A stretch of DNA of 42,025 nt from Synechococcus sp. GreenBA-s (GTDB lineage: Bacteria > Cyanobacteriota > Cyanobacteriia > PCC-6307 > Cyanobiaceae), in NCBI RefSeq assembly GCF_024345855.1, contig NZ_JAGQBX010000021.1:1-42025 (forward strand), given 5' to 3'. Position numbers and translations under genes: made by a program. Of the stretch, positions 1-42,025 are shown one piece after another. How positions within the stretch are numbered: position 1 is the stretch's first letter; each line of letters starts with the position of its first letter. The notes below the pieces were generated by a model. That model made no database searches and was not told where the DNA came from. It worked only from the letters and a program-made list of their open reading frames with translations.

Positions 1-115
1 GGCCGCAGGGGTGGGGGAGGCGGAGCTGATCACGGCGCTCGGGGCTCCCGGCAACCCTAAGCAGGCCCCGCGCCCTGGCCCGGCCCGTCGTAGCGGCCCG
101 GCGCCGCGGCCCTGT

Positions 116-1423
116 TCAGCGGCTGCGCACCTGGTGGCCGATGTCGCGGCGGAAGGTGATGCCCTCGAAGCTCACCTGCTCCAGCCCGGCGTAGGCGCGT
201 GCGAACGCGGCATCGAAATCGTCGGCCTGGGCCACCACCGCCAGCACCCGGCCGCCGCTGCTGAGGCAGGTGCCGTCGGCCTCGCGGCGGGTGCCGGCAT
301 GGAACAGCTGCAGGTCGTCGCCGGACACCAGGCTGCTGTGGATCGGATCGCCCTTGCGGATCTCGCCGGGGTAACCCGCGGCGGCGGCGATCACGCAGGC
401 GCTGCAGCGGGGGGCGATGCTCAGCTCCGGCGCCTGATCCAGGCGGCCCTGGGCGCAGGCCAGTAGCACCTGGGCCAGCTCGGGGCCCAGCAGCGGCATC
501 AGGGTTTCGCACTCCGGATCGCCGAAGCGGCAGTTGAACTCGATCACGCTGGGGCCGCTCTCGGTGAGCATCAGCCCGGCGTAGATCACGCCGCGGTAGT
601 TGATGCCGCGCGCCTGCAGGGCCTTGATGGTGGGCTCCAGCACCTGTTGCCGCACCTGCTCCAGGCCGGCGGCATCGAGCAGCGGAGCCGGCGCGTAGGC
701 GCCCATGCCGCCGGTGTTCGGGCCGGTGTCACCCTCGCCGATGCGCTTGTGGTCCTGGGCGGGGGGCAGCAGCACCAGGCGCTGGCCGTCGCTGAGGGCG
801 AACACCGACACCTCGGGCCCATGGGTGCGCTCCTCCAGCACCAGGGAGGCGCCGGCACTGCCGAAGCGGCCGTCGAACACCTCCTCGATGGCGGCCCGCG
901 CCTCCTCCAGCGTTTCGGCCACGGTGACGCCCTTGCCGGCCGCCAGGCCGTCGGCCTTCACCACGAGGGGCTTGCCCTGGGCCTCCAGGGCGGCCAGGGC
1001 CTGCTCGCGGCTGCTGGCGGGCCAGTAGCCGGCGGTGGGGATGCCCGCCTCCACCATCAGCGCCTTGGCCCACTGCTTGCTGGCCTCCAGCTGGGCGCCA
1101 TCGGCGCCGGGGCCGAACACCGGCAGGCCCGCGGCGCGCAGCTGGTCGGCCAGGCCGGCGGCCAGGGGCGCCTCGGGGCCCACCACCACCAGCTCGATCG
1201 CGTGCTCGCGGCAGGCGGCCAGCAGGGCGGCATGGTCGGATTCGGCAATGGCCAGCTGCCGGCAGCCCGCCAGCTCCAGGGTGCCGCCGTTGCCGGGGGC
1301 CACCCACACCTGCTCCACGCCGCTGCAGCGGGCCAGGGCCCAGGCCAGGGCGTTCTCACGCCCGCCGCCCCCCACCACCAGCACGCGGGCGGGACTGGGC
1401 ACAGCGGCGGCAGGGCTGGGCAT
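116..1423 (-). CDS. purD: Phosphoribosylamine-glycine ligase (GARS)
   Basis: This enzyme joins glycine to 5-phosphoribosylamine with ATP, the second step of de novo purine synthesis, in the cytosol. The 435-residue product has the usual length for a stand-alone PurD. It starts with the Rossmann-like LVVGGGGRENALAWAL segment near residue 15, carries the ATP-grasp loop DGLAAGKGV near residue 160, and ends its catalytic core with EFNCRFGDPE near residue 295, which supplies metal-binding residues. The ATG at 1423 is the first good start. The gene is divergent from the exported protein and purC beginning about 1.5 kb, so two purine genes lie back to back. The 53-bp gap must hold control elements for both directions, though I see no clear promoter. 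No sign of damage. Identification is secure from motifs and length. Confidence 0.97.
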   Translation of the reverse strand: MPSPAAAVPSPARVLVVGGGGRENALAWALARCSGVEQVWVAPGNGGTLELAGCRQLAIAESDHAALLAACREHAIELVVVGPEAPLAAGLADQLRAAGLPVFGPGADGAQLEASKQWAKALMVEAGIPTAGYWPASSREQALAALEAQGKPLVVKADGLAAGKGVTVAETLEEARAAIEEVFDGRFGSAGASLVLEERTHGPEVSVFALSDGQRLVLLPPAQDHKRIGEGDTGPNTGGMGAYAPAPLLDAAGLEQVRQQVLEPTIKALQARGINYRGVIYAGLMLTESGPSVIEFNCRFGDPECETLMPLLGPELAQVLLACAQGRLDQAPELSIAPRCSACVIAAAAGYPGEIRKGDPIHSSLVSGDDLQLFHAGTRREADGTCLSSGGRVLAVVAQADDFDAAFARAYAGLEQVSFEGITFRRDIGHQVRSR

Positions 1424-1500
1424 GGCGGGAGGGCCGGAGGCGGAGCGGGTGGGAGGCCCCGGCGGGGTCCCCTAGGTTGTGGCCCAGTGGACGCTGCGCG

Positions 1501-2586
1501 GTGCCATCCCTTCTTTACACGCCGGTGCGGCTGGGGCTGAGTCGGGTGCTGGGGTTGGTCCTGGGCGGGCTGGCCGCCGGCGCTGGCCCGCTGCCGGCCC
1601 TGGCGGCCGCACCAGCGGCGGCGGCGCTCCCTGTCCTGCCTGCCACGGCCGTCCCGCCCGCTCCCAGCGGAGCCGCCCCAGAGTCGGGACCGGCCCCTAG
1701 GTCCGCTGCGCCCGTGCAGCCCGCGGGCTCCACGATCTCCGAGGCCGCCTTCGAGGTGCTGCTGCTGCGGGGTGACCTGGCCTCCCTCGACGCCGCCTGC
1801 CTGGATGCGGCCCGCTTCGATCTGGTGGGCCGGCTGCGGCTGCTGCGCCATGCCCTGCTGGCGGTGCAGCCCACACCCCGCTCCCTGGAGCCGGTGCTGC
1901 GCAACGCCAATGCCCTGCTCAACTGCCGCGCCCCCGACGACGCCCTCACCGTGCTGAACCGCTACGGGCCCCAGGCCGGGCCCGAGCGGGACCAGTGGCT
2001 GATTCAGCAGTGGCGGGCCGCCAACGCCGGCCTGCACCACCGCCTCGCCGCCGAGGCCCTGGAGCGCCTGGCCCAGGGCAGCCTCGCCGCGCTCGAGACC
2101 ATCCCCCTGCCGCTGCAGCTGCGCCAGGACGGCAGCCTGGCCACCCGCCCGGCCCTGGAGGTCTACGCCGAGCACCTGGTGGTGCTCGGCCGCGAGAACG
2201 AGGCCGCCGCCGCCCTGCTGGCGGGTCGCCTGCCCGGCCGGCCGGCCGCCGAGCGCCTGCAGCGGGCCGTGGCCCTGCTGCGGGAGCTGCCGCTGGAGCA
2301 GCGCAACCAGCTGATCGAGACGGCCCTGGATCAGGCCGCTGCCGCCGGCGCCTGGGGCCTGGCGGCCTCGCTGCTGGCGGACCAGCGGGCCCTGCTCCAG
2401 GCCGCCGGTCTGAATGACCAGCGACCGACTGAGCGCTTCCTCCGGCTGGCCCAGCGCATCGACGACGCCTACGGCGAGTGGCAGCTCAGGAGGCAGGATC
2501 CTCAGCAGGGAGCCCGCAGCGCGGAGCTGCAGCGCCAGCTGCGCTCGCCGCGGGAGCCCGGAGGCCACGCCCGATCCCAGCCATGA
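1501..2586 (+). CDS. Exported protein of unknown function upstream of purC
   Basis: I do not recognise a characterised family. The product is about 361 residues. The N-terminus has a basic stretch followed by a hydrophobic Leu/Gly/Ala segment and an Ala-rich region that fits a signal peptide, so it is probably periplasmic or lumenal. After a Pro/Ala-rich spacer (to about residue 70) the rest is Leu/Ala/Arg-rich and looks all-helical, possibly helical repeats. I chose the GTG at 1501; a TTG at 1477 in the same frame would add eight residues. Its stop overlaps the purC ATG by four bases (ATGA), so the two are probably translationally coupled. A conserved position between purD and purC in picocyanobacteria is from memory and not provable here. 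Function unknown. Confidence 0.8.
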
Positions 2587-3341
2587 CTGCCGCCTACACC
2601 CTCGGCTCCCTGCTCTACGAAGGCAAGGCCAAGCGGGTCTTCCAGACCGACCGGCCCGAGCTGGTGGCGGTGGAGTTCAAGGACGACGCCACGGCCTTCA
2701 ACGCCCTCAAGAAGGCCCAGCTGGCCGGCAAGGGGGAGCTGAACTGCCAGATCTCGGCCCGACTGTTCGAGCTGCTGGAGCGCGAGGGCGTGCCGACCCA
2801 CTACCTGGGGCTGGAGGGGCGGAACTGGCTGGTGGTGCAGTCGGTGTCGATCGTGCCGGTGGAGGTGGTGATCCGCAACGTGGCCGCCGGCTCCCTCTGC
2901 AAGCAGATGCCGATCGCCGCCGGCACGCCCCTGGATCCGCCCCTGCTCGATCTCTATTACAAGGACGACGCCTACGGCGACCCCCTGCTCACCGACGCCC
3001 GGCTGGCGCGTCTCGGTCTGCTGACGGCCGACCAGCGGGCGGAGCTGGAGCGCCTGGCCTTCCGGGTCAATGCGGTGCTGCGCGCCTTTTTCGCCGGGAT
3101 CGGCCTGCAGCTGGTGGATTTCAAGATCGAGCTGGGCTTCACTGCCACGGGCGAGCTGGTGGTGGCCGATGAGATCAGCCCCGACACCTGCCGCCTCTGG
3201 GACCTGCAGGTGGCCGATGCCAGCGACCGCATCCTCGACAAGGACCGGTTCCGCCAGGATCTTGGCGGCGTCGTCGAGGCCTACGGGGAGGTTCTCAAAC
3301 GGGTCCACGGGGCCTGCCCTCCACCGCGCATTTACGGGTAA
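2583..3341 (+). CDS. purC: Phosphoribosylaminoimidazole-succinocarboxamide synthase
   Basis: SAICAR synthetase condenses CAIR with aspartate using ATP in de novo purine synthesis. The 252-residue product has the usual length of a single-domain bacterial enzyme. The N-terminus carries the nucleotide-binding signature [12 protein letters not shown] (residues 9-20), then DDATAFNA, and the middle has the conserved [15 protein letters not shown] block. The C-terminal half has the [13 protein letters not shown] signature for substrate binding. The frame is open further upstream but the ATG at 2583 matches the family start and overlaps the preceding stop by four bases. The Omp85 gene follows after a short gap, so purC probably shares a transcript with envelope genes. 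Secure call. Confidence 0.97.
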
Positions 3342-3383
3342 CGTCAGCGGCATTTGCGGCTCGGCCGCGTGCTCAGGACGCCC

Positions 3384-5753
3384 ATGGCTGGCCCCCGCAA
3401 CGGCATGAACCGCGCTCCTCGGTTGCGCGAGGCCCTCGGGGTGGCCGCCACCCTGCCGGTGCTGGCGATCGGCGCAGGTCTCCAGGGCGCCCTCGCGGCC
3501 CCGCCGGCCTCCACCCGCACCGACGCCCCCTCCACCGTCCAACCGGCGCCCGCCGGCGGCCCTCCCACTGCGGCCCCAGCGGCCTCGCCCGCTCCGGCCC
3601 CTGCCGCCTCGCCTGCACCGGCCCCCGGCGCCCAGTCGGCTCCAGCTCCAGCTCCGACCCCTGCGGCTGAAAATCCCGCTGCGGCCCCGGGCGGCGAGAG
3701 CCTGGCGCCGGCGGCGCCGTCCGAACCGCGGGTGCTGATCAGTGAGGTGGTGGTCAAGGGGCTCGAGCAGCACCCCGAGCGCGAGCGCCTCGAGCTGGCC
3801 GTCTACGACGCCATGGCCACCCGCCCCGGCACCCGCGCCACCCGCAGCGAACTCCAGACCGACCTTTCAGCCGTCTACGCCACCGGCTGGTTCTCGGATG
3901 TGCGCATCCAGCCTGTCGACAGCCCCCTGGGCGTGCAGGTGGTGGTGACCGTGGCCCCCAACCCGGTGCTCACCAAAGTGGAGCTGGAGGGCATCGGGGC
4001 CAAGACGCCCGTGCCCGCCACCCTGATCCCCGACACCTTCGCGGCGGACTACGGCAAGACCCTCAACCTCAACACCCTGCAGACCCGCCTGGGCGAGCTG
4101 CAGAAGTGGTACGCCGACAAGGGCTATTCCCTGGCCCGGGTCACCGGCCCCAGCCGCGTCAGCCCCGAGGGGGTGGTGCAGCTGCTGGTGCGGGAGGGCA
4201 AGGTGGCCGGTGTGGAGGTGCAGTTCCTCAACAAGGAGGGCTCCGCCACCGACGACAAGGGCCGGGCTTACAAGGGCAAGACCAAGAGCTGGGTGATCAC
4301 CCGCGAAATCTCGATCAAGCCCGGCGAGACCTTCAACCGCCGCCAGCTCGAGGAGGACATCAAGCGCCTCTACGGCACGGGCCTGTTCGGCGACGTCAAG
4401 GTGACCCTGCGGCCCGTGGCGGCCGCGCCGGGCGAGGTCACGATCGTGCTCGGGGTGATCGAGCAGTCCACCGGTTCGCTATCGGGGGGCCTCGGCTACA
4501 GCCAGAGCCAGGGCGTCTTCGGTCAGATCCAGCTGCAGGACAGCAACCTGCTCGGCCGGGCCTGGGACATGGCCGTCAACTTCACCTACGGCCAGTACGG
4601 CGGCCTGGCGGATGTCACCTTCACGGATCCCTGGATCAAGGGTGACAAATACCGCACGGCCTTCCGGGCCCGCGTGTTCCTGAGCCGGGAAGTGCCCCAG
4701 GTCTTCCAGAGCCAGAACGACGGCAACATCAACACCGTCTCCGACGTCTCCAAGGACTTCTTCCAGGCTCCCTCCTCGGCGAACGCCTACAACATCAACA
4801 GCGACAACAACCCCACCGGCACCTCCTTCGGCAGCATCAGCAAGGCGGAGAAGGCCGATCCGAGCCTCAACTGGTTCAACCTCGACGGCAACTCCATCGC
4901 CCTGCAGCGCTTCGGCGGCAACGTGCAGTTCGTGCGTCCCCTCAACGGCGGCAACCCCTTCAAGCGGGCCCCCTGGAGCGTGGTGGCGGGCTTCAGCGCC
5001 CAGGAAGTGACGCCGATGAACTTTGCCGGTGATGGCATGCCCTATGGCGTCAGCACCAACAACTTCAACGGCAGCCGCACGACCGTCGGCAATGTGATCT
5101 GCATTGCCTATAACTGCGCTGATAACAATCAGCTGGTGGGTGTGCGGCTGGCCGCCACGATGAACAATCTGAACGATCCCCGTAACCCCACCTCCGGCAA
5201 CTTCCTCAGCCTCGGCACCGAGCAGTTCTTCTCTGTGGGGCCCGATTCGCCCACCTTCAACCGCCTGCGCGCCAGCTACACCCACTACATCCCGGTCAAC
5301 TGGCTGAAGATCTACAAGGGCTGCCGCACCAAGCCCGGTCAGCCTGCGACCGACTGCAAGCAGGCCCTGGCCTTCCAGGTGAGTGCCGGCACCAACGTGG
5401 GAGATCTGCCCCCCTACGAGGCCTTCTGCCTGGGCGGCTCCAACTCCGTCCGGGGCTACTACGACTGCGACCTGGCGGTCGGGCGCAGTTTCGGTGAAGC
5501 CACGATCGAGTACCGCTTCCCCCTGTTCAGCATCGTCAGCGGCGAGCTGTTCCTGGACGGCGGCACCGCCTTCGGCAGCCAGAAGAACGTGCCCGGATCC
5601 CCCGGCACGCTGCTGAACAAGCCCGGCCAGGGCTTCTCCGTGGGCACCGGTCTGATCGTGACCACCCCGGTGGGTCCCCTGCGGCTGGAGGTGGCGAGCC
5701 GGGACTTCAGCGGTGACTGGCGCTTCAACCTCGGCGTGGGCTGGAAGTTCTGA
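3384..5753 (+). CDS. bamA: Omp85/BamA-family outer-membrane assembly factor
   Basis: The protein should insert beta-barrel proteins into the outer membrane. The product is about 789 residues: a signal sequence (about 1-38), a long Pro/Ala/Ser-rich linker (about 40-115), three POTRA-like domains (about 116-375), then a 16-stranded barrel to a C-terminal Phe, as usual for outer-membrane proteins. The signature VRGY of barrel loop 6 is at residues 689-692. Three POTRA domains rather than five is the cyanobacterial arrangement. All six cysteines of the protein lie in barrel loops as three close pairs (573/578, 647/658, 682/695). I chose the ATG at 3384; a second ATG at 3405 and an upstream TTG at 3354 are possible. 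It precedes lpxC, fabZ, lpxA and lpxB, echoing the bamA-lpxD-fabZ-lpxA-lpxB order of proteobacteria. Confidence 0.95.
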   Translation: MAGPRNGMNRAPRLREALGVAATLPVLAIGAGLQGALAAPPASTRTDAPSTVQPAPAGGPPTAAPAASPAPAPAASPAPAPGAQSAPAPAPTPAAENPAAAPGGESLAPAAPSEPRVLISEVVVKGLEQHPERERLELAVYDAMATRPGTRATRSELQTDLSAVYATGWFSDVRIQPVDSPLGVQVVVTVAPNPVLTKVELEGIGAKTPVPATLIPDTFAADYGKTLNLNTLQTRLGELQKWYADKGYSLARVTGPSRVSPEGVVQLLVREGKVAGVEVQFLNKEGSATDDKGRAYKGKTKSWVITREISIKPGETFNRRQLEEDIKRLYGTGLFGDVKVTLRPVAAAPGEVTIVLGVIEQSTGSLSGGLGYSQSQGVFGQIQLQDSNLLGRAWDMAVNFTYGQYGGLADVTFTDPWIKGDKYRTAFRARVFLSREVPQVFQSQNDGNINTVSDVSKDFFQAPSSANAYNINSDNNPTGTSFGSISKAEKADPSLNWFNLDGNSIALQRFGGNVQFVRPLNGGNPFKRAPWSVVAGFSAQEVTPMNFAGDGMPYGVSTNNFNGSRTTVGNVICIAYNCADNNQLVGVRLAATMNNLNDPRNPTSGNFLSLGTEQFFSVGPDSPTFNRLRASYTHYIPVNWLKIYKGCRTKPGQPATDCKQALAFQVSAGTNVGDLPPYEAFCLGGSNSVRGYYDCDLAVGRSFGEATIEYRFPLFSIVSGELFLDGGTAFGSQKNVPGSPGTLLNKPGQGFSVGTGLIVTTPVGPLRLEVASRDFSGDWRFNLGVGWKF

Positions 5754-5819
5754 GAACCCGATCCGACAACCGGTTCTGAGCACCGCCGCAGCGATCCATC
5801 CCCCCGAGGCGCCCAAGCC

Positions 5820-6677
5820 ATGACCCTCTGGCCCAGTGACTACTCCCAGGCCTGGACCCTGGCCGCTCCGGTGGAGCGCACCGGTGTGGGCCTGCACAGC
5901 GGCGGCCAGGCCCGGCTGCGCCTGGAGCCCTCGGAGCTGCCGGGCTTCCGGGTGGGCTGGCTGGATGCCCCCCAGCTGGGCCTCACCGCCCTGCACCCCG
6001 AACAGGTGTGTGAGACCCAGCTGTGCACCGCCCTGGCCCTGGGACAGCGCCGGCTGGCGACGGTGGAGCACCTGCTGGCGGCCCTGGCCGGGGTGGGCAT
6101 CACGGCGGCCGTGATCCTGGTGGAGGGGGCCGAGGTGCCCCTGCTGGATGGCTCGGCCCAGCCCTGGGTGGAGGCCATCGCCGAAGCGGGCCTGCGGCCG
6201 CTGGGAGCGCGGCCCGTCGCCCTGGTCCTGGAGCAGCCGATCACCCTGCAGCAGGGCCAGAGCTTCGCCACCGCCCTGCCCAGCGAGCGGCTGCGGATCG
6301 GTGCCGCCATCGAGTTTCCCCAGGCGGCCATCGGCCGCCAGCTCTACTCGCTCGAGCTCACCCCGCAGGCCTTCGTGGAGCAGATCGCCCCGGCCCGCAC
6401 CTTCGGCTTCCGCGAGCAGGTGGAGCAGCTGCGGGCCGCCGGCCTGATCCGCGGCGGCGCCCTCGACAACGCCCTGGTCTGCGACGGGGACGCCTGGCTC
6501 AACCCACCCCTGCGCTACCCCGACGAACCGGTGCGCCATAAGCTCCTGGATCTGCTGGGGGACCTGGCCCTGGCCGGTCTGCCCCAGGCCCAGGTCTTCG
6601 CCTTCCGAGGCTCCCACGGCCTGCACACCGCCCTGGCCGCGAGGCTGGCGTCCCTCTCCAGTCCCGTGCCGGCCTGA
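5820..6677 (+). CDS. lpxC: UDP-3-O-acyl-N-acetylglucosamine deacetylase
   Basis: LpxC is a zinc amidase that removes the acetyl group from UDP-3-O-acyl-GlcNAc, the committed step of lipid A synthesis. The 285-residue product has the two-domain LpxC fold. Zinc ligands are visible: H84 in [10 protein letters not shown]240 and D244 in [10 protein letters not shown]; the catalytic H266 lies in RGSHGLHTA. The N-terminal GVGLHSGG motif is also present. The ATG at 5820 follows the Omp85 stop by 66 bases, and fabZ starts 38 bases after its stop. Cyanobacterial lipid A is simplified compared with enterobacteria, yet all zinc-binding positions are kept, so the enzyme should be active. lpxD, needed for the next acylation, is not in this window. 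Confidence 0.97.
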
Positions 6678-6715
6678 GCCGGTACCCCGGCCGCTCCCCT
6701 TCCCGCCTGACGCTT

Positions 6716-7201
6716 TTGTCCGACTCCACCGCCACGGCCGCCGCTCCCGCCCCCCTGGCGCCCGCTGCGCCGGTGCTCACCAGTGAGCAGATCCTGGGGC
6801 TGCTGCCCCACCGCTACCCCTTCGCCCTGGTGGATCGGGTGATTGAGCACGAGCCCGGCAAGCGCGCCGTGGCCCTCAAGAACGTGACCTTCAATGAGCC
6901 CCAGTTCCAGGGCCATTTCCCCGGGCGGCCGCTGATGCCGGGGGTGCTGATCGTGGAAGCGATGGCCCAGGTGGGTGGCCTGATCGTGACCCAGATGCCG
7001 GAGCTGCCCAAGGGGTTGTTCGTGTTCGCCGGCATCGACGGGGTGCGCTTCCGGAGGCCGGTGGTGCCCGGGGATCAACTCCGCATCACCTGCGAGCTGC
7101 TCAGCCTCAAGCGCCGGCGCTTCGGCAAGGTGAAGGCCGAGGCCCGGGTGGATGGCGAGCTGGTGTGCTCCGGCGAGCTGATGTTTTCCCTGGTGGACTG
7201 A
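6716..7201 (+). CDS. fabZ: 3-hydroxyacyl-ACP dehydratase FabZ
   Basis: FabZ removes water from 3-hydroxyacyl-ACP during fatty acid elongation and competes with lipid A synthesis for hydroxyacyl chains. The product is 161 residues, slightly longer than usual because of an Ala/Pro-rich N-terminus. Family motifs are [14 protein letters not shown] near residue 30, [13 protein letters not shown] with the catalytic His, and VEAMAQ with the catalytic Glu. The start is an unusual TTG at 6716; no ATG or GTG lies between it and the conserved core, so the extended N-terminus depends on this choice. The gene sits between lpxC and lpxA, the classical position; lpxA begins four bases after its stop. Confidence 0.95.
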
Positions 7202-7205
7202 GGCG

Positions 7206-8054
7206 ATGACCAGCGCAGCGACCAGTAGTCAGGCCCCGGTCGACGGCCAGACGCGCATCCACCCCACGGCGGTGGTCGATCCCGCCGCCCAGATCGACCT
7301 GGGGGTGGAGATCGGCCCCTTCGCGGTGGTCGGTCCTGACGTGCGCATCGGCGCCGGCAGCCGCATCGGCCCCCATGTGGTGCTCGATGGGCGCGTCAGC
7401 CTGGGCCGTGGCAACCGGATCTTCCCAGGGGCCTGCATCGGCGCCGAACCCCAGGACCTCAAGTACAACGGCGCACCCACCGAGGTGGTGATCGGCGACG
7501 ACAACTCGATCCGCGAGTGCGTCACCATCAATCGCGCCACCCATGACGGCGAGCAGACCCGGATCGGCAACGGCAACCTGCTGATGGCCTACAGCCATCT
7601 GGGGCATAACTGCCATCTGGGTGATCGCATCGTGATCGCCAACGGCGTGGCGGTGGCGGGTCACGTGGTGATCGGCGATCGGGCCGTGATCGGCGGGGTG
7701 CTCGGCATCCACCAGTTCGTGCACATCGGCACCATGGCGATGCTGGGCGGCATGAGCCGCATTGATCGCGATGTGCCTCCCTTCGCGATCGTGGAGGGCC
7801 ACCCCGGCCGCCTGCGGGGCCTCAACCGCATCGGCATCAAGCGCAGCGGCCTGGCCGCCCTGGATGGCGGTGCCCAGGCCAAGCAGCTGCAGGAGGTGTG
7901 GGCCCAGCTCTACCGCGGCGATGCGGTGCTGGCCGAAGCCCTGCAGCTGGTGCGCTCCTGGGATCTCTATCCGCCAGCGGAGACCCTGGTGAGCTTCCTC
8001 GAGGCCTCGATCGGTCCGGGCCGCCGCGGCCCCCTGCCCGCCCAGCGTCCATGA
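7206..8054 (+). CDS. lpxA: Acyl-ACP--UDP-N-acetylglucosamine O-acyltransferase
   Basis: LpxA transfers a 3-hydroxyacyl chain from ACP to UDP-GlcNAc, the first step of lipid A synthesis. The 282-residue product begins with many hexapeptide repeats of the left-handed beta-helix type ([35 protein letters not shown]), continues with a loop around [12 protein letters not shown] that contains the catalytic His, and has the IHQFVHIG segment typical of LpxA. The helical C-terminal domain follows from about residue 200. The ATG at 7206 lies four bases after the fabZ stop, and the stop overlaps the lpxB ATG. All features expected for an active enzyme are visible. Confidence 0.97.
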
Positions 8055-9253
8055 CCCGCCTGCTGATCAGCACCGGCGAGGTGTCCGGTGATCTGCAGGG
8101 GGGGCTGCTGGTCACGGCCCTGCGCCAGGAGGCCGGGCAGCGCGGGCTGGATCTGGAGATCGTGGCCCTGGGTGGGCCGCGCATGCAGCGGGCCGGCGCC
8201 AGGCTGCTGGCGGATACGGCACCGATGGGGGCGATCGGCCTGTGGGAGGCGATCCCGCTGATCCTGCCCACCCTGCGCCTGCAGCAGCGGGTCAACCGCT
8301 GGCTGAAGCGCACCCCCCCGGATGGCGTGGTGCTGATCGACTACATGGGCGCCAACGTGAGCCTGGGCCGGCGGCTCAAGCACAAGCTGCCCGCGGTGCC
8401 GATCACCTATTACATCGCCCCCCAGGAGTGGGCCTTCAGCTTTGGCGAGGGGGGCACCACCCGCCTGATCAGCTTCACCGACCGGATCCTGGCGATCTTC
8501 CCCGAGGAGGCCCGCTTCTACGGCGCCCGCGGTGCCCAGGTGACCTGGGTGGGCCACCCCCTGCTCGACACGCTCCAGCAGCTGCCCTCGCGCCAGGCCG
8601 CCCGCGCCGAGCTGGGCCTGGAGCCGGACGAGCCGCTGCTGCTGCTGCTGCCGGCCTCCCGCAGCCAGGAGCTGCGCTATCTGGTGCCGCCCCTGGCGGC
8701 GGCCGCCGCCGAACTGCAGCGGCTCAGGCCGCGGCTGCGGGTGCTGGTGCCCGCGGGCCAGGCCAGTTTCGAGGCACCCCTGGCCCAGGCCCTGGCCGCG
8801 GCGGGCCTGCGGGCCGAGGTGGTGCCGGCGGCCGAGGCCGATCGGCTGCGGCCCGTGCTCTGTGCCGCCGCCGATCTGGCCCTCACCAAGTCCGGCACGG
8901 TGAACCTGGAGCTGGCGCTGCGGGGGGTGCCGCAGGTGGTGGGCTATCGGGTCAGCCGGCCCACGGCCTGGGTGGCCAGGCACCTGCTGCGTTTCCAGGT
9001 GGACCACATCTCGCCGGTGAACCTGGTGCTGGGGGAACGGCTGGTGCCCGAGCTGCTCCAGGACGACCTGACCGCGGCGGCGATCGTGGCTGAGGCGCTG
9101 CCGCTGCTCGAGGCGGGCCCCGGCCGCGAGCGGATGCTGGAGGGCTACGGGCGCCTGCGCCGGGCCCTGGGGGAGCCGGGCGTCACCCGGCGGGCGGCGG
9201 CCGCCATCCTGGATGGCCTGCCCGCCGCCACCCCCGCCGTGGTGCCCGCCTGA
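8051..9253 (+). CDS. lpxB: Lipid-A-disaccharide synthase
   Basis: LpxB, a family 19 glycosyltransferase, joins UDP-2,3-diacylglucosamine and lipid X into the lipid A disaccharide at the inner membrane. The product is 400 residues, close to the usual length. It opens with [15 protein letters not shown], the family signature, then contains [10 protein letters not shown], a VGHPLLDTL segment and the nucleotide-binding region with [14 protein letters not shown] near residue 280. The frame extends about 50 codons upstream, but the ATG at 8051 matches the family start and overlaps the lpxA stop in the ATGA manner. msrA begins on the last base of the stop codon. With lpxC, fabZ and lpxA this forms a tight lipid A operon. 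Confidence 0.97.
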
Positions 9254-9933
9254 TGCGCCTGGTCCCCCGTCCTGCCCGCCTGGGTGCCCTGCTGCGCCAT
9301 CGCTGGCGGTGCTGCTGTGGCCTGGCCCTGGTGCTCCTGCTGCTCACCGCCCTGGCGGCGCCGGCCCAGGCGGCCGTGGAGGAGGCGGTGCTGGCCGGCG
9401 GCTGCTTCTGGTGCCTGGAGCACGATCTGGAGGAGCTGCCCGGCGTGCTGGACGCGGTGAGCGGCTACAGCGGCGGCTCCCTGGCCAACCCCACCTACCG
9501 CCAGGTGTCCGCCGGCGGCACGGGCCACCAGGAGGTGGTGCGGGTGCGCTTCGACACGGCCCGGATCAGCTACCCCACCCTGCTGCGGGCCTACTGGCGC
9601 AACGTCGATGCCCTTGATGGTGGCGGCCAGTTCTGCGACCGCGGCAACTCCTACCGGCCCGTGATCTTCCCCAAGGGCGAGCAGCAGGCCCGTCAGGCCC
9701 GTGAGAGCCTCCAGGCCGCCGCCCGCGAGCTCGGCCGCCCCACCTCGGCCCTGAAGGTGGCGATCAAGCCGCTGCAGGCCTTCTGGCCGGCGGAGGCCTA
9801 CCACCAGAACTACGCCGAGACCAACGCGGTGAAGTACCGCTACTACCGCTGGGCCTGCGGACGGGACCGGCGCCTGGATGACCTCTGGGGTTCGAGGGCC
9901 CGCACCAGTCGGTCATGGGGCCCTGACCGCTGA
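9253..9933 (+). CDS. msrA: Exported peptide methionine (S)-sulfoxide reductase
   Basis: MsrA reduces methionine-S-sulfoxide in oxidised proteins. The 226-residue product has the catalytic motif GGCFWCLE with the nucleophile C51. A basic N-terminus, a strongly hydrophobic stretch (about 22-36) and APAQA just before the core form a signal peptide, so the enzyme should work outside the cytosol, in periplasm or thylakoid lumen. The segment QFCDRGNSYRP replaces the more common DVGTQYRS motif and carries another Cys that might resolve the catalytic cycle. Its ATG overlaps the lpxB stop by one base. A hairpin with arms at 9919-9929 and 9935-9943 covers its stop codon but has no T-run. Family and export are well supported; the compartment is inference. 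Confidence 0.94.
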   Translation: MRLVPRPARLGALLRHRWRCCCGLALVLLLLTALAAPAQAAVEEAVLAGGCFWCLEHDLEELPGVLDAVSGYSGGSLANPTYRQVSAGGTGHQEVVRVRFDTARISYPTLLRAYWRNVDALDGGGQFCDRGNSYRPVIFPKGEQQARQARESLQAAARELGRPTSALKVAIKPLQAFWPAEAYHQNYAETNAVKYRYYRWACGRDRRLDDLWGSRARTSRSWGPDR

Positions 9934-9987
9934 TCGGTGGGCCCTCCCCCAACTGGCACGATTCGCTCCACAGTTTCTATTGAAAAG

Positions 9988-10024
9988 CTGAAGGCCCTGG
10001 CTGCTCCGCAGGCCAACCCTTCAG
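9988..10024 (+). other. Predicted stem-loop in gene-free leader region
   Basis: The arms CTGAAGG (9988-9994) and CCTTCAG (10018-10024) are perfect inverted repeats; inside them CCTG and CAGG can extend the stem across a small internal loop. The element lies in a 167-bp gene-free interval between msrA and the 60-residue protein at 10101. No T-run follows, so it is not an obvious intrinsic terminator. It may be part of a 5' leader or a small RNA. Only the dyad itself is seen; the role is open. Confidence 0.35.
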
Positions 10025-10100
10025 TGTTCAAGCGGATTTCACGCCTGTTGGCGCCGATTCGCAGCACCTACGTTGTCCTAGTCCACCAGTCCGGGTCCGT

Positions 10101-10283
10101 ATGTATCTGCTGACCATCCGCGATGGCCTGGTCACCCGCCATGTGGGTCCCTACGCCAGCCCGAAGCAGGCCGCCGACGACCTGGACCGGCTGCTGCGCC
10201 AGTTCGGTGAGCGGGCCCGCTGGCAGATCCACGCGCTGGAGTCGCCGGAGCAGGTGTTCGGCCGTGCATCGATGGCGGCCTGA
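10101..10283 (+). CDS. Small conserved-looking protein of 60 residues
   Basis: I do not know its function. The product is soluble-looking, starting MYLLTIRDGLVTRHVGPY and continuing with an amphipathic segment (QAADDLDRLLRQFGERARW) before a short tail. Charge balance and codon use are like those of the real genes nearby. It resembles small hypothetical proteins that I associate with Synechococcus-type cyanobacteria, but I cannot verify that. The ATG at 10101 lies behind a 167-bp gene-free region with a stem-loop. The gene is convergent with the small membrane protein ending at 10319. It could be a short regulatory or structural protein; nothing in it suggests catalysis. Confidence 0.72.
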   Translation: MYLLTIRDGLVTRHVGPYASPKQAADDLDRLLRQFGERARWQIHALESPEQVFGRASMAA

Positions 10284-10318
10284 GGGCCGGCGCCGCAGGG
10301 TCTGCGCCGACTGGGGCC

Positions 10319-10591
10319 TCACTCGGGCAGCTGCTTCTTCTGGCCGGGGTAGCCCCGCAGCAGGCCGCTCTCGATCATCAGGCCCACGCCGGCCACCACG
10401 GCGATCAGCCCGAAGGTGCCATACCAGAACCAGGGGCCCGGCTCCTTGATCAGGGCGGAGGACTGGGCCGACTGGGCCCAGATGTGGATCGTCCGCCGGG
10501 TGATCGCCTCACCGATCAGGCACAGGCCCGCAGGCAGCAGCAGGACCCCGGCCTGGGCCTTGACGTACCAGCGGATCTTGCGAGCAGCCAT
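10319..10591 (-). CDS. Small two-helix membrane protein
   Basis: The product is 90 residues with two predicted membrane segments, about 12-31 (AGVLLLPAGLCLIGEAI) and 56-76 (FWYGTFGLIAVVAGVGLMI), joined by a polar loop containing several Ser, Gln and Trp residues. The N-terminus is basic (MAARKIRWYVK), which favours a cytosolic N-terminus, and the C-terminus is also polar. I do not recognise the family. The frame is open further upstream through pepA, but the ATG at 10591 gives a sensible membrane protein and sits 32 bases after the pepA stop, so it is probably the last gene of that minus-strand group. Function unknown. Confidence 0.75.
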   Translation of the reverse strand: MAARKIRWYVKAQAGVLLLPAGLCLIGEAITRRTIHIWAQSAQSSALIKEPGPWFWYGTFGLIAVVAGVGLMIESGLLRGYPGQKKQLPE

Positions 10592-10623
10592 GGTGTCGGC
10601 TCGGGCGTCGGGGCGCGCCCACC

Positions 10624-12114
10624 CTAGGCGGGGCCGCCCTGAAGCACCCAGTTCACCAGGGTGCGCACCCCGAAGCCGGTGGCGCCGGCCGGATCCAGGC
10701 CGCGGCCCTTGTCGCTCCAGACGGTGCCGGCGATGTCGAGGTGGGCCCAGGGGATGTCCTTGCCCACGAAGTCCCGCAGGAACAGGGCCGCCGTGATCGA
10801 GCCGCCGGGCCGGGGGCCGGTGTTCTTGAGGTCGGCCACGCCGCTCTTGAGGCCGTCCTTGTAGGAGGCCCGCAGGGGCATGCGCCACAGGGCCTCACCA
10901 CCCCGCTCACCGGCGGCCAGCAGGGCCTCGGCCAGGCCGTCGCTGGGCGACCAGAGGCCGGCGATCTCCTCGCCCAGGGCGATCACGCAGGCGCCGGTGA
11001 GGGTGGCCAGGTCCACCAGGGCGTCGGGCTCGAGCTTGCTGGCATACACCAGGGCATCGGCCAGGGTGAGGCGCCCCTCGGCGTCGGTGTTGTTGATCTC
11101 GATCGTCTTGCCGTTGGAGGCGGTGACGATGGCGCCCGGGTGGATGGCGTTGCCGCTGATCATGTTCTCGCAGGCGGCCACGATCGCGTGCACCTCCACG
11201 CCCGCCGGCTGCAGTTCGGCGATGGTCCGCATGGCCCCCAGCACCGCCGCGCTGCCGCCCATGTCGTACTTCATCATCTCGATCTGGGAGCCGGCGGTCT
11301 TGAGGTTGTAGCCGCCCGAATCGAAGGTGAGGCCCTTGCCCACCAGCACCAGGCGCCGCTCCGAGCCGGCGGCCGGTCTGTAGGTGAGGTGGATGAATTT
11401 GGGGGGCAGATCCGAGCCCTGGGCCACCGCCAGGTAGGAGCCCATGCCCAGGGCCTCGCAGTCGGCGCGCTCCAGCACCTGCAGCTCCAGGCCGAAGTCC
11501 CGGGCGATGGCGGCGGCCGTGTCGGCCAGGCCCTGGGGGGTCACCACGTTGGGGGGCGCGGCCACCAGCTCACGGGCCAGCTCCACGCCGGCGCACACGG
11601 CCGACACCCCGGCCAGGGAGGCCGCGCTGGCTTCCGGCTGGCCCAGCAGGGTCACGCCGCTGGGCAGCTGGCGGGGTTCGCTCTCGCTCTTGAAGCGCTG
11701 GTCGGCGAACAGGCTGAGGCGCACCGCCTCAGCGATGGCGGCCGCCGCGGCGCCGGCCTCCAGGCTCTCCAGGGGCAGGGCCAGCCCCAGCTCCCCACCC
11801 CCGGCGGCCAACGCAGCCTTGGCGGCGGCGGCGGCCGCCGCCCGCAGGCCATCGAGGCTGAGGTCGGCCGGATCGCCCAGACCCACCAGCACCAGGGTGC
11901 GGGGGCTCTGGCCCAGCAGCTCGAAGCTCACACTCTCGCCGGGCTTGGCCTTGAACGGGCGCTGCCGCAGCCGCTCGCCCAGGGCCGCCCCGAAGCGCGT
12001 CTCCAGCTCGCCGCGCTGGGCTGCGGCCAGGGCGCCCTCGCCGCCGAACAGGCCCACCGCCAGAACGTCGCCGCTCCAGTCGCGGGCGGTGGACGGGCTG
12101 CAGCGGAACTCCAT
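10624..12114 (-). CDS. pepA: Leucyl aminopeptidase (M17)
   Basis: A cytosolic two-metal aminopeptidase that removes N-terminal residues from peptides; hexameric in known relatives. The product is 496 residues, typical of family M17. The N-terminal half is the variable domain. The C-terminal catalytic domain shows VGKGLTFDSGGYNLK with the metal-binding Lys and Asp, then KYDMGGSAAVLGAM, and the family signature NTDAEGRLTLADAL with the other acidic ligands. The C-terminal KDIPWAHLDIAGTVW segment is also typical. The ATG is at 12114. It follows the GIY-YIG gene by 63 bases and precedes the small membrane protein, all on the minus strand. PepA of some bacteria also binds DNA; whether this one does cannot be told here. 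Confidence 0.96.
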   Translation of the reverse strand: MEFRCSPSTARDWSGDVLAVGLFGGEGALAAAQRGELETRFGAALGERLRQRPFKAKPGESVSFELLGQSPRTLVLVGLGDPADLSLDGLRAAAAAAAKAALAAGGGELGLALPLESLEAGAAAAAIAEAVRLSLFADQRFKSESEPRQLPSGVTLLGQPEASAASLAGVSAVCAGVELARELVAAPPNVVTPQGLADTAAAIARDFGLELQVLERADCEALGMGSYLAVAQGSDLPPKFIHLTYRPAAGSERRLVLVGKGLTFDSGGYNLKTAGSQIEMMKYDMGGSAAVLGAMRTIAELQPAGVEVHAIVAACENMISGNAIHPGAIVTASNGKTIEINNTDAEGRLTLADALVYASKLEPDALVDLATLTGACVIALGEEIAGLWSPSDGLAEALLAAGERGGEALWRMPLRASYKDGLKSGVADLKNTGPRPGGSITAALFLRDFVGKDIPWAHLDIAGTVWSDKGRGLDPAGATGFGVRTLVNWVLQGGPA

Positions 12115-12177
12115 CGGGACCTGGCGGGTGGGCGCGATCGTAGGTCTGCTGGCAGGGGCGGCGCCGGCCGCGCTGGC

Positions 12178-12909
12178 TCAGTCCAGGTCGGCGGTGAAGG
12201 GGGTGGCCCAGCGGGCCCGCGTCTCCTTGTTGAAGGGGGGCAGCCAGCGCTGGATCAGGGCCTGCTCCAGGGCGCGGCGGCGCTTCATGGCCGCCGGGGC
12301 ATCGCTCCAGAAGCGGATCGACAGCTGGCAGCGGAGCTGGGCCCGCTGCAGGGCTTCGCCGTAGGCCGCCAGGTAGCTCTTGCAGTCGTGCTCGCCCTTC
12401 CAGCGGCGATCGGCCTGGCCCGTCTCGCCCACGTAGAGCAGCAGCGGCTGCTCCTCCAGGTGGGGCGGCCGATCCAGCACGAAATAGAGGGCGGCGCCCG
12501 CCTGGGGGGCGCTGGGCCAGCGCCAGAACTGCAGGTGCTGGGCGGCCAGGGCCAGGGGGTCCAGGCCGGCGGCCAGGCGCTCGAGGTCGTCCGTGGCAGC
12601 TCCGCCGGCCGGGCAGCCAGCCGCCGCGTCCCAACCGGCATCCGCCGCGGGCGATCCGCTGGGCCAGAGGCTGCCCTGGCGGGCCGGGCCGGCGTCTGCG
12701 GCCCCGGCGGCCGCCGCGAACAGCGGAGCCTGGACACCGGCCAGCCGCTGCTGCCAGTCGCGCAGCTGCCGCTGCTGCAGCGGCAGCGCCTCGGCCCCGG
12801 CCGCCGGGCGGGGTGCGTCCGCGGCGCGGCCGGGGCCTTCCAGCCCGGAGCCTTGGCCCAGGTCCGGGCCGAACAGGTTGCCCTGGCGGGGCTGGCGAGC
12901 GGGTGCCAT
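12178..12909 (-). CDS. GIY-YIG nuclease-domain protein
   Basis: The product is 243 residues. The first about 130 are Ala/Gly/Pro-rich and poorly structured. The C-terminal part reads as a GIY-YIG fold: ALYFVLD (140-146) in the GIY position, LLYVGET (157-163) as YIG, then R168 or R169, H174, E215 and N227 in PPFNKE as candidate active-site residues. Relatives with this fold cut DNA or RNA (UvrC, homing endonucleases, SLX1). The ATG at 12909 lies six bases after the stop of the helix-hairpin-helix gene, so the two are almost certainly co-transcribed, and pepA follows. The fold assignment is fairly good; the substrate is unknown and activity is inference. Confidence 0.82.
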   Translation of the reverse strand: MAPARQPRQGNLFGPDLGQGSGLEGPGRAADAPRPAAGAEALPLQQRQLRDWQQRLAGVQAPLFAAAAGAADAGPARQGSLWPSGSPAADAGWDAAAGCPAGGAATDDLERLAAGLDPLALAAQHLQFWRWPSAPQAGAALYFVLDRPPHLEEQPLLLYVGETGQADRRWKGEHDCKSYLAAYGEALQRAQLRCQLSIRFWSDAPAAMKRRRALEQALIQRWLPPFNKETRARWATPFTADLD

Positions 12910-12915
12910 CGGCCC

Positions 12916-13635
12916 TCAGGCGGAGCGCGGCAGCTCGGGACCGGCGGGGCCCTTGCCGAAGCGCACCCGGCCGATCAGCTGTTCCACCACCGCCGGCGGT
13001 AGCTGCAGCCGCTCCTGCAGGTCCGCCAGATGGGCGAAGGGCTCCCGCTGGCGCTCGCGCAGCAGCCGCTGGCAGCGCGGCCCCGCCAGCTCCGGCAGCC
13101 GCTGCTGCAGCTCCGCCGCGCTGGCCCGGTTCAGATCCACCGCCTGGGCTCGGGATGCGGCCGGGGCCGCATCCCCGTACCAGCGGAACAGCAGCAGCGG
13201 CTCCCAGCTGCGCAGCAGGGTGCCATCGAGCTCCAGCAGGCGCTGCAGATCGTCCGGGCCGCTGAGCTGCACGCCGCCGGCCTGCAGCCGCAGCAGCAGA
13301 TCCACCTGGGCCGGCTGCAGGCCGGGCAGCCGCAGCCAGTCGGCCGCGGTGGCGCGGTTCACATCGAGGCGCCAGCCCAGGGCGGCGGCATGGCGCACCT
13401 CCTCGGCGGAGCTCAGGCGCCTGGACGGGTTCTGGCGCAGCTTGAGGGCCAGCAGCTCCTGCTCGATCCGCTCCTGCTCGAGGGCCTCGGGCTGCAGCGG
13501 ATCGCTGGGCCGGGCTGCGGCTGGCTGGGGAGCGGCCTGGCCGCGCTCGCCGGCGGGTCGGGCCCGCGGCGCCAGCTGCCCGGCGGCCTCCAGCAGGCTG
13601 CGGGCGAGGGGATCCAACCAGTGGCCCTTGGCCAT
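12916..13635 (-). CDS. Tandem helix-hairpin-helix DNA-binding-type protein
   Basis: The product is about 239 residues. A Gln/Glu/Leu-rich helix occupies about 50-68. Two ComEA-like helix-hairpin-helix units start at DVNRATAADWLRLPGL (91-106) and DLNRASAAELQQRLPELAG (167-185), each followed by further hairpin-like segments (about 107-150 and 186-225). Such units bind the DNA backbone without sequence preference. No signal peptide or membrane anchor is visible, so unlike ComEA this protein is probably cytosolic. The ATG at 13635 is the best start; the frame is open further upstream but that part has a shadow composition. It is followed after six bases by the GIY-YIG gene, suggesting a joint DNA-processing role (inference). 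Confidence 0.82.
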   Translation of the reverse strand: MAKGHWLDPLARSLLEAAGQLAPRARPAGERGQAAPQPAAARPSDPLQPEALEQERIEQELLALKLRQNPSRRLSSAEEVRHAAALGWRLDVNRATAADWLRLPGLQPAQVDLLLRLQAGGVQLSGPDDLQRLLELDGTLLRSWEPLLLFRWYGDAAPAASRAQAVDLNRASAAELQQRLPELAGPRCQRLLRERQREPFAHLADLQERLQLPPAVVEQLIGRVRFGKGPAGPELPRSA

Positions 13636-13682
13636 GGCGGCTGGGGCGCGCTCAGGGACGCCCGACCTTACCGAGGGCGGCC

Positions 13683-14384
13683 TCACTCCACCAAGCCCAG
13701 CCGGATTCCCAGCGCTGCGGCGTGGGTGCGGTTGCGGGCGCCCAGCTTGGTCATCACCCGGCCCATGTGGGTCTTGACCGTTTCGGCCGTCACGTAGAGC
13801 TGGCTGGCGATCTCGGCATTGCTGTGGCCATCGGTGGCCTGGGCCAGCACGGCCAGCTCCCGGGGGCTGAGGTCCTCGCGGGGGCCGTCCTGGTGGAGGC
13901 CATCCAGCTCGGGATGGGCGAACAGGCTGCGCAGGCCCCGGTCGAGGTAGAGGCCGCCGTTGCACACCGCCCGCACCGCGGCGGCACCGTCGCCCAGGCC
14001 GAGGCGCGACTCCAGGCAGAGCCCCTCGCAGCCGGCGCGGATGGCGGCCCGGATCCGCGCCCGGCGCCGCGGGTTGCCCACGATCAGCAGGGTGCGCTGC
14101 TCGGGATCGTGCTGCTTGACGGCCAGCACCAGCGCCACGCCGCAGCCCTGCTCCAGCTGATCGCTGCAGATCAGCACGTCGGGCCGGTGCCGCCTCACCT
14201 GGACCAGTCCCTCGGCCTCGGTGGTGCCCGCCCCCAGCACCTGGCCGGGGCGGGCGAAGTTGCTGCTGATCACGCTGAGGGTGAGACGACTGCCCAGGCA
14301 GAGCACCAGGCGGCTGTCCCGCAGCAGCGCCTGGCTTTCCAGGGTGTTGCGGTGCAGCTGCTCCAGCAGCGGGGTGTAGTCCAT
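13683..14384 (-). CDS. LuxR-type regulator with atypical receiver domain
   Basis: The product is 233 residues. The C-terminal LuxR/NarL helix-turn-helix is clear: LSPRELAVLAQATDGHSNAEIA (172-193) and VTAETVKTHMGRVMTKL (198-214). The N-terminal part (about 25-140) resembles a receiver domain but lacks the usual acidic pair after the first strand (here LVLCLGSRLTL), and the phosphoacceptor position in PDVLICSDQLEQG is S74 with an Asp one place later. It may therefore respond to something other than phosphorylation. The ATG at 14384 is the first start giving sensible sequence. It is divergent from the DUF1825 gene; the shared 235-bp region contains repeated GGTGACCGT sites. The HhH gene follows 47 bases downstream of its stop. 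Confidence 0.88.
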   Translation of the reverse strand: MDYTPLLEQLHRNTLESQALLRDSRLVLCLGSRLTLSVISSNFARPGQVLGAGTTEAEGLVQVRRHRPDVLICSDQLEQGCGVALVLAVKQHDPEQRTLLIVGNPRRRARIRAAIRAGCEGLCLESRLGLGDGAAAVRAVCNGGLYLDRGLRSLFAHPELDGLHQDGPREDLSPRELAVLAQATDGHSNAEIASQLYVTAETVKTHMGRVMTKLGARNRTHAAALGIRLGLVE

Positions 14385-14461
14385 GCCGATCGGGTTGTCA
14401 GCGCAGTCCCCAGACTGTCCCTGTGGAGGGCTGGGTGCCACGGAATTCAGGCAATGGCGAT

Positions 14462-14485
14462 GGTGACCGTGGCGACGGTGACCGT
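14462..14485. promoter_or_regulatory. Repeated GGTGACCGT sites in divergent intergenic region
   Basis: GGTGACCGT occurs at 14462-14470 and again at 14477-14485; a related GACCGTTGCCGT follows at 14490-14501. The second copy is part of the near-palindrome ACGGTGACCGT. The start-to-start spacing is 15 bp. The copies lie between the LuxR-type regulator and the DUF1825 gene, where an operator would be expected. The repeats are seen directly; a binding role is inference, and the site matches no cyanobacterial operator I know well. Confidence 0.3.
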
Positions 14486-14619
14486 CCGCGACCGTTGCCG
14501 TCCGCCGCCGTGGAGCATCCCCAGCCCGGTCAATACGGGCCTCCGCACTCGCCACACCCCCGTGGCGGCCAGCACAATCGAGGCCAATCCCCCAGCGCCC
14601 CTGCGCGCCGCCGGCTCCG

Positions 14620-14943
14620 ATGGCCTTCTTCGAATCCGAGATCGTCCAGGACGAGGCCAAGCGGCTGTTCACCGATTACCAGCAGCTGATGCAGCTGGGC
14701 GGCGAGTACGGCAAGTTTGATCGCGAGGGCAAGAAGCTGTTCATCCAGCGGATGGAGGAGCTGATGGACCGCTACCGCGTGTTCATGAAGCGCTTCGAGC
14801 TCTCCGACGACTTCCAGGCCAAACTCACGGTGGAGCAGCTGCGCACCCAGCTGAGCCAGTTCGGCATGACGCCCGAGCAGATGTTCGAGCAGATGCACCG
14901 CACCCTGGAGCGGATGAAGGGCGAACTGGAGAAGCAGGGCTGA
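14620..14943 (+). CDS. DUF1825 family protein
   Basis: The product is 107 residues and fits the cyanobacterial DUF1825 family: MAFFESEIVQDEAKRLFTDY at the N-terminus, then GKFDREGKKLFI and a long charged C-terminal helix region (MTPEQMFEQMHRTLERMKGELEK). It is helical, soluble, with no signal peptide and no catalytic motif. The family is widespread in oxygenic phototrophs and, as far as I know, has no established function. The ATG at 14620 matches the family N-terminus. It is divergent from the LuxR-type regulator and precedes tyrS by about 85 bases. Confidence 0.93.
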   Translation: MAFFESEIVQDEAKRLFTDYQQLMQLGGEYGKFDREGKKLFIQRMEELMDRYRVFMKRFELSDDFQAKLTVEQLRTQLSQFGMTPEQMFEQMHRTLERMKGELEKQG

Positions 14944-15027
14944 AGGGCATGGCTCGAGCTGGCCGGAACTCCCCTGGGGAGGGCCTCTGCGTACGATCCG
15001 CAGCGATTGCCAGACGCGGCGCAGGAG

Positions 15028-16299
15028 ATGGCGAAGGGCACGTGGGCGCTACCGGACTGGCTCGAGCGGGGCGTCGCTGATCTGTTCCCGGCCGGGGCGG
15101 CAGCCGAGTCGGCGGCGGATCCCGACCAGCAGCTGGCGGCCCGCCTGGCGGAGGCCGCGCGCCTCGGCCGGCCCCTGCGGGTGAAGCTCGGCATCGATCC
15201 CACCGGCTCCGACATCCACCTGGGCCACTCGATCCTGTTCCGCAAGCTGCGGGCCTTCCAGGATGCCGGCCACACGGCGGTGCTGATCATCGGCGACTTC
15301 ACCGCCCGCATCGGTGATCCCACCGGCAAGAGCGCCACCCGGGTGCAGCTCAGCGCCGCCCAGGTGGAGGCCAACGCCGAGACCTATCTGGTGCAGTTGG
15401 GCCTGGGCCAGGATCCCGCCCACGCCCTGCTGGATTTCCAGACCCCCGGCCGCCTGGAGGTGCGCCGCAACAGCGAGTGGCTGGCCAGCCTGGATCTGCC
15501 CCAGGTGATCGAGCTGTTGGGCACCTCCACGGTGGGCCAGATGCTCGCCAAGGAGGATTTCGCCAACCGCTACGGCTCCGGCACGCCGATCTCCCTGCAC
15601 GAGTTCCTCTACCCGCTGCTGCAGGGCTACGACTCGGTGCAGGTGCGCGCCGATGTGGAGCTGGGCGGCACCGACCAGAAGTTCAACGTGGCCATGGGCC
15701 GTGACCTGCAGCGCCATTTCGGCCAGCGGCCCCAGTTCGGGATGCTGCTGCCGATCCTGCCGGGCCTCGATGGCGTGCAGAAGATGAGCAAGAGCCTGGG
15801 CAACACCGTGGGCCTCACGGAGGACCCCCTCTCGATGTATTCCAAGCTCGAGAAGGTGCCCGATGCGGCGGTGGAGGAGTACCTCACCCTGCTGACCAAC
15901 CTGGAGCTGGCGGGCCTGCCCGCGAACCCGCGGGAGCGGCAGAAGGCGATGGCGCTGGAGATCACCCGCCAGCGCCATGGGGCGGCCGCGGCTGAGGCGG
16001 CCCAGGCCGATGCGGCGAAGCTCGTGGCCGGCGCCGCCGGCAGCGGAGCGGCGGATGCGGACGTGCCGGAGGCCTCGCTGGCGGTGGTGAACTTCCCCGC
16101 CAAGGCCTTCTATCTGCTCAGTGCCGTGGGCATCTGCGCCAGCAGCAGCGAGGCGCGCCGTCAGATCCAGGGGGGTGGCGTGAAGCTCGACGGCGAGAAG
16201 CTCACCGATCCCAACCAGGAGTTCGCCTCGGCGGCCGCCCTGGAGGGCAAGGTGCTGCAGCTCGGCAAGAAGACCTTCCGGCGGCTGGTGAGCGGCTGA
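15028..16299 (+). CDS. tyrS: Tyrosine--tRNA ligase
   Basis: This class I aminoacyl-tRNA synthetase charges tRNA-Tyr. From the ATG at 15028 the product is 423 residues. The HIGH-type motif is HLGH at 64-67 within [13 protein letters not shown], the KMSKS loop is at 252-256 exactly, and the C-terminal about 60 residues ([22 protein letters not shown]) are an S4 RNA-binding domain. The frame also has a TTG at 15007 that would add seven residues; the GGAG directly before the ATG is too close to be a good ribosome site, so the start is uncertain. A TACGAT at 14992-14997 could be a -10 element. The gene is convergent with the serine hydrolase at 16336. Confidence 0.96.
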
Positions 16300-16335
16300 G
16301 GGCGGGACGTCCTGGCCTTGTCCGCCGAGACTGCC

Positions 16336-17952
16336 TCATTCGCGTTGGAACGTCCCCATCCCGTCGAGGTTGAGGTTGTCGAGGCGCACAGCGGTGGCAC
16401 GGCCGCCTGATCCCACCGTGAACGCCACGGCGCTGGGGCCGTAGGCGTTCTCGCCCACGGGCTGGTAGCGGAAGGTGTGACCGCTGACGTGGCTGAGCGG
16501 GAAGCGCAGCGGCGCCGGACCCAGTTCCAGCTCCAGCCCCTGCCCCTGCTGCCGCACGGTGATCGGGCCCACGTAGGCGTTGCGGTAGCGGCCCGCATAG
16601 GCCTGCGGCGGCAGGGCCGGGATCGGTGCGGCGGGCGTCACCACCTGGGGGTAGTCCTGGCTGGTCACGGCCTGGAACACCTTGTTCAGCGCCGGGAAGT
16701 AGTCCTGCCGGATCGCGCCGCGGCTGGCGAGATCCAGGACGCTCAGGGCCAGGCTCTCGGGCAGGCCCACCGGCTGGGCATTGGTGAGGGCCACGATCCC
16801 CAGCTTCTCCTCCGGCAGCAGATACACGGCGGTGGAGGCGCCGAGGTTGAAGGCGCCCGAATGGCTCAGCTGCACCTCGCCGCGGTCGGTGTAGCCCACC
16901 CCCCAGCCGAGCCCGTAGAGCCCGGCATGGTCCTGGCTTGGATGCTTCGGCGGGGTGCTGATCATCTGGGGGCGATGGGTCTCGCCCAGGGCCTCGGCTG
17001 CCACCAGCTGGCGCCCATCGATCCGGCCGCCGGCTAGCTGCAGCCGCAGCCACTGGCCCAGGTCGCGGGCCGACGCGCTCACCCCACCGGCCGGTGCCTG
17101 GGCCTGGGGATCGCGCTGGTAGCGGGCCACCCAGCGGCCGTCCTCGCGCACGTGGGGCCGGGCTCGGTTGGCCGTCGCCATCAGCTCACTGAAGCGGGAG
17201 GTGGTGCGGGTCATGCCCAGGGGCCGGTAGAGCCGCTGGGCCGAGAGCGCCTCCCAGTCCTGATCCGTCGTCCGGGCGGCCGCCACGGCGCCGGCCGTGA
17301 AGCCGAAGTTGGTGTAGTTGTAGACGGCTCGGAAGCGGTTGCCGATCGGGATCAGGCGCAGTCGCCGCAGGATCGTGTCCCGATCGAAGCCGATGTCCTC
17401 CAGGTGGTCGCCGGCGTGGTCCGGCAGGCCGCTGCGGTGGGAGAGCAGGTCCCGCAGGGTCACGCTGCCGGCGATCGCTGCCGGGCCGATGCGGGCCTCC
17501 GGCAGGGTGCGCAGCACCGGGTCGTCCCAGCCCACGCGACCGTCGCCCACCAGGGCTGCCACCACGGTGCTGGCGATGGGCTTGGAGAGTGAGGCCAGCT
17601 GGAACACCGTGTCGCCGTCCACCGGCGCCGGCTGGCCCGCCTCCAGCACACCGAAGCCCCGCAGGTAAATGACCCGGTCGTTGTGCACCACCACCACGGA
17701 CAGGCCCGGCACGCCGGTGCGCCGCAGCAGGTCTTCGGCCAGGCCGTCCAGCTGGGCCAGGGCGCTCTGCAGCCGGGCGGGGGTGACCTGGAGCGGCGGC
17801 GGCTTGGGACCATCGGCCGCCCGGGCCGCCGGGACGTGGAGCGCCACCAGGCTGAGGCCGGCGCCGGCGAGCAGGGCCAGGGTGGCCCGAGGGGCCGGAG
17901 CGGCCCGGCGCGTCTGCCGGGCTGGGCGCAGGGCCGTGGCGCGCGCTGCCAT
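16336..17952 (-). CDS. Exported serine hydrolase, class C beta-lactamase family
   Basis: The product is 538 residues with a signal peptide (basic N-terminus, hydrophobic 24-40, AARAA near 45). The catalytic domain carries the serine-lactamase motifs: SLSK at 121-124 (nucleophile S121, base K124), YTN at 213-215, and HSG at 364-366 in place of KTG. After the catalytic domain (to about 420) a C-terminal domain of about 110 residues begins near PALPPQAYAGRYRN, similar to the barrel domain found in relatives such as D-aminopeptidase or EstB types. Such proteins are esterases, peptidases or penicillin-binding hydrolases; true beta-lactamase activity should not be assumed. It is divergent from pyrF and convergent with tyrS. 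Substrate unknown. Confidence 0.9.
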   Translation of the reverse strand: MAARATALRPARQTRRAAPAPRATLALLAGAGLSLVALHVPAARAADGPKPPPLQVTPARLQSALAQLDGLAEDLLRRTGVPGLSVVVVHNDRVIYLRGFGVLEAGQPAPVDGDTVFQLASLSKPIASTVVAALVGDGRVGWDDPVLRTLPEARIGPAAIAGSVTLRDLLSHRSGLPDHAGDHLEDIGFDRDTILRRLRLIPIGNRFRAVYNYTNFGFTAGAVAAARTTDQDWEALSAQRLYRPLGMTRTTSRFSELMATANRARPHVREDGRWVARYQRDPQAQAPAGGVSASARDLGQWLRLQLAGGRIDGRQLVAAEALGETHRPQMISTPPKHPSQDHAGLYGLGWGVGYTDRGEVQLSHSGAFNLGASTAVYLLPEEKLGIVALTNAQPVGLPESLALSVLDLASRGAIRQDYFPALNKVFQAVTSQDYPQVVTPAAPIPALPPQAYAGRYRNAYVGPITVRQQGQGLELELGPAPLRFPLSHVSGHTFRYQPVGENAYGPSAVAFTVGSGGRATAVRLDNLNLDGMGTFQRE

Positions 17953-18011
17953 TGAAGCCCTGCCGCTGCCGGGAGCCTAGGAACGGTCTTTGGATTCGCC
18001 CGCCGCGGCTC

Positions 18012-18045
18012 CCCCACCAGGCTGCGCCCGCTGTGCCTGGTGGGG
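18012..18045. promoter_or_regulatory. 11-bp inverted repeat in the serine hydrolase/pyrF divergent region
   Basis: CCCCACCAGGC (18012-18022) and GCCTGGTGGGG (18035-18045) are perfect 11-bp inverted repeats around a 12-base loop. The element lies roughly 60 bases upstream of the serine hydrolase start and 100 bases upstream of pyrF. There is no T-run on either side, so it is not a standard terminator. It could be an operator or a leader hairpin; only the symmetry is seen. Confidence 0.35.
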
Positions 18046-18142
18046 AAGCCTTGTTCCGCTCCATGCTGCCCGCTCTGCCGGGACCTGAGGGGGGCCTGGG
18101 GCGGCGCTTCCTATCCTGGCCAGCCTGAACGGGGCCAGTCCG

Positions 18143-18910
18143 GTGAGCGAACGCGATCTGTCCGGGCCGTCGGCCCCGATCCCGCCCGCCGTTCCCACCG
18201 CGGCGGCCGATCGCCTCATCGTCGCCCTCGATGGCATGGATCCCGAGCGGGCCCTGGCCTTCGCCGCCGCCCTTCCCGAGCTGCGCTGGGTGAAGGTGGG
18301 GCTCGAGCTGTTCGGGGCCGGCGGTCCGGCGGTGGTGCGGGAGCTGCGTCAGCGCGGCCTGCGGGTGTTCCTCGACCTCAAGTTCCACGACATCCCGGCC
18401 ACCATGGCCGGTGCCTGCCGCAGCGCGGCCCGGCTCGGGGCCGAGCTGATCACGGTGCATGCCTGTGCGGGCAGCGAGGCCCTGGCGGCGGCCCAGGCCG
18501 CCGCGCTGCAGGCCGCCGCAGACTCCGGCCTGCCGGCACCCACCCTGCTGGCGGTGACGGTGCTCACCAGCTGGGATCCGCTGCGCTTCGCCGCCGAGCT
18601 GGCCATCGAGGAGCCGCTGCAGACCTACGTGCCGCGCCTGGCACAGCTGGCGGCGGCCTCCGGGATCGGCGGGGCCGTGTGCTCGCCCCTGGAGGTGGCG
18701 GCCCTGCGCGCCGCCCACCCCCATCCCTTCGCCCTGGTGACGCCGGGCATCCGGCCGGTGGGGGCGGATCGCGGCGATCAGCAGCGGGTGCTCACCCCCG
18801 CCCAGGCCGTGGCGGCGGGCTCCAGCCAGCTGGTGATCGGGCGACCGATCACGGCGGCGGCGGATCCGGCGGCAGCCTTTGCGGCCTGCTGCGCCGAGCT
18901 GGAGAGCTGA
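18143..18910 (+). CDS. pyrF: Orotidine 5'-phosphate decarboxylase
   Basis: PyrF converts OMP to UMP, the last step of de novo pyrimidine synthesis. The 255-residue product is a TIM barrel of the usual bacterial size. Substrate and catalytic residues are visible: D30 in LIVALDGM, K51 in WVKVGLEL, and the D78-x-K80-x-x-D83 triad in [10 protein letters not shown], then the TVHACAG strand and a C-terminal VIGRPIT phosphate-binding segment. The start is GTG at 18143. A TATCCT at 18112-18117 is a possible -10 element but no matching -35 is clear. The gene is divergent from the serine hydrolase and is followed after about 170 bases by an acyltransferase gene. Confidence 0.96.
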
Positions 18911-19082
18911 GCGCTCGGCCGGTCCTGGGTGACCTGCTCTGGCGGAATGGAGGTTGTCCCCGAGTCCCGCCGCCATGGCTGCCACCGACTCCCCCCCAAT
19001 GCGGCTCCGCCGGGCATCGGCGCGATGTCGCTCAAATCGGAATTCGTGAAGAAGCTGTAGGCAGCTCTGTCGCCGCGTCGCG

Positions 19083-20495
19083 ATGCCCCGCCTGCCGATC
19101 CAGACGGCCCAGCCTCCGCTGCGGTTCATTCCGCCGGCCTACACCCCCTGGCTGCGACGCCTGGCGCAGGCGGCGTTGCCGCTGCTGCTGCGCCTGCGTC
19201 GCATCCAGTGCACCGAGAGCCTCGGCGCCGAGCGGCTGGCGGCCCTGCTGGCCGAGCAGCAGGCCGGCCGGGCCCGCCTGCTGCTGGCCTTCCGCCACCC
19301 CAGCACCCTGGATCCGCTGCTGATGGCCCAGCTGCTCTGGTGCGGCGTGCCGCGAGCCGCCCGCCGGGCCGGCATCCGCCTGCCTGGCACCGTCCACAGC
19401 CAGTTCCTCTACGACCGCGGCATCCCCCTCTGGGCCGGCCCCCTGGCCGGCTGGCTGCTCTGCCACCTCGGCGGCATTCCGATCCAGCGGGGCAAGCTGG
19501 ATCGCCTCGCCCTCAAGACCGCCCGCGACCTGTTCGCCCACGGCCCCTTCCCCCTGGCGATCGCGCCCGAGGGGGCCACCAACCACCACGGCGAACTGCT
19601 CAACCCCCTGGAGCCGGGCCTGGCCCAGATGGCCTTCTGGTGCTGCGAGGACCTGGCCGCCGAGGGGCGCAGCGAGCAGGTGTGGATCGTGCCGGTGGGG
19701 CTGCGCTACAGCCTGCTCCGGCCCCGCTGGCAGGGGATCGATGCCCTGCTGGCGGGTCTGGAGGAGCGGCTGGATCTGGGGGTGCCCGGCGCCGCGGCCA
19801 CCTCCGCTGTACCGGCGGAAGCGGGGCCGGGGGATCGGCGCTACGGCCGGCTGATCGCCATCGCCGAGCGGCTGCTGGCCCTGCTGGAGGACTTCTACCG
19901 CGAGGCCTACGGCGTGCGTCCCGAGCGGGAGCGGCCGTTCCTCGAGCGGATCGACCGCCTGCGCCAAGCCGCCCTGGCGGTGGCGGAGGGCCAGTTCGGC
20001 CTGCTGGCGAAGGGCAACCTGCAGGAGCGCTGCCGCCGCATCGAGCAGGCCGGCTGGGAGCGCATCTACCGCGCCGACCTCGATGGGCTCTCGCCCGTGG
20101 CCCGCAGCCTGGCGGACTGGAATGCCAGCGAGGCGGCCCTGCGCATGGGCCACATGCGGCTGGTGGAGCACTTCGCCTCCCTCAGCGGCTCCTACGTGGC
20201 CGAGAACCCCAGCCCGGATCGCTACGCCGAGGTGCTGCAGATCCTCTGGCGGGCGGTGGCCTGGATCCAGGGGCCTGGCGGTGCCCCTCTGCCCGACCTG
20301 GGGCCCCTGCAGGCCTGCATCACGGTGGGGCCGCCAATCGCCGTGTCGGAGCACTTCGCCGACTACCAGCACAATCGCCGCAGGGCGGTGGAGCGGTTGA
20401 CGGCTGCGCTGGGGGCTCGCCTGGAGGCCAGCATCGGGCTGGCACCCACCGCTGCCGATGGCACGCTGCCCCCCCTGGATGAGCCATGGGCCTGA
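19083..20495 (+). CDS. Phospholipid/glycerol acyltransferase-family protein
   Basis: The product is 470 residues. The N-terminal half is a PlsC-type acyltransferase domain: the HxxxxD catalytic motif is H72 to D77 (HPSTLD), and a second motif appears as IAPEGATNHHGE near residue 160, in the place of the usual EGTR-type block. A hydrophobic stretch near 28-38 and a Leu/Trp-rich segment near 117-130 may sit on the membrane. The C-terminal half (about 240-470) is charged and helical and not recognised. It probably acylates a glycerolipid, but the PlsC step itself may belong to another paralogue. The last bases overlap the next gene, a membrane protein, suggesting coupled expression. Confidence 0.87.
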   Translation: MPRLPIQTAQPPLRFIPPAYTPWLRRLAQAALPLLLRLRRIQCTESLGAERLAALLAEQQAGRARLLLAFRHPSTLDPLLMAQLLWCGVPRAARRAGIRLPGTVHSQFLYDRGIPLWAGPLAGWLLCHLGGIPIQRGKLDRLALKTARDLFAHGPFPLAIAPEGATNHHGELLNPLEPGLAQMAFWCCEDLAAEGRSEQVWIVPVGLRYSLLRPRWQGIDALLAGLEERLDLGVPGAAATSAVPAEAGPGDRRYGRLIAIAERLLALLEDFYREAYGVRPERERPFLERIDRLRQAALAVAEGQFGLLAKGNLQERCRRIEQAGWERIYRADLDGLSPVARSLADWNASEAALRMGHMRLVEHFASLSGSYVAENPSPDRYAEVLQILWRAVAWIQGPGGAPLPDLGPLQACITVGPPIAVSEHFADYQHNRRRAVERLTAALGARLEASIGLAPTAADGTLPPLDEPWA

Positions 20496-21682
20496 GCTTT
20501 CGCTTCCGGCCCTGCGGTGCGGGCCGCTACGCCGAAGCGGCGTTCCTCGGCGTCTGGCTGGTGGGCTGGCTGCTGGCCGAGACCATTGTCCTGGGGCTCC
20601 TGGGTGCCGGGGCCAGGTCGCTGCTGCTGGGCCTTCCCCTGGCGGGCTCCAGTTTGCCGGCATCGCCGGGGCCGGCCCTGGCGATCGGGGGCTTCCTGGT
20701 GGTGTGGCTCTCCCTCTGGACGGTGGGTGGGGTGCTGGCCCTGCGCCAGTTGTTGCGCTGCCTCTGGGCCGAAGACCGGCTCAGCCTGGAGGATGGCTCC
20801 CTCTCGCTCAGCCGCCGGCTGGGGCCGTTTCGCACCCGCCAGCGCCTCGCGGACCGCACGATCCGGCAGGTGATGGTCCGCAGCGGCCGCGGTGGTGCCC
20901 TTGCCCTGGGGCCCTTGGTGGCGGAACGGAGGGATGGGCAGGTGGTGACCCTGACGGATCTGGGAACTCCGCAGCAGCGGGCGGAGGCCGCCGCTGCCCT
21001 CCAGGTGGCGCTGGCCCTGCCGGATGTCCCGACCGTGAGGAGGGCCTCGGCGGGGGCGCTGCCCCGGGGCTGGGACTGCCTGGAGCCCAGCTTCGGCAGC
21101 GCCCTGCTGGTGCCGGAGCGCCGCCGCCGCCGCCGCCAGGCCGTCGCGATCAGTGCGATCGCCCTGACGCTGGCCGCCATCCTGGCCCTGACCCTGCAGC
21201 AGGCCCGCTTCGAACCCAGTGTCTGGCCGTTCGGCCTGATGCTGCTGGCATTGACTCTCGGCGTTGCCTGGGCCAGCGCGTGGCTCTGGCTCGGTCGCCT
21301 GGAGTGGCGGCTCGAGGCCCGGCGCCTGGTGCTGCAGCGGCGCTTCGGGTCAGGGCTGCGGGAGCTGGCGGAGCTGCGCGCCCTGCAGCTGCGGGAGCAC
21401 CTCGACAGCGATGGCGATGCCTGGTACATCCTGGCGAGCCCCGACGGGGCTGGCCGACCGATCCTGCAGGTCATGGGCGATCCCCAGGAGCCCCGGGCCC
21501 TGGGTCAGTGGTTGGCCCACCGCACCGGCATCCCCTTCGAAGACGCGGTACCGTCCGCCGACGAGCGCCTGGCCGCAAGGCAGCAGGAACTCGAGCGGCT
21601 GCGCCGCCAACTGGCGGGGAGTGGCCGGTGGGGCCGGCTGGCCCTGAGGCTGCTGGAGGGAGTAGAGCGCCGCGGCGGCTGA
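20486..21682 (+). CDS. Membrane protein with internally duplicated TM-TM plus PH-like halves
   Basis: The product is 398 residues and I do not recognise it as a named family. Four hydrophobic segments are visible at about 17-40, 64-90, 216-236 and 246-270. Each pair is followed by a similar soluble region: about 95-178 (starting EDRLSLEDGSLSLSRRLG) and 271-355 (starting RLEWRLEARRLVLQRRFG). This suggests an internal duplication in which each half has two membrane helices and a compact beta domain resembling bacterial PH domains; that resemblance is my inference from the pattern. The tail is a charged helix. The ATG at 20486 overlaps the acyltransferase end by ten bases. It is convergent with the glycosyltransferase gene. 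Confidence 0.78.
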   Translation: MGLSFRFRPCGAGRYAEAAFLGVWLVGWLLAETIVLGLLGAGARSLLLGLPLAGSSLPASPGPALAIGGFLVVWLSLWTVGGVLALRQLLRCLWAEDRLSLEDGSLSLSRRLGPFRTRQRLADRTIRQVMVRSGRGGALALGPLVAERRDGQVVTLTDLGTPQQRAEAAAALQVALALPDVPTVRRASAGALPRGWDCLEPSFGSALLVPERRRRRRQAVAISAIALTLAAILALTLQQARFEPSVWPFGLMLLALTLGVAWASAWLWLGRLEWRLEARRLVLQRRFGSGLRELAELRALQLREHLDSDGDAWYILASPDGAGRPILQVMGDPQEPRALGQWLAHRTGIPFEDAVPSADERLAARQQELERLRRQLAGSGRWGRLALRLLEGVERRGG

Positions 21683-21686
21683 GGAC

Positions 21687-22922
21687 TCAGGCCGCGACCG
21701 TGACCGTGGGCACCAGCTCGGCGTAGAGCCGCTCGAGGGCGTCGATGTTGCGCGTGAGGGTGTAGCGCTCCAGCACCCGCGCCCGGGCACGGCGCCCCAG
21801 CTCGGCGGTCAGCACCGGCTGGTCGCGCAGCACCGGCAGCAGGGTGCGCAGCTGGGTGGTGACCCCCTGGGTGCTGATCACGATGCCGGCCCCGCCCTCC
21901 AGCACCTCGCCGTCGGCGCCGGCATCGGTGGCCACGCAGGCGGTGCCGCTGGCCATCGCCTCCAGCAGCGCCAGGCTGAGGCCCTCCACCAGCGAGGGCA
22001 GCAGGAACACCTCCGCCAGCTGCAGCAGCGCCAGGCGTCTGGCCCGCTCGGGCTCATAGCCCCACCAGATCACCTGGGCCTCCTCGCCGATCGCCTGCTG
22101 CAGCGAGGGCCGCAGCGGGCCGTCGCCCACCACCACCAGCACGCAGCCTTCGGGTTGCACGAGCCGCCAGGCCCGCAGCAGGGCCTCCACGTTCTTCTCG
22201 GTGGCGATGCGGCCCATGTAGAGGAACACCCGCCGGCCGGAAAAGCGCTGCCGCAGCGTCGCCAGTTCCGCCTTCACGCCGCTGTCCGGGGGCTCCTGGC
22301 CGGCCGGGGCCCACTGCTGGGGATCCACTCCGTTGGGGATCACCGCCAGGCGGCTGCGCTTCACCCCCAGCCGGGCCAGCACCTCGGCCTGCAGCTCGGA
22401 GAACACGATCACCCGGTCGAAGCGGGCCAGCGACGGGGCATAGAGCTGGTAGGTGAGCTGCTGGGTGCCGGCACTGAGGTTGCGCAGGCTGGCGTCGAAG
22501 GCCGGGTGGAAGGTCGCCACCAGCGGCAACCCCAGCTGCTGGCACAGATCCGGCAGCAGGAAGTCCAGCGGCGAGAGGGTGAGGCTGGCGTGCACCAGGT
22601 CCGGCCGCAGCCGCTCCAGCGACTCGCGCAGCTCGCGCTGGGCCCCCGGCGACGGGATCGTGTACACCTGGGACTTCACCAGGTAGGGCAGGGCCACCTC
22701 CGGCGCCTCGGCGCTGCCCACCACGTACACCGGGCTCGGGTCCTGGCCGGGGTGCTGCTCCGGCTCGTGGTCATCGCGACGCAGCGGGAAGCCGGTGGGG
22801 GTGTCGAAGTGGATGAAGCTGATGCCGTGGCCGCGGCGCCGGAGGGCCTCGGTGATGGTCAGGCCGTAGGTGACGTTGCCGCAGAAGGGCGATTTCTTGC
22901 CCAGCCAGGCAATGTGAACCAC
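21687..22922 (-). CDS. Glycosyltransferase family 4 protein
   Basis: The product is 411 residues with two Rossmann-like halves (GT-B fold). The C-terminal half has FLYMGRIATEKNVEALLRAW and the E-x7-E motif in EGLSLALLEAMASG, which mark a retaining GT4 enzyme using a nucleotide sugar. The N-terminus, HIAWLGKKSPFCGNVTYG, is distinctive. That opening reminds me of the cyanobacterial digalactosyldiacylglycerol synthase DgdA, but I cannot confirm it, so no symbol is given. The start is GTG at 22922. The MFS gene ends 28 bases upstream on the same strand, so the two may be co-transcribed. The family is sure; the acceptor is not. Confidence 0.92.
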   Translation of the reverse strand: MVHIAWLGKKSPFCGNVTYGLTITEALRRRGHGISFIHFDTPTGFPLRRDDHEPEQHPGQDPSPVYVVGSAEAPEVALPYLVKSQVYTIPSPGAQRELRESLERLRPDLVHASLTLSPLDFLLPDLCQQLGLPLVATFHPAFDASLRNLSAGTQQLTYQLYAPSLARFDRVIVFSELQAEVLARLGVKRSRLAVIPNGVDPQQWAPAGQEPPDSGVKAELATLRQRFSGRRVFLYMGRIATEKNVEALLRAWRLVQPEGCVLVVVGDGPLRPSLQQAIGEEAQVIWWGYEPERARRLALLQLAEVFLLPSLVEGLSLALLEAMASGTACVATDAGADGEVLEGGAGIVISTQGVTTQLRTLLPVLRDQPVLTAELGRRARARVLERYTLTRNIDALERLYAELVPTVTVAA

Positions 22923-22950
22923 GCCGCCGCGCCTCGCTCGAAAGGTAACG

Positions 22951-24312
22951 CTAGCAGCGTTTCCAGGGCCGCTCGAGCAGCGCCGCCACCAGGGCCAGGG
23001 CCGCCAGGACCCACAGCACCGGCAGCAGGCCGAAGCGGCTCACGAGGGTGCCGGCCAGCACGAGGGGCACGCTGAGGGCGATGTTGATCAGGTTGTTCTG
23101 CAGGCCGAACACCTTGCCGCGCTGGCTCTCCGGCGTGTCCTCCTGGATCGTGGTCTGGGCGGGGATCGCCAGCAGGGCCGCCCCCACGCCGAGCACGCCG
23201 CAGAGGGTGAGGGTGAGCAGCAGGCTGCCCCGCAGCTGGCCCAGCAGCACCAGGCTCCAGGCGATGGTGCCCAGGCCCGCCGAGGCCAGCACGCGCCGGT
23301 TGAAGCCATGGCCCACCTGGGCCACGGCCACCGCCCCCACCGCCAGGCCGGCCCCACTCATGGCCAGCAGGGTGCCGAAGCGGGTGGGCCCCAGCCCCTG
23401 GATCGCCGAGGCCAGGCTGATCGACATCACGTAGAGGGCCGCCAGCAGGCTGTAGAGCAGCACCAGGTGGAGCATCGAGCTGCGCACGCTCGGCAGGTCG
23501 CGCAGCACCTGCATGCCCTCGCCGATCTCCCGCCAGACGCTGGTGGTGCTGGCGGGCTTCACCTCCTCCTCCACCCGGATCCAGGCGATGAACAGGGCGG
23601 CCAGGCCATAGCAGAGGGGCAGCAGCACGAATTCGCCGTTGGCGATGCCCAGCCGTGCCAGGCCGTGCTGCAGCAGCCGCAGCACCGGATCGCCGAGGGC
23701 GAAGCCCACGATCGTGGCGCCCATGCTGGTGGCCTGATAGAGCGAATTGGCCGCCAGCAGCTGGGGCGCCGGCACCAGCATCGGGATCGCCGCCTGTTCG
23801 GCCGGGGCGAAGAACTGGGTCAGCACCGATTCGAGAAAGGTGATCAGCAGCAGGCCCCAGTAGCCCCAGCTCAGCCCCAGCCAGTGGGGCCCATCCAGCA
23901 GGCACAGGGGCACGAGCATCGCCAGGCCGGCGCGGATGCCGTTCGAGGCCACCATCACCTCGCGCTTGCGCCAGCGGTCGGCCCAGACCCCCGCTACCAG
24001 GCCCAGCAGCATCGCCGGGATCGTGTTGGCCACGTAGATGCCTGTGGCCAGCAGGGTGATCAGCTGGGCGCGACTCTCGATGTCGAGCTTGAAGTGGCCG
24101 GCGGCCTCCGCCAGGGCGCCGCCGGCCGGGGGCGTGCTGCTCACCCAGTACTGGGCGATCAGGAACACCATCAACACGATGTAGAACTTGTCCGCCAGCT
24201 GGCTGAACACCTGGCCGAGCCACAGCTTGCGGAACTCCGGCAGCGCCAGGACCCCCTGGATGCCGGACGGTCTGGCGCCGGACGGTCTGGCGGTTCCGCT
24301 CAAGGGCTCCAT
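22951..24312 (-). CDS. MFS transporter
   Basis: The product is 453 residues with about 12 hydrophobic segments beginning near residue 35, typical of the major facilitator superfamily, and resembles the exporter-like MFS_3 group (EntS, LplT types). Conserved loops such as GVWADRWRKREVM between helices 2 and 3 fit the family motif A. The ATG at 24312 lies 13 bases inside the recO end, so translation is probably coupled. Residues 7-20 contain a repeated ARPSG from a 15-bp tandem duplication. Substrate cannot be told; LplT-like proteins move lysophospholipids, others export siderophores or drugs. The glycosyltransferase gene follows. Confidence 0.91.
   Translation of the reverse strand: MEPLSGTARPSGARPSGIQGVLALPEFRKLWLGQVFSQLADKFYIVLMVFLIAQYWVSSTPPAGGALAEAAGHFKLDIESRAQLITLLATGIYVANTIPAMLLGLVAGVWADRWRKREVMVASNGIRAGLAMLVPLCLLDGPHWLGLSWGYWGLLLITFLESVLTQFFAPAEQAAIPMLVPAPQLLAANSLYQATSMGATIVGFALGDPVLRLLQHGLARLGIANGEFVLLPLCYGLAALFIAWIRVEEEVKPASTTSVWREIGEGMQVLRDLPSVRSSMLHLVLLYSLLAALYVMSISLASAIQGLGPTRFGTLLAMSGAGLAVGAVAVAQVGHGFNRRVLASAGLGTIAWSLVLLGQLRGSLLLTLTLCGVLGVGAALLAIPAQTTIQEDTPESQRGKVFGLQNNLINIALSVPLVLAGTLVSRFGLLPVLWVLAALALVAALLERPWKRC
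24262..24291. repeat. 15-bp perfect tandem duplication in the MFS gene
   Basis: GCCGGACGGTCTGGC occurs at 24262-24276 and directly again at 24277-24291. On the minus strand it encodes ARPSG twice in the N-terminal tail of the MFS transporter, before the first membrane helix. The frame is kept. It looks like a recent replication-slippage duplication in a region under little constraint. Confidence 0.85.
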
Positions 24313-25130
24313 CGGTTGCCGGACCCCGATGATGCCGCAGCAGGCCCCCCTGGCACGATCGCCTCGCGCACCAGCCTCCAGGCCCGGGGCGAGCGGGCCA
24401 GGTGCTCGCGGCTCCAGATCTCCACCAGCTGCAGCAGCCGCAGCCACACCGGCACGGGACCCATCAGGCTGCCGTCCCGCTTGCGGGGCAGGGCCGGCCG
24501 CGGCAGCCGCTGCAGCAGGGCCAGCTCCGAGGCGTTCAGCACCAGCTGGGCCCCCGCCACGGCCCCCATCACCAGGCCCTCGGCGGGGATCAGGCTGCAG
24601 CGCCAGCTCCAGTCGCCCAGGGGGGGCTCGAGGCGGGTGCCGCTGCGGGCGCAGTGGGCCAGGGGCAGGGCGTAGCCCCCCAGGGCCAGCAGGTGCACGC
24701 TGCCCTGCACCGCCAGGGCCAGGGCCTCCACGCCTTCGCTGCGCTCCTGCACCACCAGCTCCAGCCGCGCCAGCTGCAGCAGCAGGTCGTCGAGCAGGCC
24801 CGGCACGGCGACGCCCTCGGGCACCAGCTGCAGGCTCAGTTCCGCCAGGCCCTGGGCCGCCGCCAGGGTCTCCAGCCGCTGGGCCAGGGCGGCGAAGTTG
24901 CGCCGCACCTGCAGCTGGCGCACCCGCCGCAGGCCGCGGCCGCCGCCCACCTGCAGCAGCAGCACCGCCAGGGGCACCGCCGCCGCCAGGGAGCTCTTCG
25001 GCTTGCGGGCGCCGGGCACCGCCAGGCGCACCAGGCCGTCGCTGGCGCTGAGCAGGGTGAGCAGGCGATCGCTCTCGCCCAGGGGGCCGGCCTTGAGCAC
25101 CAGCCCCTCCAGGCGGCTGTCGCCGCTCAC
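24300..25130 (-). CDS. recO: DNA repair protein RecO
   Basis: RecO works with RecR and RecF to load RecA on SSB-coated DNA and to anneal strands. The product is 276 residues, the usual size. The N-terminal OB fold is seen in GLVLKAGPLGESDRLLTLLS and GLVRLAVPGARKPKSS, followed by the helical region and a central LALGGYALPLAHCARSG part. The usual four-Cys zinc site is not complete: Cys residues remain in AHCARSG and WRCSLIP only. The start is GTG at 25130, which overlaps the deoC stop by four bases (GTGA), so deoC and recO are coupled. The end overlaps the MFS start. Confidence 0.93.
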   Translation of the reverse strand: MSGDSRLEGLVLKAGPLGESDRLLTLLSASDGLVRLAVPGARKPKSSLAAAVPLAVLLLQVGGGRGLRRVRQLQVRRNFAALAQRLETLAAAQGLAELSLQLVPEGVAVPGLLDDLLLQLARLELVVQERSEGVEALALAVQGSVHLLALGGYALPLAHCARSGTRLEPPLGDWSWRCSLIPAEGLVMGAVAGAQLVLNASELALLQRLPRPALPRKRDGSLMGPVPVWLRLLQLVEIWSREHLARSPRAWRLVREAIVPGGPAAASSGSGNRWSP

Positions 25131-25840
25131 GGTGTGGGGGGCTCGCCGGTTGCGCTCCCCGCCGCCGCGCGGCCGCCGCCCTGGCGCAGGGCCTGCATCA
25201 GCGCCACGCCGCGGCTGGTGCCGAGGCGGCTGGCACCGGCCTCCACCAGGGCCAGCGCCTGCTCCAGATCGGCGATGCCGCCGGAGGCCTTGATCCCGGC
25301 CCGGCCCCGGGCCAGCTCCCGCAGCCGCCGCACCTGGTCCACGCTGGCGGCCGGGCCGAAGCCGCTGCCGGTCTTGAGATAACTGGCGCCCACGTCGATC
25401 GCCGCGGCCACCGCCAGCTCCAGGGCCTCCGGCGCCAGGCGACCCGCCTCCAGGATCACCTTCACCGGCAGGCCCAGCTCCACGATCGGGGCCAGGTCCT
25501 GGCAGAAGGCGCCGCTGTCGCCATCGGCCAGGGCCCCGAAATCGGGCACCACATCCAGCTCGTCCGCCCCGGCGGCGGCGGCCCATTCGGCCTCCGCCCG
25601 CTTGATCGCCGCGGGGATGGCGCCGAAGGGAAAGCCCACCACCCCCACGAGCCGGGTGCGGGAGCCGCTGTTGCCGAGGCGTTCCCGGGCCACCGGCAGC
25701 CAGCGCGACGCCACGCACACGCCGGCAAAGCCGAAGTGGCGGGCTTCGTCGCAGCAGCGCCGGATCGCCTCGCTGCCCACGTGGGGATCCAGCAGGGCGT
25801 GGTCGATCAGGGGGGCGAGGTCGGGGAGGTCGCGGGCCAC
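25127..25840 (-). CDS. deoC: Deoxyribose-phosphate aldolase
   Basis: DeoC splits 2-deoxyribose 5-phosphate into glyceraldehyde 3-phosphate and acetaldehyde, linking deoxynucleoside salvage to central metabolism. The 237-residue product is a TIM barrel. Active-site residues are visible: D96 in ADELDVVPD, the Schiff-base lysine K156 in ASYLKTGSGF, and K184 in GIKASGGI. The start is GTG at 25840. It is followed by recO with a four-base overlap and preceded by hpf on the same strand, from which it is separated by a strong terminator, so deoC probably has its own promoter in the short interval near 25841-25873. Confidence 0.95.
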   Translation of the reverse strand: MARDLPDLAPLIDHALLDPHVGSEAIRRCCDEARHFGFAGVCVASRWLPVARERLGNSGSRTRLVGVVGFPFGAIPAAIKRAEAEWAAAAGADELDVVPDFGALADGDSGAFCQDLAPIVELGLPVKVILEAGRLAPEALELAVAAAIDVGASYLKTGSGFGPAASVDQVRRLRELARGRAGIKASGGIADLEQALALVEAGASRLGTSRGVALMQALRQGGGRAAAGSATGEPPTP

Positions 25841-25873
25841 GGGCTCAGGAAACCGGCCGGAGGCCGGCTGAAA

Positions 25874-25901
25874 CCGGCACGGCCCCTGGGGGCCGTGCCG
25901 G
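25874..25901 (-). terminator. Intrinsic terminator behind hpf
   Basis: Perfect 13-bp arms CCGGCACGGCCCC (25874-25886) and GGGGCCGTGCCGG (25889-25901) form a very stable hairpin. Read on the minus strand it is followed by a short TTT. It begins about 30 bases past the hpf stop at 25931. The T-run is short, but the position and stability fit a terminator. Confidence 0.8.
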
Positions 25902-25930
25902 ATCGGTGGGGGCAGTCTCCCCCGGCCCGC

Positions 25931-26518
25931 TCAGGATTCCCGCGCCTGGATCACGCCGAAGCCGCCGTGGTTGCGGTGATACACCACCTGCAGCTCCCCG
26001 CTCTCGGCGTCGCGGAACAGGTAGAAGTCGTGGTCGATCAGCTCCAGCTGGTGCAGGGCGTCGTCCAGGCTCATCGCCGGCATGGCGAAATATTTACGGC
26101 GCACGCCGGGGCTGGGCAGCTCCGCCTCCTTGCCGTCGGTGAGGCTGGAACCGGGGGGCGGCAGGGTGGCGGCGCCGGCCTCCTCGTCGCGGGCGGAGCG
26201 GTGCACCGGACCCTGGTGCTGTTCCTGCAGCCGATCCTTGAAGCGCCGCAGCTGGCGGGTCAGCTTGTCGGCCACCAGATCGATGCTGGCGTAGAGGTTC
26301 TCGCTGCGCTCCTGGGCCCGGATCACGGTGCCGTTGGCGAAGACCGTCACTTCCGCGGTCTGCTGCGGCACCCGCGGATTGCGGGCCACCGAGAGGTGCA
26401 CATCGGCCTCCTTGACCAGGCCGTTGAAGTTGCCGATCGCGCGCGTCAGCTTCTCCTCCGTGTAGTCGTGAATGGCCGGCGTTACGTCCAGATTGCGGCC
26501 GTGGATCAGAAGCTTCAT
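25931..26518 (-). CDS. hpf: Long-form ribosome hibernation promoting factor
   Basis: HPF binds the 30S decoding centre in stress or dark and its C-terminal domain joins ribosomes into inactive 100S dimers. The product is 195 residues, the long form: an S30AE domain (1-105, starting MKLLIHGRNLDVTPAI), a variable linker (about 106-138), and the C-terminal dimerisation domain (about 139-190, RKYFAMPAMSLDDALHQLEL...). In cyanobacteria the gene is known as lrtA, a light-repressed transcript with a long leader. The ATG at 26518 fits the family; GGGAG lies ten bases upstream. Only 47 bases separate it from the divergent lipB, so a long leader would start inside lipB (inference). Confidence 0.95.
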   Translation of the reverse strand: MKLLIHGRNLDVTPAIHDYTEEKLTRAIGNFNGLVKEADVHLSVARNPRVPQQTAEVTVFANGTVIRAQERSENLYASIDLVADKLTRQLRRFKDRLQEQHQGPVHRSARDEEAGAATLPPPGSSLTDGKEAELPSPGVRRKYFAMPAMSLDDALHQLELIDHDFYLFRDAESGELQVVYHRNHGGFGVIQARES

Positions 26519-26565
26519 CCCAGTGCTCCCAGGCTTCGGGGACGTCCCAACGCTAGGAACGGTGG

Positions 26566-27249
26566 GTGAAAACCCCAGCCGCTGACGCAATCTGTTTCCA
26601 ATCTCCAGGCCCGGTGGACTACGCCACGGGCTGGGGGTGGCAGCGGCAGCTGCAGGGGCGGTTGCTGGCGGATCCGGCCGGCCCCGACGCGGTGCTGCTG
26701 CTGGAGCACGAGCCCTGCTACACCCTGGGCCGCGGCGCCAGTGAGGCCTTCCTGGGCTTCGATCCGGCCGCGCCGCCGGCGCCCCTGTTCCGCATCGACC
26801 GGGGCGGTGAGGTGACCCACCACGTGCCGGGTCAGCTGGTGCTCTATCCGGTGCTCAACCTGCAGCGCCATGGCGCCGACCTGCACCTCTACCTGCGGGA
26901 GCTGGAGGGGGTGGTGCTGGATCTGCTGGCGGAGCTGGGGCTGGAGGGGCAGCGGGTCACCGGGCTCACCGGGGTGTGGCTGGAGGGCCGCAAGCTGGCG
27001 GCCATCGGCGTGGGGGCGCGGCGCTGGATCAGCCAGCACGGCCTGGCCCTCAACGTGGACTGCGACCTGGCCGGCTTCGGCGCGATCGTGCCATGCGGCA
27101 TCGCCGATCGGCCCGTGGGGCGCCTGCTGGACTGGCGGCCGGAGCTCACGGCGGTGCAGCTGCGGCCCCGGCTGCTGGCGGCCTTCGCCCGGCGTTTCAA
27201 CCTGGCGCTCCGTCCCCCTCGGCCCCCCGAAATCCTGCAGGGCTTGTAA
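26566..27249 (+). CDS. lipB: Octanoyl-[ACP]:protein N-octanoyltransferase
   Basis: LipB moves octanoate from ACP to lipoyl domains such as the E2 subunit encoded nearby at 29917; LipA then inserts sulfur. The product is 227 residues. Motifs: [21 protein letters not shown] (80-100), RKLAAIGVG with K143, and the catalytic C177 in [10 protein letters not shown]. The GTG at 26566 is the first plausible start, and there is no ATG before the conserved part. It is divergent from hpf and is followed after 43 bases by the acyl-CoA synthetase gene. Activity-related residues are complete. Confidence 0.95.
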
Positions 27250-27292
27250 CGATGCCCCTCAGTCCGCCACCGCGCTGAGCGCGCCCACCGAG

Positions 27293-29263
27293 ATGGCCCC
27301 ATCCACCCGGAGCTCCAGCCGCGCCGAAATCCACTGGAGCGCCGATCGCAGCGATCACCGCGCCCTGGCCCTGCGCGACGACTGGAGCGGCATCAGCGGC
27401 CTCGAGCAGCTCTGGCCGGCGCTGGCGGAGCGCTATGGCGCGGCGGTGGCCGTGGAGGCCCCCCACGCCAAGCCGCCGGAAACCCTCAGCTACCGCGAGC
27501 TGCAGCAGCGGATCGACCAGGCCGCGGCGGCCTTCGCAGCCCTGGGGGTGCGGCCGGGCGACGTGGTGGCCCTGTTCGCCGAAAACGGTCCCCGCTGGCT
27601 GGTGGCCGACCAGGGGCTGATGCGTGCCGGCGCCGCCGATGCGGTGCGGGGCAGCGCCGCCCCGGCCGAGGAGCTGCGCTACATCCTGCGCGACTCGGGC
27701 GCCATCGGCCTGGTGGTGGAGTCGGCCGCGTTGCTCCAGCAGCTGGCCCTGGGCTCCGAGGAGCTGGGGCGGCTGCGCTTCGTGCTGGTGCTGGAAGGGG
27801 AGGGGGGCGACGAGGCGCCGGTGGTGCCCTGCTTCAGCTGGGCCGACCTCCTGGCCCGCGGTGCCCAGGAGCCCGTGCCGCCCTGGCCCACGGGCGGCGA
27901 GGAGCGCCTGGCGACCCTGCTCTACACCTCCGGCACCACGGGCCAGCCCAAGGGCGTGCCCCTCAGCCACGCCAACCTGCTGCACCAGATCCGCACCCTG
28001 GGCGTGGCGGTGGCGCCCCGGCCCGGCGACCACGTGCTCAGCGTGCTGCCGATCTGGCACGCCTACGAGCGCACGGCCGAATACCTGCTGCTCAGCTGCG
28101 GCTGCCGCCAGACCTACACGACCCTGCGGCACCTCAAGGCCGACCTGCAGCGGGTCCGGCCCCAGTACCTGATCAGCGTGCCGCGGCTGTGGGAGGCCCT
28201 GCTGGCCGGCTTCGAGGATGCCGTGGCCGCCATGCCGCCGGGCCGCCAGCGCCTGCTGGGCCGGGCCCTGGCGATCAGCCGCTTCCACAGCGCCCAGAAG
28301 CGCCGCGCCCGCGACCTCACCCTCAGCCCCCATGGCCCCCTGGACCGGCTGGCCGGTGCGGCTCTGGCGGCGGGCAGCTGGCCCCTGCATGCCCTGGCGG
28401 CGCGCCTGTTCTGGCCCAAGGTGCGGGCCCAGCTGGCCGGCGGTCGGCTGGGGACGGCCATCAGCGGCGGCGGCGCCCTCGCCCCCCATGTGGATGGCTT
28501 CTTCGAGGCGATCGGCATCGAGCTGCTGGTGGGCTACGGCCTCACCGAGACGGCCCCGGTGCTCACCTGCCGCCGCCCCTGGGCCAACCGCCGCGGCAGT
28601 GCCGGCCAGCCCCTGCCCGGCACGGCCCTCAAGATCGTGGAGCTGGAGGGCCGCGCCACCCTGGGCTGGGGGGAGCGGGGCCGGGTGCTCGCCCGGGGCC
28701 CCCAGGTGATGGCGGGCTACTTCGGCAAGCCGGAGGCCACCGCCAAGGTGATCGACGCCGAGGGCTGGTTCGACACCGGCGACCTGGGTCACCTGCTGAG
28801 CGATGGCTCCCTCGTGCTCACCGGCCGGGCCAAGGACACGATCGTGCTCAGCAGCGGCGAGAACATCGAGCCCGGTCCGCTGGAGGAGGAACTGGCGGCC
28901 TGCTCCCTGGTGGAGCAGGTGATGCTGGTGGGCCAGGACCGGCGCCAGCTCGGCGCCCTGATCGTGCCGCGGCCCGAGCCCCTGGCGGCCTTCGCCCGCG
29001 AGCAGGGGCTCACCCCGCCGCCGGCCTTTCCCGACGGCTCCCCCGCCGGCGCCGAGGCGGCGCTGCTCAAGGCGCTCACCGGCCGGCTCAACCGCCGCCT
29101 GGCGGCCCGCCCCGGCTCCCGGCCCGACGAGCGCCTGGGGGGCGTGGCCCTGGTGGCGCCCTTCAGCATCGAGAACGGCCTGCTCACCCAGACCCTCAAG
29201 CAGAAGCGCGACCGCATCACCCAGCGGGATGCCGCGGCGATCGAGGCGATTTACGGCCGCTGA
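27293..29263 (+). CDS. Long-chain fatty acyl-CoA/acyl-ACP synthetase
   Basis: This AMP-binding enzyme activates fatty acids through an acyl-adenylate. The product is 656 residues. The ATP loop LLYTSGTTGQPKG is near residue 210, the IWHAYERTAEY block near 260, GYGLTETAPVL near 415, and the GWFDTGDLG and AKDTIVLSSGENIEPGPLE hinge segments near 490-530. In cyanobacteria the close relatives (Aas, AAE15-like) recycle free fatty acids by loading them on ACP, so acyl-ACP synthetase is the most likely job; CoA use cannot be excluded. The frame is open upstream through lipB; the ATG at 27293 matches the family. It sits between lipB and the YlqD-like gene. Confidence 0.93.
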   Translation: MAPSTRSSSRAEIHWSADRSDHRALALRDDWSGISGLEQLWPALAERYGAAVAVEAPHAKPPETLSYRELQQRIDQAAAAFAALGVRPGDVVALFAENGPRWLVADQGLMRAGAADAVRGSAAPAEELRYILRDSGAIGLVVESAALLQQLALGSEELGRLRFVLVLEGEGGDEAPVVPCFSWADLLARGAQEPVPPWPTGGEERLATLLYTSGTTGQPKGVPLSHANLLHQIRTLGVAVAPRPGDHVLSVLPIWHAYERTAEYLLLSCGCRQTYTTLRHLKADLQRVRPQYLISVPRLWEALLAGFEDAVAAMPPGRQRLLGRALAISRFHSAQKRRARDLTLSPHGPLDRLAGAALAAGSWPLHALAARLFWPKVRAQLAGGRLGTAISGGGALAPHVDGFFEAIGIELLVGYGLTETAPVLTCRRPWANRRGSAGQPLPGTALKIVELEGRATLGWGERGRVLARGPQVMAGYFGKPEATAKVIDAEGWFDTGDLGHLLSDGSLVLTGRAKDTIVLSSGENIEPGPLEEELAACSLVEQVMLVGQDRRQLGALIVPRPEPLAAFAREQGLTPPPAFPDGSPAGAEAALLKALTGRLNRRLAARPGSRPDERLGGVALVAPFSIENGLLTQTLKQKRDRITQRDAAAIEAIYGR

Positions 29264-29359
29264 GCTGTGGCTGAGGCGTCCGGTTGGCCCGGGTGCGGCG
29301 ATCCGGCCGTTGACCCCCAGGACCCCGGCTGACAGCCTGAGCGCTGCTTTTTTGCTTCC

Positions 29360-29800
29360 ATGGCCGACGGCTCCCTCTCGATCAAGCGCACGATCACGGT
29401 GCGGGCCGTGGTGACCCCCCGCTGGAAGGAGGACGCCGAGCGGGAACTGAGCAACGCCATCGCCGCCAGCGACGGCCAGCTGTCCCAGCTGGAGCAGGAG
29501 GGACAGCAGGTGGTGGACGCGATCCGCAGCCAGAGCGCCAACCCCCTGGACCCCCGCGTGTCGGAGCAGGTGGCCTCGGTGCAGGAGCAGGTGGCCGCCA
29601 AGCGGGCCGAGCTGGAGGAGCAGAAGCGCCAGCTGCTGGAGCAGCAGCGCCAGGTGCGGGAGCTGGAGCTGGAGCAGATCGTGGAGCAGGGCCAGCTGGA
29701 GAGCTTCACCGACGTGCGCGTGGGCGACAACCTCGTGGAGAAGCTGCAGGTGGCGGTGGTGGTGCGCGACGGCGTGATCGAGGCGATCGAGGGCGCCTGA
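29360..29800 (+). CDS. YlqD family coiled-coil protein
   Basis: The product is 146 residues. It starts MADGSLSIKRTITVRAVVTPRW, a beta strand, has a long charged coiled coil (about 28-110, rich in Glu, Gln and Leu) and ends with a short beta part (DVRVGDNLVEKLQVAVVVRDGVIEAI). This strand-coil-strand layout fits the YlqD family, of unknown function, found in cyanobacteria and Bacillus. No signal peptide. The ATG at 29360 follows a TTTTTT run at 29348-29353 in the leader. It is followed by pdhC after about 115 bases. Confidence 0.9.
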   Translation: MADGSLSIKRTITVRAVVTPRWKEDAERELSNAIAASDGQLSQLEQEGQQVVDAIRSQSANPLDPRVSEQVASVQEQVAAKRAELEEQKRQLLEQQRQVRELELEQIVEQGQLESFTDVRVGDNLVEKLQVAVVVRDGVIEAIEGA

Positions 29801-29883
29801 GCCCGGCCGGAGCGGGCGCCTGGCGGCTCCATCCCCCCGCCGGGCCGCGCCCGCAGGCCAGCGGGTCGCGTCCGCAAGCCACG

Positions 29884-29889
29884 TAAAAT
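29884..29889 (+). promoter_or_regulatory. Possible -10 element of pdhC
   Basis: TAAAAT at 29884-29889 differs from TATAAT in one position and is one of very few AT-rich hexamers in this GC-rich window. It lies 27 bases upstream of the pdhC TTG. No TTGACA-like -35 is present at the usual distance. A promoter here would give a leader of about 20 bases. Confidence 0.35.
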
Positions 29890-29916
29890 CCGCCCCAATT
29901 GCGCGGCAGACCTCCG

Positions 29917-31269
29917 TTGGCCACCCACGACATCTTCATGCCCGCCCTCTCCTCCACCATGACGGAGGGCAAGATCGTGGAGTGGCTGAAGAAGCCCGGC
30001 GACAAGGTCGCCCGCGGCGAATCGGTGCTGGTGGTGGAGTCGGACAAGGCCGACATGGACGTGGAGTCGTTCAATGAGGGCTTCCTGGCGGCCGTGCTGA
30101 TGCCGGCCGGCGGCACCGCTCCGGTGGGCGAGACGATCGGTCTGATCGTGGAGACCGAGGCCGAGATCGCCGAGGCGGCGGCCAAGGCTCCGGCCGCTGG
30201 ATCGGCGGCGGCGGCGCCCGCTGCGGCCCCTGCCGCTCCCGCTGCGGCCGCGCCGGCTCCGGTGGCCGCCGCGGCTCCCGTTCCGGTGCCTGCCGCGGCG
30301 CCCGCAGCCGTGGCGCCCGCCCCCGCCCCGGTGGCCTCCGGCCGGGTGGTGGCTTCGCCCCGGGCCAAGAAGTTGGCGGCCCAGCACGGCGTGGCCCTCG
30401 ACAGCCTGCGCGGCAGCGGTCCCCACGGCCGCATCCAGGCGGAGGACGTGGAGCGGGCCCTGGGGCTGACCGTGGCCGTGCCGCGGGTGGCCGAGGGCTC
30501 AGGCCCCGCTGGGGCTGCTGCTGCCAGTAACGGGGCCGCCGCCCCTGGCGCCGCGGCTCCGGCGGCCGCCCCCGCCGGCCAGAGCTTCGGGCGCCCCGGC
30601 GAGAGCGTGGCCTTCAACACCCTGCAGGCCGCAGTGGTGCGCAACATGAACGCCAGCCTGACGGTGCCCATCTTCCACGTGGGCTACACGATCACCACCG
30701 ACCGGCTCGACGCCTTCTACAAGCAGGTCAAGACCAAGGGCGTCACGATGACGGCACTGCTGGCCAAGGCCGTGGGCGTGGTGCTGGCCCGCCATCCCCA
30801 GGTGAACGCCGCAGCCAGCGACACCGCCATGACCTACCCCGGCGCCGTGAACGTGGCCGTGGCGGTGGCCATGGACGATGGCGGCCTGATCACGCCGGTG
30901 CTGGCCAACGCGGACCGCACGGATCTCTATTCCCTGGCCCGCAACTGGGCCGACCTGGTGGCCCGCTCCCGCAGCAAGCAGCTCAAGCCCGAGGAGTACA
31001 GCACCGGCACCTTCACCCTCTCCAACCTGGGCATGTTCGGGGTGGATCGCTTCGATGCGATCCTGCCGCCGGGCACCGGCGCGATCCTGGCGGTGGCGGC
31101 CTCCCGCCCCACGGTGGTGGCCGGCAAGGACGGCTCGATCCGCGTGCGGAACCAGATGCAGGTGAACCTCACCGCCGACCACCGCGTGATCTACGGCACC
31201 CACGCCGCCGCCTTCCTCAAGGATCTGGCCCAGCTGATCGAGACCAACCCCGAGAGCCTGGCCCTCTGA
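29917..31269 (+). CDS. pdhC: Pyruvate dehydrogenase E2, dihydrolipoamide acetyltransferase
   Basis: E2 is the core of the pyruvate dehydrogenase complex: it transfers acetyl from E1 to CoA by a swinging lipoyl arm. The product is 450 residues with a lipoyl domain (1-80, lipoylated K44 in [12 protein letters not shown]), an Ala/Pro linker (about 90-142), a peripheral subunit-binding domain (about 144-182, [20 protein letters not shown]), a second Ala/Pro linker and the acetyltransferase domain (about 225-450) with active-site His H422 in DHRVIYG. The usual DHRVIDG has Tyr for Asp, as in many plastid-type enzymes. I chose TTG at 29917 since [18 protein letters not shown] is the known family start; another TTG is at 29899. 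lipB upstream supplies its cofactor. Confidence 0.94.
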
Positions 31270-31324
31270 GTGCAGGGGGGTGCTGATGCCCCCCGACATC
31301 TCACCTTCGCGCTCGATGCTCCCG

Positions 31325-32482
31325 ATGGATCCCGCTGATCTGCGGCTCTCCAGCTACGACTTCCACCTGCCTGAGGAGCGCATCGCCCAGCGGCCGGTGG
31401 AGCCCCGTCATGCCGCCCGACTGTTGGTGCTCGACCCAGCCGGCACGGGCCCGGCACCCCATGCCCGCCACCTGAGCGTGTGGGAGCTGCAGCACGAGCT
31501 CCAGCCCGGCGATCTGCTGGTGGTGAACGACACCCGGGTGCTGCGGGCGCGGCTGGAGGCGCGCCGGCCCACGGGCGGCGCGGTGGAGCTGCTGGTGCTG
31601 GAGCCCTGGCAGCCCCTGCCGGCAGCTTCGGCCGCCGAGGGGGTGGCGCCGGCCCCCGGCCAGTGGCTCTGCCTGGCCAAGCCGGCCAAGAAACTCAGGC
31701 CCGGCGACTGGCTCGAGCTGGTGGCGGAAGGCCAGCCGCCCCTGCCGGTGCAGGTGCTCGGCAGCGATCCCGCCACCGGCGGCCGCATCCTGCAGTTTCC
31801 AGCCGCCTGCAGCGACGCGGCGGCGCTGGAGCCGCTGCTGGTGCGCTACGGCGCCATCCCGCTGCCGCCCTACATCCACGAGCACGACGCCAGCGACAAC
31901 GAGCGCTACCAGACCCGCTACGCCTCCCGGCCCGGCGCCGTGGCCGCGCCGACGGCGGGGCTGCACCTCAGCGATGAGCTCCTGGCGGCGATTCGCGCCC
32001 GCGGCGTGGAGCTGGCCACCACCACCCTGCACGTGGGCCTGGGCACCTTCCGGCCGGTGGAGACGGAAGACCTGAGCCAGCTGCAGCTGCACAGCGAATG
32101 GGTGGAGGTGAGCCCCCAGCTGGTGGCGGCGGTGGACGCCTGCCGGCAGCGCGGCGGCCGCGTGATCGCCATTGGCACCACCTCGGTGCGCAGCCTGGAG
32201 GCGGTGGCCCAGCTGCACGGGGGCGAGCTGCGCCCCCACACCGGGCCGGTGAATCTGGTGATCCAGCCCGGCTACCGCTTTGCCGTGGTGCAGGGCCTGC
32301 TCACCAACTTCCACCTGCCCAAGAGCTCGCTGCTGCTGCTGGTGAGTGCCCTGATCGGCCGCGAGCGCCTGCTTGCCCTCTACGCCGCGGCGATCGAGCG
32401 CCAGTACCGCTTCTTCTCCTACGGCGATGCCATGTGGATCGCACCGGAGGCGGTGCTGGCCGCGGCCCGCCCCCCGGGCTGA
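31325..32482 (+). CDS. queA: S-adenosylmethionine:tRNA ribosyltransferase-isomerase
   Basis: QueA transfers the ribosyl part of SAM to preQ1 at the wobble base of GUN-decoding tRNAs, making epoxyqueuosine. The product is 385 residues from the ATG at 31325; the family begins near [19 protein letters not shown]. Motifs include [16 protein letters not shown] near residue 65 and the C-terminal [38 protein letters not shown] block. In-frame ATGs at 31316 and 31286 are possible; AGGGGGG just before 31286 is the better ribosome site, so the start remains open. The protein has an Ala/Pro-rich insertion near 100-115. It follows pdhC closely and converges on sodB. Confidence 0.94.
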
Positions 32483-32525
32483 GCGGGCGCCCGGGCCCCT
32501 GGCCTCGCGCCCTCACCAACAAAAA

Positions 32526-32546
32526 GCCCCCGGCAGGGCCGGGGGC
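32526..32546 (-). terminator. Intrinsic terminator behind sodB
   Basis: Nine-bp arms GCCCCCGGC (32526-32534) and GCCGGGGGC (32538-32546) enclose a three-base loop. Read on the minus strand it is followed directly by TTTTT (32521-32525), a textbook intrinsic terminator about 37 bases after the sodB stop. On the plus strand no T-run follows, so it should not work well for queA. Confidence 0.9.
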
Positions 32547-32582
32547 GCTAGGGGGTTGGCTTGGTGTCCCCGAGGCCGACGA

Positions 32583-33182
32583 TCAGGCGGCGGCCAGGTT
32601 GGCGGCCACGAAGTCCCAGTTCACCAGCTTGTCGAGGAAGGTGGTGATGTAGTCGGGGCGGCGGTTCTGGTAGTCGAGGTAGTAGGCGTGCTCCCACACA
32701 TCCATGGTGAGCAGGGCCTTCTGGCCGTGGGCCAGGGGCAGATCGGCGTTGGCGGTCTTGGTCACCTTGAGGGTGCCGTTGTCGAGCACCAGCCAGGCCC
32801 AGCCGCTGCCGAACTGGGTGGCGCCGGCGGCCTTGAACGCCTCGACGAACTTCTCGAAGCTGCCGAAATCGGCGTTGATCTTGTCGAGCAGGGCGCCCGT
32901 GGGGGTGCCGCCGCCGCCCGGCTTGATGCACTGCCAGTAGAAGCTGTGGTTCCACACCTGGGCGGCGTTGTTGAACACCCCGGCCTTACCGGCGTCACCG
33001 GCCACGGCGGTGATGGTGTCGTCCAGGCTCTTGCCTTCCAGCTCGGTGCCGGCCACCAGGTTGTTGAGGTTGGTCACGTAAGCGTTGTGGTGCTTGCCGT
33101 GGTGGAACTCGAGGGTCTGGCGGGAGATGTGGGGCTCGAGCGCATCGAGGCCGTAGGGCAGCGCGGGCAGCGTGTGAGCCAT
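32583..33182 (-). CDS. sodB: Superoxide dismutase, iron type
   Basis: SodB turns superoxide into oxygen and hydrogen peroxide in the cytosol. The product is 199 residues. Metal ligands are H27, H79, D161 and H165 ([23 protein letters not shown]). The AAQVWNH context with Q74 marks the iron type rather than manganese. No signal peptide. The ATG at 33182 is preceded by a 240-bp gene-free region with two dyads (33251-33264 and 33321-33339) that might regulate it. Many open-ocean picocyanobacteria use a nickel enzyme instead, so this gene has ecological meaning. A strong terminator follows. Confidence 0.97.
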
Positions 33183-33250
33183 GGGGTTGGAAAGAGCTTG
33201 GGGAACAGCCCGCCGGGGCGGGTGTGGGCTGGATTGGACGTGGGCTGGAC

Positions 33251-33264
33251 CTTGCCTGGGCAAG
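33251..33264. promoter_or_regulatory. Palindrome upstream of sodB (proximal)
   Basis: CTTGCCTGGGCAAG is a palindrome with six-base arms around a two-base centre, 69 bases upstream of the sodB start. A further GGGCAAG lies at 33272-33278. A regulator half-site is possible; only the sequence pattern is seen. Confidence 0.3.
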
Positions 33265-33320
33265 ACTCCGGGGCAAGGCGCTGATCCGATCGGCGCGCCG
33301 CCGCTGACGGGGCCCGAAGG

Positions 33321-33339
33321 GGTGATCTTAATGATCACC
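33321..33339. promoter_or_regulatory. Palindrome upstream of sodB (distal)
   Basis: GGTGATCTTAATGATCACC has seven-base arms (33321-33327 and 33333-33339) around TTAAT. It lies 139 bases upstream of the sodB start and about 30 bases before the FKBP terminator hairpin. The length of 19 bp is like a Fur box, but the sequence does not match Fur, NtcA, LexA or CRP consensus well. Confidence 0.35.
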
Positions 33340-33368
33340 TCCGGTGGCGAGGGTCGCCGGCCGTGTCG

Positions 33369-33404
33369 AAAAAACCGCCCGCTGCTGCTAAAGGAGCGCG
33401 GGCG
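33369..33404 (-). terminator. Intrinsic terminator behind the FKBP gene
   Basis: Arms CGCCCGC (33376-33382) and GCGGGCG (33398-33404) form a hairpin whose loop can pair further (GCT with AGC). Read on the minus strand it is followed by TTTTTT (33369-33374). It starts 20 bases after the FKBP stop at 33424. Confidence 0.85.
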
Positions 33405-33423
33405 CTCGGGGGCTGGAAGCCGC

Positions 33424-34038
33424 TCAGTTGCCGACCTTGAGCAGCTCCACCTCGAAGATCAGGGTGGCGTTGGGGGGAATCACGCCACCGGCACCGCGCT
33501 CGCCGTAGGCCAGATCGGGGGGGATCACCAGTTTGCGCTTGCCGCCCACCTGCATGCCGGCCACGCCCTCATCCCAGCCCTTGATCACCCGGCCGGCGCC
33601 GAGGGGGAAGGAGAAGGGGCCGCGGCCGTAGCTGCTGTCGAATTCCTTGCCGCTCTCCAGGGTGCCGCGGTAGTTCACCGAGACGCTCTGGCCGGAGCTG
33701 GCTTCTGGGCCGTCGCCGATCACCAGGTCGGTGATGCGCAGGCCGCTGGGGGTGACGCGCTCCTTGGCGGCCACCAGTTCGCCGCCGAGGGCGTTGGCGC
33801 CGGAGCTGGCGATCTGGGGGTCGGGGCTGTCGCTGGCCATGGCAAAGAGGGTGGGGTTGGAGTCGTCGGGATCGAGTTCGAAACCGCGGGCGGCGCTCAC
33901 CACCGCAGGAGCGGCAACGGCAGCTGCCGGGCTGGTGGAGACGGCGGCGGCCACGGTGGAGGGGGCCACCAGCTGGCTCACCAGGGCCAGGAGCAGGCAG
34001 GCCACGCAGACCGCCGAACTGATCAGGATGTCGCGCAT
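33424..34038 (-). CDS. Exported FKBP-type peptidyl-prolyl isomerase
   Basis: The enzyme speeds cis-trans isomerisation of proline bonds and assists folding outside the cytosol. The product is 204 residues. An N-terminal hydrophobic segment (7-31) is a signal peptide or anchor, followed by an Ala/Val/Ser-rich spacer to about 90. The FKBP domain (about 92-204) has [20 protein letters not shown], the [24 protein letters not shown] block and the C-terminal [10 protein letters not shown] strand, all normal for an active FKBP. Location in periplasm or thylakoid lumen is inference. The ATG is at 34038. It lies between sodB and the phasin-like gene, each apparently with its own terminator or gap. Confidence 0.94.
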
Positions 34039-34103
34039 GGCAGGGCAGGTGGCGCCGTGAATCAGGAATTCTGCCAGCGCCTGCCCGGCACGGGGTTGTG
34101 GCC

Positions 34104-34466
34104 TCAGTCGCTGAACTCCTGGGCGCTGCCGCCGGCAGGCCCGCCGATGCGCAGCTGGCGCAGGCCCTGCTCGAGCCGATCGATGCGGCCCCGCAGTTCG
34201 TCCACCTCCCGCTGGCGGGCCAGGCCCACGTCCTGCAGCAGCTGATCGAGGTTGCGCTCCAGCTGCCGCTCGGTCTGCCGTTCCAGGTCAGGGTTCTCCC
34301 CGCGCAGGCTGGCCAGCACGTCGTCCACCAGGGCGCTGGCCTGGGCGGGATCGAGGCGACCGCTGCTCACCCACGCCTGGGTGACGGACCGCAGCCGATC
34401 CGCCACCAGGGAGGTGGTACCAAGGCCGCGCAGCAGCAGCTGCTGGAGGGGGTTGGTGGGGTCCAT
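34104..34466 (-). CDS. Small phasin-like coiled-coil protein
   Basis: The product is 120 residues: a Leu-rich N-terminal part ([20 protein letters not shown]) with a helical segment to about 55, then a charged coiled coil (about 60-107, [19 protein letters not shown]...[13 protein letters not shown]) and a short tail. This layout resembles small phasin-like proteins of cyanobacteria annotated near polyhydroxyalkanoate regulators, but there is no sign here of a PHA locus, so the function is unknown. The frame is open far upstream on the minus strand; the ATG at 34466 is the first sensible one. It is divergent from lnt with a 58-bp gap. Confidence 0.8.
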
Positions 34467-34524
34467 GGCGCGGTGGCCGCTGCTCAGCTGCCTCCGACCT
34501 TGGCGCTTCCGTAGCGTCGTGGCC

Positions 34525-35982
34525 ATGGCAGAGAACCGGCGCCCTTGGTGGATCTCCGCCCCCCTGGTCGGGGCCCTGGCCGGCGCCCTGGCCGGGCTGG
34601 CGCTGGCGCCTCTGGGCTGGCCGCCGCTGCTGTGGCTGGCGCTGGTGCCGCTCTGGAGCCAGGGCCCCTGGGCCGGCGGTCTGTGGGGGCTGGTGGCGGT
34701 GCTGGTGAGCCACCGCTGGCTGCTGGGGCTCCATCCCCTGGACTGGATCGGGGTGCCCCTGCCCCTCAGCCTGCCCCTCTGCTGGCTGCTGCTGCTGCTG
34801 ATCGCCCTGCTGGGCGGGCTCCTGGTGGCGGGTTGGCGGTTGTTGATGGAGCGGCTCGGGCCCGAGCGCTGGAGCACGGCCCTGCTGGGGGCGGCCCTGT
34901 GGGGCCTGGCGGAGGTGCTGCTGGCCAAGGGTCCCCTGTTCTGGATCGGCCTGGGGGCTGTGGCCCTGCCGGGCGATCGGGTCCTGGCGGGGCTGGCGCG
35001 GTTCGCGGGGGCCGGTGGGCTGGCGGCGGTGCAGCTGCTGCTTGGTTGGGGCCTGTGGCGCGTCCTGGCGTCGCTGCTGGCCGGGCGCCGGGGCTGGCGC
35101 CGGGTCGTGGCCGGCTGGCTGGCGGCGGTGGCGGCCCTGCACCTGCTGGGGTGGGGGCAGTTGCAGCCCGGGGAGGCCATCGGCGCGGCGGTGCCGCTGC
35201 TGGTGGTGCAGCCGGCGATTCCCACCCGCGAGAAGTTCAGCGCTCTGCAGCAGGAGCGCCTGCTGGGCCGCCTCGCTGCCGCCCAGCGGGAGGCCAGCCA
35301 GCGCCAGGCGGAGGCGGTGCTGCTGCCGGAGGGGGCCCTGGCCCTGGGCCAGGCCCTGCCGTTGCAGGCGCCCGTGGAGGTGCTCAGCGGCGGCTTCCGC
35401 CAGGAGGGCACCGAGCAGCGCAGCGCCCTGCTGCGCTTCCCCCCTGGGGCCGTCGCCCCTGCGGGCTGGCTCGACAAGCACCGCCTGGTGCCCCTGGGGG
35501 AATGGGTGCCCCTGGGCGGGCTGCTGCGCTGGTCGGGGCTCTCGGCGGTGGGGGGGCTCAGCCCTGGCTCAGCCTCGCGCCTGCTGAGCCGGCCGGCGGG
35601 GCCCATCGGTGTGGCCATCTGCTACGAGATCTCCGACGGCAGCGCCCTGGCGGCCGCCAGCCGCGGCGGGGCCCGCTGGTTGCTGGCCAGCGCCAACCTC
35701 GACCCCTATCCGCTGCTGTTGCAGCGCCAGTTCGCTGCCCTGGCCCAGCTGCGGGCGATCGAGGCGGGCCGCTGGCTGGTGAGCTCCGCCAACACCGGTC
35801 CGAGCCTGGTGGTGGATGCCGCCGGCGCGGTGCGCCAGCAGCTGCCGGCGGGACGGCCGGCCACGGCGCTGCTGCGGGTCCAGCCGCTGGTGGGGCTCAC
35901 CCCCTATGCCCGGCTGGGGGAGCTGCCCCTGCTGCTGCTGGCCCTGGCGGGGGGGCTGCTGCGCTGGCGAAGGAGCCCCTGA
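34525..35982 (+). CDS. lnt: Apolipoprotein N-acyltransferase
   Basis: Lnt adds the third acyl chain to the N-terminal Cys of lipoproteins at the periplasmic face of the inner membrane. The product is 485 residues: membrane segments over about 1-210, then a nitrilase-like domain (about 222-440) and a last membrane segment near 455-478. The catalytic triad is complete: E269 in LLPEGA, K318 in WLDKHRLVPLGE, C366 in AICYEIS. The ATG at 34525 is the best start; the frame is open upstream in shadow sequence. It is divergent from the phasin-like gene and convergent with the SepF-like gene. A lipoprotein gene (36445-36711) lies nearby. Confidence 0.95.
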   Translation: MAENRRPWWISAPLVGALAGALAGLALAPLGWPPLLWLALVPLWSQGPWAGGLWGLVAVLVSHRWLLGLHPLDWIGVPLPLSLPLCWLLLLLIALLGGLLVAGWRLLMERLGPERWSTALLGAALWGLAEVLLAKGPLFWIGLGAVALPGDRVLAGLARFAGAGGLAAVQLLLGWGLWRVLASLLAGRRGWRRVVAGWLAAVAALHLLGWGQLQPGEAIGAAVPLLVVQPAIPTREKFSALQQERLLGRLAAAQREASQRQAEAVLLPEGALALGQALPLQAPVEVLSGGFRQEGTEQRSALLRFPPGAVAPAGWLDKHRLVPLGEWVPLGGLLRWSGLSAVGGLSPGSASRLLSRPAGPIGVAICYEISDGSALAAASRGGARWLLASANLDPYPLLLQRQFAALAQLRAIEAGRWLVSSANTGPSLVVDAAGAVRQQLPAGRPATALLRVQPLVGLTPYARLGELPLLLLALAGGLLRWRRSP

Positions 35983-35995
35983 GCTGCCCTGGAGG

Positions 35996-36256
35996 TCAGT
36001 CCCGGCTGAAGCTGGTGCTCTCGGGCGCGAACAGGAACACCTGCTCGCCGATCCGGGCGGCGGTGCCGTCGAGGGCGTAGATCGCGCCCGTGAGGAAGTC
36101 CACCACCCGCTGGCCGATGGCCGGCTCCAGGCCGGAGAGGTCCACCAGCAGGGTCTTCTGCTCGCGCACGTGCAGCAGCGCATCGCAGCCCGCCTCGAAG
36201 GAGAGGGGGTGCACCACCACCACTTCGGGCTGCCGGCTGTAAAAGGGATCCTCCAT
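35996..36256 (-). CDS. Short SepF-domain protein
   Basis: The product is 86 residues and consists almost only of a SepF-type core: VVVVHPLSFEAGCDALLHVREQKTLLVDLSGLE, then GQRVVDFLTGAIYALDG and IGEQVFLFAPES. SepF binds FtsZ and the membrane in cell division, but usual SepF is near 190 residues with an N-terminal membrane-binding helix and a linker, both missing here. It could be a SepF paralogue acting as a partner, or a truncated copy. An upstream frame continues without stop, but its composition is unlike SepF. The ATG at 36256 gives the compact form. It is convergent with lnt. Confidence 0.85.
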   Translation of the reverse strand: MEDPFYSRQPEVVVVHPLSFEAGCDALLHVREQKTLLVDLSGLEPAIGQRVVDFLTGAIYALDGTAARIGEQVFLFAPESTSFSRD

Positions 36257-36444
36257 GGGTCTAAGGGTGCCTTCCCCGGCGGCCTGGGGCCAGGCCGCTC
36301 CCCATCGGATCGGGCCTTGATCTGCGTTGCCTTGGCCTTCCCTGTCCAACGGGAGCCGCTGGAATCGCGCCGGCCGCCAGGCTCCGAATCGAGTCCATCC
36401 GACTCGCACAGAGGCCGTGGACGGATCTCAAGACGCCCGCCGGT

Positions 36445-36711
36445 TCAGGACTCGTCGCCGTCGCCCGTGCCCTGCGGCTGAGGCTGGGGCTCCATCGGTA
36501 CGCCCAGGGCCCGGCAGGACGCGATGGGATCCACGCCCGGGGCCAGGCCGAGGGCCCTGCGCAGCGCATCGAGCTGGACCACGGACTGGAGATCGATGCC
36601 GGTGGCGACCTGCTCGCAGGCCAGCTTCTTGAGGGCCTGGGTATCCGGGCGGCCACAGCCAGAAACAAGGGCCAGCGCGATGCAGGCCCCGACAGGTGCA
36701 ACCCTGATCAT
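36445..36711 (-). CDS. Small predicted lipoprotein
   Basis: The product is 88 residues. The N-terminus is a lipoprotein signal: MIRVAPVGACIALALVSGCG with the lipobox LVSGC and C19 as the lipidated residue. The rest is soluble, has two further Cys (ACEQV and ASCRAL) that might form a disulfide, and ends in a Pro/Gln/Asp-rich tail. I do not recognise the family. The ATG at 36711 follows the tRNA-Ala terminator on the same strand. It would be a substrate of Lnt encoded nearby. Confidence 0.77.
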   Translation of the reverse strand: MIRVAPVGACIALALVSGCGRPDTQALKKLACEQVATGIDLQSVVQLDALRRALGLAPGVDPIASCRALGVPMEPQPQPQGTGDGDES

Positions 36712-36816
36712 CGTGAGCGGTATGCAGACGCCGCCACCGTAAGGACACCAGCCTGCGGCCGCCTTGGTTGGGGCGGTGCTGGAGTCGGCCGGGGAGCGTC
36801 GCCTGGGGCCGCCCAT

Positions 36817-36844
36817 AAAAAAAACTCCTGACGCGCAGGAGTTT
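36817..36844 (-). terminator. Intrinsic terminator behind tRNA-Ala
   Basis: Arms AAACTCCTG (36822-36830) and CAGGAGTTT (36836-36844) enclose five bases; on the minus strand the hairpin runs into eight T residues (36817-36824). It lies nine bases past the tRNA 3' end, so it should end the tRNA transcript before the lipoprotein gene. Confidence 0.93.
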
Positions 36845-36852
36845 CTGAAAAG

Positions 36853-36925
36853 TGGAGCCAAGCGGATTCGAACCGCTGACCCCCTGCATGCCATGCAGGT
36901 GCTCTACCAGCTGAGCTATGGCCCC
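36853..36925 (-). tRNA. tRNA-Ala (anticodon GGC)
   Basis: The minus strand folds as a standard 73-base tRNA. Acceptor GGGGCCA pairs with TGGCTCC (one G-U pair), the D stem is GCTC/GAGC, the anticodon stem is CCTGC/GCAGG around the loop ATGGCAT, giving anticodon GGC for GCC alanine codons, and the T arm is AGCGG-TTCGAAT-CCGCT. The discriminator base is A. CCA is not encoded; the next bases are CTT. GCC is heavily used in this GC-rich genome, so this tRNA carries a large load. It lies between lexA and the lipoprotein gene, with a terminator behind it. Confidence 0.97.
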
Positions 36926-37023
36926 ATTGGAATCGGTTTGCTCGCGGAGCGCTGGTCGCTCCCCGTGGGCCGTTGGCCCCGCTGCCGATGGGTAGAGCTT
37001 ACACCGCAGCGGGTCCCGCCCCC

Positions 37024-37710
37024 TCACACCTGGCGCCAGACCGCCACGAGCCGGCCCTGGATCGTCACCTGGTCGGCGTCCACCAGGATCGGGGCGTAGG
37101 CCGGGTTGGCGGCCTCCAGGCGCACCCGCCGGCCTTCGCGGTGGAAGTGCTTGAGGGTGGTGCCGCTGCCGGGCACCAGGGCGCTCACGATCGTGCCCTC
37201 CTTGAGGCGGCTGGGTTCGCCCACGGGCTCCATCAGCACCACGTCGCCATCGGCGATGTGGGCGTCCACCATCGAGTCGCCGTTCACGCTGAGGGCGAAC
37301 AGTCCCTGGGTCTCCAGCACCGGCGCCAGGTCGAGCCGTTCGCACACGTCGTCGAAGGCCTCCACCAGCCCGCCGGCGGCCACGGCGCCCAGCACGGGAA
37401 TGCCACGGCTGAGGCTGCCCAGCAGCTGCAGGGTGCGGGCCTGGCCCTCCTGCCAGGTGATCCAGCCCTTCTGCTGCAGATGCCGCAACCGGCTCTGGAT
37501 CGGGGCGGGCGAGCGCAGCCCCATCGCCTCCATCATCTGGCGGATCGAGGGGCTGTGGCGGTGATCGCCGATGTAGGCCGACAGCCAGTCGTAGAGCTCC
37601 TGCTGGGCGGGAGTGAGGGCCTGCGGCTGGTCGGTGGCGGTGGAGGCGGTGGTGGCGAGGGAGCCCGCGGACCTGGCGATCACCGGCAATACGGATGAAC
37701 TATCTGCCAT
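37024..37710 (-). CDS. lexA: LexA repressor
   Basis: LexA represses SOS genes and cleaves itself when RecA is activated. The product is 228 residues: an extended N-terminus (1-30), a winged-helix DNA-binding domain (about 31-95, starting ALTPAQQELYDWL) and an S24 peptidase domain. The cleavage site A112-G113 (AVAAGGLVE), nucleophile S146 (GDSMVD) and K187 (TTLKHF) are all present, so self-cleavage is expected; some cyanobacterial LexA proteins lack it. The ATG at 37710 lies inside a perfect palindrome (37703-37720). tRNA-Ala follows downstream and argF lies upstream on the same strand. Confidence 0.96.
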   Translation of the reverse strand: MADSSSVLPVIARSAGSLATTASTATDQPQALTPAQQELYDWLSAYIGDHRHSPSIRQMMEAMGLRSPAPIQSRLRHLQQKGWITWQEGQARTLQLLGSLSRGIPVLGAVAAGGLVEAFDDVCERLDLAPVLETQGLFALSVNGDSMVDAHIADGDVVLMEPVGEPSRLKEGTIVSALVPGSGTTLKHFHREGRRVRLEAANPAYAPILVDADQVTIQGRLVAVWRQV

Positions 37711-37720
37711 TCATGGCAGA
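37703..37720. promoter_or_regulatory. 18-bp palindrome covering the lexA start codon
   Basis: TCTGCCATTCATGGCAGA has eight-base arms (37703-37710 and 37713-37720) around TC. The lexA ATG occupies 37710-37708 in one arm. In lexA mRNA it can fold as seven pairs with a UGAA loop, hiding the start codon. It does not match the published cyanobacterial LexA box pattern as I remember it. Operator or translational hairpin are both possible. Confidence 0.5.
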
Positions 37721-37797
37721 GCGCGGCGCACTTGTCCAGTGCTGGCGGGGGATTGGCCCCGTCCGCGACCGCTGCTCCCAGGGGCGGGGAGCCGGTG

Positions 37798-38796
37798 TCA
37801 GCCCCCCAGCAGGGCGGCGAGCAGGGCCTGCTGGGCGTGCAGGCGGTTCTCGGCCTGGTCGAACACGCGGCTGGCGCTGCCCTCGATCGCGCCGGCGCTG
37901 ATCTCCTCGCCCCGGTGGGCCGGCAGGCAGTGCAGCACGATGGCGAGGCTGTCGGCCTCGGCCAGCAGGGCCTCGTCGAGGCACCAGCCGGCGAAGGCCC
38001 GCTCCCGCTCGGCCTGCTCCTCTTCCTGCCCCATCGACGCCCACACATCGGTGTAGAGGCCATGGGCGCCGCGCACCGCCGCCACCGGCTCATGCAGCAC
38101 CTCGATGCTGCAGCGGCCTGCGGCGAGCTGGCGGGCCTGCTCCAGCACCGTGGGGCTGGGGGCGAAGCCCTCGGGGCAGCCGATGCGCACGTTCACCCCC
38201 AGCAGGGCGCCGCCGAGCATCAGCGAGTGGGCCACGTTGTTGCCGTCGCCCACGTAGGCCAGGGTCAGGTCCTGGAGGCGCTCCAGCTCCAGGCTGCCGT
38301 CCGGGGCGGTGGCGAAGGCTTCCGCCAGGGTGAGGTAGTCGGCCAGGGCCTGGCAGGGGTGCTCCAGGTCGGTGAGGGCATTGACCACCGGAACCGTGGC
38401 CCAGTGGGCATACTCCGCCAGCTCGGCCTGGGCAAACGTGCGGATCGCCAGGGCATCCACGTAGCGGCTCAGCACCCGCGCCGTGTCGGCCACGGGCTCC
38501 CCGCGTCCCACCTGGGTTACCTGGGGGTTGAGGTCGAGGGTCTGGCCGCCCAGGCGCGCCATCGCCACCGTGAAGCTCACCCGGGTGCGGGTGGAGGCCT
38601 TGCTGAAGATCAGGCCCAGGGTGCGGCCGCCCAGGTCGATGCGGGTGCGGCCCGCCTTGAGGTCCGCAGCCAGCAGCAGCAGCGCCGCGGTCTCGGCGGG
38701 ACTGAGGTCGGCGGAGGAGAGCAGGTCGCGGCCCTGGAGGCCGGCGAGCACGGGATGGCTGGCGAGGGGGGAGGTGGCGGCGCTCGGAACAGCCAT
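37798..38796 (-). CDS. argF: Ornithine carbamoyltransferase
   Basis: ArgF makes citrulline from ornithine and carbamoyl phosphate in arginine synthesis. The product is 332 residues. The carbamoyl-phosphate site STRTR is at 68-72, HPCQALADYLT is the family's second block, and HCLPAHRGEEI carries the catalytic Cys in the ornithine-binding part; the SMG loop (VWASMGQEEE) marks ornithine rather than aspartate as substrate. The ATG is at 38796. It lies between lexA and ftsH on the minus strand, separated from ftsH by an intrinsic terminator. Confidence 0.97.
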   Translation of the reverse strand: MAVPSAATSPLASHPVLAGLQGRDLLSSADLSPAETAALLLLAADLKAGRTRIDLGGRTLGLIFSKASTRTRVSFTVAMARLGGQTLDLNPQVTQVGRGEPVADTARVLSRYVDALAIRTFAQAELAEYAHWATVPVVNALTDLEHPCQALADYLTLAEAFATAPDGSLELERLQDLTLAYVGDGNNVAHSLMLGGALLGVNVRIGCPEGFAPSPTVLEQARQLAAGRCSIEVLHEPVAAVRGAHGLYTDVWASMGQEEEQAERERAFAGWCLDEALLAEADSLAIVLHCLPAHRGEEISAGAIEGSASRVFDQAENRLHAQQALLAALLGG

Positions 38797-38895
38797 GGAC
38801 CCGTCTCAAAGAACCCTTATCCGGGATCGGGGGCCTGTCCGTCAAGGGGGAGGGCGCCCTGGCGGGCCCAGGCCCTGTGCCATGCGGGGCCCATG

Positions 38896-38920
38896 AAAAA
38901 AAGGGGCCCTCGGGGCCCCT
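38896..38920 (-). terminator. Intrinsic terminator behind ftsH
   Basis: Arms AGGGGCCC (38902-38909) and GGGCCCCT (38913-38920) enclose three bases and, on the minus strand, run into seven T residues (38896-38902). It lies 37 bases after the ftsH stop and before argF, which then needs its own promoter near 38800-38890. Confidence 0.93.
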
Positions 38921-38956
38921 GGTCGCGAACCGGCCGGGCCGGGCGGGGGGATGGCC

Positions 38957-40837
38957 TCAGCCGCCCACGGTGGCGGCTTCCGGCAGGACGCTGCTGGCGA
39001 GCAGGTTCTTGAGGTCGTCGCCCTCAATCACCTCCTTCGCGAGGATCTGCTGGGAGATCGATTCGAGCAGCTCGCGGTTGTGGTGCAGGATCGAGAGGGC
39101 CCGATCATGGGCGCGATCCACCAGCCCGCGCACCTCCTTGTCGATCGCCTGGGCCGTGGCGTCGCTCACCACCCGGCGGGGGTTGTTGCCGCCACCGAGG
39201 AAGCGGCTGCCGCCCTGCTTGTCGTAGGCCAGGGGGCCGAGGGTGTCGCTCATGCCGTAGGTGCCCACCATCTGCTCGGCGATGTCGGTGGCGCGCTGCA
39301 GGTCGTTGGCGGCGCCGGTGGTGACTTCGCCGAACACGATCTCCTCGGCGCTGCGGCCGCCCAGCAGGGTGGCGATCTGGCCTTCGAGATCCTCCTTGGA
39401 GTTGAGGAAGCGCTCCTCGGTGGGCAGCTGCAGGGTGTAGCCCAGGGCGCTCATGCCGCGGGGCACGATCGAGATCTTGGCCACCTTGGCTCCGCCAGGC
39501 ATGAGGTGCCCAACGATGGCGTGCCCCACTTCGTGGTAGGCCACCACCTTCTTCTCGTCGGGCTGCAGCACCCGGCTCTTCTTCTCGAGGCCGGCCACCA
39601 CGCGCTCGATCGCCTCGTTGAGATCCCCCTGTTCCACGGTGGTGCGGTAGGCCCGGGCGGCCAGCAGCGCCGCCTCGTTCACCAGGTTGGCCAGGTCGGC
39701 GCCGGCGAAGCCGCTGGTGGCCTGGGCGATCTTGTCGAGATCGACGCCTGCGGACAGCTTCACCTTCTTGGCGTAGATGTCCAGGATCATCTTGCGACCC
39801 GAGAGGTCGGGGCGATCCACGAGTACCTGGCGGTCGAAACGGCCGGGCCTCAGCAGGGCCGCATCGAGGGTTTCGGGCTGGTTGGTGGCCGCCAGCACGA
39901 TCACAGGCTTGTCCTGGGCGGCGAAGCCGTCCATCTCCGTGAGCAGCTGGTTGAGGGTCTGCTCCCGCTCGTCGTTGCCACCCACAACGCCCATCGATCC
40001 CGAACGGCTCTTGCCGATGGCATCGAGTTCGTCGATGAAGATGATGCAGGGGGCCTTCTTCTTGGCCTCCTCGAACAGATCGCGCACCCGGGCGGCACCG
40101 GCGCCGACGAACAGCTCCACGAACTCGGAGCCGGAAATGATGAAGAAGGGCACGCCCGCCTCACCGGCCACGGCCTTGGAGAGCAGGGTCTTGCCGGTGC
40201 CCGGGGGGCCCACCAGCAGCACCCCCTTGGGGATGCGGGCACCGATGGCCGTGTAGCGCTCGGGGGTCTTGAGGAAGTCGACGATCTCGGTGAGCTCGGC
40301 CTTGGCCTCATCCACGCCGGCCACATCGGCGAAGGTCACCCGCGATTCCTCATCTGGCACATAGACCTTGGCCTTGCTCTTGGTGAAGCTCAGGGCACCC
40401 TGGGCCCCTCCCATCTGACGGCGCGCGAAGAACTGCAGCACCAGGATGAAGATCAGCGGCGGCACCACCCAGCTCAGCAGCGTGGTGAAGAAGCTGGGCT
40501 TCTGGGGCGGGGCAGCGGCGAATTCCACACCGTTCTTCTCCAGTCGCTGGGGCAGCTCCATGTCGAAGATCGGGGTGGTGGCCAGCACCGTGGGCGCTCC
40601 TTCGGCCGGTGCTTCCTTCAGCTCGTAACGGATCTGCTCCTGGGTGATGTAGGCCCGCTTGACGGTGCCGTCATCCACCTGGCTGATGAACAGCGAATAG
40701 GGCACCCTGGGCACCTGCTGGGCGCCCTGGTTGGGCAGGAAGCTGCTGAACAGCAGCAGCACGCCGAAGCCGATCAGCACCAGGTTGATGATGCCGAAGC
40801 GCCTGTTCGGGGGGGTGTCGTCCTGGCGGATGGCCAT
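38957..40837 (-). CDS. ftsH: ATP-dependent zinc metalloprotease FtsH
   Basis: FtsH is a membrane-anchored AAA protease; in cyanobacteria members degrade damaged photosystem II D1 protein and other membrane proteins. The product is 626 residues: membrane segments at about 16-33 and 117-137 with a lumenal or periplasmic domain between them, the AAA domain with Walker A GPPGTGKT (210-217) and Walker B IIFIDELD (265-272), and the zinc site HEVGH (435-439). The ATG is at 40837. Cyanobacteria have about four FtsH types; which one this is cannot be settled without a tree. It is divergent from the SRAP-family gene. Confidence 0.96.
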
Positions 40838-41031
40838 GGGCTCGCGGGCTGGCGATTCGATGGGCCCAAACTAGGTGGCCCCCCTCACCCGACGCCTCCA
40901 CCACCAGGGGTGAGAACCGAACGCCGCCGGCCCCACCGCCCATCCAGGCCGCCCGTCGCGTCTGCACGTCCAGCCCGCCCTTCGAGCCCGCCAGCTCGGC
41001 TGGGCCGCGTCCCTCCTGTTACCCGCCTGCG

Positions 41032-41715
41032 ATGTGCGGCCGCTTCTCCCTCACCACCGCCCTGGACCGGCTGCTGCCGCGCCTCGGGGACTCCGTGCCC
41101 GAGGGGCTGCTGGAGCACTACGCGCCGCGGCAGCGGATTGCCCCGGGTGAGCCGGTGCTGGTGCTGCGCCAGGAGCACGGGCGGATCGGCACGGCGCTGA
41201 TGCTCTGGGGCCTGCTGCCCGAGTGGAGCCGCGATCCCCTGGCCGGGCCCCGCCCCTTCAACGCCCGCAGCGAGACCGTGGCCGAGAAGGCCAGCTTCCG
41301 CGGCCCCTGGCGCCACCGCCGCTGCCTGCTGCCCGCCGATGCCTTCTCCGAAAAGGGCCGGCTGATCCGTCGCAGTGACCGGGCCCCCTTCTGGCTGGCG
41401 GGCCTCTGGGACCGCTGGATCGGACCGGAGGGCAGCGAGGTGGAGAGCTGCTGCGTGCTCACCACCGCCGCCAATGGCCTGATCCGCCCCCTGCACGATC
41501 GGATGCCGATGATCCTTCCCGACGGCCTGGAGCAGGCCTGGCTGGCGCCGGCCGATGGGCCGCAGCTGCGGGCCCTGCAGCCCCTGCTGGCGGGCTGGGA
41601 TCCGGCCGGTTGGGAGCTGCTGGAGCCCGCGGCGCGGACGGATCGCCCCCGGGGTTCACGGTCAGCGGGCGCTGCTGCCGGGCCCGCTGCCGCCCAGCTG
41701 GATCTGTTCCGCTGA
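41032..41715 (+). CDS. SRAP-family protein (HMCES/YedK-like)
   Basis: SRAP proteins form a thiazolidine crosslink with abasic sites in single-stranded DNA, protecting them. The product is 227 residues starting MCGRFSL, with C2 as the crosslinking residue after Met removal. The other conserved parts are the Asn in PFNARSET near residue 80, the Glu in PADAFSEKG near 105 (usual form PADGFYEW), and the His in LHDRMPMIL near 155. The C-terminal tail is Ala/Gly-rich. The ATG is at 41032. Part of this gene (41493-41621) is repeated in inverted form at the window end, probably an artefact. LexA in the same window makes an SOS link plausible. Confidence 0.92.
   Translation: MCGRFSLTTALDRLLPRLGDSVPEGLLEHYAPRQRIAPGEPVLVLRQEHGRIGTALMLWGLLPEWSRDPLAGPRPFNARSETVAEKASFRGPWRHRRCLLPADAFSEKGRLIRRSDRAPFWLAGLWDRWIGPEGSEVESCCVLTTAANGLIRPLHDRMPMILPDGLEQAWLAPADGPQLRALQPLLAGWDPAGWELLEPAARTDRPRGSRSAGAAAGPAAAQLDLFR
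41493..41621 (+). repeat. Left arm of 129-bp perfect inverted repeat
   Basis: This part of the SRAP gene is matched base for base, in reverse complement, by 41897-42025. As it belongs to an intact reading frame, it is the original and the other arm is the copy. Confidence 0.93.
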
Positions 41716-41788
41716 GGGGCCCACAATCGAGCCAGATCGGCTGGAGCCTGGTTCCCTGTCCCCTGCTCCCCCGCCGCCCGCCTCCCCG

Positions 41789-41896
41789 TTGCCACCCGCC
41801 TCGGCCCAGGCCCTGCGGCGGCGGCACCGCAGCTATGGGCGGCTGCTGGTGCTCTGCCTGGTGCTGATTGGCGCCTATGCCCTGCCCGCGGGCTGG
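41789..41896 (+). CDS. N-terminus of an exported or membrane-anchored protein, cut by the chimeric end
   Basis: After the SRAP stop, a frame from a TTG at 41789 encodes a basic start (AQALRRRHRSYGR) followed by a hydrophobic stretch (LLVLCLVLIGAYALPAGW), like a signal peptide or anchor. At about 41897 the sequence turns into the reverse complement of the SRAP gene, so the rest of the protein is lost. The family cannot be told. No ATG or GTG start is available in this frame, so the TTG is a guess. Downstream codons to the window end should not be translated as real protein. Confidence 0.45.
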
Positions 41897-42025
41897 AGCA
41901 GCTCCCAACCGGCCGGATCCCAGCCCGCCAGCAGGGGCTGCAGGGCCCGCAGCTGCGGCCCATCGGCCGGCGCCAGCCAGGCCTGCTCCAGGCCGTCGGG
42001 AAGGATCATCGGCATCCGATCGTGC
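41897..42025 (-). repeat. Right arm of 129-bp inverted repeat at window end (likely chimera)
   Basis: Each base from 42025 back to 41897 pairs with 41493 forward to 41621 (positions add to 83518). Two mismatches then interrupt the match, and nine further bases pair (41886-41894 with 41624-41632). The arm ends exactly at the window edge, which fits a fold-back formed in amplification or assembly rather than a biological repeat. Confidence 0.9.

Follow-up and report, generated by a model that had tools for sequence, protein, structure and literature searches.

A terminal fold-back of the SRAP gene in Synechococcus sp. GreenBA-s is very probably a contig-end artefact and conceals the adjacent potassium channel gene

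The window analysed here, a stretch of 42,025 nt, represents the entire contig C14 of Synechococcus sp. GreenBA-s, so that position 42025 is the contig end. It contains a gene predicted to encode an SRAP protein of 227 amino acids (41032-41715, forward strand; Pfam PF02586, E = 2.7e-47), and its last bases repeat a part of this gene on the opposite strand. The locus therefore raises the question whether the inverted copy belongs to the chromosome of the strain or is an artefact, and which gene actually follows the SRAP gene.

A repeat search of the window detected inverted arms of 140 nt at 41493-41632 and 41886-42025, which are 99% complementary and lie 253 nt apart. Their exact core comprises 129 nt and bears out the original prediction that 41897-42025 is a perfect reverse complement of 41493-41621 with 275 nt between the exact arms. 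The first arm (41493-41632, forward strand) is located inside the SRAP gene. The loop (41633-41885, forward strand) comprises the end of this gene, the intergenic region and the start of a channel reading frame. At its base the sequence CCGCGGGCT (41886-41894, forward strand) matches the reverse strand of 41624-41632 over 9 nt, followed by two mismatched bases (41895-41896) in front of the exactly copied arm. The short complementarity that had been predicted for the junction is thus present, and it supports the microhomology-primed strand switch proposed on its account. The second arm (41897-42025, reverse strand) is an exact opposite-strand copy of 41493-41621 and occupies the contig up to its final base.

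Searching the genome with 41493-42025 revealed that the loop overlaps another contig of the same genome, C27, at positions 28638-28872 including its last base. Read in reverse, this part of C27 is identical to 41663-41897 of the window apart from one segment of 54 nt, which is discussed below. The two contigs part at 41898, where the window turns into the fold-back and C27 runs onward; base 41897 is common to the second arm and to the true continuation, and the C27 sequence identifies 41886-41897 as genuine. An Ion_trans_2 domain (Pfam, E = 9.4e-13) was recognised in the protein encoded by the continuation. Based on these sequence comparisons, the real right neighbour of the SRAP gene is a predicted Ion_trans_2 K+ channel gene that is continuous with the window up to 41897, its 5' part being located at 41789-41897 (forward strand) and the remainder on C27. 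The new reading frame that had been proposed to begin at 41789 was accordingly recognised correctly with regard to its residues, which match the channel gene, but its start codon is doubtful: the TTG at 41789 corresponds to CTG in a related genome, and the open frame extends beyond this codon in the upstream direction in both genomes.

This related genome, G006, was assigned to the same genus and probably represents Vulcanococcus limneticus, judging from a stretch of 450 nt that it shares exactly with Vulcanococcus limneticus LL. Its alignment with the GreenBA-s sequence begins at the SRAP start, includes the channel gene and shows 90% identity in 1786 columns; the fold-back is absent from this DNA alignment of the SRAP-channel locus. 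Comparison with a relative at the SRAP locus, which had been recommended as a check, hence shows collinearity without the inverted copy. The first arm and the loop are collinear with G006 and, for 41663-41897, present on C27 as well, except for the inverted 54-bp segment; both are therefore regarded as genuine genomic sequence. The last 140 bases of the window match G006 solely at the locus of the first arm and on the opposite strand, the only exceptions being weak hits of the second arm elsewhere (80-88% over 38-58 nt). Furthermore, the SRAP gene is located upstream of the channel gene in the loci of all five named relatives, with identities of 78.6-94.1%. Taking C27 and G006 together, the view that the true right neighbour is unknown beyond about 41896 no longer applies.

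The genome (2.85 Mb in 92 contigs, 99.84% complete) was also surveyed for fold-backs at other contig ends, using 1500 nt from each of 163 of the 184 ends (21 were left out). A fold-back was counted if its exact arms reached 25 nt or more and its outer arm lay no more than 62 nt from the end, cut-offs that were chosen after the list had been viewed. Fold-backs were detected at ten of the 163 ends, in contrast to none of 163 inner control segments. Their exact arms measure 139 nt (C4 end), 121 nt (C10 end), 129 nt (C14 end), 42 nt (C25 start), 128 nt (C32 end), 72 nt (C48 end), 27 nt (C53 end), 109 nt (C59 end), 65 nt (C61 end) and 120 nt (C75 end), and the outer arm ends on the very last base in seven cases. 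All ten loops are 20-275 nt long, while the 1500-nt ends could have shown loops of up to about 1.3 kb. Short terminal palindromes or hairpins (C43 start, 20 nt; C13 end, 15 nt; C79 end, 13 nt), a 26-nt pair 315-415 nt inside the C49 start and internal repeats or palindromes of 20-28 nt at the starts of C15, C67, C1 and C65 and the end of C21 were excluded from the count. A chance inverted repeat could be ruled out as the source of the C14 arms, as no non-palindromic exact inverted repeat longer than 14 nt was found in the 163 inner segments (900 nt each, 1500 to 600 nt from the end) and none longer than 16 nt in 26 interior 1500-nt tiles of the window.

Nine of the ten fold-backs (C4, C10, C14, C25, C32, C48, C59, C61 and C75; C53 was left out) were searched in G006. 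In eight of them collinearity with G006 reaches approximately as far as the junction, and the outer arm then matches the locus of the inner arm on the other strand; besides C14, the fold-back is thus lacking in G006 for C4, C10, C32, C75, C48, C59 and C61. A homologous locus for the C25 fold-back was not found in G006. Via G006 the C10 end could be connected to the C3 start and the C32 end to the C48 start, with gaps of roughly 50-90 nt, whereas the 163 ends yielded no neighbour of the C4 end. Up to its fold-back, the C53 sequence shares 48 exact nt with the C27 start, and this overlap stops at the junction. Since the start and the end of C27 both map to a single contig of G006 (its C13), the order C53-C27-C14 is supported.

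The fold-backs at the ends of C75 and C48 approach almost the same position from either side, corresponding to 5607 and 5605 on contig C2 of G006, which suggests a strand barrier or a breakage hot spot at this place.

Six pairs of contig ends (C1/C7, C2/C30, C4/C9, C13/C73, C16/C67 and C44/C56) share exactly 139 nt, apparently the word length of the assembler, and no fold-back arm is longer than 139 nt. This ceiling may be explained if an arm extends only until it meets sequence already present in the assembly graph. Apparent tandem or dispersed repeats were observed at further break points (C9 end/C54 start, C38 end/C69 end, C33 end/C47 end, and the C47 end itself) and look like another cause of breaks in this assembly.

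The C14 fold-back is very probably a contig-end artefact, which we consider likely to have been produced by hairpin self-priming during library preparation or amplification, and the chromosome continues into the channel gene on C27. It is observed that fold-backs recur at contig ends, that a collinear relative lacks the fold-back, that a second contig carries the true continuation and that the junction shows microhomology. As expected for hairpin self-priming, the outer arm lies at the very contig end and reverse-complements sequence upstream of it, a short natural inverted repeat of 9 nt is present at the base of the loop, and the inner arm and the loop are genuine, while the outer arm is missing at the locus in G006 and C27. 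From this we infer a preparation step, a local loss of coverage and a behaviour of the assembler that could have acted together as follows. A single strand reaching about 41897 would anneal by its 3' end to its own upstream sequence through the 9-nt natural inverted repeat, pairing 41886-41894 with 41624-41632, and a polymerase would extend the annealed end by copying from 41621 back towards 41493. At this GC-rich and presumably hairpin-prone site few correct fragments would be assembled over the junction, and the assembler would prolong C14 along the chimeric fragment or fragments until these end.

Single-strand hairpins that form on short natural inverted repeats and are extended by a polymerase are described as a library artefact in the sections of PMC3946424 considered here. 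The interrupted palindromes reported there resemble C14 in that the 3' end is the reverse complement of the 5' part; they were, however, found in individual AT-rich reads of historic cod DNA, whereas the present cases are contig ends of a GC-rich bacterial assembly. According to excerpts of PMC10908179, chimeric reads at inverted repeats arise in sheared libraries and are explained by the PDSM model. In that system, as here, natural inverted repeats prime the chimeras, and the sequence between the repeats may become inverted, which is comparable to the 54-bp segment of C27. It differs in concerning soft-clipped reads of human capture data, with partial single strands of similar molecules pairing with each other.

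Some observations speak against hairpin self-priming. The mismatched bases 41895-41896 mean that the priming 3' end was not perfectly paired. Among the eight of the ten junctions that were compared, microhomology is evident at C14 (9 nt), discernible at C53, C25 and C75 and slight at C32, but unclear at C4, C10 and C48. For C25, moreover, no homologous locus was found in G006.

Multiple displacement amplification (MDA), by which a 3' end displaced by branch migration re-primes on a nearby displaced strand and yields an inverted copy, offers a possible origin, which we regard as rather unlikely. The completeness of 99.84% in 92 contigs conflicts with the expectation for amplified single cells, for which such completeness is unusual. 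The ten loops are all confined to 20-275 nt, the scale of library fragments, although the survey could have revealed loops of more than 1 kb. In the portions of PMC1855051 that deal with chimera formation, the main type consists of inverted joins with an intervening segment and a complementarity of 2-21 nt, a range that includes the 9-nt match at the C14 junction. The same portions state, however, that MDA inversions mostly join segments less than 10 kb apart with a frequency declining with distance. MDA chimeras further differ from the present case in distances that reach up to kilobases and in their need for amplification by phi29. Considering these short loops, the high completeness and the recurrence at contig ends only, library-scale hairpin self-priming fits at least as well, and we favour it over MDA.

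According to a further explanation the assembler alone turned onto the opposite strand at a short inverted repeat, with no chimeric molecule involved. The fold-backs occur solely at contig ends within the stretches examined, and the arm lengths stay within the 139-nt overlap, both of which would agree with it. Nevertheless, a match of 9 nt followed by two mismatches is far below the apparent assembly word of about 139 nt and does not reach even the smallest words with which assemblers commonly start; the explanation is thus very improbable and was rejected. The original prediction, which had named an MDA chimera or an assembler turn-back, was right about an artefact, as indicated by C27, G006 and the recurrence at contig ends; of the possible sources MDA was not established, and a turn-back by the assembler alone is very improbable. 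A genuine and recent inverted duplication of part of the SRAP gene in the chromosome, with which the perfect arms would agree, is practically excluded, since C14 ends within the arm, as do or nearly do all ten cases, and since both G006, which lacks the fold-back, and C27 of the same genome, where the channel gene is uninterrupted and adjoins this sequence, run on into the channel gene.

The second peculiarity of the locus is the 54-bp segment at 41771-41824 (no strand assigned), located at the 5' end of the channel frame and bounded by perfect inverted arms of 8 nt (CCGCCGCC/GGCGGCGG). It is exactly reverse-complemented in C27 (28711-28764). The orientation in the window agrees with G006, so that the orientation in C27 is either derived or false; the channel frame is open in both orientations. 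The arms themselves are nothing special, given that exact 8-nt inverted repeats with loops of 20-60 nt begin at 134 of the 42,025 positions of the window. A simple single fold-back is excluded as the source of the inversion by both flanks being correct in C27: its left flank, together with the arm, is identical to the window over 41663-41778, as is its right flank from the second arm up to 41897. The orientation in C27 consequently presupposes a double switch, a pair of opposed fold-backs that the assembler joined, or a genuine inversion.

In view of the artefact reads in the relevant passages of PMC10908179, in which the sequence between inverted repeats is inverted, an artefact seems the likelier reading of the C27 segment. 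The opposed turn-backs of C75 and C48 demonstrate that this assembly contains fold-backs reaching one site from both sides; if an assembler joined two of this kind, the result could look like an inversion. Alternatively, the segment may be a real micro-inversion in a part of the population, whose hairpin also breaks the assembly and seeds the fold-back; we consider this unlikely. If true, the micro-inversion would exchange some 18 codons of the channel, or else its start region.

The fold-back itself is without biological significance, and its relevance lies in data hygiene. About 6% of the contig ends examined (10/163) bear false fold-backs, by which genes are truncated and which might be mistaken for inverted duplications, hairpins or terminal repeats. 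At the same time, the survey of contig ends gives indications of true joins, such as the order C53-C27-C14, in which the SRAP and K+ channel genes are adjacent.
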